Position numbers and translations under genes: made by a program
Shown: positions 1 to 35,122 of the stretch, piece after piece
Numbering within the stretch: position 1 is the first letter of the stretch
Layout: every line of letters starts with the position of its first letter
From: a virus
IMG/VR virus record: IMGVR_UViG_3300042444_000144
Span: 1-35,122 of that record
Strand: one strand, 5' to 3'
DNA: 35,122 nucleotides
Notes under the pieces: generated by a model
What the model was told of the DNA's origin: nothing
Databases searched by the model: none
The model's input: the letters and a program-made list of their open reading frames with translations, nothing else

Positions 1-529
1 TCGACAGGTCACGGAGTGCCGACACCCACGCCGCTCGGCTCTCTGGCGTCACAGGACCGCCAGATGAGCCCACAGCGTCGTCTAAGAACTTATGGATGGC
101 TTCTTTGGCGTGCGGCTGCCGGGCACCAATCGACTCGCCACGGCATCGCATCTCACGGGCTGCGATCCTCAACTCGTCAAACGCCACGCCCGTCTTAAGC
201 CGCTGGTCGTGTTGCCCGTCCCACTCAATGCACGACGCCAACTCATCGCACAGAGCGGAGAGCGTCGCCGCATCAGCTGCGGCAGTCGGGCCGATGAACT
301 TGCCACGCAGCGTGAACGCATCCGGCGGCACCGGGACAGGTGAGGGTGCAGGTGCTTGCCGCTGCGGCGCGAACGCAATCGCCGCAGCCACGAGCAACGC
401 CACCGCTGCGACGTGCTTGCCGTCAAACGTCGGCCACTTCGCCGTGGCAATGCACGCTTTGAACTTCTCTGCGATCTGCTGCCCAGCGAGAGCATAGACC
501 GCGACGGCAACAAGCAGTGCTGTAATCAC
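1..529 (-). CDS. Conserved hypothetical membrane protein, C-terminus cut by window edge
   Basis: A reading frame open to the left edge gives 176 residues from a GTG start at 529. A GAGGAA ribosome binding site lies just upstream, and the start overlaps the stop of the holin-like gene by 4 bases (GTGA). The protein begins with a hydrophobic helix (residues 1-16), has a second one at about 40-53, then a proline-rich linker (PAPSPVPVPP) and a soluble domain with conserved-looking runs such as CIEWDG, REMRCRGESIGARQP and SSGGPVTPESRAAW. I do not know a named function. Position after a holin-like gene and the topology would fit a lysis or envelope role (for example a spanin-like part), but that is inference. 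The opposite-strand and other-frame readings here have atypical arginine/serine-rich composition. Confidence 0.7.
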   Translation of the reverse strand, partial: MITALLVAVAVYALAGQQIAEKFKACIATAKWPTFDGKHVAAVALLVAAAIAFAPQRQAPAPSPVPVPPDAFTLRGKFIGPTAAADAATLSALCDELASCIEWDGQHDQRLKTGVAFDELRIAAREMRCRGESIGARQPHAKEAIHKFLDDAVGSSGGPVTPESRAAWVSALRDLS

Positions 530-897
530 GGCTTCCTCAGTAGGGGCAGGAGAATCTCGATAGTCCCGGCAGCGATAGCGATGACGAGTGCGCGAGCGGC
601 TGGCCTGACGAAGTACCAAAACGGGTACATGGCGACCGGCACGCACAGCACGGCGACCGAGTCGAAAAGCACGCCGACAGCCTCAAGCACGATGGCTCGC
701 TTCTCCTCGCCCGTCAGCGTTTTCGTTGTGTCGAGCGTCTCGACAGTCAGCCGCACGAGAGCGGCGACGAGACAGCCGAACTCTGTGAGCGTCAGCCCGT
801 CTTTCGCAGCAACCTTGGCGGTGACGAGAAACGCCGACACCTTCTGCGAGATGTCATTGAGCGGCGCAGCGGCAGCAAGTGGAGCGTCGGCAACCAT
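526..897 (-). CDS. Small membrane protein, possible holin
   Basis: The 123-residue product has an alanine-rich amphipathic start, a central acidic helix (TLDTTKTLTGEEKRA) and at least two hydrophobic segments near residues 76-97 and 100-118, ending in a basic tail (LLRKP). Size and topology fit a phage holin or a holin-like membrane protein that would oligomerise in the inner membrane, but no family motif decides this. The start is ATG at 897 with only a weak GGCGG element upstream. It lies between a DUF1599-like gene and another membrane protein, so all three may be expressed together. No endolysin is visible in the window; it may lie beyond the left edge. Confidence 0.65.
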   Translation of the reverse strand: MVADAPLAAAAPLNDISQKVSAFLVTAKVAAKDGLTLTEFGCLVAALVRLTVETLDTTKTLTGEEKRAIVLEAVGVLFDSVAVLCVPVAMYPFWYFVRPAARALVIAIAAGTIEILLPLLRKP

Positions 898-926
898 GCC
901 GCCAGAGTAGGCGGGATGGGTGGTGA

Positions 927-943
927 GTCAGACCGGGTCTGAC
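927..943. repeat. Perfect 8-1-8 palindrome at a gene end
   Basis: GTCAGACC-G-GGTCTGAC is a perfect inverted repeat with a one-base centre. It spans the stop codon of the DUF1599-like gene and lies about 30 bases before the holin-like start. On the minus strand it contains ACCCGGTCTGA, which matches the core of the intergenic motif found at 25138 and 11927. It could be an operator, a small hairpin in the mRNA, or chance in a coding end; no U-run follows it. Confidence 0.5.
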
Positions 944-1662
944 TGCCCCTCTCGGTACAGCACCAGAGCAATGGCGGAATAACAGGCAATATCCTTCAGC
1001 GTGTCTTCGATGCCGTCGAACTCGCATTTCCCACGGCGGAAGAACGCCTTGAGCCGGTGCATCTTGTCGCTGATCCGCAGGATACAGCCAGCCCACGCCG
1101 GCATATTCACGACGTCGGCACTCTGCCGGATGTTGCTCAGTGCGTCCTCGTCAACGCCGTAGTCAAGAGTCTTGGCGAGGTGCAGGGTTTTCAGTTCCTC
1201 AAGGATGGCGAGGAACTCCCGCGAGCCGGGACGGATGTCGTCCTGCTTGGCAATGATGCTGTCACCTGTCCAGCGGATGTCGTCCGGTGCCGCTTCCATC
1301 TCTCGCTGCCCTTGCAGAATCCAATCGACCGGCACAGTTTCCTCGCGCTCGGCGGCGTATTTCTCGGCGCTCGCCTTCGTGATGTCCTTCCAGCGGCTCG
1401 CCACTTCGTCAGTCGTCGTTGTGGTCGTGTGGCACCTCACGCCTTCGCAGCATGAGCCAGCTAGCCTTTCCTCCACTGCTGCCCGCAGCATGGCGTTTGA
1501 TTCCTCAAGCGTTGCGATTGCTTCTTGCATGCGTTTCCTTTCGAGAAGAAGTCTGGCGACGTCTGCCGCCAATGATCCTGCGGTGCCGGTCCACTGCCCT
1601 TGATAGCGATACGCTCGCTGGCGTGCGTCGGCTAGATACTCGTCAGATAGGTCGTAGTCCAT
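928..1662 (-). CDS. DUF1599 / Nmad1-like protein with coiled-coil N-terminal half
   Basis: A 244-residue protein. The N-terminal half is helical and charged (LLLERKRMQEAIATLEESNA at about 39-58), probably a coiled coil, followed by a threonine run (TTTTTT). The C-terminal part, about residues 150-235, reads as an all-alpha domain with KTLDYG, a DK-MHRLK segment (SDKMHRLKAFF) and DTLKDIACYSAIAL, the pattern of the DUF1599 / nucleotide-modification-associated family found in phages. By analogy it may act on nucleotides or modified bases, but catalytic activity is unproven. The start overlaps the stop of the upstream metallophosphoesterase gene as TGATG, so the two are translationally coupled. 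Confidence 0.7.
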   Translation of the reverse strand: MDYDLSDEYLADARQRAYRYQGQWTGTAGSLAADVARLLLERKRMQEAIATLEESNAMLRAAVEERLAGSCCEGVRCHTTTTTTDEVASRWKDITKASAEKYAAEREETVPVDWILQGQREMEAAPDDIRWTGDSIIAKQDDIRPGSREFLAILEELKTLHLAKTLDYGVDEDALSNIRQSADVVNMPAWAGCILRISDKMHRLKAFFRRGKCEFDGIEDTLKDIACYSAIALVLYREGQSDPV

Positions 1663-2828
1663 CAGTCAAGCCTCGGGCCTGCGACGTGCATGGATGCCAG
1701 ACCGCCGCCGTGGCGATACAGAAACGTCTCCATTGCCTGACGGCTCCCGATCCAACCGTTGATGGCGTGGTAATCGTCTGGCGGATTCAGCGCCGGTGCG
1801 GTTCGCACGATGACGCCGTCAAGCGTGTCTATCGGCTTGTTGTTCGCAGCCGCCTGGTGGTGCAGGTGCCCAGTGTGCCACTCGCGGTAGACGCTCTGGC
1901 TCCACGCCTTCGGCTGCTCCAGTGCCATGATCTGCGGCAGCTTCGGTTTCGCCTTGTGCCCGTGCGTGAATCCGATGAGGTTGCCGCCGTGCGAAAGATA
2001 CTGCCGCCCCTTGAACTCGCCGCACACCTTCACAGACCGAGATCCTCGAAAGCGTTCCTGCAAGATTCTCTGGAACGTCCACGTCATGACTTCGTCGTGG
2101 TTGCCGTTCACAATCACGACGTCGGTAGGCACCGTCTCAGCGGACTGCTGCACCAGAGACAAGAGCGTGTCGCAGCCGACTTCGATCATTTTCTGAAGCC
2201 GCCCGTCACGCTCTAGCGGCGTGCCGCCGGTAGTCGTGCCGGCGGGCGTGTCGTAGTGAAACAGGTCTCCCAAGAAGGCGACCGTGCGTCTGGCTGGCTT
2301 GCTGTCGTCGCCAACCGCCAGCAGTTCACTCGCAGCGTCACCAACAAGCCGGGCGGCAATATCCAAGTCGTAATCGCCGCCACCGGCTGTCTTGTCCCAG
2401 CAGTATTTTCCGAAGTGCGTGTCTGCCACCACGAGCACCTGCCAGAGTCCTTCCCGCTTTGGTGCCTTGGCAGTCTTGGCCAAAGGCTTGCGGATGTCTT
2501 TCCTTGCAGCGCCGATCATCGCCTCGACAACCTCGCGGGTCGTCGGCCCGCCCTTCGGCTTGAGCCTTACGAACACGCGATGCAGTTCAATGCTTCCGCC
2601 TTCGCCGTCGCCACATTCCCACTTGGTCGCTTCGCTGGATGCGATTTCAAAACGGCTCATGTCCGCTTCGATGTGCTTCAGCAGATCCTCGACGGTCTTG
2701 ATGCGTCGGCTTGTGGATCGCGCCTCAAGCGTGTCGCCCGACTGCGACTGCGTCACTTGCTCGGCGTCTGCTGCTGGCTTCGGCGGCGGCAACTTTGCCT
2801 TGATCTTGTCCGCTATTTTCGCAGCCAT
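1662..2828 (-). CDS. Calcineurin-like metallophosphoesterase
   Basis: A 388-residue protein with the full set of metal-binding motifs: VADTHFG (D136, H138), GD (187-188), NGNHDE (241-246), THGH (288-291) and GHLHH (320-324). This is the two-metal calcineurin-type phosphoesterase fold, acting on phosphodiester or phosphomonoester bonds; the substrate cannot be read from sequence. The first 125 residues are a helical, charged extension. I chose the ATG at 2828 because AAGGAG stands about 7 bases upstream; an ATG 33 bases earlier lies inside the preceding gene. It overlaps that gene by 16 bases and is coupled (TGATG) to the DUF1599-like gene. Phages often carry such enzymes near lysis or nucleotide genes. 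Confidence 0.88.
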   Translation of the reverse strand: MAAKIADKIKAKLPPPKPAADAEQVTQSQSGDTLEARSTSRRIKTVEDLLKHIEADMSRFEIASSEATKWECGDGEGGSIELHRVFVRLKPKGGPTTREVVEAMIGAARKDIRKPLAKTAKAPKREGLWQVLVVADTHFGKYCWDKTAGGGDYDLDIAARLVGDAASELLAVGDDSKPARRTVAFLGDLFHYDTPAGTTTGGTPLERDGRLQKMIEVGCDTLLSLVQQSAETVPTDVVIVNGNHDEVMTWTFQRILQERFRGSRSVKVCGEFKGRQYLSHGGNLIGFTHGHKAKPKLPQIMALEQPKAWSQSVYREWHTGHLHHQAAANNKPIDTLDGVIVRTAPALNPPDDYHAINGWIGSRQAMETFLYRHGGGLASMHVAGPRLD

Positions 2829-3031
2829 TCGGAAAGCTCCTTCTCGGAGATGATGTGCCACCCAGCCGCAGCCGCCTCTTCCCGCAGTGCCCGTGCCACT
2901 GATGCCGCAGATGCGGCACCGTAGCCGCCTGCCTGGAACCGCGTGCGGATCTCCTGCACGCCCGCCTGGTCGTCATCGCTAAGGCGATCAATCCACGTCG
3001 CAGGCTTTGCGGGCTTCACCCTCTCAGCCAC
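2813..3031 (-). CDS. Small hypothetical protein with a possible helix-turn-helix
   Basis: From a GTG at 3031, overlapping the upstream gene by 8 bases, the frame encodes 72 residues: a basic start, WIDRLSDDDQ, then a helical domain with RTRFQAGGYGAASAASVARA and a C-terminal ISEKELSEWLRK that looks like a recognition helix. A longer reading from 3154 exists, but its first part is the frame shadow of the upstream gene and has poor codon use. GTG at 3019 is an alternative start. I know no named family. A DNA-binding role is plausible, and a small-terminase-like role cannot be excluded since no small terminase was found elsewhere. Confidence 0.6.
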   Translation of the reverse strand: MAERVKPAKPATWIDRLSDDDQAGVQEIRTRFQAGGYGAASAASVARALREEAAAAGWHIISEKELSEWLRK

Positions 3032-3209
3032 GGCGTCGGCTAGCGCGACGCTTTTTCGGCTTTTCGTCTTCACGCTGCTCCCCCTTCTGCTCAAGGTGAA
3101 TCCACCCATCATCGTCAGGGATGCCGCCGCCGACGTGCTCTTCGTCGTCGTCAAGCTCTGGCGGCAGAATCACCGCCTCGGGCTGCGTCTTTGGCTTGGT
3201 GCGTCCCAT
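3024..3209 (-). CDS. Small acidic-basic hypothetical protein
   Basis: A 61-residue protein with an acidic centre (ELDDDEEHVGGG, PDDDG) and a strongly basic tail (KPKKRRASRRRG). Codon third positions are G/C-rich like the neighbours, which supports this frame over the overlapping one. The ATG at 3209 follows the first intergenic gap after the tail genes and a TTGACA-like element at 3229-3234. No function recognised; probably unstructured. Confidence 0.55.
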   Translation of the reverse strand: MGRTKPKTQPEAVILPPELDDDEEHVGGGIPDDDGWIHLEQKGEQREDEKPKKRRASRRRG

Positions 3210-3228
3210 GCCACTAGGGTGGCAGGCG

Positions 3229-3234
3229 TGTCAA
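3229..3234 (-). promoter_or_regulatory. TTGACA element in a short gene gap
   Basis: On the minus strand CTTGACACGCC begins here, and the TGA inside TTGACA is the stop codon of the preceding tail gene. It stands about 20 bases before the ATG at 3209. Similar elements occur at 29169, 29615 and 30186. No good -10 hexamer at normal spacing is seen, so this is a candidate regulatory site only. Confidence 0.3.
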
Positions 3235-3656
3235 GCGTTACGCCTGGCGTTGCTGATCGCCCGCCGCACGAGCATCCTGCCCGCCACGTCAAAGAATGGC
3301 AGGCCGCGAGCCTCGGCCTCCGCTCGCATGACGGCGACCACCTCGTCAATGCGTTCCGGCTTGCTGGCCTCGTCGCAGCCCCACTGATCCATCTGCTGCT
3401 GCTTCGCGCGGCACTGGCACGTTGGCGTTGGCTCAATGCCGAATCGCTTCAAGAGCTTGGAAAGCTCGGTGCCGGGGCCGCTCGCCGGAGTCGGTGCTGG
3501 CTCGGGTAGCCGTGACACTCGCGGATACGCCGGATGGTCAACGTCAATTGTCCACTCGTCGCCGTCCTGTGCGACCACGCACGGCATGACCTCGTCGAGC
3601 GTGTAGCCACGCTCGGTGCAACGGGACTCAAGGTTGGAGCGGTGGCAGGTGATCAT
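3231..3656 (-). CDS. Conserved phage tail-region protein, two-domain hypothetical
   Basis: A 141-residue protein. The first part (about 1-45) has paired cysteines and CHRSNLESRC, RGYTLDEVMPCVVAQDGD and VDHPAYPR; the second part, after a proline-rich linker, starts with GTELSKLLKRFGI and contains PTCQCRAK and a WGCDE segment, ending in a helical basic tail (GRMLVRRAISNARRNA). The cysteine pairs suggest metal binding or disulphides. I recall similar two-part proteins in planctomycete prophages downstream of the tail genes, but no biochemical role. It overlaps the upstream cysteine-rich gene by ATGA and is probably part of the tail-tip unit. Confidence 0.75.
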   Translation of the reverse strand: MITCHRSNLESRCTERGYTLDEVMPCVVAQDGDEWTIDVDHPAYPRVSRLPEPAPTPASGPGTELSKLLKRFGIEPTPTCQCRAKQQQMDQWGCDEASKPERIDEVVAVMRAEAEARGLPFFDVAGRMLVRRAISNARRNA

Positions 3657-4594
3657 GGGAGCGGGTTAAAAGACACGGTTATAGAACCACCCCTCGCCGC
3701 AAATCCGTAGCTGCCGCCACCGCTTATCTGTAGCGGTGCCACGGACTGCAAATCAACTATTAATCCGCCGCCTGACGAAACAGTTCCAACTGCGTCACTG
3801 CACGACTCGTAAACGCACACTGCGCCGCCAGTAAAACCAACATTTCCGGGCGTCAATCCGGTTCGATCGCACGCCGTTTGTGCAGCGGCTCCAGTAGTTC
3901 GAATCGTTACTTGCACTGAAAACCGCACGTCATTACCAACCGTGAAAAACACCAGTACGACTTGGACAGATGCGCCACCTTGCGATGAATAGTTGCCAAG
4001 AAACGAGCATTTAGGCGTTGCCCCGGTAACGCTACACACCAAAGAGTTCAAGTAGCTATTGTTTTTTGAAAGGGAACCAGAGCCAGAAGCCGAAACGGAG
4101 TACGACGCATCAGGGCATACGTTGGCGTTAAACGCAGATTGGTAGAAACCTGATGCTGTGCCAGTAGTGCCAATCGAAATGCTAGTTACGTCACAGAGGT
4201 CGCACGGATTCGGCGTACACGTCGTCCCCACACCCTTGAAAGAAGGCGCGTTCGCCTGCGGTCTGTCGCCAGGCGAGCAAATTGAATTATCTGGCGTGGC
4301 TGCATCCGCACTACATCCGTAGCACGGCCGCCACACCCCACCACGGGCGGCGCACTCTGATTCAGTTCCGCCACGGCATCGCGGGCCAGTTACACCATTT
4401 ACCGTCATCGTGTCAGGTCCACAACACGAATTACTACGGCACTTGCACTGACACTGCGGCTTGACGCTGCACGACGTGCCCTCGCAGCAAGCGCCCTCTT
4501 GGCAGGCTTGCAGGCAGTCGGCCTGCGTAGCGTATGAAGTGCGACCCGTGGTCGTGACGCCAGATGGCAGCGAGGTTGATTGGTAGCAGGGCAT
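3653..4594 (-). CDS. Cysteine-rich virion protein, probable tail tip or adhesin
   Basis: A 313-residue protein with about 25 cysteines, 19 of them in the first 135 residues (for example CQEGACCEGTSC, CQCKC, NSCCG). The remaining two thirds are Ser/Thr/Gly-rich beta-type sequence, ending in AARGGSITVSFNPLP. Such a cysteine-rich head suggests zinc binding or disulphide-stabilised modules exposed on the virion. Position at the end of the tail genes fits a tail-tip or receptor-binding role, which is inference. The DNA is visibly more A/T-rich than most of the window, as often seen in host-recognition genes. The ATG at 4594 lies 4 bases after the upstream stop. Confidence 0.75.
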   Translation of the reverse strand: MPCYQSTSLPSGVTTTGRTSYATQADCLQACQEGACCEGTSCSVKPQCQCKCRSNSCCGPDTMTVNGVTGPRCRGGTESECAARGGVWRPCYGCSADAATPDNSICSPGDRPQANAPSFKGVGTTCTPNPCDLCDVTSISIGTTGTASGFYQSAFNANVCPDASYSVSASGSGSLSKNNSYLNSLVCSVTGATPKCSFLGNYSSQGGASVQVVLVFFTVGNDVRFSVQVTIRTTGAAAQTACDRTGLTPGNVGFTGGAVCVYESCSDAVGTVSSGGGLIVDLQSVAPLQISGGGSYGFAARGGSITVSFNPLP

Positions 4595-4598
4595 GGCT

Positions 4599-5339
4599 CT
4601 AACTCAGCGTGATGACTACAGACACATTCTGCTGCCCAGTGCGGGATACAACGCTAGTAATCTCTGAGCCGTACTTTTCGTCAGAGCCACGCCTAGCAGC
4701 CAGCATTCCGTATGAGTTAGCCGAACTGCCGAACTGTGCTAGTTGCTGGTCAACGAGGCTCTTGTTTGCTTCCCACACTCGCGAGTAGGGCAAAGACTGC
4801 GGAAATTCAGTACACAGCGGCCACGAATGCCGCTCATACAGCCCATAGCCGACAGTGTACGAACCAGGACCGCTACAAGTTAGTTCTTGCAACGAACGAA
4901 ACTGCGTCTCTGAGTGAAAATACATAACTGGAAACGGCAGGATGGTCATCACGTTTGGGTAAATGCTTGAGTTCGCATTTAAGGTCACAGAAAGCGTCTG
5001 CGTCCCGCAGCCTGCCGGAAAGCCGGAATATGTAGTTTCCCAGCGAGACATTGCTGGGCTTTGAGTAGATGCAACCCTTGTGAGTTGGCGAGTGCCAGAG
5101 AAGAGCGAACCAAGAAAGCCCGCCGATGATTTGTACGGTGAGTTTGCAGTGACTAAGTTGTCCAGCATGTCGTATTTGGCGAAGTAGTCTTCGGCAGTGA
5201 TGCTGACAGACACGGACGACACGTCCAGCGGGACGCAAGAAAGGCTCGCACAGCAATACCAATCCCCGCAGCACCCGCAGTTCTCTGCGATCTGGCCGTC
5301 CTTGACGATCAGCGAGCCGTTTTTTGTGGCGAGTGTCAT
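4599..5339 (-). CDS. Virion protein with N-terminal cysteine cluster
   Basis: The 246-residue product starts MTLATKNGSLIVKDGQIA and is followed at once by a dense cluster of six cysteines (NCGCCGDWYCC and SC). The rest is Ser/Thr-rich beta-type sequence with few charged residues. The start at 5339 is chosen because it overlaps the upstream stop as ATGA; a frame extension to 5456 lies inside the previous gene. Its DNA is relatively A/T-rich, like the next gene. The cysteine cluster may bind a metal and act as an attachment knob. Likely a tail-tip component; no named family recognised. Confidence 0.75.
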   Translation of the reverse strand: MTLATKNGSLIVKDGQIAENCGCCGDWYCCASLSCVPLDVSSVSVSITAEDYFAKYDMLDNLVTANSPYKSSAGFLGSLFSGTRQLTRVASTQSPAMSRWETTYSGFPAGCGTQTLSVTLNANSSIYPNVMTILPFPVMYFHSETQFRSLQELTCSGPGSYTVGYGLYERHSWPLCTEFPQSLPYSRVWEANKSLVDQQLAQFGSSANSYGMLAARRGSDEKYGSEITSVVSRTGQQNVSVVITLS

Positions 5340-6079
5340 GTGCAAGCCGTGGTGGAGACCCACGCCAGACCGCCGTTGGCAGCATGCGTGAGCACTTGCT
5401 GAGTAGACGCCGAGTAGCCCGTCATGCTGTGCCAATCCCAGCCGACGAGCACCCACTCATCCGCAACATAGGCAATGAAGCAAACGGAGCCAGATAGCGT
5501 GGCGATGTAGTTCTTCGCCGTGTACGTCGCACCAGAGACGACGGCATCCGTGACAGTTGTCGTGCTGCCTTTCGTCCACGTCCCTGAGAACGTGCCACGA
5601 ATCAAGCCAGCCTGCATCCGAATCAGCGCCCAGTTGGAATCCTTCCACAGCACATGAGCGCCAGACGCTTTGCCCAGATCCGCCGCCTTCAGCTGCACCA
5701 CGCCACCCACAGCCACGCGCCCGACCTTCCCGCTCTCAATCGGCTCCACGGCTACGCACCACGCCGTCGTGGTCGCTGACGGCGTGCCGCCCTGCAAGAC
5801 GGGCATTTCCTCGAACGACGCCGTAGCACCGCCTGCCGACGACGTAGGCGTGATCTCGACTCCCGTGATCGCCAGTACGCCCCAGCGAGCGACGGTGGTG
5901 GACGGCTTGCAGTAGACCCATGTGTACGGCTTCAGCACCGGCGAGCCGGGCACGCCTTCCGTGCCGGGATTGGCACCGAGCACCAGGTCGGCGGCGTCTT
6001 GCGCCCGATTCCACGCACGGGCACTGATCGCCCCGCGTAGCGGCTGTCCCTGCTCGATGCGTCCGTCTGGGCGTGGCAT
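5336..6079 (-). CDS. Virion structural protein of the tail tip, hypothetical
   Basis: A 247-residue protein. The N-terminus (GAISARAWNRAQDAADLVLG) is helical and the rest is beta-rich with WVYCKPS, VAVEPIESGKVGRVAVGG and VLVGWDW. The WNRAQDAAD opening followed by an ageing-resistant beta domain recurs in phage tail-tip or fibre-base proteins I remember, but no function is established. It follows a TGATG junction with the upstream gene and precedes the two cysteine-rich proteins, so it probably links the tail hub to them. Confidence 0.75.
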   Translation of the reverse strand: MPRPDGRIEQGQPLRGAISARAWNRAQDAADLVLGANPGTEGVPGSPVLKPYTWVYCKPSTTVARWGVLAITGVEITPTSSAGGATASFEEMPVLQGGTPSATTTAWCVAVEPIESGKVGRVAVGGVVQLKAADLGKASGAHVLWKDSNWALIRMQAGLIRGTFSGTWTKGSTTTVTDAVVSGATYTAKNYIATLSGSVCFIAYVADEWVLVGWDWHSMTGYSASTQQVLTHAANGGLAWVSTTACT

Positions 6080-6969
6080 CAGGTGTACCCCGTGCCGATG
6101 CCTAGCTGCGAGAAGTCAGCGTCCTTGTAGACCTTTGAGACGTAGACTGCCTTGGGTTGCTTCAGGAGCGAACTGCCAGAGACGGCATCTTCGTACCGTA
6201 CCCATAGGTATTCGTGACCCTTCTTCTCGATGCCGCCGATGCTGCCGATGGTCTGCCCAGTGACGTTCTTTGACGCCACAAAACGATATGACAACGACCA
6301 CGGCCCGCTACCCTTGTCACTGTCCCACTCTTGCGAACCCGAGCAGCCTACAAACAGAACCTCGCCAGCCTCAAAGCCCCTGAATGCGGCATTGTTCGTC
6401 GTGCCAGTGAGCCCAGCCAATCCACGCACGTAGGCGGCAGTGATGTAGGCGTTGGGGACGTCGTACTGCTCCTGCCATTGCAGCTGCGGCGTGATGATGT
6501 CGATGCCGTTCACGCCGTTAGCGTCAACGCCGATTGCCCCTGACATATTCGTTGCTGTTGACGGGAACCGCTTCTCAAAGTCCAGCGTGCCGCCAGACCC
6601 GACCGAACATGCCTGCGTGACGTGCTGCGTGCCGCCCGTCGTGTCGAAAGACCTCGCACGCTTCAGCGGCTCGGTCTGCGATGAATCTTCTGCGCCAGCC
6701 TTCTCATAGCTGATCGTCAGCTGCCAAGCGTTGTCGCCGAGGTACGAAACGCTGTACTGCTCGGCAAGCAGTTGCATGCCTGTGACGCCTGGATACTGCC
6801 AGTACGCACCGTTCGCGCTTATCTCTGCGTTGATCGCGGCATGCAGTTCCGTGTCATCGGCAGTGCCGAATATCTTGTATGACTTAGTGTAGGAAGACGC
6901 ACCCTTCTTGCCCTTGCGGACAATCGTCGCCTGCCTGCTGTCGCCGTCTTCTACCCACACGAGTGCCAT
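6079..6969 (-). CDS. Probable distal-tail or tail-hub structural protein
   Basis: A 296-residue protein read directly after the tape measure gene (TAATG junction). It has beta-rich sequence with KSYKIFGTADD near the start, WQLTISYEKAG, WSLSYRFVASKN and GHEYLWVRYE, and ends in KVYKDADFSQLGIGTGY. The place after the tape measure is where distal-tail, hub or baseplate proteins are encoded, so a role at the tail end is likely. The specific family is not recognised with certainty. Confidence 0.7.
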   Translation of the reverse strand: MALVWVEDGDSRQATIVRKGKKGASSYTKSYKIFGTADDTELHAAINAEISANGAYWQYPGVTGMQLLAEQYSVSYLGDNAWQLTISYEKAGAEDSSQTEPLKRARSFDTTGGTQHVTQACSVGSGGTLDFEKRFPSTATNMSGAIGVDANGVNGIDIITPQLQWQEQYDVPNAYITAAYVRGLAGLTGTTNNAAFRGFEAGEVLFVGCSGSQEWDSDKGSGPWSLSYRFVASKNVTGQTIGSIGGIEKKGHEYLWVRYEDAVSGSSLLKQPKAVYVSKVYKDADFSQLGIGTGYT

Positions 6970-9900
6970 TACGCTGCCACCTTTCCGCCACCCTGGCCGA
7001 CAAGTTCCTTGACACCCTTCGCCGTGTCCTCTGCTGCCTTTGCAGTGCGTTCAGCCAGAGACGAGCCAAAGCCCATGCCGCCGAGATTGACCGACGAGAA
7101 GGTGCCGGCGACTTCGGCCTTGCTTGTTGCTGCGTCAGCACCAGCGGCACTGGCACCGGCTGTCGCTGCCTTCTCGCTAGGCGAAGCCGCATCTGCTCCG
7201 GTCGTGATTGCAATTTCCTCGGCTGCCTTCTTGGCGGCATCTCGCTCGGCTTGCTTTGCTGTCGTTAGTTCCGCAAGTTTTGCCTCTGCCGCCATCACGC
7301 CAGCGCGTCTCTCGTCTGCTAGCTGCTGGCTTGCAACCTGCCTCTCATCCTTTGTGGCCTGTGCGTCTGCTTGAACTGCGTCAACACGGTCCATCCGATC
7401 CTGCTCTGCCTGTGCGTTCTCTGCCGCCGCCTTGGCAGTGCGTCCCTCGACGCCTGGACGCTCTTGCCGTCTCTGCTCCGCCCGCGCGGCGTTCGCGTCC
7501 TTGATCTTCTGCACTCGCTCCTTCGTATCCTTGGCTCCAGTGATAAAGCCCTTCACCCTCGTCCATGCGATCTGGATGCCAGCCACAAGGTTGTCAAACG
7601 TCGCCATCACGCCGTTGGCGATGTTGTCAAAGAAGCCCATGATGAATGCACCCATCGTGTTGAGCAGTGCAGCCGAGTCGGTGTAGATCTTGTCCCACGC
7701 GATGTAGATGCCTGAGCCGATGTCGGTGAAAACGTCTTGAAACGCTGCCACCCACGGATCAACGTAGGACATCAACGCTTCAGTGCCACGCAGCCAGCCA
7801 GCGACAAGCCCGGCCCAGAGCACGTCCATCGCACCGGACAAGTCACCAGCAGCAACGGCTTCGTAGACGCCGTTGAAGGTGGTCGTGGCAGTCGTGGCGA
7901 GGTCGCCCAGGACGACGATGCCGTCAGAGACGGCAGTTGAGAATCCGCCAGCGATGGCACCGCCAGCCTCGGTCACGTAGCCAGCCAGCCCAGAGAACGC
8001 GCCGGCGATCTGCGGCCCGAACTGCTTGACGGCGACGCCGACGCCAACGGCAGCAGCAGACAAGAGCAGAAGCGGTGCCAGAGGCGCGAGCCACGCAGCT
8101 GCTACCGCAGCGGCAGACGCCACAGAGCCAGCGACAGCCATCGCAGTCGCAGCCAAATATGTGCCGATGCCCGCCACCGCAGAGCCGACGAATGCCGCCA
8201 CGCCACGAGCAGCCGAGCCAAGCCACGCTGCCGACATCGCAGCGGTTGACGCAATCGTCTTGCCGACAGCACCCGTGAGGTTGGCGGCGTACTGTGCCAT
8301 CCGCGCTGACGCACCCGTTGCCCACCACACGAAAGACTTGTAGGTGAGCGTCAGCCCGCCGACGATGTCGCCGACGAAGCGAGCCATGCCGGAACCAGAC
8401 ACGGCAAACATTGCACCACGCAGAGCACTCGACGCCATCACGACGCCGTTGAGTCCTCGAATCGTTGCAGAAAAGAATCCAGCGCCAGCAGCGATTCCGC
8501 GATTGAATCCCGTGAAGAACACCGGGAACATTGCCGCAGCAGCAGCCGAGGCGGCACCGCTCATCCGCGCAAAGCCTGCGGCACTGGATGCGGCGAAGCC
8601 TGCCAACGCCGTAGCGGATGACGCTGCAAAGCCAGCCATCGCACTGCCAGCCGTGGCGGCAAACGATGCAACAGACGCAGACGCCGCCAGCATTGACGAG
8701 CCGATTGTGCTTGCCAGCTTGATCGTCGCAGGCATCGCCAGCGCGAAGCTCTTGCCCACGCCAGTGACAGTACCCATGAGCATCGTCAGAGGCGACAAGG
8801 CGAACGCTGCCGCCTTGCCGATCCCAGCGAACCCGAACGAAGTCACCTGTAGCGAAATGCCAAGCCCGACCATCGCACCGCCGACCGCGACCGCAGCCAC
8901 AGCGAACTGTGCAAACGCCGCAACGGCTTCCTTGTTGTCAGTCGCCAGCTTCGTCAGCCCGTCAATGAAGCCAGTGATGAACGGCAACGCACCCGCGAGA
9001 GCCGGTGCCACGGCATCCGTAATGGCAATCGCCATGCGCTGCATTGCCGCCAGCACGATGCCGAACGAGCCAACCAGGCCCGACATCACCAGCTTGTACT
9101 TCTCGCCCACTGGCAGAGCGGATGCCATCGCGTCTCGCATGCCGTTAAATCCATCCACGCCTTCAGACGCGAGGATCGACGCGGCACGAATGGCATCAGC
9201 ACCGAAGATGCGGCGGAAGATGTCATCCTTCGCCGTCTGGTCAAGCCCGCCCATTGCCTGCGTGAGCGTGCCGATGATCTCCACCATCGGCTTCATCTGC
9301 CCGTCAGCACCACGGAACGAGGCGACAGAAAGCCCGAGTTGGTCAAGAGCACCCACGGCATCGTCAGCCGGTGCCATCAGCCGCATCAGCATCGTCTTGA
9401 CGCTGGTGCCTGCGTCACTGCCCTTCACGCCGTTATTGGCGAGGATCGCCAGCGTGGCAGACAAGTCCTCAATGCTCTGCCCCGCTAGGCCGGCGACGGC
9501 AGACGACATTGAGAACGCTTCCGACATCTGAGCGATTGAGGTGCTCGACGCATCCGCCGCCGAAGACAACGCATTGGCGGCGACGTCCGATGACACCTTG
9601 AACACGTTCATGGCGTCCGACATCACCACAGCCGCCTGGGCAACGTCCATTTCGCCGACCTTGGCAAACTCTAGCGCCGTCTTGCCGGCACCGCCAAGCA
9701 CGGCATCAAGAGACATGCCAGCCTTCAGCAGTTCAAGCATGCCCTGAGCCGCCTCGGTAGGCCCGACGCCGAGAGCCTGCGACATCGCCATAGACGATGC
9801 CTTGATCTGGTCGATCTGCGCCGACGTCGCACCCGTGCTCGCCCGAATGTTGAGCAGCGTGGACTCAAACGCTGCACCCTGACGCACGGCAGCGGCAATC

Positions 9901-10070
9901 GGTGCCGCCATGCCGATGCCAGCTGCCGCCAGCTTGCCGCCACCCGACGCAAGCGAGCGACCCATATTGCCGAGCGACTTATTGACCTTGGTCAGTGCCG
10001 AGAAAAACTTCCTTGGATCGGCACCGATCTCAACAAACACGCCACCGGCTCTGACTGCTCCAGCACTCAT
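6969..10070 (-). CDS. Tape measure protein
   Basis: The longest gene: 1033 residues of alanine-, glycine- and serine-rich helical sequence. The first about 350 residues resemble the phage TP901-type tape measure core (RQGAAFESTLLNIRASTGAT, MLELLKAGMSLD, NGVKGSDAGTSVKTMLMRL). Hydrophobic stretches follow at about 365-700, and the C-terminal 250 residues are charged coiled coil (ERVQKIKDANAARAEQRRQE). It sets tail length and passes into the tube; at about 1.5 angstrom per residue, a general rule, the tail would be near 150 nm. It starts inside the ATGA overlap with the end of the chaperone extension frame, the classic place. Confidence 0.95.
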   Translation of the reverse strand: MSAGAVRAGGVFVEIGADPRKFFSALTKVNKSLGNMGRSLASGGGKLAAAGIGMAAPIAAAVRQGAAFESTLLNIRASTGATSAQIDQIKASSMAMSQALGVGPTEAAQGMLELLKAGMSLDAVLGGAGKTALEFAKVGEMDVAQAAVVMSDAMNVFKVSSDVAANALSSAADASSTSIAQMSEAFSMSSAVAGLAGQSIEDLSATLAILANNGVKGSDAGTSVKTMLMRLMAPADDAVGALDQLGLSVASFRGADGQMKPMVEIIGTLTQAMGGLDQTAKDDIFRRIFGADAIRAASILASEGVDGFNGMRDAMASALPVGEKYKLVMSGLVGSFGIVLAAMQRMAIAITDAVAPALAGALPFITGFIDGLTKLATDNKEAVAAFAQFAVAAVAVGGAMVGLGISLQVTSFGFAGIGKAAAFALSPLTMLMGTVTGVGKSFALAMPATIKLASTIGSSMLAASASVASFAATAGSAMAGFAASSATALAGFAASSAAGFARMSGAASAAAAAMFPVFFTGFNRGIAAGAGFFSATIRGLNGVVMASSALRGAMFAVSGSGMARFVGDIVGGLTLTYKSFVWWATGASARMAQYAANLTGAVGKTIASTAAMSAAWLGSAARGVAAFVGSAVAGIGTYLAATAMAVAGSVASAAAVAAAWLAPLAPLLLLSAAAVGVGVAVKQFGPQIAGAFSGLAGYVTEAGGAIAGGFSTAVSDGIVVLGDLATTATTTFNGVYEAVAAGDLSGAMDVLWAGLVAGWLRGTEALMSYVDPWVAAFQDVFTDIGSGIYIAWDKIYTDSAALLNTMGAFIMGFFDNIANGVMATFDNLVAGIQIAWTRVKGFITGAKDTKERVQKIKDANAARAEQRRQERPGVEGRTAKAAAENAQAEQDRMDRVDAVQADAQATKDERQVASQQLADERRAGVMAAEAKLAELTTAKQAERDAAKKAAEEIAITTGADAASPSEKAATAGASAAGADAATSKAEVAGTFSSVNLGGMGFGSSLAERTAKAAEDTAKGVKELVGQGGGKVAA

Positions 10071-10468
10071 ACGTGTTTCTGCCAGTCTTGCCCGAATAGG
10101 CGTTTTAGGTCATCAGGCGTCGCCTGTCTCGGCTTCGGTTTCTTTGCGTACGGATTCAGCTTGCGAGGGTCTGCCTTCGGCGAATTCTTGTCTCGGTTGA
10201 TGTTGGCTTGCTGTGCGAGGATGTTCGCCGTGTGCCACCAATCGTGCTCTAGGCGGCTGTCACGAGCGGCGAAGAGTTGCCTGACGGTCCACTTGCCTGG
10301 GTAGACTCCGAGGATTCCTGCGGCCTCCCAGATGGCGTCCCAGACGCTCCTGCGAGGCTCTCCACCGTCGCCTTCTCCAGGCCCGCCTCCGCTCTGCCGA
10401 GCATCTCGTTGGCTACCTCGTCCATCTTGGCGGCCAACAGCCCGATCATCTTGCGGAGGCGCTGGGGG
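10067..10468 (-). CDS. Tail assembly chaperone extension (gpT-like), made by -1 frameshift
   Basis: In the -1 frame relative to the chaperone gene, 133 codons run open from the slippery site to a TGA at 10067. The sequence is not random: after a G/P/R-rich linker it reads VWDAIWEAAGILGVYPGKW, then TVRQLFAARDSRLEHDWWHT, then KLNPYAKK and DDLKRLFGQDW. The VWDAIWEAAG and HDWWHTA motifs are typical of phage gpT-like extensions that recruit tail tube and tape measure. No start codon with a binding site was found for it, so it is most likely made only as a fusion of 113 + 133 = 246 residues. The end overlaps the tape measure start by ATGA. Confidence 0.85.
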   Translation of the reverse strand, partial: PPAPPQDDRAVGRQDGRGSQRDARQSGGGPGEGDGGEPRRSVWDAIWEAAGILGVYPGKWTVRQLFAARDSRLEHDWWHTANILAQQANINRDKNSPKADPRKLNPYAKKPKPRQATPDDLKRLFGQDWQKHV

Positions 10469-10806
10469 AAAAAATCGACAAGCTCCTGCTCTAGCGCCTT
10501 CGTCGCAGCGTCTAGCGAATCGCCACGCAGACCGTCAAGGAAATCCTCTCTCGACAGCCCCTTCGCTTCGATCTGCTTGGTGAGCATTGCGTAGAGGATC
10601 TCGCCAATCTTGGCGTACTGGCTTCGCAGCACTTGGAACGTCTGCGAGATGTTCGCAGCGTCCACCATGTCGAACGGCACAGCCTTACGCTCGCCGCTCT
10701 CTTCGTCCACAACATCGACCGTGACGTTGTCACGGACACGCAGCGCCGACGCCACCGTCAACGCCACCTGCCACGGCCTGCCTTGGTCATCACGGAACTC
10801 ACGCAT
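10249..10806 (-). CDS. Tail assembly chaperone (gpG-like)
   Basis: A 185-residue mostly helical protein: MREFRDDQGRPWQVALTV, then a helical core (EILYAMLTKQIEAKG, ALEQELVDFFPQRLRKMIG) and a Ser/Gly-rich tail. It sits between the tail-tube genes and the tape measure, where lambda-type phages encode gpG, the chaperone that keeps the tape measure soluble. Lysis of the reading frame at a TTTTTTC run (10474-10468, codons D-F-F) lets a share of ribosomes continue in the -1 frame and make the longer gpGT form. The last 70 codons overlap the extension frame. Confidence 0.88.
   Translation of the reverse strand: MREFRDDQGRPWQVALTVASALRVRDNVTVDVVDEESGERKAVPFDMVDAANISQTFQVLRSQYAKIGEILYAMLTKQIEAKGLSREDFLDGLRGDSLDAATKALEQELVDFFPQRLRKMIGLLAAKMDEVANEMLGRAEAGLEKATVESLAGASGTPSGRPQESSESTQASGPSGNSSPLVTAA
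10468..10474 (-). promoter_or_regulatory. -1 ribosomal frameshift site TTTTTTC
   Basis: On the minus strand the chaperone reads GAT TTT TTC CCC CAG. T TTT TTC fits the X XXY YYZ rule for tandem -1 slippage, with the P and A site codons TTT and TTC both able to re-pair. The new frame (CCC CCA GCG ...) stays open for 133 codons and enters clear gpT-like sequence. The site is in the place where lambda-type phages frameshift. No stimulatory structure was computed. Confidence 0.82.
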
Positions 10807-10810
10807 CCCA

Positions 10811-11173
10811 CTACCTCGCCAATCTAGGATCAGTCATCCGGCCTTCAAGCGTGAACGTCGCCACGCCATCAATCGGATCGCTCTCGCTGATGCCTGTCAT
10901 CACTGCGAGAAATGAAAACCCTGCGGCCCCGCCGTATACAGTGAAAGTCCCGCCCGTGTGCATTTTCTCAAACGCCGTGCCGAGATCCGACACGTTATTG
11001 AGTTCGACGCTCACGGCGCAGTCGTATCCAGTGCTGTAGGTCGCTGCGTACCGACTGCCGTACGGGTTGACGTCGATCGTGCGTGCCGACTCCGTCAGCG
11101 TCACGTTGCGAGCGCTGGCGATGTAGCCGCCATCAAGCATGATGGAACAGTCTTTCCCCAGCGTGATCGCCAC
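10811..11173 (-). CDS. Tail-tube-like protein, copy 3
   Basis: A 120-residue beta-rich protein starting MAITLGKDCSIML, from a GTG that overlaps the previous stop (TAGTG). The core has SARNVTLTESARTIDVNPYG, GTFTVYGG and DPIDGVATFTLEG. The same plan, a SLGKD-type opening, an ELE/ECxD-type mid-strand and a PxDGxxTFT closing strand, is shared with the two genes before it. Tail-tube proteins of siphoviruses are of this size and lie just before the chaperone gene, so this is most likely a tube or tube-related (initiator or terminator) protein. Which of the three forms the main tube is not decided by sequence. Confidence 0.72.
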   Translation of the reverse strand: MAITLGKDCSIMLDGGYIASARNVTLTESARTIDVNPYGSRYAATYSTGYDCAVSVELNNVSDLGTAFEKMHTGGTFTVYGGAAGFSFLAVMTGISESDPIDGVATFTLEGRMTDPRLAR

Positions 11174-11496
11174 TAGAACTCCTTGGCGGTCACGTTGTAG
11201 GTGACGGCGCCGTCAACGCCAATGTTCTCCGACACGCTCATGATCGAAAACGAGCCAGAGGTGCCGGCAGCAGTCAGCGAGGTGATGAGCCCGTCAGGGT
11301 CGTGGCACTCAATTTCCCACGTCTTCGTCACGAAGCCGGCACGACTAACCCTGCGGCCAGGAGCACCGGCAGAGCCGCCGACGTTGGAGCGGTTTGAGAT
11401 GTCAATCGTCTCGCACTCCTCGGTGAAGCTCGCCGAGATGATGCCTTCGCCAAACGGAGGAGCGGACGCTGCGTCTTTTCCGAGAGAAATTGCCAT
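11173..11496 (-). CDS. Tail-tube-like protein, copy 2
   Basis: A 107-residue paralogue of its neighbours: MAISLGKDAASAPPFG at the start, EECETIDISNRSNVGG, a conserved-looking WEIECHDPDGL strand, and a GAVTYNV close. The gap to the upstream gene is 24 bases and carries CACAGGAAAACG as a possible ribosome binding region. The insertion of a Gly/Arg-rich segment (GAPGRRVSRAG) distinguishes it from copies 1 and 3. Probably a tail-tube component. Confidence 0.7.
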   Translation of the reverse strand: MAISLGKDAASAPPFGEGIISASFTEECETIDISNRSNVGGSAGAPGRRVSRAGFVTKTWEIECHDPDGLITSLTAAGTSGSFSIMSVSENIGVDGAVTYNVTAKEF

Positions 11497-11520
11497 TGGT
11501 TCGTTTTCCTGTGAGAGTGA

Positions 11521-11853
11521 TTAGGCGCTGACGGTACGCGAGCCGCTGACGGTGAAAGTGATAATGCCGTCGAGCGGCTGGCTCTGGGCAATGTTGGTGC
11601 AGATGTACGTGGCGTTGCCGGTCTGCGTGCCGCTGATGGTGAACGTGCCGCCGATGCTGACGCCTGGAGCGTCCACACACTCAAGCTCAATCGTCTGCTC
11701 GATGAGAGCCTTGCGGAACTTGCGGGACGTGTCGCCGAACTTGGTGACGTCAACGTCTGACGCCGAGTTGGTGACGGTGCATGACCGAGCGTTCGCGACG
11801 CCCGTGATAGTCACGTCTTTGCCGAGCGTGATTTCAACTGAGCCAATTGGCAT
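11521..11853 (-). CDS. Tail-tube-like protein, copy 1
   Basis: From the ATG at 11853 the frame gives 110 residues: MPIGSVEITLGKDVTITG, ARSCTVTNSASDVDVTKFGD, IELECVDAPGV, GTFTISGTQTG and PLDGIITFTVSG. The longer frame back to 11991 crosses the intergenic region and has poor composition. It opens the tail-tube group after a 91-base gap that contains the ACGGCATACCCGGTCT motif, so it may begin its own transcript or processed mRNA. Most likely a tail-tube protein; being first and having the most regular beta pattern, it is my best candidate for the main tube. Confidence 0.72.
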   Translation of the reverse strand: MPIGSVEITLGKDVTITGVANARSCTVTNSASDVDVTKFGDTSRKFRKALIEQTIELECVDAPGVSIGGTFTISGTQTGNATYICTNIAQSQPLDGIITFTVSGSRTVSA

Positions 11854-11926
11854 GTGGTGCCCTCTCGTGTGCGAGTGCCAGCGGTGCGGCTGGTTCGCCC
11901 ACGGTATGGGCAGGCAGGCGGAATTT

Positions 11927-11942
11927 AGACCGGGTATGCCGT
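11927..11942 (-). promoter_or_regulatory. Intergenic motif ACGGCATACCCGGTCT, copy B
   Basis: The 16 bases, read on the minus strand, are identical to those at 25138-25153. They lie just after the stop of the HK97 gp10-like gene and 74 bases before the first tail-tube-like start. A variant (GGCATAGCCGGTC) is at 17783. Exact repetition in non-coding gaps of a compact genome suggests a promoter, a protein site or an RNA-processing site. Confidence 0.5.
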
Positions 11943-11944
11943 GG

Positions 11945-12763
11945 CTAGTTTCTCGCCAGCATGTTCCGCCACTTCTCGTTAGCCTTGGCAACGGCGGCGT
12001 CTACACGCTTCGATCCTGCCATGAACGGGCGGGCCGGATAGCGAGCCATGCGGGTGATCGACGTGCGTTCCCAGTTGCGGCTGTTCTTGAATCGCCCAGC
12101 CTTGTCGATCTGCCAGATGAGAGCACCGTATTCGTACTGGTTCGCTTGCGGCAGCGACGAAGTGTATCGCCCTCGCTCGTCACGCCCTTGGCGTCCGTTG
12201 CCGCGCTTCCGCAGGTACGCATTGCGTGCCGCTCCGACGCCGATACGCCATGCCGTCTGTTTCACGGTGCCGCCCATCTGGTGCAGCTGTGCCAGCCAGG
12301 GCTTCGTCTTGTACGTCCCGATCACGGCAGTGACACGGGCCGGATCGTAGAAGTCCATGATGTCGTAATAGAACCACCGCCTTGGCGACCACGACTTGAC
12401 AGGCTTCCCTGCTGCCCTTGGCTCACCGGAAGAGTATCCAGTGATGTCGAGGTACAGACCGCCGACAAACTCAATCGGCTTGCCCCGCCCCATCCGCTTC
12501 CGTGCCGCCGCCGATGTCTTTGGTGGGCTTTGACCGATGCCCTTCTGGGCGGCCTGTTTGATGTCGTGCCCGAGGTTTGACAACACCTTGGCATTCATCT
12601 TGCCGATCATCTTCGCCACCTTCGGGCGATCAAAGAAGTTGCCCCTGATCGACGCCCGCAGCCGGAGCCGCCCGAGCGTGTCCGCAGACATCTCCCGGCG
12701 ATTGCCGCCGATCATGCCGGGACGGATAAACGCCCGGCTCATGCCAGAAAGAATCGACGGCAT
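11945..12763 (-). CDS. HK97 gp10 / minor tail Z-like protein
   Basis: A 272-residue basic protein. Features are a helical start (SILSGMSRAFIRPGMIGG), KVLSNLGHDIKQAAQKGIG, many Arg/Lys residues through the middle, WFYYDIMDFYDP, and the closing pattern ARYPARPFMAGSKRVDAA, which is the typical C-terminal RPF signature of the HK97 gp10 / lambda gpZ group. These proteins help complete the tail end that joins the head. Position between the tail-completion gene and the tube genes agrees. The insertion between the two halves makes it longer than the usual about 130-190 residues. Confidence 0.78.
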   Translation of the reverse strand: MPSILSGMSRAFIRPGMIGGNRREMSADTLGRLRLRASIRGNFFDRPKVAKMIGKMNAKVLSNLGHDIKQAAQKGIGQSPPKTSAAARKRMGRGKPIEFVGGLYLDITGYSSGEPRAAGKPVKSWSPRRWFYYDIMDFYDPARVTAVIGTYKTKPWLAQLHQMGGTVKQTAWRIGVGAARNAYLRKRGNGRQGRDERGRYTSSLPQANQYEYGALIWQIDKAGRFKNSRNWERTSITRMARYPARPFMAGSKRVDAAVAKANEKWRNMLARN

Positions 12764-12772
12764 AGCAGCCTC

Positions 12773-13240
12773 CTAGACGGTCGGCGTCGGCAGCACGTTT
12801 GTCTCGAACACCCGATAAGTCGCCGTGATCACCGCACGCCAGACGTTCCGCTCTGTCAGTGCGTCGTCAGGGTTCAGGTCGATTCCCACCGCCTGCGGGC
12901 TCGTGACGCCAGCCGGCCACGTGACGCCAGCGCCAAACGAATGGGCACGCACCTGGAGCATGACGCTGTCGGCCAGGTCGAGCATTCCATCAACATCTGC
13001 ATCAGTGCTCACATGCCGCCCGACGAACACAGACACCGTGTAGTCCACCTGCATCATCTGGCGACTGATTCGCGTCACGTCTGCGCTGCCAGGAATGACG
13101 AACACGCGAGGCGACGCCATCGCATCGACGTCAACATTGGCCCAGTTCTTACGCTCCACGACCGTGGACGTGATGCCCCACGTCACGGACTGCAAGCCAG
13201 TGGCGAGGCTGTCGGCGAGTGCTCGAAGTGTGCTGCTCAT
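12773..13240 (-). CDS. Probable tail terminator / tail completion protein
   Basis: A 155-residue protein: an N-terminal helix (MSSTLRALADSLATGL), then VERKNWANVDVDAMASPRVF, YTVSVFVGRHV and a helix with VDGMLDLADSVMLQVRA, and a final strand pattern WRAVITATYRVFE. This alternation resembles phage tail terminator proteins that cap the tube and dock to the head, and the gene is next to the gp10-like gene as expected. The assignment rests on fold pattern and place, not on a catalytic motif. Confidence 0.65.
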   Translation of the reverse strand: MSSTLRALADSLATGLQSVTWGITSTVVERKNWANVDVDAMASPRVFVIPGSADVTRISRQMMQVDYTVSVFVGRHVSTDADVDGMLDLADSVMLQVRAHSFGAGVTWPAGVTSPQAVGIDLNPDDALTERNVWRAVITATYRVFETNVLPTPTV

Positions 13241-13243
13241 GTA

Positions 13244-13372
13244 TCACCCAAAAGCGTTGACAATCGCCCGACCAATCACCCACCGCATCGCTGCCTGCCC
13301 CGCGCGAGCCGAGAGCAGCAGCGCGGACGCTGCGGCTGTGAGGATCGCGGCGAGGTAGATGGAGTCACGCAC
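13244..13372 (-). CDS. Tiny membrane protein, 42 residues
   Basis: A GTG at 13372, overlapping the upstream gene by 8 bases, opens a 42-codon frame that ends at 13244, just before the next ATG. The product starts RDSIYLAAILTAAASALLLS after the initiator, one clear hydrophobic helix, and ends in a basic amphipathic stretch (MRWVIGRAIVNAFG). The frame fills exactly the 124-base space between two good genes, which supports it. Function unknown; it may be a small virion or membrane factor. Confidence 0.5.
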   Translation of the reverse strand: MRDSIYLAAILTAAASALLLSARAGQAAMRWVIGRAIVNAFG

Positions 13373-13718
13373 CGGGAACCTCCACCCACGCCAGCGTAGT
13401 CTCGTCCCAATAGTGTCTGCCTTCCGGCTGCGGCGTCGGTGCCTGCCAATCGTGGTTCTCGTCGAGCGACCACGACGGAAACGGCTGCGGTGATACAAAC
13501 ACATCAGCCGACGAGTCGTAGGTAAAGCCGATGCCAGCGAATCGCCTGCGGATGCTGTTGTTGTAGCTCGTCTGCACCCAGCGACCACCAAGCAAAGACT
13601 GACAAAACGCGATCCCCTTGGACTCGCTTTCGACGCCGTTGTCGAGCAGTTCCGCGTTGGCGACAACGATCACCTGTGTCACCACGTTTTCGTCGTTGAG
13701 TTGTGCGAAGTGTGCCAT
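13365..13718 (-). CDS. Virion structural protein of the appendage cassette
   Basis: From ATG at 13718 (TGATG junction) the frame gives 117 residues: MAHFAQLNDENVVTQVIVVA, then ESKGIAFCQSLLGGRWVQTS and YNNSIRRRFAGIGFTYDSSA, and a C-terminal part rich in P and W (SPQPFPSWSLDENHDWQAP). This sequence plan, with a FAQ..ENVVTQVIVV start and WVQTSYN followed by GIGFTYD, is a common small virion protein of marine phages found among tail-fibre genes. The exact role is not known to me. Confidence 0.8.
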   Translation of the reverse strand: MAHFAQLNDENVVTQVIVVANAELLDNGVESESKGIAFCQSLLGGRWVQTSYNNSIRRRFAGIGFTYDSSADVFVSPQPFPSWSLDENHDWQAPTPQPEGRHYWDETTLAWVEVPGA

Positions 13719-14920
13719 CAGAACGTGATGCTCCCGGTGCCAGTGAACGTGTACCAGTTGTAACCGCCTGCCTGCGTCACGGTTGGCGAGCCGGTGGTTG
13801 CCGATGCGGCAACTGTAGTGCGGATGATCACTACGCCAGAGCCACCGGCACCGGAAGGTGCAGCCCAAGAGGCGCTGTCGCTCGCGCCGCCACCACCGCC
13901 GCCAGTGTTCGTCGCGCCAGCGTCACCGGCATACGAACCAGCGCCGCCGCCGCCGGAACCACCGGAGGCAGAGCCGGGGTGTATTCCGCCGCCTCCGCCG
14001 CCCGCATAGGTAACGCCGTTGAGCCACGATTGACCGTTGCCGCCGCTGCCAGCAGCCACGTTGGTGCCGTTACCTCCCACAGAGCCAGCACCGCCGCCAC
14101 CGCCGCCGGGGGCGTCTGTGCATGTGCCACCTGCGTTGCCTTGCCCAGCCGTGCCGGTCCCCGGCGACTGCTTGGGGTAGCCTCCACCCACACCGCCGCC
14201 CGAGCCGCCGTTGCCGCCAGCATTCGGCCCGCCGTTGGCAGCGTTGCCGCCACCGTATCCGCCGCCAACCGCCGTCAGCGACGATCCAAGAGAGGAGTTG
14301 GAGCCTTGGCTCCCCGGCACCCAATTGCCGGTGACGCCAGACGCTCCAGCACCGACAGTGACCACGTTGGTAGAGCCAACATCTAGCGTTGCTGTGCCGG
14401 TCAGCATTCCACCAGCGCCGCCGCCGCCACCATAGGTTTTGCCGCCGCTGCCACCGCCAGCGACAACAAGGTAAGCGACTGACACCCCGCTGCTTGGCGT
14501 AGCCGCGCTGCTCGCCGCCGAATACGCCCCCGTGCCGACGCCATTCACCGCTGCCACGCGAAACGTGTAGTCCGTGCCGTTTTGAAGCCCCGTCACCGTC
14601 GCGCTCGTTGCGGTCGAGACAGATCGCGTGAAGGTTGTCCACGATCCGCCGCTTGGCTGATATTGCACCGTGTAATCTACGATTGGTGTCTGAGAAAGAA
14701 CGCCCGTAGGCGCAGTCCACGCCACCACCACCTGCGCATTGCCAGCCGTCGCCGTCACGCTTGTCGGCGCAGGCGGCAAAAACAAATCCCAGCGAGCATC
14801 AGAGCCGCCGCCGGAAGCTGGCGTCAGTTCCCACACCGAGCCGCCAGCGTATGTGTAGCTTCTTCCGTTTTGCGTGGAGGTCTGGCCCACGGTGGGCGAT
14901 GATGGAAATGAGAATGGCAT
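13718..14920 (-). CDS. Fibronectin III plus glycine-rich adhesin-like protein
   Basis: A 400-residue protein. The N-terminus (PTVGQTSTQNGRSYTYAGG, VWELTPASGG) is an attachment-type start; residues about 51-143 are a fibronectin type III domain (PTSVTATAGNAQVVVAW ... GTDYTFRVAAVNGVGTG); residues about 148-365 are a very glycine-rich domain with GGGGGAGG, GGGGGGA and GYGGGN runs, introduced by VAYLVVAGGGSGG and closed by GVVIIRT; the tail ends YNWYTFTGTGSITF. Glycine-rich stretches of this kind form polyglycine-II sandwiches in T4-type gp38 adhesins. It is probably a receptor-binding or fibre-tip protein. The repeated DNA is coding and should not be taken for a non-coding repeat. Confidence 0.8.
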   Translation of the reverse strand: MPFSFPSSPTVGQTSTQNGRSYTYAGGSVWELTPASGGGSDARWDLFLPPAPTSVTATAGNAQVVVAWTAPTGVLSQTPIVDYTVQYQPSGGSWTTFTRSVSTATSATVTGLQNGTDYTFRVAAVNGVGTGAYSAASSAATPSSGVSVAYLVVAGGGSGGKTYGGGGGAGGMLTGTATLDVGSTNVVTVGAGASGVTGNWVPGSQGSNSSLGSSLTAVGGGYGGGNAANGGPNAGGNGGSGGGVGGGYPKQSPGTGTAGQGNAGGTCTDAPGGGGGGAGSVGGNGTNVAAGSGGNGQSWLNGVTYAGGGGGGIHPGSASGGSGGGGAGSYAGDAGATNTGGGGGGASDSASWAAPSGAGGSGVVIIRTTVAASATTGSPTVTQAGGYNWYTFTGTGSITF

Positions 14921-14924
14921 GGTG

Positions 14925-15227
14925 TTAGTTCCCTAGTTCGATGTAAACGCCAGACGAATCCCAGCGAAACACGCGAGAGGCATCACGACTTACATACAGC
15001 ACGCCCGCCGAACCAGTGGCGGGAAAGCCTGCGGTGGTCGCCGCCTCGAAAATCTCAGTGGCGCCGGAGCCGCCGCCGAGCGTCAACGTGACGAGGTTGC
15101 CGCTGGCGTCCTTCGTGAAGAGCTTGGCGTCGGCCCACGACACAGCCATTTCGTGTGTCTCAAGCTCTGACGCTGCTGGCGTCACGCCAGACGTGTAGCT
15201 TCGCCGTGGTTGTACCTTATTTGGCAT
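14925..15227 (-). CDS. Short fibre-base protein with FPATG module
   Basis: A 100-residue protein: a start segment (RRSYTSGVTPAASELETHEM, AVSWADAKLFTKDASGNLV) of the type that opens many tail-fibre proteins, a glycine linker, and a closing module FPATGSAGVLYVSRDASRV, FRWDSSGVYIELGN. The same closing module ends the protein at 19218 and occurs inside the propeller protein. It reads as an attachment or adaptor piece of the appendage cassette. It starts within a TAATG junction. Confidence 0.72.
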   Translation of the reverse strand: MPNKVQPRRSYTSGVTPAASELETHEMAVSWADAKLFTKDASGNLVTLTLGGGSGATEIFEAATTAGFPATGSAGVLYVSRDASRVFRWDSSGVYIELGN

Positions 15228-17368
15228 TACGGCACCGTAAGGGTTGCGGCGTTGCTAGTCACGCTTGCGGCGATAGCTGACGAAACGACAACGCGGTACT
15301 GGTCGCCGTCGTCGGCCGCCTTGCTCAATCCGCTCAACGAGAGAACGGATGCCGTGGCGTTGGCGATATTCGTGAAGACGGACGAGCCGACAGAACTGGC
15401 AGCGATTGTGCTGGTGCCTGCACCGTTCCCGGCTATAGCGACGAACACGCCGCCACCGTACGCGACACCACACCACCGAGCGCTGGCAGGCAGCGACCGC
15501 TGCACCCACACAATGCCGTCCGTGCTTTTAGCTACTGTGTTCGCGGCACCTGCGCCAGTTCTTGCTACAGCAAAAAACGCATCATCACCAAAGGAAACGT
15601 GACTCCACCCCGCAAAAGGCATTGCGGCTTCCGTCCAATTGATGCCATCAGCACTAGTGGCGGCAAAAGAACCAGACGAGTTAATCGCAACAAACACGCC
15701 ATTGCCATACGCCACACTCTGCCAATCGCGGGAATTAGGCAGAGTGCGCTGCGTCCACGTAACGCCATCTGGACTAGTGGCGGCGATGTCGCTACTGGAA
15801 GACGATACTGCGACGAACTTACCGTTTCCGTAGGTCACGCTCGACCACCTCGCGCTGGCCGGCAGAGTTTGCTGCGTCCAAGAACTTCCGTCCGCGCTAG
15901 TCGCTGCTACATTCGCGCCGCTGGAAAACGCGCCGCTACTGACTGCGACGAACGTACCGTTTCCGTAGGTCACGCTAGAGTACCTAACGCCAGTTGGCAG
16001 AGTGCGTTGCGTCCACGTTATGCCATCTGAACTAGTGGCGGCAACCGCACCCGCAGTTACGGCAACAAACGTGCCGCCTCCGTAGGCTACGCTTTCCCAC
16101 TCCTGATTAGATGGCAGCGTGCGCTGCGTCCATGTCGTGCCGTCTGTGCTAGTAGCGGCAATGTTTCCGTTTCCTGTTCCCTCGCCATTGGAGACGGCCA
16201 CAAACACGCCATTGCCGTAGGCTACGGAAGTCCATTCAGCACTTGGCAACGTACGCTGCGTCCACGTCATGCCGCTGGAATCTTTTTTCTGCCACTGGTA
16301 CGAAGGCGTGCCGTCGTGCGTCACGTATGCGGAAACGCTGAACGACGCTGCGCCGCTGCTGGAGGTCTGGTTTGCAGGATGTTGCGTGATGACAATTGTT
16401 GGCGTGGAGACGCCGTAGAAGAACCCGCAGTCAATGGCATCGTTTTTCCCAATCGCAGTACTTGCGACAGTGATCGTCTGCCCGGATGCCGTGATTGAGA
16501 TGTTCGTGCCTGGAGCGACTTCTACCGCGCCAGTTCTTCCAGCAACGGACACGACCGGCCCGTACTTCGCCGACTCAGTTGCAAAGTCGCTGATCGTCGA
16601 TGCCGTCTGCGTGCCGGTGTGGTTGGCTCTTTGTACGGCGAATGACTGCACGGCAGAGTCAGCAGACGCTTGAGCGGTGCTTACAGGTTTGTTTGCGTCT
16701 GACGTGTTATCGACGCTGCCAAGCCCAACGTCAGACGCCGCAAGAGTCACGGCACCAGTGCGGCCCGCCACGCTCTGCACCGGGGCTGCGGCTGCGGCAC
16801 GGACGTTTGTAAAGTAGAGGTTTGCTGACCCTTCCGGCACGGCATCCGTCGTGCCAGGAGATGGCGAGATCTCGATGAACGTGCTGCCAGACCATCGGTA
16901 GATCTTATTGGCGTTCGCGCCAGTGGACACAACGTAGATTTTTCCCGTGTCGCCGCTTTCGGGCAACGTGCCGCCAACGTCCACGACATCGTCAACGTAG
17001 CTGGGCAGATTCACGGCCTGCACAAGATTGTTGACCAGCCTAGGAATGTTGCTCCCAAGGCGAGCGTCTGGAACGATCCCAGACGAAAGCAGGCTGGCGT
17101 CCGCTGTCGCGCCTGGAATCCCAAAATCAAGCACGGCAGAAAACGCAGTGCCTGAGTTGTTGATCGTGACATTGCTGCCGGGGGCCAGCGTCGTCACCTT
17201 GCCGACCTGAACGGTCCCAGAGACGACTGTGGCGTCGCCCGGCGAGATCGCGCCAATAGCAACGCTGACATCGCCCCCGCTGCCGACCGTCGTGTTGACG
17301 GTCGCCGCTGACGATACCGACACGTTCGCCGCGCCGGAGTTTGTGACGTTGACTGTGATGTCGCTCAT
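15227..17368 (-). CDS. Fibre protein with seven propeller-type repeats inside an Ig-like domain
   Basis: A 713-residue appendage protein. Residues 1-100 are valine/serine-rich with collagen-free linker pattern; residues 120-168 carry the GKIYVV..KIYRW..FIEI module; two copies of SVAGRTGAV (199 and 274) mark repeated fibre segments. Residues 324-366 (ITQHPANQTSSSGAASFSVS ... SYQWQKKDSSG) and 663-713 (FTNIANATASVLSLSG ... DQYRVVVSS ... AATLTV) are the two halves of one Ig-like domain. Between them lie seven repeats of 39-46 residues with consensus WTQRTLP..W.SVAYGNG, FVAVS and AATS.DG, fitting a seven-bladed propeller. It is likely a sugar-binding or receptor-binding module. DNA is relatively A/T-rich and repetitive, so repeats may recombine. 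Confidence 0.85.
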   Translation of the reverse strand: MSDITVNVTNSGAANVSVSSAATVNTTVGSGGDVSVAIGAISPGDATVVSGTVQVGKVTTLAPGSNVTINNSGTAFSAVLDFGIPGATADASLLSSGIVPDARLGSNIPRLVNNLVQAVNLPSYVDDVVDVGGTLPESGDTGKIYVVSTGANANKIYRWSGSTFIEISPSPGTTDAVPEGSANLYFTNVRAAAAAPVQSVAGRTGAVTLAASDVGLGSVDNTSDANKPVSTAQASADSAVQSFAVQRANHTGTQTASTISDFATESAKYGPVVSVAGRTGAVEVAPGTNISITASGQTITVASTAIGKNDAIDCGFFYGVSTPTIVITQHPANQTSSSGAASFSVSAYVTHDGTPSYQWQKKDSSGMTWTQRTLPSAEWTSVAYGNGVFVAVSNGEGTGNGNIAATSTDGTTWTQRTLPSNQEWESVAYGGGTFVAVTAGAVAATSSDGITWTQRTLPTGVRYSSVTYGNGTFVAVSSGAFSSGANVAATSADGSSWTQQTLPASARWSSVTYGNGKFVAVSSSSSDIAATSPDGVTWTQRTLPNSRDWQSVAYGNGVFVAINSSGSFAATSADGINWTEAAMPFAGWSHVSFGDDAFFAVARTGAGAANTVAKSTDGIVWVQRSLPASARWCGVAYGGGVFVAIAGNGAGTSTIAASSVGSSVFTNIANATASVLSLSGLSKAADDGDQYRVVVSSAIAASVTSNAATLTVP
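15383..16270 (-). repeat. Seven tandem coding repeats (propeller blades)
   Basis: About 120-137-base repeats in the fibre gene, each encoding W-T-Q-R-T-L-P, then S-V-A-Y-G-N-G, F-V-A-V and A-A-T-S-x-D-G. Repeats 1-5 are close; 6 and 7 are more divergent. The seven start near residues 367, 411, 450, 495, 536, 576 and 619. They are in frame and explained by protein structure. Confidence 0.85.
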
Positions 17369-17733
17369 GGAGCCACTGGTATGAAGTCGCCAGAAATAAT
17401 CGTGCGAGTGATGCCGCCCGGCGCCACCCAGCGAACGTAGTGCCGATAGCGAACACCAGCAGACAGGGCGCCAGTCTGCGTCTCACCAGCACCCCACGTC
17501 AGAACCCCGTTGGCAGCGTTTGCGACAGTGATGACGGGGGTAAAAGCCGTTGACCCTATGCCGGGAGACGTGCCACCACCTGCGCCCTGGAAGCCTTGCG
17601 TGCTGACCACATAGACGCCAGCCGTGAACGTGTAGCCGGTCACGTTGACATCAAGGTCAATCGTGAAGCTAATTTCATCGCCGATCACATGGGTGATCGT
17701 GAGATCGCCAGGCAGCTGGGAAAACGTCGGCAT
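17365..17733 (-). CDS. Small Ig-like virion structural protein
   Basis: A 122-residue beta-rich protein: QLPGDLTITHVIGDEISFTI, GYTFTAGVYVVS, LTWGAGETQTGAL and YRHYVRWVAPGGITRTIISG. The plan, a GD-x-ISFTI opening strand, GYTF and a closing RWVAPGG..RTI strand, is that of the small baseplate/fibre-adaptor proteins which often precede fibre genes in phages. A clear GAGGAG ribosome binding site lies before the ATG at 17733. It overlaps the long fibre gene by ATGA, so the two are made together. Confidence 0.7.
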   Translation of the reverse strand: MPTFSQLPGDLTITHVIGDEISFTIDLDVNVTGYTFTAGVYVVSTQGFQGAGGGTSPGIGSTAFTPVITVANAANGVLTWGAGETQTGALSAGVRYRHYVRWVAPGGITRTIISGDFIPVAP

Positions 17734-17779
17734 TGCGTAGGCTCCTCGTGCGTGGCATTGTCACGCCTCGTCATGAAGG

Positions 17780-17795
17780 CACGACCGGCTATGCC
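17780..17795 (-). promoter_or_regulatory. Intergenic motif variant GGCATAGCCGGTCGTG, copy D
   Basis: This lies in the 61-base gap before the gene at 17733, directly at a TAG stop. It matches GGCATACCCGGTC at 25138 and 11927 in 12 of 13 core positions (C to G at position 7). It may be a diverged copy of the same signal. Confidence 0.4.
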
Positions 17796-17992
17796 TAGCC
17801 CCACGTTCCCGTCGCCTCGTCGAGCGGCTCATCATCCTCTGGCGTCCGCTCGGTGACGACAAAGCCGGACGCGGCGAGAACCTCTGGATTGTTCGCCCAC
17901 TGATCGGGATCGGTGCGTGTGCTGCCGTCGGGCATGCGGACACGCCACGGGAGCGGTGCAATGCGTCCCGTGGAGAGATTGCGGTAGATCAT
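17795..17992 (-). CDS. Small fibre-cassette protein
   Basis: The 65-residue protein starts at ATG 17992 (TGATG junction with the lectin-like gene): MIYRNLSTGRIAPLPWRVRM, PDGSTRTDPDQW, then an acidic tail (TERTPEDDEPLDEATGTWG). PLPWRVRM-PDGSTRTDP is a pattern that recurs in small phage structural proteins next to fibre genes. A role as an adaptor or fibre chaperone is possible; no function is established. Confidence 0.7.
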   Translation of the reverse strand: MIYRNLSTGRIAPLPWRVRMPDGSTRTDPDQWANNPEVLAASGFVVTERTPEDDEPLDEATGTWG

Positions 17993-18840
17993 CACAGCCC
18001 CCATTTATTCACTAGGTACGTTTCCACGGCTATCGCCTGCCCAGCCGTGAGCGTGCCCGAGTAGGCAATCACCTCGCCAATGTGCCCGTTATTCATAGTG
18101 CGGCCGGTAGAGCCAAACGAGTCGGCACCGAGGACTATTGGCTTGCTTCCAGTGACTGCCGTAAATGATGCGCTAGTGTGTTGCCACCTGTCTGGCGAAG
18201 TACGCGCAGACACGCCAGTAGCAAAGTTGACAAAGTTTGCGCTGGTAATCGCAACTCTATTCAGCCTATACGCCACAGCCGTGACACTACCGGGATTAGA
18301 GTCCACTGCCACGGTATCGACGGACGGCGTGTTAAGGTTGTAGTTGAGCGAGCCGTTTGCGACCTTTGAAGAACCAGACGTGCGAGCGCTTACCACTGAC
18401 GTGAAATCGGACCTTGTAGTCGGTTGATTCCACACCACAAAAATTGTGCCGATTGTGTATGTATAGGTGCCGCTCATCCAGTCGCCAGTAAACTCTACGG
18501 CCGACAGACCGTTCTTGACGTTCGTTTTTCTCAGCGGCTGTATTCCGCTGGTCGCCTGCGTGAAGTGCCTTCCGTTACCTGACTTATCCTCCCATCGCAA
18601 AACCGCGCCGTCCGCAGCAACCAGCGAGCCGCCAGAGGTGGCGTCGTACAAAGTGCCGGCGTCAGAACCGTCTAGCCACAGTTGCAGGCCGGGTAGTGCA
18701 GAGGGAGACGCGATTGTTAGCGGCCAGATTCCATCGCGAGCAGCCGACTCTAGTTCCGTAATACTCCACACACCGCTCGCGCTGGTCGCAGTCGGAACGA
18801 CTCTCCTGCCAATGCATCCGCCGCCGCGCTGAAGCCCCAC
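17992..18840 (-). CDS. Lectin-like (LamG/concanavalin-type) fibre protein
   Basis: A 282-residue protein from a GTG at 18840 (TAGTG junction). The start, LQRGGGCIGRRVVPTATSAS followed by GVWSITELESAARDGIWP, is a standard attachment segment of phage tail proteins. Residues about 48-282 form a beta-sandwich of the LamG/concanavalin type: LPGLQLWLDGSDAGTLYD, VLRWEDKSGNGRHFTQ, VEFTGDWMSG, TIFVVWNQP, and a close of GHIGEVIAYSG and AVETYLVNKWGL. Such domains bind sugars or receptors. The DNA is more A/T-rich than nearby genes, consistent with exchange of host-recognition modules. Confidence 0.82.
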   Translation of the reverse strand: MGLQRGGGCIGRRVVPTATSASGVWSITELESAARDGIWPLTIASPSALPGLQLWLDGSDAGTLYDATSGGSLVAADGAVLRWEDKSGNGRHFTQATSGIQPLRKTNVKNGLSAVEFTGDWMSGTYTYTIGTIFVVWNQPTTRSDFTSVVSARTSGSSKVANGSLNYNLNTPSVDTVAVDSNPGSVTAVAYRLNRVAITSANFVNFATGVSARTSPDRWQHTSASFTAVTGSKPIVLGADSFGSTGRTMNNGHIGEVIAYSGTLTAGQAIAVETYLVNKWGL

Positions 18841-19211
18841 TAGCTAGCCTCCTCGTAGGAGCAGACCACCGCCAAGTCGCCGCCCGCGCTTGCCGTCACC
18901 GTGAGCCTGCGATCCTCCTCCAGCCACACCGAAGAGTCACGACCGAGCAGGACGACCGTAGCGTCCGCAGGGATCGTCACCGTCGATGCCAACGCGAACC
19001 CTGTGCCGCCGGATGCTGCGTTGTAGATTCTCACCGTGGCATCGACACTGCTCGTGCCGTCGATGTTGGCGAGCGTCACCAGCGTCACCCGGAGAGCCTT
19101 CCCGCTGGAAGCAGCGTTGACGAGCAAGTCCGTCTCCGTCGTATTCGCCAGCGTCAGGTACGTCGCCTTGCCGGTGATGGTCGTCGGTGCTGCGAGATTT
19201 GGAGCGGCCAT
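18840..19211 (-). CDS. Small virion structural protein
   Basis: A 123-residue protein, almost all beta-type and Ala/Thr/Val-rich: PTTITGKATYLTLANTTETD, SGKALRVTLVTLANID, TVRIYNAASGGTGFAL and a final VWLEEDRRLTVTASAGGDLA. The PTTITGK opening and closing LTVTAS pattern is familiar from small structural proteins that sit between fibre genes. It could be a fibre cap or capsid-associated protein. No enzymatic motif. Confidence 0.7.
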   Translation of the reverse strand: MAAPNLAAPTTITGKATYLTLANTTETDLLVNAASSGKALRVTLVTLANIDGTSSVDATVRIYNAASGGTGFALASTVTIPADATVVLLGRDSSVWLEEDRRLTVTASAGGDLAVVCSYEEAS

Positions 19212-19217
19212 AATGTG

Positions 19218-19562
19218 TTACCCAAAAAGGAGGACGCGACCGTAGCTAGATGCAGACGAACCGCTACTACCGCCACCAGAGACTCCGATCTCTACGTAGA
19301 CGGGCGATTCCCACTGAAATAGTCGAGAGTTACTCTCGTCTAGGTAAAGCGTCGTTTCTGACCCAGTCGCAGGGAACGCCGATGTGCTCGCATGCACTGA
19401 CAGTGACGATCCACCGCCAGACGCAAACTGCGTGACCGTTCCGTTGGCCGCCCTGTAGAACAGCTTGCCGTCTGCCTCATTGACAGCGATCTGACCGCTG
19501 ACGAGAGACGACGGCACGTTGCCTGCCGTGGTGCTTCGGAGTATGCGTACGGTGTTCGACAT
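19218..19562 (-). CDS. Short fibre-base protein with FPATG module
   Basis: A 114-residue protein: the start RILRSTTAGNVPSSLVSGQI with AVNEADGKLFYR is the common N-terminal attachment segment of phage fibres. The second half is FPATGSETTLYLDESNSRL, FQWESPVYVEIG, nearly the same module as at 14925, then a Gly/Ser tail. Likely an appendage-base or adaptor protein. The two neighbouring genes upstream share the MSNT-I/V-RI start, suggesting duplication. Confidence 0.72.
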   Translation of the reverse strand: MSNTVRILRSTTAGNVPSSLVSGQIAVNEADGKLFYRAANGTVTQFASGGGSSLSVHASTSAFPATGSETTLYLDESNSRLFQWESPVYVEIGVSGGGSSGSSASSYGRVLLFG

Positions 19563-19565
19563 CGC

Positions 19566-20159
19566 TTAGAACGTCCCGCCGTTCAAGTCGATGCCTGCAA
19601 TCGAGCCGCCCGTGATCGCTACGTTGCTCGCCGCCTGCGTTGCCATCGTCCCTAGCCCGAGATTCGTGCGAGCCGCCGAAACATCGACCACGTCCGCTAG
19701 GTTGCTGGCCTTTGCCATCTTGCCCGAGAGCGACGTTGTGACGGTCGTGGAGAACGCAGCGTCCGACCCGAGAGCGTCGGCCAGTTCCTTGAGCGTGTCG
19801 AGAGCAGCCGGAGCCGCATTGATCACGTTCGAGATCGCCGTGCTTACGCTGCTCTGCGTTGCATATGTGCTGGCCGCCGTCGCTTGTGAAAGGTAGGTCG
19901 ATGCAGCGGCAGACGTAGTTAGGTAGCTTGACAAGTTGGCGTTATTGACCGCCGAGTCAACGTAGCTTTTCGTGGCATACGTGGAAGGCCCGCCGATTGC
20001 GACGACCTGGGTGGCAGAGCCACCCGCACCGCCTGTCCCAACGCCGATCCACAGCGTGCCACCGCCGGCCACGCCTTCGCTGTATGCGATCTCTGCGTTT
20101 TGCAGCGTTGCCGGCGCTGACGATCCAGTGGAACGCTTAATGCGAATGGTGTTGCTCAT
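19566..20159 (-). CDS. Fibre protein with coiled-coil/trimer-type repeats
   Basis: A 197-residue protein with attachment start (MSNTIRIKRSTGSSAPATLQ, NAEIAYSEGVAGGGTLWIGV), then Ser/Ala/Tyr-rich repeats (ATKSYVDSAVNNA, TSAAASTYLSQATAASTYAT) and the widely seen fibre segment PAALDTLKELADALGSDAAF. The close is VAITGGSIAGIDLNGGTF. Patterns such as YVDSAV...A repeats and LKELADALG are typical of trimeric tail fibres. It is probably a shaft protein of the appendage. It overlaps the upstream gene as TGATG. Confidence 0.8.
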   Translation of the reverse strand: MSNTIRIKRSTGSSAPATLQNAEIAYSEGVAGGGTLWIGVGTGGAGGSATQVVAIGGPSTYATKSYVDSAVNNANLSSYLTTSAAASTYLSQATAASTYATQSSVSTAISNVINAAPAALDTLKELADALGSDAAFSTTVTTSLSGKMAKASNLADVVDVSAARTNLGLGTMATQAASNVAITGGSIAGIDLNGGTF

Positions 20160-20437
20160 CAGAAGTTGCCCCCGTCTACAAGTTGTGGTTCGTTGATTGC
20201 CGTGACTTCAGTCCATGTGGTCAGGTTGTCGTTGAGCCGCCACGCCTTCTGCGTGTCGATCACCCAGACCAGCATGCCCGCCTCCCGCCTCAGAGCCGGG
20301 ATAGCGTCCCGCTCTGCGATGTCGGCCACGCTGCGGTAGCCGCCCTTGCCGTAGCGCGCCTCGTGCGATGCGTGCGTATCTGTCGTGTCGAATGGCACGA
20401 CCGGCGCGAGTACGTTGGTGCCCTTGATGCTTGACAT
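20159..20437 (-). CDS. Small fibre-attachment virion protein
   Basis: A 92-residue protein: GTNVLAPVVPFDTTDTHASH, EARYGKGGYRSVADIAERDA and IPALRREAGMLVWVIDTQKA. The GKGGYRSV..(E)RDAIP..RRE.GM..WV pattern is a recognisable opening module of phage fibre and structural proteins that interact with the virion. Here it is a separate gene, the first of the appendage cassette, directly after the head-closure fusion protein. Confidence 0.78.
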   Translation of the reverse strand: MSSIKGTNVLAPVVPFDTTDTHASHEARYGKGGYRSVADIAERDAIPALRREAGMLVWVIDTQKAWRLNDNLTTWTEVTAINEPQLVDGGNF

Positions 20438-20440
20438 ACG

Positions 20441-21130
20441 TCATGTCACCACGAGATTGACGGTGCCAGTGATCGGATACGTTGTGCGGTGAATGCCGTA
20501 GCTTGCCGCAGCCTGCCCAGCAAACGTGATCGTCCGTGTCGTCGTCTCCCAGGCAGACGACGTCAAGCCGCTGACGGCAAACGTCGGTACGCCGAAACTC
20601 GTCGGCAAGACGACGTAGATATACGCAGTGTGTGCGGTGATCGTCCTCGACTGTGCCCGAGAGCCTCCCAGGTCATTAGCGAGGCTGGCGACGATCTGAG
20701 CGTCAGTGATGGTCGTCGCAGCAAACGAACCCCAGAAGCGACGCCTGAGCGTCGGAGCGACCTGTGCCGCCTCGGCAGTGGCAATCGTGTGAACACGCAC
20801 CGTCTGCCGGAATGCGTCGCCCCAATGAAACACCGGCACGCCTCGCGGGCTGGTCACTTCGTAGGTGACATCAACGCCGTTGAGCGTCTCCACAATCTTG
20901 TCGTGTCGCAGTGGTTCGCCAAACGGCAGCGAGCCAGCCTTGATAACGAAGTCCCGAGATTCCCACATCTCCACAACGCCGCTCGTGCCTTGCGACTCAA
21001 AGCGACTGGTGCCGATGGTTGCGAGAACACTGCCAAAGTCTGCGCCGCGAGAGTAGCGGACAGACCGCGACGCACCCGCCGACAACTGGCCGGCGAGCCA
21101 TGCTGCACCGGTGGCGAGTAGATCGGACAT
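20441..21130 (-). CDS. Head-closure protein fused to a fibre-like C-terminal domain
   Basis: From ATG at 21130, preceded by GAGGTG, the product has 229 residues. Residues 1-117 (MSDLLATGAAWLAGQLSAGA ... WESRDFVIKAG ... FHWGDAFRQTVRVHTI) match the pattern of the head-completion/stopper proteins often read after connector genes. Residues about 125-229 form a different domain: RRRFWGSFAATTITDAQIVA, SRAQSRTITAHTAYIYVVLP, FGVPTFAVSGL, SYGIHRTTYPITG and a final VNLVVT. That second pattern resembles C-terminal domains of tail-fibre and appendage proteins. A neck protein carrying a binding or attachment domain at the head-tail joint is the likely meaning. Confidence 0.7.
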   Translation of the reverse strand: MSDLLATGAAWLAGQLSAGASRSVRYSRGADFGSVLATIGTSRFESQGTSGVVEMWESRDFVIKAGSLPFGEPLRHDKIVETLNGVDVTYEVTSPRGVPVFHWGDAFRQTVRVHTIATAEAAQVAPTLRRRFWGSFAATTITDAQIVASLANDLGGSRAQSRTITAHTAYIYVVLPTSFGVPTFAVSGLTSSAWETTTRTITFAGQAAASYGIHRTTYPITGTVNLVVT

Positions 21131-21150
21131 AGGCACCTCTAACCACAAGA

Positions 21151-21190
21151 CCGCCGGCGGCGCGGAAAGGATGAACGCTGCCGCCGGCGG
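21151..21190 (-). terminator. GC-rich hairpin after decoration gene
   Basis: CCGCCGGCGGC (21151-21161) and its complement GCCGCCGGCGG (21180-21190) can form an 11-bp stem with an 18-base loop, right after the DUF2190-like gene. No U-run follows on the minus strand, so it may attenuate transcription or protect the 3' end of the upstream mRNA rather than stop transcription fully. Confidence 0.5.
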
Positions 21191-21208
21191 CTTGCAGTGG
21201 GACGGGAA

Positions 21209-21532
21209 TCAACCGACGTTGAGGATGACCATCACCGACGCATCGCCCGACGCAGCCGCAGCAGCGGCCTTGCCGGCCCGCTTGTGCGTGCTGGCAGTCG
21301 TGGTGACGACGCTGTTGGTGGCATCCCAGTAAAGGAGCGCACCCTGCGAGACAGCACCCGAAGCCTTGGCGATGCTCCACACGCCATCAACCGACACCGC
21401 ACCCAGCGCGTTGGCGGCGATTGCACGAGGGGCCACGGTCACGAGATCAGCGAGAAGGACGACATCGCCAGCGGCAACAGCAGCCGAAGGCGTGTAGTCG
21501 ATGAGACAGCCAGCCTGAGAATAAGAAGCCAT
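21209..21532 (-). CDS. DUF2190-type capsid decoration protein
   Basis: A 107-residue protein: CLIDYTPSAAVAAGDVVLLA, LVTVAPRAIAANALGAVSVD, GVWSIAKASGAVSQGALLYW and a close of GKAAAAAASGDASVMVILNV. The plan, an IDY.P...VAAGDVV start, a GALLYWD strand and a G.A..A....V.V.LN end, is the DUF2190 family, small beta-rich proteins often next to the major capsid gene and thought to decorate the head. An AGGTGAT ribosome binding site stands before the ATG at 21532. It is flanked on both sides by GC-rich hairpins, fitting strong expression. Confidence 0.82.
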   Translation of the reverse strand: MASYSQAGCLIDYTPSAAVAAGDVVLLADLVTVAPRAIAANALGAVSVDGVWSIAKASGAVSQGALLYWDATNSVVTTTASTHKRAGKAAAAAASGDASVMVILNVG

Positions 21533-21573
21533 AGATCACCTACTTTCTGGGAATGGAGTTGGTTGGAATCATG

Positions 21574-21605
21574 CCGCCGGGCGGGCTTGGGCTCCCGCCC
21601 GGCGG
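21574..21605 (-). terminator. Perfect 12-bp hairpin after the major capsid gene
   Basis: CCGCCGGGCGGG (21574-21585) and CCCGCCCGGCGG (21594-21605) form a perfect 12-bp, all-G/C stem with an 8-base loop. It begins 18 bases past the capsid stop codon and precedes the decoration gene. On the minus strand it is not followed by a U-run. It may be a partial terminator or an mRNA stabiliser for the capsid message. Confidence 0.6.
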
Positions 21606-21623
21606 TCACGGTTTGTGTTCAGA

Positions 21624-22922
21624 TCAAGAAGCGTCAGCCTTCACGCCGGCGAGGTACTCGGCCTTGGCAACGCCAAAGTCGAAGTAGCCACGCATCTGCA
21701 CGCCCAGCGTGTTGAAGTCGGCTTCCGCCGTCTCCACCACGGGCGACTGCACGCCGTTGAGGAAGGCAACCTCCATCACCGGCATGTCAGCCGGCGACGC
21801 AAGCAGGTAGTAATCCTCGGCGCTGGACAGGTAGCTGGTCGAAACGACCTGATACCGACCGGCGAGCACGTTCACGTTGGGGCCAGCGGACGAACCGCCA
21901 ACCAGCAACGCCGAGCCCATGATCTCCGCAGCCGACAGTTCAATGTCGGACGGCACGAGCAGCACGCGGGGCTCGACGGCAACCGGGTTGCCATCGGGAT
22001 CCTTGAGCTTGCGGAACAGCGTGGCAATCGCCTTGAGGTTCGACAGGCTCAGAGCACCAGCCGTGGTCTTCTTGTTGCCACGGCCCGTGGTGAAGAACGC
22101 CGAGTCGTCTTGGAACGAAGCCCAGAAAACGTCATTCAACTTCAGAGCACCACCGCGACCGATACGCTGCGGAACCGCAGTCAGAGCACCGAGGTCATCG
22201 TTGATGAGGTCATTGCGAGTGACGCTCGTCATGATGCCGTAGGTCTCTGCCGAGATCGTCCGCGACTCGTCGCTGACGGCAGCGTTCTTGAGTTCGCCGC
22301 CAGGGGCGACCTTCTCAAACTTCATGCCGCCGTTGAGCCGGTAGCTCGTCAGCGCCTTGAAGTCGTTCACGCTACGCACCGACGAGATCGACCGCCACGA
22401 GCTTTCAACGCCGTTAAAGCCGGCGAGGAGGAACTTGTTGACGGTGCTGGACAGGATGCCGCTGATGCTGTGGGTCGCCCACGCCGCAGCGAGAATTGGA
22501 CGCAGAGTCGCAGCGGAGATCCGACGCGAGCCGGTGTAGCCGCCTTCCTCGGCAGCCGAGAGCAGCACTTCGCCGAGGCTCGTGGTCCGCTGGATCTTGC
22601 CAGCGGCTTCGAGGGTCTTGGCGTCGTACTGCTTCTCGACATTCGGCAGGCCGCCTTGGAGGGCGAACGCTGCCTCGATGACTTCGGGCGTGCGAGCGGT
22701 CGGCTGCGCCATGTGAACGGCAGGAGCCGCAGGACGCTCGTCGCGGGTGGCGATCAGCTTTTCCATGTCGGAAACTTTCTTTTCGTAGGTTGCGAGCCGA
22801 GCCAGGAGAGCCTCGTTGGCGTCCTGCTTGACTTCGTTCTCGGCCACCACGGCGACGCTCGCCGTGACTTCCACCGGCGTCTCGACGACGTCGGCAGGCT
22901 TCTCGCTGGCGTGGTCCGCCAT
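21624..22922 (-). CDS. Possible nested scaffold-capsid product from internal start
   Basis: In frame inside the protease-capsid gene, codon 179 is ATG (22922) with GAGGAG placed 6 bases upstream. Initiation there would give 432 residues lacking the protease: MADHASEKPADVVETPVEVT, the coiled scaffold region and the whole capsid domain. This would supply capsid subunits in excess of protease, comparable to the nested Nu3 in lambda. The strong ribosome binding site and domain-boundary place support it; translation has not been shown. Confidence 0.55.
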   Translation of the reverse strand: MADHASEKPADVVETPVEVTASVAVVAENEVKQDANEALLARLATYEKKVSDMEKLIATRDERPAAPAVHMAQPTARTPEVIEAAFALQGGLPNVEKQYDAKTLEAAGKIQRTTSLGEVLLSAAEEGGYTGSRRISAATLRPILAAAWATHSISGILSSTVNKFLLAGFNGVESSWRSISSVRSVNDFKALTSYRLNGGMKFEKVAPGGELKNAAVSDESRTISAETYGIMTSVTRNDLINDDLGALTAVPQRIGRGGALKLNDVFWASFQDDSAFFTTGRGNKKTTAGALSLSNLKAIATLFRKLKDPDGNPVAVEPRVLLVPSDIELSAAEIMGSALLVGGSSAGPNVNVLAGRYQVVSTSYLSSAEDYYLLASPADMPVMEVAFLNGVQSPVVETAEADFNTLGVQMRGYFDFGVAKAEYLAGVKADAS

Positions 22923-23456
22923 GACTGACTCCTCTGCCACCTCTTCGGCGGCAATGGCGACGCTGGTAGCTGCATCAGCGCCCAAGGTGACAAACGAAAC
23001 CTCACGCAGCGATGAGGCTTTGACGACTCGCACTGGCCCGATGTGGGCAGTGCCGTTGACGGTGGTGACGCCTTCAGCGTCAATCTTCTGGTGCCGCCTG
23101 ACATCAGCACCAACGCTCGCCTGAAACTGGTAGCCAGCGGCACCAAGAGCGGCGACCTGACGTGCGTTCTCGTTGTCGGCCAGGATCTCGCCTTCAACGA
23201 TGATCTGCCCGGCTTCGATAAACGGGCGACCCTGCCCGACGATGGAACCAAGTGCGTAGTCGTGACCGACCACCACGGGCACAGTCGCCGGCAGCTGCAT
23301 GCCAGCCATGTCGATCACGACAGGCTCGCGGCTCCAGCCCTGACGGATAGGAGCACCCGTGTAGGCGACGATCCTGAACTTCTTGCCAGCCGGTGCCGAT
23401 TCGCCGTCGGCGGCTTGCAGAAACGTGACGCCAGAATCCAACTTGATTGCGTTCAC
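21624..23456 (-). CDS. Prohead protease - major capsid protein fusion
   Basis: A 610-residue protein that joins two functions. Residues about 25-165 are a prohead protease domain: VVVGHDYALGSIVGQGRPFI (H65-D66), IIVEGEI, YQFQASVGADV (S114 in ASVGA) and LREVSFVTLGADAAT. Residues about 180-250 are charged and helical (NEALLARLATYEKKVSDMEK), a scaffold-like delta domain. Residues about 255-610 are the capsid shell: RPILAAAWATHSISGI, SVRSVNDFKALTSYRLNGGM, EKVAPGGELKNA, SVTRNDLINDDLGALTAVPQ and LNDVFWASFQD, which resembles Mu gpT-type head subunits. The protease would cut scaffold and fusion linkers during head maturation. An internal start is annotated separately. The start overlaps the portal gene stop by ATGA. 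Confidence 0.88.
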   Translation of the reverse strand: MNAIKLDSGVTFLQAADGESAPAGKKFRIVAYTGAPIRQGWSREPVVIDMAGMQLPATVPVVVGHDYALGSIVGQGRPFIEAGQIIVEGEILADNENARQVAALGAAGYQFQASVGADVRRHQKIDAEGVTTVNGTAHIGPVRVVKASSLREVSFVTLGADAATSVAIAAEEVAEESVMADHASEKPADVVETPVEVTASVAVVAENEVKQDANEALLARLATYEKKVSDMEKLIATRDERPAAPAVHMAQPTARTPEVIEAAFALQGGLPNVEKQYDAKTLEAAGKIQRTTSLGEVLLSAAEEGGYTGSRRISAATLRPILAAAWATHSISGILSSTVNKFLLAGFNGVESSWRSISSVRSVNDFKALTSYRLNGGMKFEKVAPGGELKNAAVSDESRTISAETYGIMTSVTRNDLINDDLGALTAVPQRIGRGGALKLNDVFWASFQDDSAFFTTGRGNKKTTAGALSLSNLKAIATLFRKLKDPDGNPVAVEPRVLLVPSDIELSAAEIMGSALLVGGSSAGPNVNVLAGRYQVVSTSYLSSAEDYYLLASPADMPVMEVAFLNGVQSPVVETAEADFNTLGVQMRGYFDFGVAKAEYLAGVKADAS

Positions 23457-24901
23457 TCTTTGGCTCCCATTGGTTCGCCGTTCTCGTCGAGCGTTCCGCC
23501 GTAGTTCGTTTCCGGCGTGAAGTCAACGAAGAGGTTGAGTTCCTTCATCAGCGCCACCTCGGCGGCACGCTGACGCAGTTCGACATCCCACTGCTTGCCT
23601 TGCTTGGCGTATTCAGTCGCCAGCGTTGTCGTGTGCGTGCGGAGCCGAGTCTCTGCCGCGTTGGCTTCCTTGGACGGGTCAACGTGTTCCTTGCCGTCCC
23701 ACTGCCACGACCATTCCCATTCCGAGAACGGCGGCAGTCCATCGGGAAGCACGCCAGCCAGCGCGGCTTCGTTCACCCAAGCGGCAAGCAGACGGTCGAG
23801 CATCACACGCTCAAGATCGTCACGCATGATTTTCTGCGTAGTCGCATAGACTTGGTGATCCATGCGACCGCTTGCGTAGTTGTACGACGACGAATCCAAC
23901 GCAGCGATATTGAAAGGCAGCTGCAAGCAGCGACCGATCTCGTTCAGAATCTCACGCTTAAACATCGCGTACGTGGATGTCGGCTGCTCTGCCTTGAGTT
24001 GCTCGAAAGTCCAGCCGTCTGGCAGCGTGACCATCGTTCTTTTTTCGATGGGCATCTCAGCAAACGCTTCGACCTCGTCCACCTCGGCGGCAGGCGAGTT
24101 CGTCCGCAGGAATCCAGCGAAGTCGGCAGCAGTCTCGGCGGCAGCACAGACAGCCTCGGTGTAGCGGCGAAGCTGTGCAAAGAGCTTCAACGCCGGCGCC
24201 ACCTCGGGAAGCCCGCGATGCTGGCCGGGCCGCAGAGGGCGGAACCAATGCACAATCTGCGCTGCCGGCACACGCTGGTACTCAAGAGCGTTGATCCTGA
24301 AGTTTGCGCCGGGGTGGTAGTTCAGCACCCGGTACGCAACGACGTTGCCGATTGCGTCAAACTCCAGACCATCGACGGTCGAGCCATCCGGCGAAACGCT
24401 TGGGCTCACCGGGTTGACCGGCTCGCTCACCATCTCTGCCTCGACCAGCCGCACGTCAAGCTGCACGCCAGGGAGGCGAGGGTTGGTGATCATCATGGCG
24501 AACGCTTCGCCGTCAACGACGAGAGCCTCACGCATTGTGCGGAGCTTGGCGGCTAGATCGACCTGCCACGTCCAGTTAAAAAACGCCTTCTCGGCAACGC
24601 GGGCAGACTCGGAATCGTCAAGTAGTTGCAGCCGTGGCCCGGTGCCGACAAGGTCGTTAGCGAGTGTCGCCGACATCCCGGCGAGGTATGAGTTGCTGGT
24701 TCGCTCGTAGCGAGCGCGGTTCCGCATCGTGCGCCGCTTCTCAGGAGACAGTGCGGTATCGGCAGCGAAGGCGTCAGCGGCTGACCAGTGGCGGTAGTCG
24801 TCGCCCCTCTCGGCAGCGTCAAACTTTGCACGGACACGCACCGGCACCGCCGCCGGCTGCGGCCTGTTGCCTCGCGTGAACAGGTTGCCCAACAGTCCCA
24901 C
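23453..24901 (-). CDS. Portal protein (lambda gpB-type)
   Basis: A 482-residue protein starting at a GTG in a TAGTG junction. Conserved-looking portal parts are LSPEKRRTMRNRARYERTSN, LAGMSATLANDLVGTGPRLQ, FFNWTWQVDLAAKLRTMREA, VVDGEAFAMMITNP, IVHWFRPLRPGQHRGLPEVA and INLAALDSS-like INIAALDSSSYNYASGRMDH. This is the lambda-family portal that forms the dodecameric ring at the head vertex, the gate for DNA. It lies between gpW and the protease-capsid gene, the standard order in lambda-like heads. Confidence 0.93.
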   Translation of the reverse strand: MGLLGNLFTRGNRPQPAAVPVRVRAKFDAAERGDDYRHWSAADAFAADTALSPEKRRTMRNRARYERTSNSYLAGMSATLANDLVGTGPRLQLLDDSESARVAEKAFFNWTWQVDLAAKLRTMREALVVDGEAFAMMITNPRLPGVQLDVRLVEAEMVSEPVNPVSPSVSPDGSTVDGLEFDAIGNVVAYRVLNYHPGANFRINALEYQRVPAAQIVHWFRPLRPGQHRGLPEVAPALKLFAQLRRYTEAVCAAAETAADFAGFLRTNSPAAEVDEVEAFAEMPIEKRTMVTLPDGWTFEQLKAEQPTSTYAMFKREILNEIGRCLQLPFNIAALDSSSYNYASGRMDHQVYATTQKIMRDDLERVMLDRLLAAWVNEAALAGVLPDGLPPFSEWEWSWQWDGKEHVDPSKEANAAETRLRTHTTTLATEYAKQGKQWDVELRQRAAEVALMKELNLFVDFTPETNYGGTLDENGEPMGAKE

Positions 24902-25104
24902 TAGATCGTCCCTGGAGGCGTGAGCTTGTTGAACCGCAGTCCACGCCGCGTGTTGCTGCCCGTACTCGCAGCCTTCGCCGCGAGGTACTTGTCAGCCTCA
25001 ATCATTGAGGCGACATCCTGTGCCTCGACTTCGCCTGCGTCGGTGCGGACCCGCTTGGGACCGGATGCCGTCTCGGCAATCTTTGCGCGTAGTTCGTCGC
25101 TCAT
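24901..25104 (-). CDS. gpW-like head-tail connector
   Basis: A 67-residue protein: DELRAKIAETASGPKRVRTD, GEVEAQDVASMIEADKYLAA and a C-terminal GLRFNKLTPPGTI. The V..QD..SMI.ADKYLAA and the closing LRF.KL.PPG pattern fit the gpW family, which joins the head-completion ring below the portal and is needed for tail attachment. Placement between large terminase and portal supports this. Confidence 0.85.
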   Translation of the reverse strand: MSDELRAKIAETASGPKRVRTDAGEVEAQDVASMIEADKYLAAKAASTGSNTRRGLRFNKLTPPGTI

Positions 25105-25137
25105 GCGTCAGACGCTACGGGAAGCACCGGCAATCAC

Positions 25138-25153
25138 AGACCGGGTATGCCGT
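25138..25153 (-). promoter_or_regulatory. Intergenic motif ACGGCATACCCGGTCT, copy A
   Basis: Read on the minus strand it lies right at the stop of the gene at 25153-25569 and 34 bases before the gpW-like ATG. The 16 bases are identical to 11927-11942, with a variant at 17780. It sits in the only gap between terminase and the head genes. Confidence 0.5.
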
Positions 25154-25569
25154 CAGACTTCGGCCCATTCAGAGCCGCGACGCTCGAAGAGCACGACGTC
25201 TGCCACGCCTAGCTTGCGGGCGATGTCTGCCGTGAACGGCGAGAACACCGCAAGCGGCTTGGCTGCGTCAATCACGCCAGCCGACAGAAGGAACGCAGTG
25301 AGTGCCGTCGCCTTGCCGGTCTGCCGATAGCGTTCCTCGACGTACTGCTCAAGCGTCTGCATGCCACGCCATACGTGCGAGCACGCCCAAGCCAGCATCG
25401 CACCGTCAGCGTGCCAGACGGCGACCGGCGTGCAACTGCTTGCGTCACCCTCAAGCACCTGAGCAACCTCAAGCTGAAACTCGCTCGACGGCTTCGTCAG
25501 CCTGGAGCGGATCGCCAGCATGTCACGAGGGTCAAGCCCGTCAATGGTGGTGAGTGTGATCTGGTTCAT
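25153..25569 (-). CDS. Hypothetical protein, possible GNAT-like fold
   Basis: A 138-residue protein: TIDGLDPRDMLAIRSRL, FQLEVAQVLEGDASSCTPVA, VWHADGAMLAWACSHVW, EERYRQTGKATALTAFLLSA and ADIARKLGVADVVLF. The order, a strand with AVWHADGAMLAWA, a helix after Y..TGKATAL, and a final IARKLGV strand, resembles the beta-alpha layout of GNAT acyltransferases seen in some phage packaging regions. The acetyl-CoA binding loop is not convincing, so this is a fold guess. It overlaps the terminase stop as ATGA. Confidence 0.6.
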   Translation of the reverse strand: MNQITLTTIDGLDPRDMLAIRSRLTKPSSEFQLEVAQVLEGDASSCTPVAVWHADGAMLAWACSHVWRGMQTLEQYVEERYRQTGKATALTAFLLSAGVIDAAKPLAVFSPFTADIARKLGVADVVLFERRGSEWAEV

Positions 25570-27665
25570 TTGAGACGCTTTACCTGAATGATCTTTTTCC
25601 CGTTTGAATTCGTCGGGATTGTCACCTTTTTCCGCTGGCGTCCACCCGCCTCAGTCGCCACGGGCTGCACGCCGGCAATCGACGCCGCCACCGCAGACCC
25701 AACGAGACAGTCCCACCAGTGATTCTCGCGGCGGTTGTCTAGCTTCCATTCGTCAACGACTCGCCCGCGTGCCTCAGTGCGAACCGGGTATTCGCTGGTC
25801 AGGTGCTCGATGAGCATGTCGTGCTCGCCGGCGTGCAGCGTGATCGCCTCTGGGTCGCCCATCGCCAGCCGCAGCCGAGCCGCGCTGAACGTCTTCCAGA
25901 AGTTCGTGTCGTAGACGCCGTAGCGTTGATTCGTCGCCGTCTGCCGCATGACCCAGTTCAGCCCGATCTTCTCGCCTCGCCCCTTCTTCTCGGTCAAGCT
26001 GCCACCGCTGGCACCAATGCCCTTGCCGTGAGATGGCAACAACATCGCCGCAAACGTCGAACGACGGCAGAACGTCCGCACCGTCTCAGTGGACTGCCCC
26101 CAGTTGGCGTCAACGAGCACCTGACGCACTCGCATGGCGACGCCGTCTTCACGCATCCAATCCTTGCCGAGAAGAATCTGCGTCAGCGACTCCAAGCCAG
26201 CCGACAGCGCCGCCTCGAACCCGGCACCCTTGGCAGAAAGTGCCAAAGTCTTCTTGGCGTTCTTCGCCTCGAAGAACGTAGACGCTTGGTCGGGATAGGT
26301 GCCGTATGCCACGACGTGACCGCCGAACGAATCGCCCCACGATGCGACCAGCCAGTAAAGAAGTTTGTCCTGCACGTCGATGAACGCCGTGAGTGTCTGG
26401 TGGGAAAGTGGGACAGTCCCACGCGAGAGCGTCAACGCACGAGCGGCGAGCGCCCGCTTGTCGAGTTTCTCGGACGAGATGTCATCCGCCAGCGGTGCGT
26501 TTTGGTACTCCGCTTGGAACGCACTCTCGCCACGGTCAATCCGTAGATTCCACGCATGCTGTATCGCCGTCAGTTCGTCGTCGTGCTTCCGTTCCGGCCA
26601 CGCCACCCGAGACCCGGCGTCCATCGTCGCCTGATTCGCCCGATAGAAGGCGTCAGCCGCCGCAGTGCCTTCACCGCTACGCTGCCCCTCTCGACGCATC
26701 TCGGAATACTGGCCCCACAGTTCATCCGCCGTCGGCCACTCGTAGATCAACTTCGTACGCTCGCCTTGCCACGACGGGTGCCGCATGCGGTCCAGCAGCC
26801 GGTCAGCCAGGTCGTCGGGACGAATGACCGTGATGGTCGCCAAGCCAGCGATCTTCGCGCCCGGCCCGGCGAGCCCGAGGATGGCACCGGAAAGGATGCG
26901 TTCACGGGTGGCGACCTGCGACGGCGACGCTGACGACTCGTCAGTCTGTGGGTCGTCGATCAGCACAAGAGACGGTCTCACTGTTTTTCCGTCTGCGCAA
27001 ATGTGCTGCGCACCTCGTATGCGGCCTGTAATGCCAGCTACGCGAACAGCTGCACCCGCTGAAGGCGCACCAGGAATCCATGCTAGGGTGATCTGGTCTG
27101 CGGTCCACTCCAGCTGCGTAGGCTCGCCTTGGTACGTCTGGCCTTTGGCTCTCTGGCTAATTCGCTCAAGGGCACGGATCGGAAAGCACGCCTCTGGGAA
27201 ATCCTCCAAAAGCAGGTCGTTTGTTTCTAGGTGAGCCTTGACGATGTCGAGCATCTGACAAGCTATGGATTGATCCGCACCGACCAGCATTACGAAAGAG
27301 CGGTGCCCGTACAGCATTGCCCAGATGCACGCCCAGATCGACAGCGTGCTCTTGCCAGACCCACGGGGCATGGCGAAGGCGAACAACTCGCCACGCAGCA
27401 CAGCCGCCTCAATCTTGGCGATAGCCGTCAGATGGTCAGCGGACCACGCCAACGGAAAGGATTCAGTGCCGTACGTTTCGCAAAACTGCTGGAAAGAGTT
27501 TCGGCATGAGTCTCTGCGTTTGTGGTTTGCAACGGCGGGAAGGTCGCCAATGTCTCTGGCGGTGTTGTGAACTTCTCTGGATCGGTGCCCCGCCCGCACA
27601 TTCTCTTTTTGGTGCCTGAGGCGAGCGGCGTCCTCGCGTTGCGATCTAGCTGAGTTTTTGGGCAT
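25566..27665 (-). CDS. terL: Large terminase subunit, GpA type
   Basis: A 699-residue packaging motor. The ATPase part has a Walker A loop MPRGSGKST (99-107), a Walker B strand LVLIDDPQ (233-240, D237 D238) and a coupling-type stretch after it. The nuclease part shows acidic residues at TAFIDVQDKLL, QVLVDANWGQS and a final WDCLVGSAVAA, the three-site pattern of phage terminase RNase-H-like nucleases. Overall it fits the GpA terminase family. The first 55 residues are basic and charged. The ATG at 27665 is fixed by an upstream in-frame TGA; there is no clear Shine-Dalgarno sequence. No small terminase is recognisable just before it. Confidence 0.93.
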   Translation of the reverse strand: MPKNSARSQREDAARLRHQKENVRAGHRSREVHNTARDIGDLPAVANHKRRDSCRNSFQQFCETYGTESFPLAWSADHLTAIAKIEAAVLRGELFAFAMPRGSGKSTLSIWACIWAMLYGHRSFVMLVGADQSIACQMLDIVKAHLETNDLLLEDFPEACFPIRALERISQRAKGQTYQGEPTQLEWTADQITLAWIPGAPSAGAAVRVAGITGRIRGAQHICADGKTVRPSLVLIDDPQTDESSASPSQVATRERILSGAILGLAGPGAKIAGLATITVIRPDDLADRLLDRMRHPSWQGERTKLIYEWPTADELWGQYSEMRREGQRSGEGTAAADAFYRANQATMDAGSRVAWPERKHDDELTAIQHAWNLRIDRGESAFQAEYQNAPLADDISSEKLDKRALAARALTLSRGTVPLSHQTLTAFIDVQDKLLYWLVASWGDSFGGHVVAYGTYPDQASTFFEAKNAKKTLALSAKGAGFEAALSAGLESLTQILLGKDWMREDGVAMRVRQVLVDANWGQSTETVRTFCRRSTFAAMLLPSHGKGIGASGGSLTEKKGRGEKIGLNWVMRQTATNQRYGVYDTNFWKTFSAARLRLAMGDPEAITLHAGEHDMLIEHLTSEYPVRTEARGRVVDEWKLDNRRENHWWDCLVGSAVAASIAGVQPVATEAGGRQRKKVTIPTNSNGKKIIQVKRLK

Positions 27666-27793
27666 AAAAAATAGGGGGCATGCGGGCCGGAAACAGTGTC
27701 ATAAAAGGCAAGCTCGCGTATGAGGCTTCCGCTGAAAACCCGGCAAAGTACCTTTTCATTGCCGCCCTGTTGGGGGGTCTCCGTAGCAATCTG
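27666..27793 (-). other. 128-base gap before the terminase gene
   Basis: The largest gap in the window. It contains no convincing gene; a short frame through it has poor composition. At its right edge, CGTAGCA-ATC-TGCTACG (27782-27798) can form a 7-bp hairpin that includes the HNH stop codon. On the minus strand the hairpin is followed by GGAGACCCCCC, not by a U-run. The gap could hold the terminase promoter or a packaging (cos/pac) signal; neither is shown by sequence. Confidence 0.4.
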
Positions 27794-29134
27794 CTACGCA
27801 AAAAGCCGCTGTTTTGGCCGACCGCCAAGCGATCCGCCGTTGACGCAAGACTCTCTTTTCCCCGCGACAGACAGATCTAGTCTGTGTGGCGTTCGACTTG
27901 CCACAAACTCATGGAGTTTGTCCAACGCATAAAAGCGGTGGCCTTTTGGCTTATCAGATGCCTTGAAAAACTCTGGCTTCTTCTCGCACCCATCCCAATT
28001 CCGCGTAGCCCACTTCTTAAGTCGTGTCAAAGACACGCCGATGATTTCTGCTGCTTCTTTGCTATCAGCGGCGTATACCAATGCCCCATTCCCTGAGACG
28101 GCTTGCTGGAGCCTCCCAGCCTCAACTAATTCATCAATAGCGGCGACAACGATTTGCTCTGGTTTGTTGTCAGAAACAACTGCTTCAATGATGTCGCATG
28201 GAGCCATTCCGCGCACGCCTGCCTCTTTGGCGACAAACAGAACTGCTGCACGATCCTGCGAGCATGGCGCTCGAAGCAGCGAGGCTTTTGGCCGATATGC
28301 AGGCGCATCGTCGCGCACGGCAAGTTGTATGCCGTTGTCGTCTACGATTTGGCAAAATCGCACGAAACAAATAGACGACTCTATTGTCTCGACCATCTTC
28401 TCATTTACGAGACGCCACCAATCTTTCTTTGTCCTCATGGCACTAGCAGTAGACGACACGACATCAAACACAAGCGAGACCTTTTGCGAGGCACGCCACG
28501 AAGCGCCCCTCCACCCAATGCGACGCAATTCCTTGGCAACAAGCTGCGAACAGCAATCGTATTCGGTGCCGTGAATTGCTTCGCAGGCCTCACGCACCGT
28601 AAGTGATTGCCGCCGCCTGTCAAAAAGCTTTTTCAGAGCATCCGCACGAAGCTCCGACTTTGTTTTAAAAGCCCCAGTTACGCTGATTGCCTTTCTAATC
28701 GGAAATCCATTGCTCGCTTGGACTGCAACAGCGTTGACGTAGTTCGTTAGCTCGATTCTGTGCCGGCGGCATGTTTCCTTCACGGAGTTGCATGTCTTGC
28801 AAATCCACTGAACATTCGAGATGGCTGCACTTGGTCCAAACGAATGCGGCTGCCTGGCGATGACAGCGGCGAGTTTCGCCCTGTGGTTTGCTTCGACAAT
28901 GTGATCAAGCTGTATCGATTTCGTTGTCAAAGCTACAGCGCAGCAACAGCATCTGCCCTGCTGCTTGTAGTAAAGGTCCAGCAAGTCAGAAGCCCGCAGA
29001 CGCTCTGGCTCTTCGCATGTCCTCGCGTTGCTGTTGTTTTGCGATGCACGGGACGTGCAAATCTTCTCGATTTCATGCTCGCTAATCAGCACGTCAACCA
29101 AGCTCTCGCTTGATTGGGTCTTTGTGTTGTCCAT
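27794..29134 (-). CDS. HNH endonuclease with two C-terminal DNA-binding-like domains
   Basis: A 446-residue protein. The HNH domain is at about 45-125: zinc cysteines C62-C65 and C112-C115, the LDHI core with D77-H78, N107 and ICKTCNSVK. The rest is larger than a plain HNH nuclease: a helical middle, a winged-helix-like stretch at about 296-345 (APCDIIEAVVSDNK, ELVEAGRLQQAV), and at about 357-412 a MerR/excisionase-like helix-turn-helix (SKEAAEIIGVSLTRLKKWAT ... GHRFYALDKLHEF). A GAAAGGA ribosome binding site precedes the ATG. Its DNA is clearly more A/T-rich than the neighbours, pointing to recent gain. It may be a homing-type nuclease, or, lying upstream of terminase, help packaging. Confidence 0.82.
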   Translation of the reverse strand: MDNTKTQSSESLVDVLISEHEIEKICTSRASQNNSNARTCEEPERLRASDLLDLYYKQQGRCCCCAVALTTKSIQLDHIVEANHRAKLAAVIARQPHSFGPSAAISNVQWICKTCNSVKETCRRHRIELTNYVNAVAVQASNGFPIRKAISVTGAFKTKSELRADALKKLFDRRRQSLTVREACEAIHGTEYDCCSQLVAKELRRIGWRGASWRASQKVSLVFDVVSSTASAMRTKKDWWRLVNEKMVETIESSICFVRFCQIVDDNGIQLAVRDDAPAYRPKASLLRAPCSQDRAAVLFVAKEAGVRGMAPCDIIEAVVSDNKPEQIVVAAIDELVEAGRLQQAVSGNGALVYAADSKEAAEIIGVSLTRLKKWATRNWDGCEKKPEFFKASDKPKGHRFYALDKLHEFVASRTPHRLDLSVAGKRESCVNGGSLGGRPKQRLFA

Positions 29135-29168
29135 AGGTGAATCCTTTCGCCATTGGTTGTACGGCGGG

Positions 29169-29174
29169 TGTCAA
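29169..29174 (-). promoter_or_regulatory. TTGACA element before the HNH gene
   Basis: TTTGACACCCGCCGTACAACC stands about 35 bases before the HNH ATG in the 50-base gap after RusA. It shares TTGACAC with the elements at 3229 and 30186. The element lacks a typical -10 box at standard spacing. Confidence 0.3.
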
Positions 29175-29184
29175 ATCTTTTTTG

Positions 29185-29595
29185 CTACTGCACCCTCACC
29201 GTCGTTCTCGCCTCATCGCCATAGCTCTTCTCCACGACAAGTCGCTGCACAAGCGTGTCATCAAGCCACACGATTAACGCCAACGCATCGAGCACACCCT
29301 TGGCTATGTTGTCGCAGTCAGGTCGTGGAAGCTTCGGTGCTGTTGGCTTCACACCACGCTTCGTCATGTGTGACTTCGGTCGTGCGAACACAGCGTCGAT
29401 GACGACGCTTACTGGCTCTGACGTCGGCTCTGCGTCGCCCATCGCTTCTATCGCACTTTGCGATATTGCTTTTCGGTAGTCGTTGATCGGATGCTTCTTC
29501 GGCGTGTACGCATGCGCGAACTTGCCGCGAGTCGTGATGCGTGCCCGTGGCTGCGGCACTGGATCGCCTGCGACGCTGAACGTGATCGGCTTCAT
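29185..29595 (-). CDS. rusA: RusA-type Holliday junction resolvase
   Basis: A 136-residue endonuclease. It begins MKPITFSVAGDPVPQPRARI, a typical RusA opening, and has PRPDCDNIAKGVLDALALIV with D93, D95 and D103, followed by WLDD (D112), the acidic set that binds magnesium in RusA. It cuts four-way DNA junctions arising in recombination or replication and may resolve branched DNA before packaging. The gap to the gene before it is 21 bases. Length fits the family (about 120-140). Confidence 0.92.
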   Translation of the reverse strand: MKPITFSVAGDPVPQPRARITTRGKFAHAYTPKKHPINDYRKAISQSAIEAMGDAEPTSEPVSVVIDAVFARPKSHMTKRGVKPTAPKLPRPDCDNIAKGVLDALALIVWLDDTLVQRLVVEKSYGDEARTTVRVQ

Positions 29596-29614
29596 GCACG
29601 CAGCATCGCACCCG

Positions 29615-29620
29615 CGTCAA
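29615..29620 (-). promoter_or_regulatory. TTGACG element before rusA
   Basis: CTTGACGCGGGTGCGATGCT lies in the 21-base gap before RusA. The stop codon of the upstream gene is the TGA of this element. Like the other TTGAC sites it is candidate regulatory DNA only. Confidence 0.25.
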
Positions 29621-29820
29621 GCAAACCACGACGAGTGGATGATTTCGTAGTGCCGCATCACCTGCCGCACATAGTTCCCCTCGTGTATCTCGTCCAGCGC
29701 GTACGCATGAATGACCGCACCATTGGCGAGGTAGTAAATGGCGACGCCCACTTGGACGGGCCGCAAAGCGCCGTCCAGTGGGCCGCCGAGAAACTCAACC
29801 GTGATCCAGTGCGTGCTCAT
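29617..29820 (-). CDS. Small phage hypothetical protein (GGPLDG type)
   Basis: A 67-residue protein from ATG 29820, which overlaps the secreted-protein gene by ATGA. It reads MSTHWITVEFLGGPLDGALR, then AIYYLANGAVIHAYALDEIH and a C-terminal RQVMRHYEIIHSSWFA. Short proteins with a F.GGPLDG motif followed by a tyrosine-rich beta strand are frequent in phage early regions; no activity is known to me. Confidence 0.72.
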   Translation of the reverse strand: MSTHWITVEFLGGPLDGALRPVQVGVAIYYLANGAVIHAYALDEIHEGNYVRQVMRHYEIIHSSWFA

Positions 29821-30125
29821 TCGTAGCGAATCACTGCGAACCAGCCACGCGGACCACGAGCGACTGCCTTTTCCACGATGCGGTATCGCCCGTAGTAGCA
29901 GCAGTTCCGCAGAGCCGCATCCGGCGACGACGACGAGAAGCCAATGCCTTCTCTCCTGCCACCAGCAGTGCCGCAGTGACGCAGGATGCCCGTACGTGCC
30001 ATCGTCTCGGCGTCCTGCTGTGCCGAGGTGATCGTCACCCGCCTGGCGTTGATCACGACGTTGTCCGCATGGGCCACAACGCCACAGAACGCCAGAGCCA
30101 CAACCATGCAAATCCTTCGCATAAC
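29817..30125 (-). CDS. Small secreted protein with signal peptide
   Basis: From ATG 30125, with AAAGGA about 10 bases upstream, the product is 102 residues. It starts MRRICMVVALAFCGVVAHAD, a textbook signal peptide with cleavage after AHA. The mature part has AETMARTGILRHCG, REGIGFSSSSPDAALRNCCY, YGRYRIVEKAVARG and ARGPRGWFAVIRYE; the three cysteines may form disulphides. I recall small proteins with this ARTG..RHCG...G.GFS...A..NCC.YG pattern in planctomycete genomes, but not their function. In a phage early region it could act on the host envelope or exclude other phages; this is inference. Confidence 0.78.
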   Translation of the reverse strand, partial: VMRRICMVVALAFCGVVAHADNVVINARRVTITSAQQDAETMARTGILRHCGTAGGRREGIGFSSSSPDAALRNCCYYGRYRIVEKAVARGPRGWFAVIRYE

Positions 30126-30185
30126 GTCCGTCCTTTCGCCTAGTGAAAGCCGCTCCGTGCGGCACTGCTTCCACCGTAGCGAGCG

Positions 30186-30191
30186 TGTCAA
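30186..30191 (-). promoter_or_regulatory. TTGACA element before the secreted-protein gene
   Basis: GTTGACACGCTCGCTACGG lies at the start of the 62-base gap, with the upstream stop codon as its TGA, and about 60 bases before the ATG at 30125. This gap is large enough for a promoter; no standard -10 is evident. Confidence 0.3.
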
Positions 30192-30502
30192 CTCAAACCG
30201 TGGAAGCGGTAGCCGTCCCACGAGTATTTTGGGATGCTGAACCGTTCTTCCTTCGGCGTTGGCACGACTCGCTTCGCTCTGCACTCAGCCGCACGCTCTG
30301 CTATCTGCTCAGGCGTCGGGTCGTCCTCAAAGATTTCCCGAGTCGGTTTCTGTCTGTGCGGCAGCTTGTGCCGTACCTTCAGGTGATGCACGAACGACTC
30401 GGAGCAGCCGAGGGCGGCGGCGATCTCCAAGTAGGAGTCGCCGCGCGCCCACAACTCGTGCAGCTTCGCCGCACAATATTCGATACGCCGACCGTTCTGC
30501 AT
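30188..30502 (-). CDS. GcrA-like helix-turn-helix regulator
   Basis: A 104-residue protein from ATG 30502 (TGATG junction after the sliding clamp); an upstream frame extension lies inside that gene. Residues about 12-48 are a helix-turn-helix: AAKLHELWARGDSYLEIAAA, LGCSESFVHHLKVRHKLPHR, which resembles GcrA-type or resolvase-type DNA-binding domains. The second half contains TPEQIAERAAECRAKRV and a closing FSIPKYSWDGYRF pattern seen in small phage regulators. It probably controls early gene expression. Confidence 0.75.
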   Translation of the reverse strand: MQNGRRIEYCAAKLHELWARGDSYLEIAAALGCSESFVHHLKVRHKLPHRQKPTREIFEDDPTPEQIAERAAECRAKRVVPTPKEERFSIPKYSWDGYRFHGLS

Positions 30503-31626
30503 CAGGCGTCCACCGCCAGTGGCATGATCACGCCCGTGTTGTCGCCGCATCGCAGAATCACAGCAGACTGTGCGTCCACGGCTTCGACTTCGACTTCCGG
30601 CTCTGCCTCGCTGTCGATGCCGCCAAGCCACTGCTGCACGAAGAGCGGATCGAGCTTGACCGTCGCCTTGTCGCCGGCTTCCACCACGTCACAGGTGACG
30701 CTCGATTCGCCCTTCTCTCTGCTCTGCCCGTGCAGCCAGATGCCGTCTCCAGAGAACACGAACTCAACGCCCTTGCTCTCGTCGCTGGTGACGATGGCTG
30801 CGGCCCTCGTCGCTGCCAGCAGATCCGCACGGCTGACCGTCGTTGCCTTAGCGTCACGTTCCGGCAGCGTGTCACGCCACCGAGGGTATCGACCGTCGAG
30901 CAGACGAGCCGTGACGGTAGCGTTGCCAACCGTGGCAACGATTTCGTTTTTGGTTGCCTCAAGCTGAACGCTGGCATCACCGAATGCAGCCGCGAGCCGT
31001 GCAATGATCGCCATGGCACGAGCCGGCACGAGCGTCTGCGAGTCGTCCACCGCTAGGTCGTGCTCGCAGTTGACGCACGAAAGCCGTCGCCCGTCCGTCG
31101 CAACAAACGTTACAACCTCGCCTTTGACTTCCACGAGCACCGCACCGAGAGCGTAGCGGCTCGACTCGTCATCGACAGCAAAAACCACGCCTTTCACCGC
31201 ACGGCAGAACTGATCCACAGGGAGCCTCGTGACGGGCTTTGCGCCGTCCACGTTCGACGCCGGATACTCGCCAGCGTCTTCCGTCGGTAGCGTCCACTCG
31301 CCACGACCAGCCTTGATGACGCACGACGAATCGTCAGGCGTGATCGTGATTTCATCGCCTGAGAAACTGCCGAGGATGGCGGAAAAGCGATCCTTCGGCA
31401 GCAGGAAATTGATGCCGGGGGGGGCGTTTTCCAGCGTGACGTCAATCCTGATGTCACCGTCACTCCCAGAAAGCACCCCGCCCGATAGGAGCACGCTCTG
31501 GTAGATGGGCCGTGGCGACCGGCTCGGCACCGCTTGTCCCACGGCTGCGAGCGCCGCCTTGAGTTCCAACGCCGACAGGCTGATGCCACCAGCCCGCGTC
31601 TTTCGTCGTTCCTTCGTTGCTGTCAT
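30502..31626 (-). CDS. dnaN: DNA polymerase III beta subunit-like sliding clamp
   Basis: A 374-residue protein with the three-domain clamp plan. Recognisable parts are LSALELKAALAAVGQAVPSR, RPIYQSVLLSG, FLLPKDRFSAILGSFSGDEI, FAVDDESSRYALGAVLVEVK, VTFVATDGRRLSCVNCE, LLDGRYPRWRDTLPE and a final DNTGVIMPLAVDA (clamps end near such a P-M-xx pattern). The first 15 residues are a basic extension. It would tether a polymerase to DNA; no phage polymerase is seen here, so host enzymes may be used. An AAAGGA sequence precedes the ATG. A run of eight C (minus strand) lies in the N-A-P-P-G codons. Confidence 0.93.
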   Translation of the reverse strand: MTATKERRKTRAGGISLSALELKAALAAVGQAVPSRSPRPIYQSVLLSGGVLSGSDGDIRIDVTLENAPPGINFLLPKDRFSAILGSFSGDEITITPDDSSCVIKAGRGEWTLPTEDAGEYPASNVDGAKPVTRLPVDQFCRAVKGVVFAVDDESSRYALGAVLVEVKGEVVTFVATDGRRLSCVNCEHDLAVDDSQTLVPARAMAIIARLAAAFGDASVQLEATKNEIVATVGNATVTARLLDGRYPRWRDTLPERDAKATTVSRADLLAATRAAAIVTSDESKGVEFVFSGDGIWLHGQSREKGESSVTCDVVEAGDKATVKLDPLFVQQWLGGIDSEAEPEVEVEAVDAQSAVILRCGDNTGVIMPLAVDA

Positions 31627-31726
31627 GTCTCGTGTCCTTTCTGAGACTAATACCCACTAACACGCCCACCGTGAACGTCACGGCGTGCAAAATCGATGCT
31701 GTGCAGATGAGGGCGATGTCGCTCAT
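31460..31726 (-). CDS. Possible small membrane protein overlapping the clamp gene
   Basis: An ATG at 31726 overlaps the methyltransferase stop (TGATG) and opens 88 codons. The first 34 residues, MSDIALICTASILHAVTFTV and GVLVGISLRKDTRH, form one hydrophobic helix followed by positive charges. About 167 bases of its 3' half overlap the sliding clamp gene in another frame, where composition is less protein-like. Coupling and the clean membrane helix support translation; the C-terminal part may be unstructured or chance. Function unknown. Confidence 0.42.
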   Translation of the reverse strand: MSDIALICTASILHAVTFTVGVLVGISLRKDTRHDSNEGTTKDAGWWHQPVGVGTQGGARSRGTSGAEPVATAHLPERAPIGRGAFWE

Positions 31727-33045
31727 CACGTTGCTCCGTCGAGGCTATCAACCGATGCAATCCGCTCGCCTATCCAACGCATCACAGGCACCGCCATTGA
31801 GTTGCCGAGTGCCTTGTATCGTGGCCCGTCTGCTGCTGGCTTGTTGCGGTAGGTGACGAGCGTGTAATCGTCTGGGAAGCCTTGCAGCCGCTCGCACTCT
31901 CGTGGAGTTAGGCGGCGGACGGCCATCGCTTGGCGAACGCCAACCTCGACTTTTCGGCCGTCGCTCGCGCCGAGAGGCCAAGTCGCTTGGCCTTCGGTTC
32001 GCTGATATGCGTTGAAGGCAACTGCGGGCATTGAGTTCCCAGCACCACCTCCACGAAGCGGAGGCGTGCCTTCCTCGACATACGCGACGCCGTGCGAGTT
32101 GGCGGCGGCAGAGTGCGAGAACGCCACGGCCTGCCCCTGCACACGATCCAGCGTATGCGTCACATCGTGAGCCACGCCGTGCCCGTCCGCAGAAGTCTGG
32201 GCCGTGCGGACGGCCACGGCCTGCGTGCAGCAACCGCCCTTCGAGCCGCAGCCCATCGCGTGCGTCGAGCCGTCATCGCTGCTGATCGGGTCTTGCGTTG
32301 GGTGAAAGGCGACAAGATTCTGGCACTCATCACCCGAAGGGCCGCCAGTGCCTTTGCTCCACTTCGATGTAACCGACGAAGTCACCAGCGTGTCGGCGTC
32401 GCCGGCTGTTCTTCCAGGCCCATTTGCGCCGCCGCCGTTAGAGCATCCTGCAATTGGGCCGGTAACTTCTTGCCACGATTCGCCGCGCGTCGGAGGATTC
32501 CCGAACACGCTTTCGCGCTCAAAAAGTACCGCTGCGGCACGACGCCAGTCTCCAGCGTGTGCGACAACGAACACACGGCGACGGCGCTGGGCGACTCCAA
32601 ACCACTGAGCGTCAAGAATTCGGTATGCGAACCCATACCCGAGTTCGCCCAACGCCCCGAGGAAGGTGACAAAATCCCGTCCTTCGCCACTACTGAGGAC
32701 GCCCGAGACGTTTTCCCAAACGATCCATTCGGGCTTGAGGACAGCAGCAAGCTGGACGAATCGGAGGGCCAAGTTGCCACGCGGGTCATCCAAGCCACCT
32801 CGCAGTCCTGCGACTGAAAAGGATTGGCACGGTGTTCCTCCGACCAGAAGTTCAACTGGGCCGAGCTCATCAAGCATCTCCTCTGTGATCTTGGTCATGT
32901 CGCCCACGTTCTTGAACGCAAAGTGGTGATCGACGACCGTGGCCGGAAACGGTTCGATCTCGCTCGTCCATACGCACTCCCAGCCCAGATGCCTCCAAGC
33001 AACATGGGCCGCTCCGATGCCGTCGCAAACGCTTGCGTACCTCAT
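31726..33045 (-). CDS. DNA (cytosine-5) methyltransferase
   Basis: A 439-residue complete C5 methyltransferase. Motif I is SVCDGIGAAHVAW (5-17), motif IV GGTPCQSFSVAG (69-80) with catalytic C73, motif VI WENVSG (110-115), motif VIII AQRRRRVFVV (152-161), and motifs IX-X RRLTPRECERLQGFPDDYT (377-395) and KALGNSMAVPV (411-421). A long variable region (about 170-370) is the target-recognition part. It transfers a methyl group from S-adenosylmethionine to C5 of cytosine. No linked restriction endonuclease is visible apart from the PD-(D/E)XK-type gene 1.3 kb upstream, so it probably protects the phage from host restriction. Confidence 0.94.
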   Translation of the reverse strand: MRYASVCDGIGAAHVAWRHLGWECVWTSEIEPFPATVVDHHFAFKNVGDMTKITEEMLDELGPVELLVGGTPCQSFSVAGLRGGLDDPRGNLALRFVQLAAVLKPEWIVWENVSGVLSSGEGRDFVTFLGALGELGYGFAYRILDAQWFGVAQRRRRVFVVAHAGDWRRAAAVLFERESVFGNPPTRGESWQEVTGPIAGCSNGGGANGPGRTAGDADTLVTSSVTSKWSKGTGGPSGDECQNLVAFHPTQDPISSDDGSTHAMGCGSKGGCCTQAVAVRTAQTSADGHGVAHDVTHTLDRVQGQAVAFSHSAAANSHGVAYVEEGTPPLRGGGAGNSMPAVAFNAYQRTEGQATWPLGASDGRKVEVGVRQAMAVRRLTPRECERLQGFPDDYTLVTYRNKPAADGPRYKALGNSMAVPVMRWIGERIASVDSLDGAT

Positions 33046-33233
33046 AGCCCCAACTCCGATTTCTCAATGACGCTTGCCAGCTTCACGTTTCGCTCTAGCG
33101 AAGCCTTCAGCGCCGTAGCACCCGTCTCGAACAGCGTCCGGTCGTCGTCGCTCACGTCGTCGTCCCACGCACGATCCATGAGCGCCTGCACGACATCGAG
33201 CGGTGCCGGGAGGTACTGCCACTCGGGCTTCAT
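33042..33233 (-). CDS. Small hypothetical early protein
   Basis: A 63-residue acidic helical protein: MKPEWQYLPAPLDVVQALMD, RAWDDDVSDDDRTLFETGAT and KASLERNVKLASVIEKSELG. It overlaps both neighbours by ATGA, between a LexA-like gene and the methyltransferase, so it is surely translated with them. No family recognised. Confidence 0.7.
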   Translation of the reverse strand: MKPEWQYLPAPLDVVQALMDRAWDDDVSDDDRTLFETGATALKASLERNVKLASVIEKSELGL

Positions 33234-33469
33234 GCGTCACCGCCGATCACACGAATCGTGCGAGAGTGACCGTCAACCCACGACACGGCTCCCTTCTTGC
33301 GCATGGGCCGCAGGTGGCACATCGCCCCGTTCACGGTCCACCCAAAGCCGGCGGCGATCTCTCGCACCGTTGGCGAGAAGCCGTGGACGTCGATGAATCC
33401 CGAGATCCACGACAGCACTTCCTGCTGCCTGGGCGTCAGTACCGGGGGGGCGTCAATTGTCGTTGTCAT
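33230..33469 (-). CDS. LexA-type winged-helix DNA-binding protein, no protease
   Basis: From ATG 33469 (ATGA overlap with the initiator gene) the product is 79 residues. LTPRQQEVLSWISGFIDVHG, FSPTVREIAAGFGW and TVNGAMCHLRPMRKKGAVSW match the LexA N-terminal winged helix, with LTPRQ..VL..I and FSPTVREIA as signature. The C-terminal serine-lysine protease half is missing, so it is not cut by RecA. It may be a small repressor or may bind the host SOS sites. An earlier start would run into the previous gene. Confidence 0.85.
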   Translation of the reverse strand: MTTTIDAPPVLTPRQQEVLSWISGFIDVHGFSPTVREIAAGFGWTVNGAMCHLRPMRKKGAVSWVDGHSRTIRVIGGDA

Positions 33470-34383
33470 TCGTTCACCTCGTCCGTGAGTTTGATCGAGC
33501 CTGCAAGCGCGGCGACCATGCCGCCCTTGCCCTGTTTGGCACGCCGGTACTCGGCGTCCGTCATGGATCGTTGGAACTCTGCCCGGTAGCTGGGACGCTC
33601 GTCCCACGACTTCGCCGGTGCTCGCTCGTCAGGACGAACGCCAGGCGTACGGTTCGTCCCGCCACGGTCCTGAGAGCGTGTCAGCCACGAGACGACGAAA
33701 CGTCGCCAGTTGCTCTTGTGAGCCTTTGTCGGGTTCGCCTTGAGCCAGGAGGCGGCTTTGGCGAGTTCTGCCGTTAGATCGCACGCTGGGTACGCCTGAC
33801 GCCATTCCTGCCGGTCTGCGTCCGTGATCCCCTGCCATCCTGCGTCAGCAGACCACGAAACGGCGTCTGCGGGCTGCGAGCGTTTCCGCCGCTTCGGCGG
33901 TTCGCTCGTAGCTACCTGCGCAGCAGGTTGTATTTCCTGTTCTGTTATGTCCTGTCCTGTTATGTACTGTGGTAGACGCGCCTGTAGACGCACCTGCGCC
34001 TCGTGCGCGTCTACAGGCGCGTCTACAGGTGCGCCTCCGGTGCGTCTCCACTTGTCCTGACGCCTGTTTTTCAGTGCTCTACGCTTGGCGGCACCGCCGA
34101 AACGCTCTTCCCATTTGGGTATCTGGGCAGTTTCGCCGTCGAACACGATCCACCCGACAGCCGCCACGGCTTCCCAAAACGGTGCGTCACCGCCGCAGAT
34201 GCGTCCAAGCCTGGCAGGCGTGGAACGGAAAGTGCCATCGGCAGTGTTTAGCTGCACCCAGCCCCAGAGTTTGAGCAACCGGAACACGATGACCTCAACC
34301 GGCTCGCCGGTTAGGTCAACGAGTTCCTGCACTTCTGGCTTGGTGTCGAGCGAGACGTCAACGGGGAACCATTCAGCAGCCAT
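33466..34383 (-). CDS. Replication-initiator-like protein
   Basis: From ATG 34383 (MAAEWFPVDVSLDTKPEVQE) the product is 305 residues; a TTG 21 bases earlier overlaps the nuclease gene and is less likely. Residues about 1-95 form a winged-helix-type domain (VIVFRLLKLWGWVQLNTADG, PFWEAVAAVGWIVFDGETAQ, IPKWEERFGG). A low-complexity linker (105-170; PVDAPVDA, ITGQDITEQE) carries the DNA repeats described separately. The C-terminal part (WRQAYPACDLTAELAKAASW, KSNWRRFVVSWLTRSQD) is the closing domain of many phage replisome-organiser proteins. It probably opens the phage origin and loads host helicase. Confidence 0.78.
   Translation of the reverse strand: MAAEWFPVDVSLDTKPEVQELVDLTGEPVEVIVFRLLKLWGWVQLNTADGTFRSTPARLGRICGGDAPFWEAVAAVGWIVFDGETAQIPKWEERFGGAAKRRALKNRRQDKWRRTGGAPVDAPVDAHEAQVRLQARLPQYITGQDITEQEIQPAAQVATSEPPKRRKRSQPADAVSWSADAGWQGITDADRQEWRQAYPACDLTAELAKAASWLKANPTKAHKSNWRRFVVSWLTRSQDRGGTNRTPGVRPDERAPAKSWDERPSYRAEFQRSMTDAEYRRAKQGKGGMVAALAGSIKLTDEVNE
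33935..33964 (-). repeat. Two tandem 15-bp direct repeats inside the initiator gene
   Basis: On the minus strand CATAACAGGACAGGA is followed at once by CATAACAGAACAGGA (14 of 15 the same), at 33950-33964 and 33935-33949. They are more A/T-rich than the surroundings and lie 8 bases from the long hairpin. They may be iterons of a replication origin. Confidence 0.55.
33972..34026. repeat. Perfect 20-bp inverted repeat, candidate replication origin hairpin
   Basis: GTAGACGCGCCTGTAGACGC (33972-33991) and its exact complement at 34007-34026 are separated by 15 bases. Each arm itself holds two GTAGACGC units, so the motif occurs four times, two per orientation. It encodes the low-complexity linker of the replication-initiator-like protein (PVDAPVDA). 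Origins inside the initiator gene are known in lambda-type phages, which makes this the best origin candidate of the window. Confidence 0.6.
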
Positions 34384-34393
34384 TGTCGGCTTT

Positions 34394-34822
34394 CTAAAAT
34401 TCAAAACACTTCTGCCGTGAGTACAACACCCTGTCGCCTTTGATCGCGTCCCATCTATTAGTCCATTCGCCTAGTTTTGCCGGATAAATCGCGTTGCGCA
34501 CTTCTCCGGCTTGGTTCGCAATGGCAAACGATGGGATTACAAACCAGATCGGTAGAAATCGAATCACAAAGAAATCGACATCGGAACACAGGTAGGCAAT
34601 CTCTGTGTTGCATCTGTTTGTCCTTAGCTTGATCCTGTCTCGCCTATAAACTCCATCCCTAGCCTTTACCTGAACTCGCATGCCGTTTACCTCAATGTCC
34701 CACGGCGTGCACGATTGCTTTTCAGGGATGTAAACGCTGTAGCCAAGCATTGAGCAGATTGACGCAACTTGCTCTTCGCATTGCCTGCCAATATCCCTTT
34801 GGCTGACGACAAGATTGTTCAT
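34394..34822 (-). CDS. PD-(D/E)XK-type endonuclease, A/T-rich
   Basis: From ATG 34822 (TGATG with the upstream stop; GGAGG 8 bases before) the product is 142 residues; an earlier ATG is part of that ribosome site. Residues about 10-60 have an N-terminal helix (RDIGRQCEEQVASICSMLGY), SVYIPEKQSC, then WDIEVNGMRVQVKARD, a D-x9-QVK pattern of the PD-(D/E)XK_5 group of nucleases such as intron endonucleases. The C-terminal half is beta-rich and aromatic (FFVIRFLPIWFVIPSFAI). Codon use is clearly more A/T-rich than in flanking genes, suggesting recent gain. It could be a homing-type or host-DNA-cutting nuclease. Confidence 0.75.
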   Translation of the reverse strand: MNNLVVSQRDIGRQCEEQVASICSMLGYSVYIPEKQSCTPWDIEVNGMRVQVKARDGVYRRDRIKLRTNRCNTEIAYLCSDVDFFVIRFLPIWFVIPSFAIANQAGEVRNAIYPAKLGEWTNRWDAIKGDRVLYSRQKCFEF

Positions 34823-35122
34823 CACGCATTCCTCCATTCCCTCTCGCCCCTGCCACTGCTACTCGCCACGAGCCGTCCCGTCTCCACGATCCTCCCAGCC
34901 CGTGCAAGCTCACCGAGCCGCTTGTTGACTTGGTGCCCCAGCAGCCCGCAGCGTGCAGCGATGCCTGACGCACCAGCTGGGCCGTGCGACAGCGCCTCAA
35001 GGATCGCCGCGTGGTGCTCGCCCTGGAACGTCTTGACGCTTGCGGCTGCGGCCTTGCTCGTCACCGGATCGGTGCGGCGAAACAGCGGCAGCGTGTCTTC
35101 GATGTCTGGCGTGATGTAGTGG
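34822..35122 (-). CDS. Winged-helix regulator, N-terminus beyond window
   Basis: The reading frame is open to the right edge; 19 codons can be read before the first GTG at 35064, and they look coding (PDIEDTLPLFRRTDPVTSKA). About 99 residues are visible. RRTDPVTSKAAAASV is a common opening of small phage helix-turn-helix proteins, and ILEALSHGPAGASGIAARCG, LLGHQVNKRLGELARAGRIV is a winged-helix domain with recognition helix and wing. It probably regulates early genes or helps replication. Confidence 0.8.
   Translation of the reverse strand, partial: HYITPDIEDTLPLFRRTDPVTSKAAAASVKTFQGEHHAAILEALSHGPAGASGIAARCGLLGHQVNKRLGELARAGRIVETGRLVASSSGRGEREWRNA

Follow-up and report, generated by a model that had tools for sequence, protein, structure and literature searches.

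A predicted replication origin in the linker codons of a phage initiator gene, with repeats that travel with its DNA-binding domain

To our knowledge, the replication origins of most environmental phages are unmapped. The placing of an origin within the gene of its own initiator is a kind already known, that of lambda O, P22, SPP1 and pSK41. Lambda, P22 (with gp18) and phage L (also with gp18) each have different iterons inside their own initiator gene (PMC8022706), and a passage on the melting region of lambda describes strand asymmetry there (PMC5043065). For phage SPP1, an excerpt places the direct repeats of oriL within gene 38, where they are bound by gp38, beside an unwinding region (PMC6316719). 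Plasmids use it as well. According to an excerpt on Rep of pSK41, a RepA_N protein, the origin boxes lie centrally in rep, where they encode a linker, and the N-domain of the protein binds them; the same excerpt reports a chimera of the pPR9 Rep in which N-domain and origin were exchanged together while the C-domain stayed, and which replicates (PMC5703833).

The case considered here comes from an IMG/VR virus record, IMGVR_UViG_3300042444_000144, of which the whole stretch analysed, 35,122 nucleotides, is called the window below. A replication-initiator gene, designated W, lies there on the minus strand at 33466..34383, with its ATG at 34383, and codes for 305 amino acids. Judged from its sequence, the linker of this gene very probably doubles as the replication origin of the phage. 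Two of the traits that mark an origin within an initiator are found in W: a DNA-binding N-domain with a separate C-domain, and an array within the gene that is constrained at the DNA level. As in lambda, the iterons lie mid-gene, with a purine-asymmetric, A+T-richer region beside them and the purines in the gene strand. Unlike those of lambda, which has four annotated 18-bp units, they are 8 bp long and arranged as direct plus inverted copies, and the W record has no DnaC-like gene by the PF01695 model. Lambda O, used as a positive control, displayed its annotated iterons and, starting from the last of them, a purine tract with the polarity of that in W; it is absent from the 40 matches listed out of the 43 phage records that match W. 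The likeness to SPP1 gp38 and oriL is one of layout, with repeats within the initiator gene, whereas SPP1 possesses a further origin and encodes a loader and a helicase itself. With the Rep proteins of pSK41 and pPR9, W shares central boxes within the gene and the joint swapping of N-domain and putative origin, and its N-domain has the three structural neighbours named below, but these are plasmids of staphylococci, and RepA_N (PF06970) was absent from a Pfam scan of W at E<=1.

A preliminary description of this DNA had placed the repeats within the linker of an initiator-like gene, and the assignment holds: residues 1-247 of the W protein match PHROG 2509, 'replication initiation protein', with E 2.7e-21. 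The family bears no Pfam name, W having no Pfam match above the curated cut-off (the best is DUF4857, E 0.2) and no NCBIfam match. Profile comparison brings it close to the YdaU/epsilon15-type replication proteins (probability 99.1, E 8e-19), with which it is, as far as profiles can tell, homologous. DUF1376 was not matched in W and 24 aligned proteins, in a scan that lacked a working positive control because it also missed Rac YdaU, which RefSeq assigns to DUF1376. A PDB sequence search with W gave five low-value matches, and its long recA rows held no qualifying stretch. In an AlphaFold2 model (mean pLDDT 64.5) the N-domain is good, with residue blocks 11-90 at means of 80-93, and together with its structural neighbours this model delimits a winged-helix DNA-binding core at residues 10-92 (34108..34356, minus strand). 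The neighbours are winged helices, including 5kbj (listed as 'Rep-DNA complex'), 4pt7 ('initiator') and 4pql ('DNA binding protein'), three chains that we take to be plasmid RepA proteins; they match residues 1-94 at Z 5.1-5.5, tied with regulators and ordinary winged helices. There follows a basic tail helix (residues 96-114, 34042..34098, minus strand), predicted by the model at residues 97-114 with pLDDT about 60 and carrying K105, Q109 and W112; the model, the iteron tracking and the residue table discussed below make it the proposed iteron reader. The C-terminal domain (about residues 166-260, 33604..33888, minus strand), delimited by alignments, is common to initiators with different N-domains and is proposed to contact the helicase or its loader, by analogy with the DnaT-like domains of some relatives.

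Three other genes of the window deserve a mention. A few genes downstream of the initiator, 30502-31626 (minus strand) encodes a homologue of the DNA polymerase III beta sliding clamp; it matches three clamp domains of Pfam at E 5e-18 to 1e-5, of which the third falls just short of its cut-off, and PHROG 947. Abutting the end of the initiator gene, an 80-residue frame, as scanned at 33230-33472 (minus strand), holds little beyond a LexA DNA-binding domain (PF01726, E 2.6e-17) and is a candidate local regulator. At 15435-16273 (minus strand), a sequence of about 47-104 bp is repeated imperfectly, in four to six copies, within a gene of 713 residues with an EPTP-like match.

Within the linker, the iterons are, as we read the repeats, 8-bp GTAGACGC units and not the 15-bp direct repeats put forward earlier. 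Counting octamers places iterons 1 and 2 on the gene (minus) strand at 34019..34026 and, 12 bp on, at 34007..34014, and iterons 3 and 4, inverted copies on the plus strand, at 33984..33991 and, again 12 bp on, at 33972..33979. The linker thus holds four copies, in agreement with the fourfold repeat unit of the preliminary description, and the whole window holds 10, against 1.28 expected from shuffles. Among the 7003 windows of 110 bases in the contig, those at the W linker have the most repeated 7-mers. When codons were redrawn synonymously for an unchanged protein, the part of the linker that carries the repeats, some 110 bases ahead of the tract described next, averaged 3.9 repeated 7-mers; the natural sequence has 29, a number that no recoding out of 500 attained. 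The inverted repeat, perfect over 20 bp around a 15-base loop, is also real: its arms, 33972-33991 and 34007-34026, are fully complementary, no other perfect 20-bp inverted repeat with a loop of up to 60 bases exists in the window, and in first-order random sequences the mean number of perfect inverted repeats is 0.025 already at 14 bp. Folded as DNA, the linker reaches z = -5.4. The two adjacent 15-mers match at 14 of 15 positions at 33935-33964 (or 33936-33965), at 6-7 bases from the stem rather than the 8 first given; they are part of the purine-rich, probably melting, side.

This side is a tract at 33929..33971 (minus strand), which lies directly 3' of the octamers and contains the 15-bp repeats; purines make up 70% of its gene strand, and A+T 60% of its bases, in a contig of 61% G+C. 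Composition, and recoding over 54 linkers, make it the proposed melting region, and by analogy with lambda the purine- and A+T-rich tract beside the octamers would be what opens. Taken alone, the W tract stays within the recoding null (p=0.17), and the window has 37 purine or pyrimidine segments with a score of at least 11; across the 54 non-redundant linkers, such tracts exceed synonymous recoding in 48, W's own not being one of them. The strongest segment of each linker (there always is one) shows purines on the gene strand in 49 of the 54 and pyrimidines in 5. Two other families, sampled as the best 80 of 549 and the best 80 of 579 relatives, add 63 non-redundant relatives, and in every one of them the strongest segment is a purine segment.

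Between the tract and the C-terminal domain, the comparison of 89 genes revealed a 15-bp dyad that the preliminary description had missed, ACCTGC-TGC-GCAGGT, at 33914..33928 (minus strand), present once in the window. Among the 89 genes, a count that leaves out 18 of 107 where the start of the C-domain was different, cut or unmatched, the dyad exists in six versions and is fully paired in 87; it is common to genes of seven N-classes. The stem is ACCGGC/GCCGGT in 67 genes, ACCTGC/GCAGGT in 12 and ACAGGC/GCCTGT in 7; changes in both arms set these three types apart. Read as codons, both changes from the commonest type leave one side silent and put glutamine instead of proline on the other, while the third type (ACAGGC/GCCTGT) may involve a codon deletion. 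At least two double changes are needed to explain the types, by a count made without correction for relatedness.

Viral contigs were searched for relatives with three queries, the complete protein, its N-domain (best 80 of 202) and its C-domain (best 80 of 111), which gave at least 198 gene records including W, 111 of them distinct and 107 left after removal of contained ones; a linker could be defined in 100 of the 107 (7 were dropped), and 54 linkers are non-redundant. The C-terminal domain is common to proteins with several clearly different N-terminal domains, and the initiator family is therefore modular. The preliminary description had advised looking for the same repeats in related phages, and at least two octamers were found in every one of the 22 genes with a W-type N-domain, W included. 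Columns where the amino acid is unchanged were compared over the 19 full-length genes of this class. Of such columns, 96 of 119 in the two domains differ silently between genes, and 7 of 29 in the linker do so (Fisher p 1.7e-8), a suppression of synonymous change that shows constraint at the DNA level. Within the linker, the columns with silent variation are 3 of 7 in the octamers, none of 7 in the tract and 4 of 15 in the rest; the octamer columns alone, set against all others, give p 0.20. Over the 54 non-redundant linkers there are 606 repeated 7-mers against 185 under synonymous recoding, with 29 linkers reaching p<0.05 singly and 25 not, and copy number varies among relatives in steps of 12 bp.

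Every N-class carries a repeat of its own in this position, be it GTAGACGC, GTGACGC, TTGTCCG, CGTCACG, CGTAAC, GGATCGCAAAC or others. Over the 48 genes with both domains, repeat sharing tracks identity of the N-domain given that of the C-domain (partial rho 0.26, reached by 0 of 2000 permutations), while its relation to C-identity given N is slight (partial rho 0.06, 255 of 2000), these being label permutations that leave shared ancestry in place. A repeated 6-mer is shared by 36 of 38 pairs with N-domains at least 90% alike, and by 7 of 20 pairs with N-domains below 30% and C-domains at 85% or more, the pair of W and L026 among them. As a case in point, L026 has a C-domain 94% like that of W and 98% like that of L004, another N-domain, and a different main repeat, CGTCACG; the repeated 6-mers that it has in common with W number three (overlap 0.43), and with L004 it has none. 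The gene L062 (3001-3720) combines a W-type N-domain, 82-84% like that of W, with another C-domain; three octamers are kept, and its linker has a different perfect stem, of 22 bp. As these sequences tell it, the repeat follows the N-domain when N-domains are swapped on one C-domain, and cognate binding is predicted.

Rac YdaU and the epsilon15 protein, with their relatives, resemble W in having linkers with GTAACGC or TGTCCGC repeats and purine tracts, which are putative origins; their C-terminal domains differ from that of W, being DnaT-like in 4 of 10, and some adjoin a gene annotated DnaC. Ten of eleven cultured-phage relatives, a count that stands without a null, have a purine segment as their strongest, placed in the linker together with the repeats or after them; phiRgIBDN1 shows repeats too, with its strongest segment elsewhere. 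The linker of Rac ydaU itself (L207, 1201-1989) combines GTAACGC repeats with a GAGGAAGAGGAAGA tract, a pattern that predicts the place of a Rac origin. An active Rac origin, oriJ, is mentioned in a passage of the literature (PMC3945230); a search for its place within Rac did not find it.

A mechanism may be sketched as follows. The N-terminal winged helix and the basic tail helix would bind the GTAGACGC octamers, two direct and two inverted, as the covariation of repeats and N-domains suggests. The assembled protein would strain and open the adjacent purine/pyrimidine-asymmetric, A+T-richer tract, and the C-terminal domain would bring the host helicase machinery at or beside the dyad. A single recombination at the border between dyad and C-domain could replace address and reader together, because helix, iterons and tract lie within about 185 bp of one gene. 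The anatomy of the linker, its constraint at the DNA level, the co-swapping of iterons with N-domains and the covarying dyad come directly from computation; binding, melting, helicase recruitment and origin activity are what we infer from them. The helicase step has no visible partner, because neither DnaB (PF03796) nor IstB/DnaC (PF01695) was matched in any of 12 records, the window and 11 long relatives, where controls were positive in 14 of 14 and 13 of 14 cases, respectively. GC skew shows no turn at the linker site, being negative in all but one of its windows, and another origin could lie outside the stretch analysed, because this linear virus record may be a fragment.

Several other accounts of the linker compete with that of an origin. 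The octamers might be an operator through which the initiator represses its own transcription from within its gene, with the origin elsewhere, and the constraint and the co-swapping with a DNA-binding domain indeed tell of a binding site, not of an origin as such. We consider this improbable, given that a search restricted to sigma-70-like sites found none in 33400-35000, and that the site sits mid-gene beside a strand-asymmetric tract and a dyad, in a lambda layout the function of which is known, as a passage on lambda describes (PMC5043065). A shade less probable again is a linker that would be mainly a recombination border, its DNA conserved for the exchange of N- and C-modules. Exchange does occur there, and the dyad stands at the border and crosses the N-classes; yet a border accounts for one shared sequence and not for a separate iteron array with each N-domain, and it has no need of a dyad whose pairing is kept through two-sided changes. 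To be sure, the roles of border and origin can coexist for the dyad.

The long stem, in turn, could make a cruciform or an RNA hairpin the working element, and both the DNA fold (z = -5.4) and the independent 22-bp stem of L062 speak in its favour. Against it, 20 of the 22 genes of the class keep octamers with stems of only 8-11 bp, the 20-bp stem being found in W alone. As a conserved element the hairpin is thus ruled out, and because 20 of the 21 other genes of the class have only these short stems, the long perfect stem appears as a by-product of the octamer arrangement. An RNA element was likewise discarded, no Rfam family coming near its cut-off (the best, isrG, scored 13.7 bits against 100), and a working hairpin is very unlikely. 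Hardest of all to credit is that the repeats reflect low complexity of the protein (PVDAPVDA, QVRLQARLP), or replication slippage, with no selection acting on the DNA. Short amino-acid repeats are indeed what the in-frame 12-bp copies encode, and the copy number of relatives does change by 12-bp steps, but the inverted copies encode a different peptide, recoding yields a mean of 3.9 repeated 7-mers against the 29 present, silent sites vary little in the linker, and other N-domains come with other peptides and other repeats at the same place. The origin within the initiator gene stays the favoured reading. As first proposed, it leaned on the stem and the 15-mers, which fall away; DNA constraint, co-swapping with the N-domain and the lambda-like layout uphold the rest.

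What in the N-domain would read the iterons? In the EW[IF]P family (38 genes), repeat sharing goes with the tail (residues 96-114) given the core at 0.54 (0 of 2000 permutations), and with the winged-helix core given the tail at 0.24 (4 of 2000); linkage alone could make the tail track the iterons, because tail codons adjoin them. A table of residues, found after the fact, covers 122 of 127 genes (5 of MARA/MARK type were left out), many rows within a family being related and not independent. In this table [DE]105 K109 accompanies GTCCG in 57 of 59 genes, K105 Q109 [WY]112 accompanies GTAGACG in 8 of 9, H105 Q109 Y112 accompanies GTGACG in 16 of 16, and T105 V109 accompanies GTAACG in 22 of 22. 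Lysine stands at 109 in all 57 of the 122 genes that have GTCCG repeats, 7 from the main set, 48 from a second family and 2 from cultured phages. Exceptions are L065, with K/Q/Y and no GTAGACG, and the class-E genes L034 and L037, which align E105 K109 without GTCCG; 16 of the 122 genes, including L132, L137, L151, L156, L159 and L186, have none of the four combinations, and 7 of these 16 are without a classified repeat. Residues 105, 109 and 112 would fall on one face of the helix. We are slightly inclined to think that a portable origin-address unit exists in several families, where helix residues i, i+4 and i+7 (105/109/112) name the iteron encoded a few codons on.

A scan that began from the motif, paired GTAGACGC in viral contigs, without protein information, produced at least 174 loci with at least 44 clusters in which 150 bases contain three or more octamers. 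Among the matches listed, an open frame over the cluster has RQ..W[RK] at most 45 residues upstream in 31 of 44; at random places in the same loci the signature occurs in 0.10% of 7659, the figure used here, since another null (86 of 17400) included true initiator genes. W-class genes account for 18 of the 31, as expected. Outside this class, and again among the matches listed, RQ..W[RK] is present in 13 of 26 clusters, 12 of the 26 have no signature, and the broader R[QV]..[WYFH][RK] is found in 14, which represent 12 distinct proteins (L376 and L421 encode the same one, as do L515 and L541); 10 of these 12 have lysine at 105, L422 and L462 being those without. Single-linkage blastp at E 0.01 puts most of the N-parts in one loose group and leaves two alone, and by tblastn these proteins from outside the class show 28-36% identity to the W N-domain or no match.

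A second scan, for three TGTCCG, was run with its prediction written first. Among the matches listed, [DE]..RK...[RK] appears in 7 of 120 against 1.0 expected (L692, L700, L722 and L734 look like initiators; L696, L739 and L777 do not), a looser form of the rule in 11 of 120 against 5.1, and the GTAACG rule once against 0.9; the GTAGACG and GTGACG rules gave none in the 120 listed. In bacterial genomes, scanned for three direct GTAGACGC, a layout absent in W, the tail signature was seen in 1 of 80 loci listed (L555) against about 0.3 expected, at least 9 of the 80 coming from one contig. Motif-first work thus backs one rule of the code strongly and another weakly, and the bacterial scan lends the code no support.

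In searches of one open-access library, by which alone the novelty of the code is judged here, we found no account of a recognition helix co-varying with iterons, nor of purine-rich phage origins; the residue code, the covarying dyad and this family would be additions. If the unit holds, the origin and the DNA target of its initiator could be predicted from the gene alone in many phages and prophages, the Rac prophage of E. coli K-12 included, and natural swaps would offer a ready library for studying what directs an initiator to its address and how phages trade their replication modules. If the code is true, origin specificity would be readable from sequence, and address and reader would move as one small cassette.

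Some genes depart from the common pattern. L167 and L170 have a MARK-type N-domain on a W-type C-domain, with long direct arrays of GGATCGCAAAC and AGCAAACG, several copies each, then a stretch that is pyrimidine-rich in the gene strand, a polarity opposite to that of most classes (p 0.06-0.07 against recoding). Downstream of the octamers, where other genes have the purine tract, the G+C-rich L422, L427, L482 and L487, with an RQxxWR tail, seem to carry instead short C-rich tandem repeats whose gene strand reads, for example, CCCGT, CCCGA or CCCAG; the melting region may be built differently in these genes, or the repeats may have another meaning. Finally L410, a distant initiator with 33% N-domain identity, packs eight GTAGACGC units into 77 bases (4066-4142), followed by a GAGAAGAGAAG tract.
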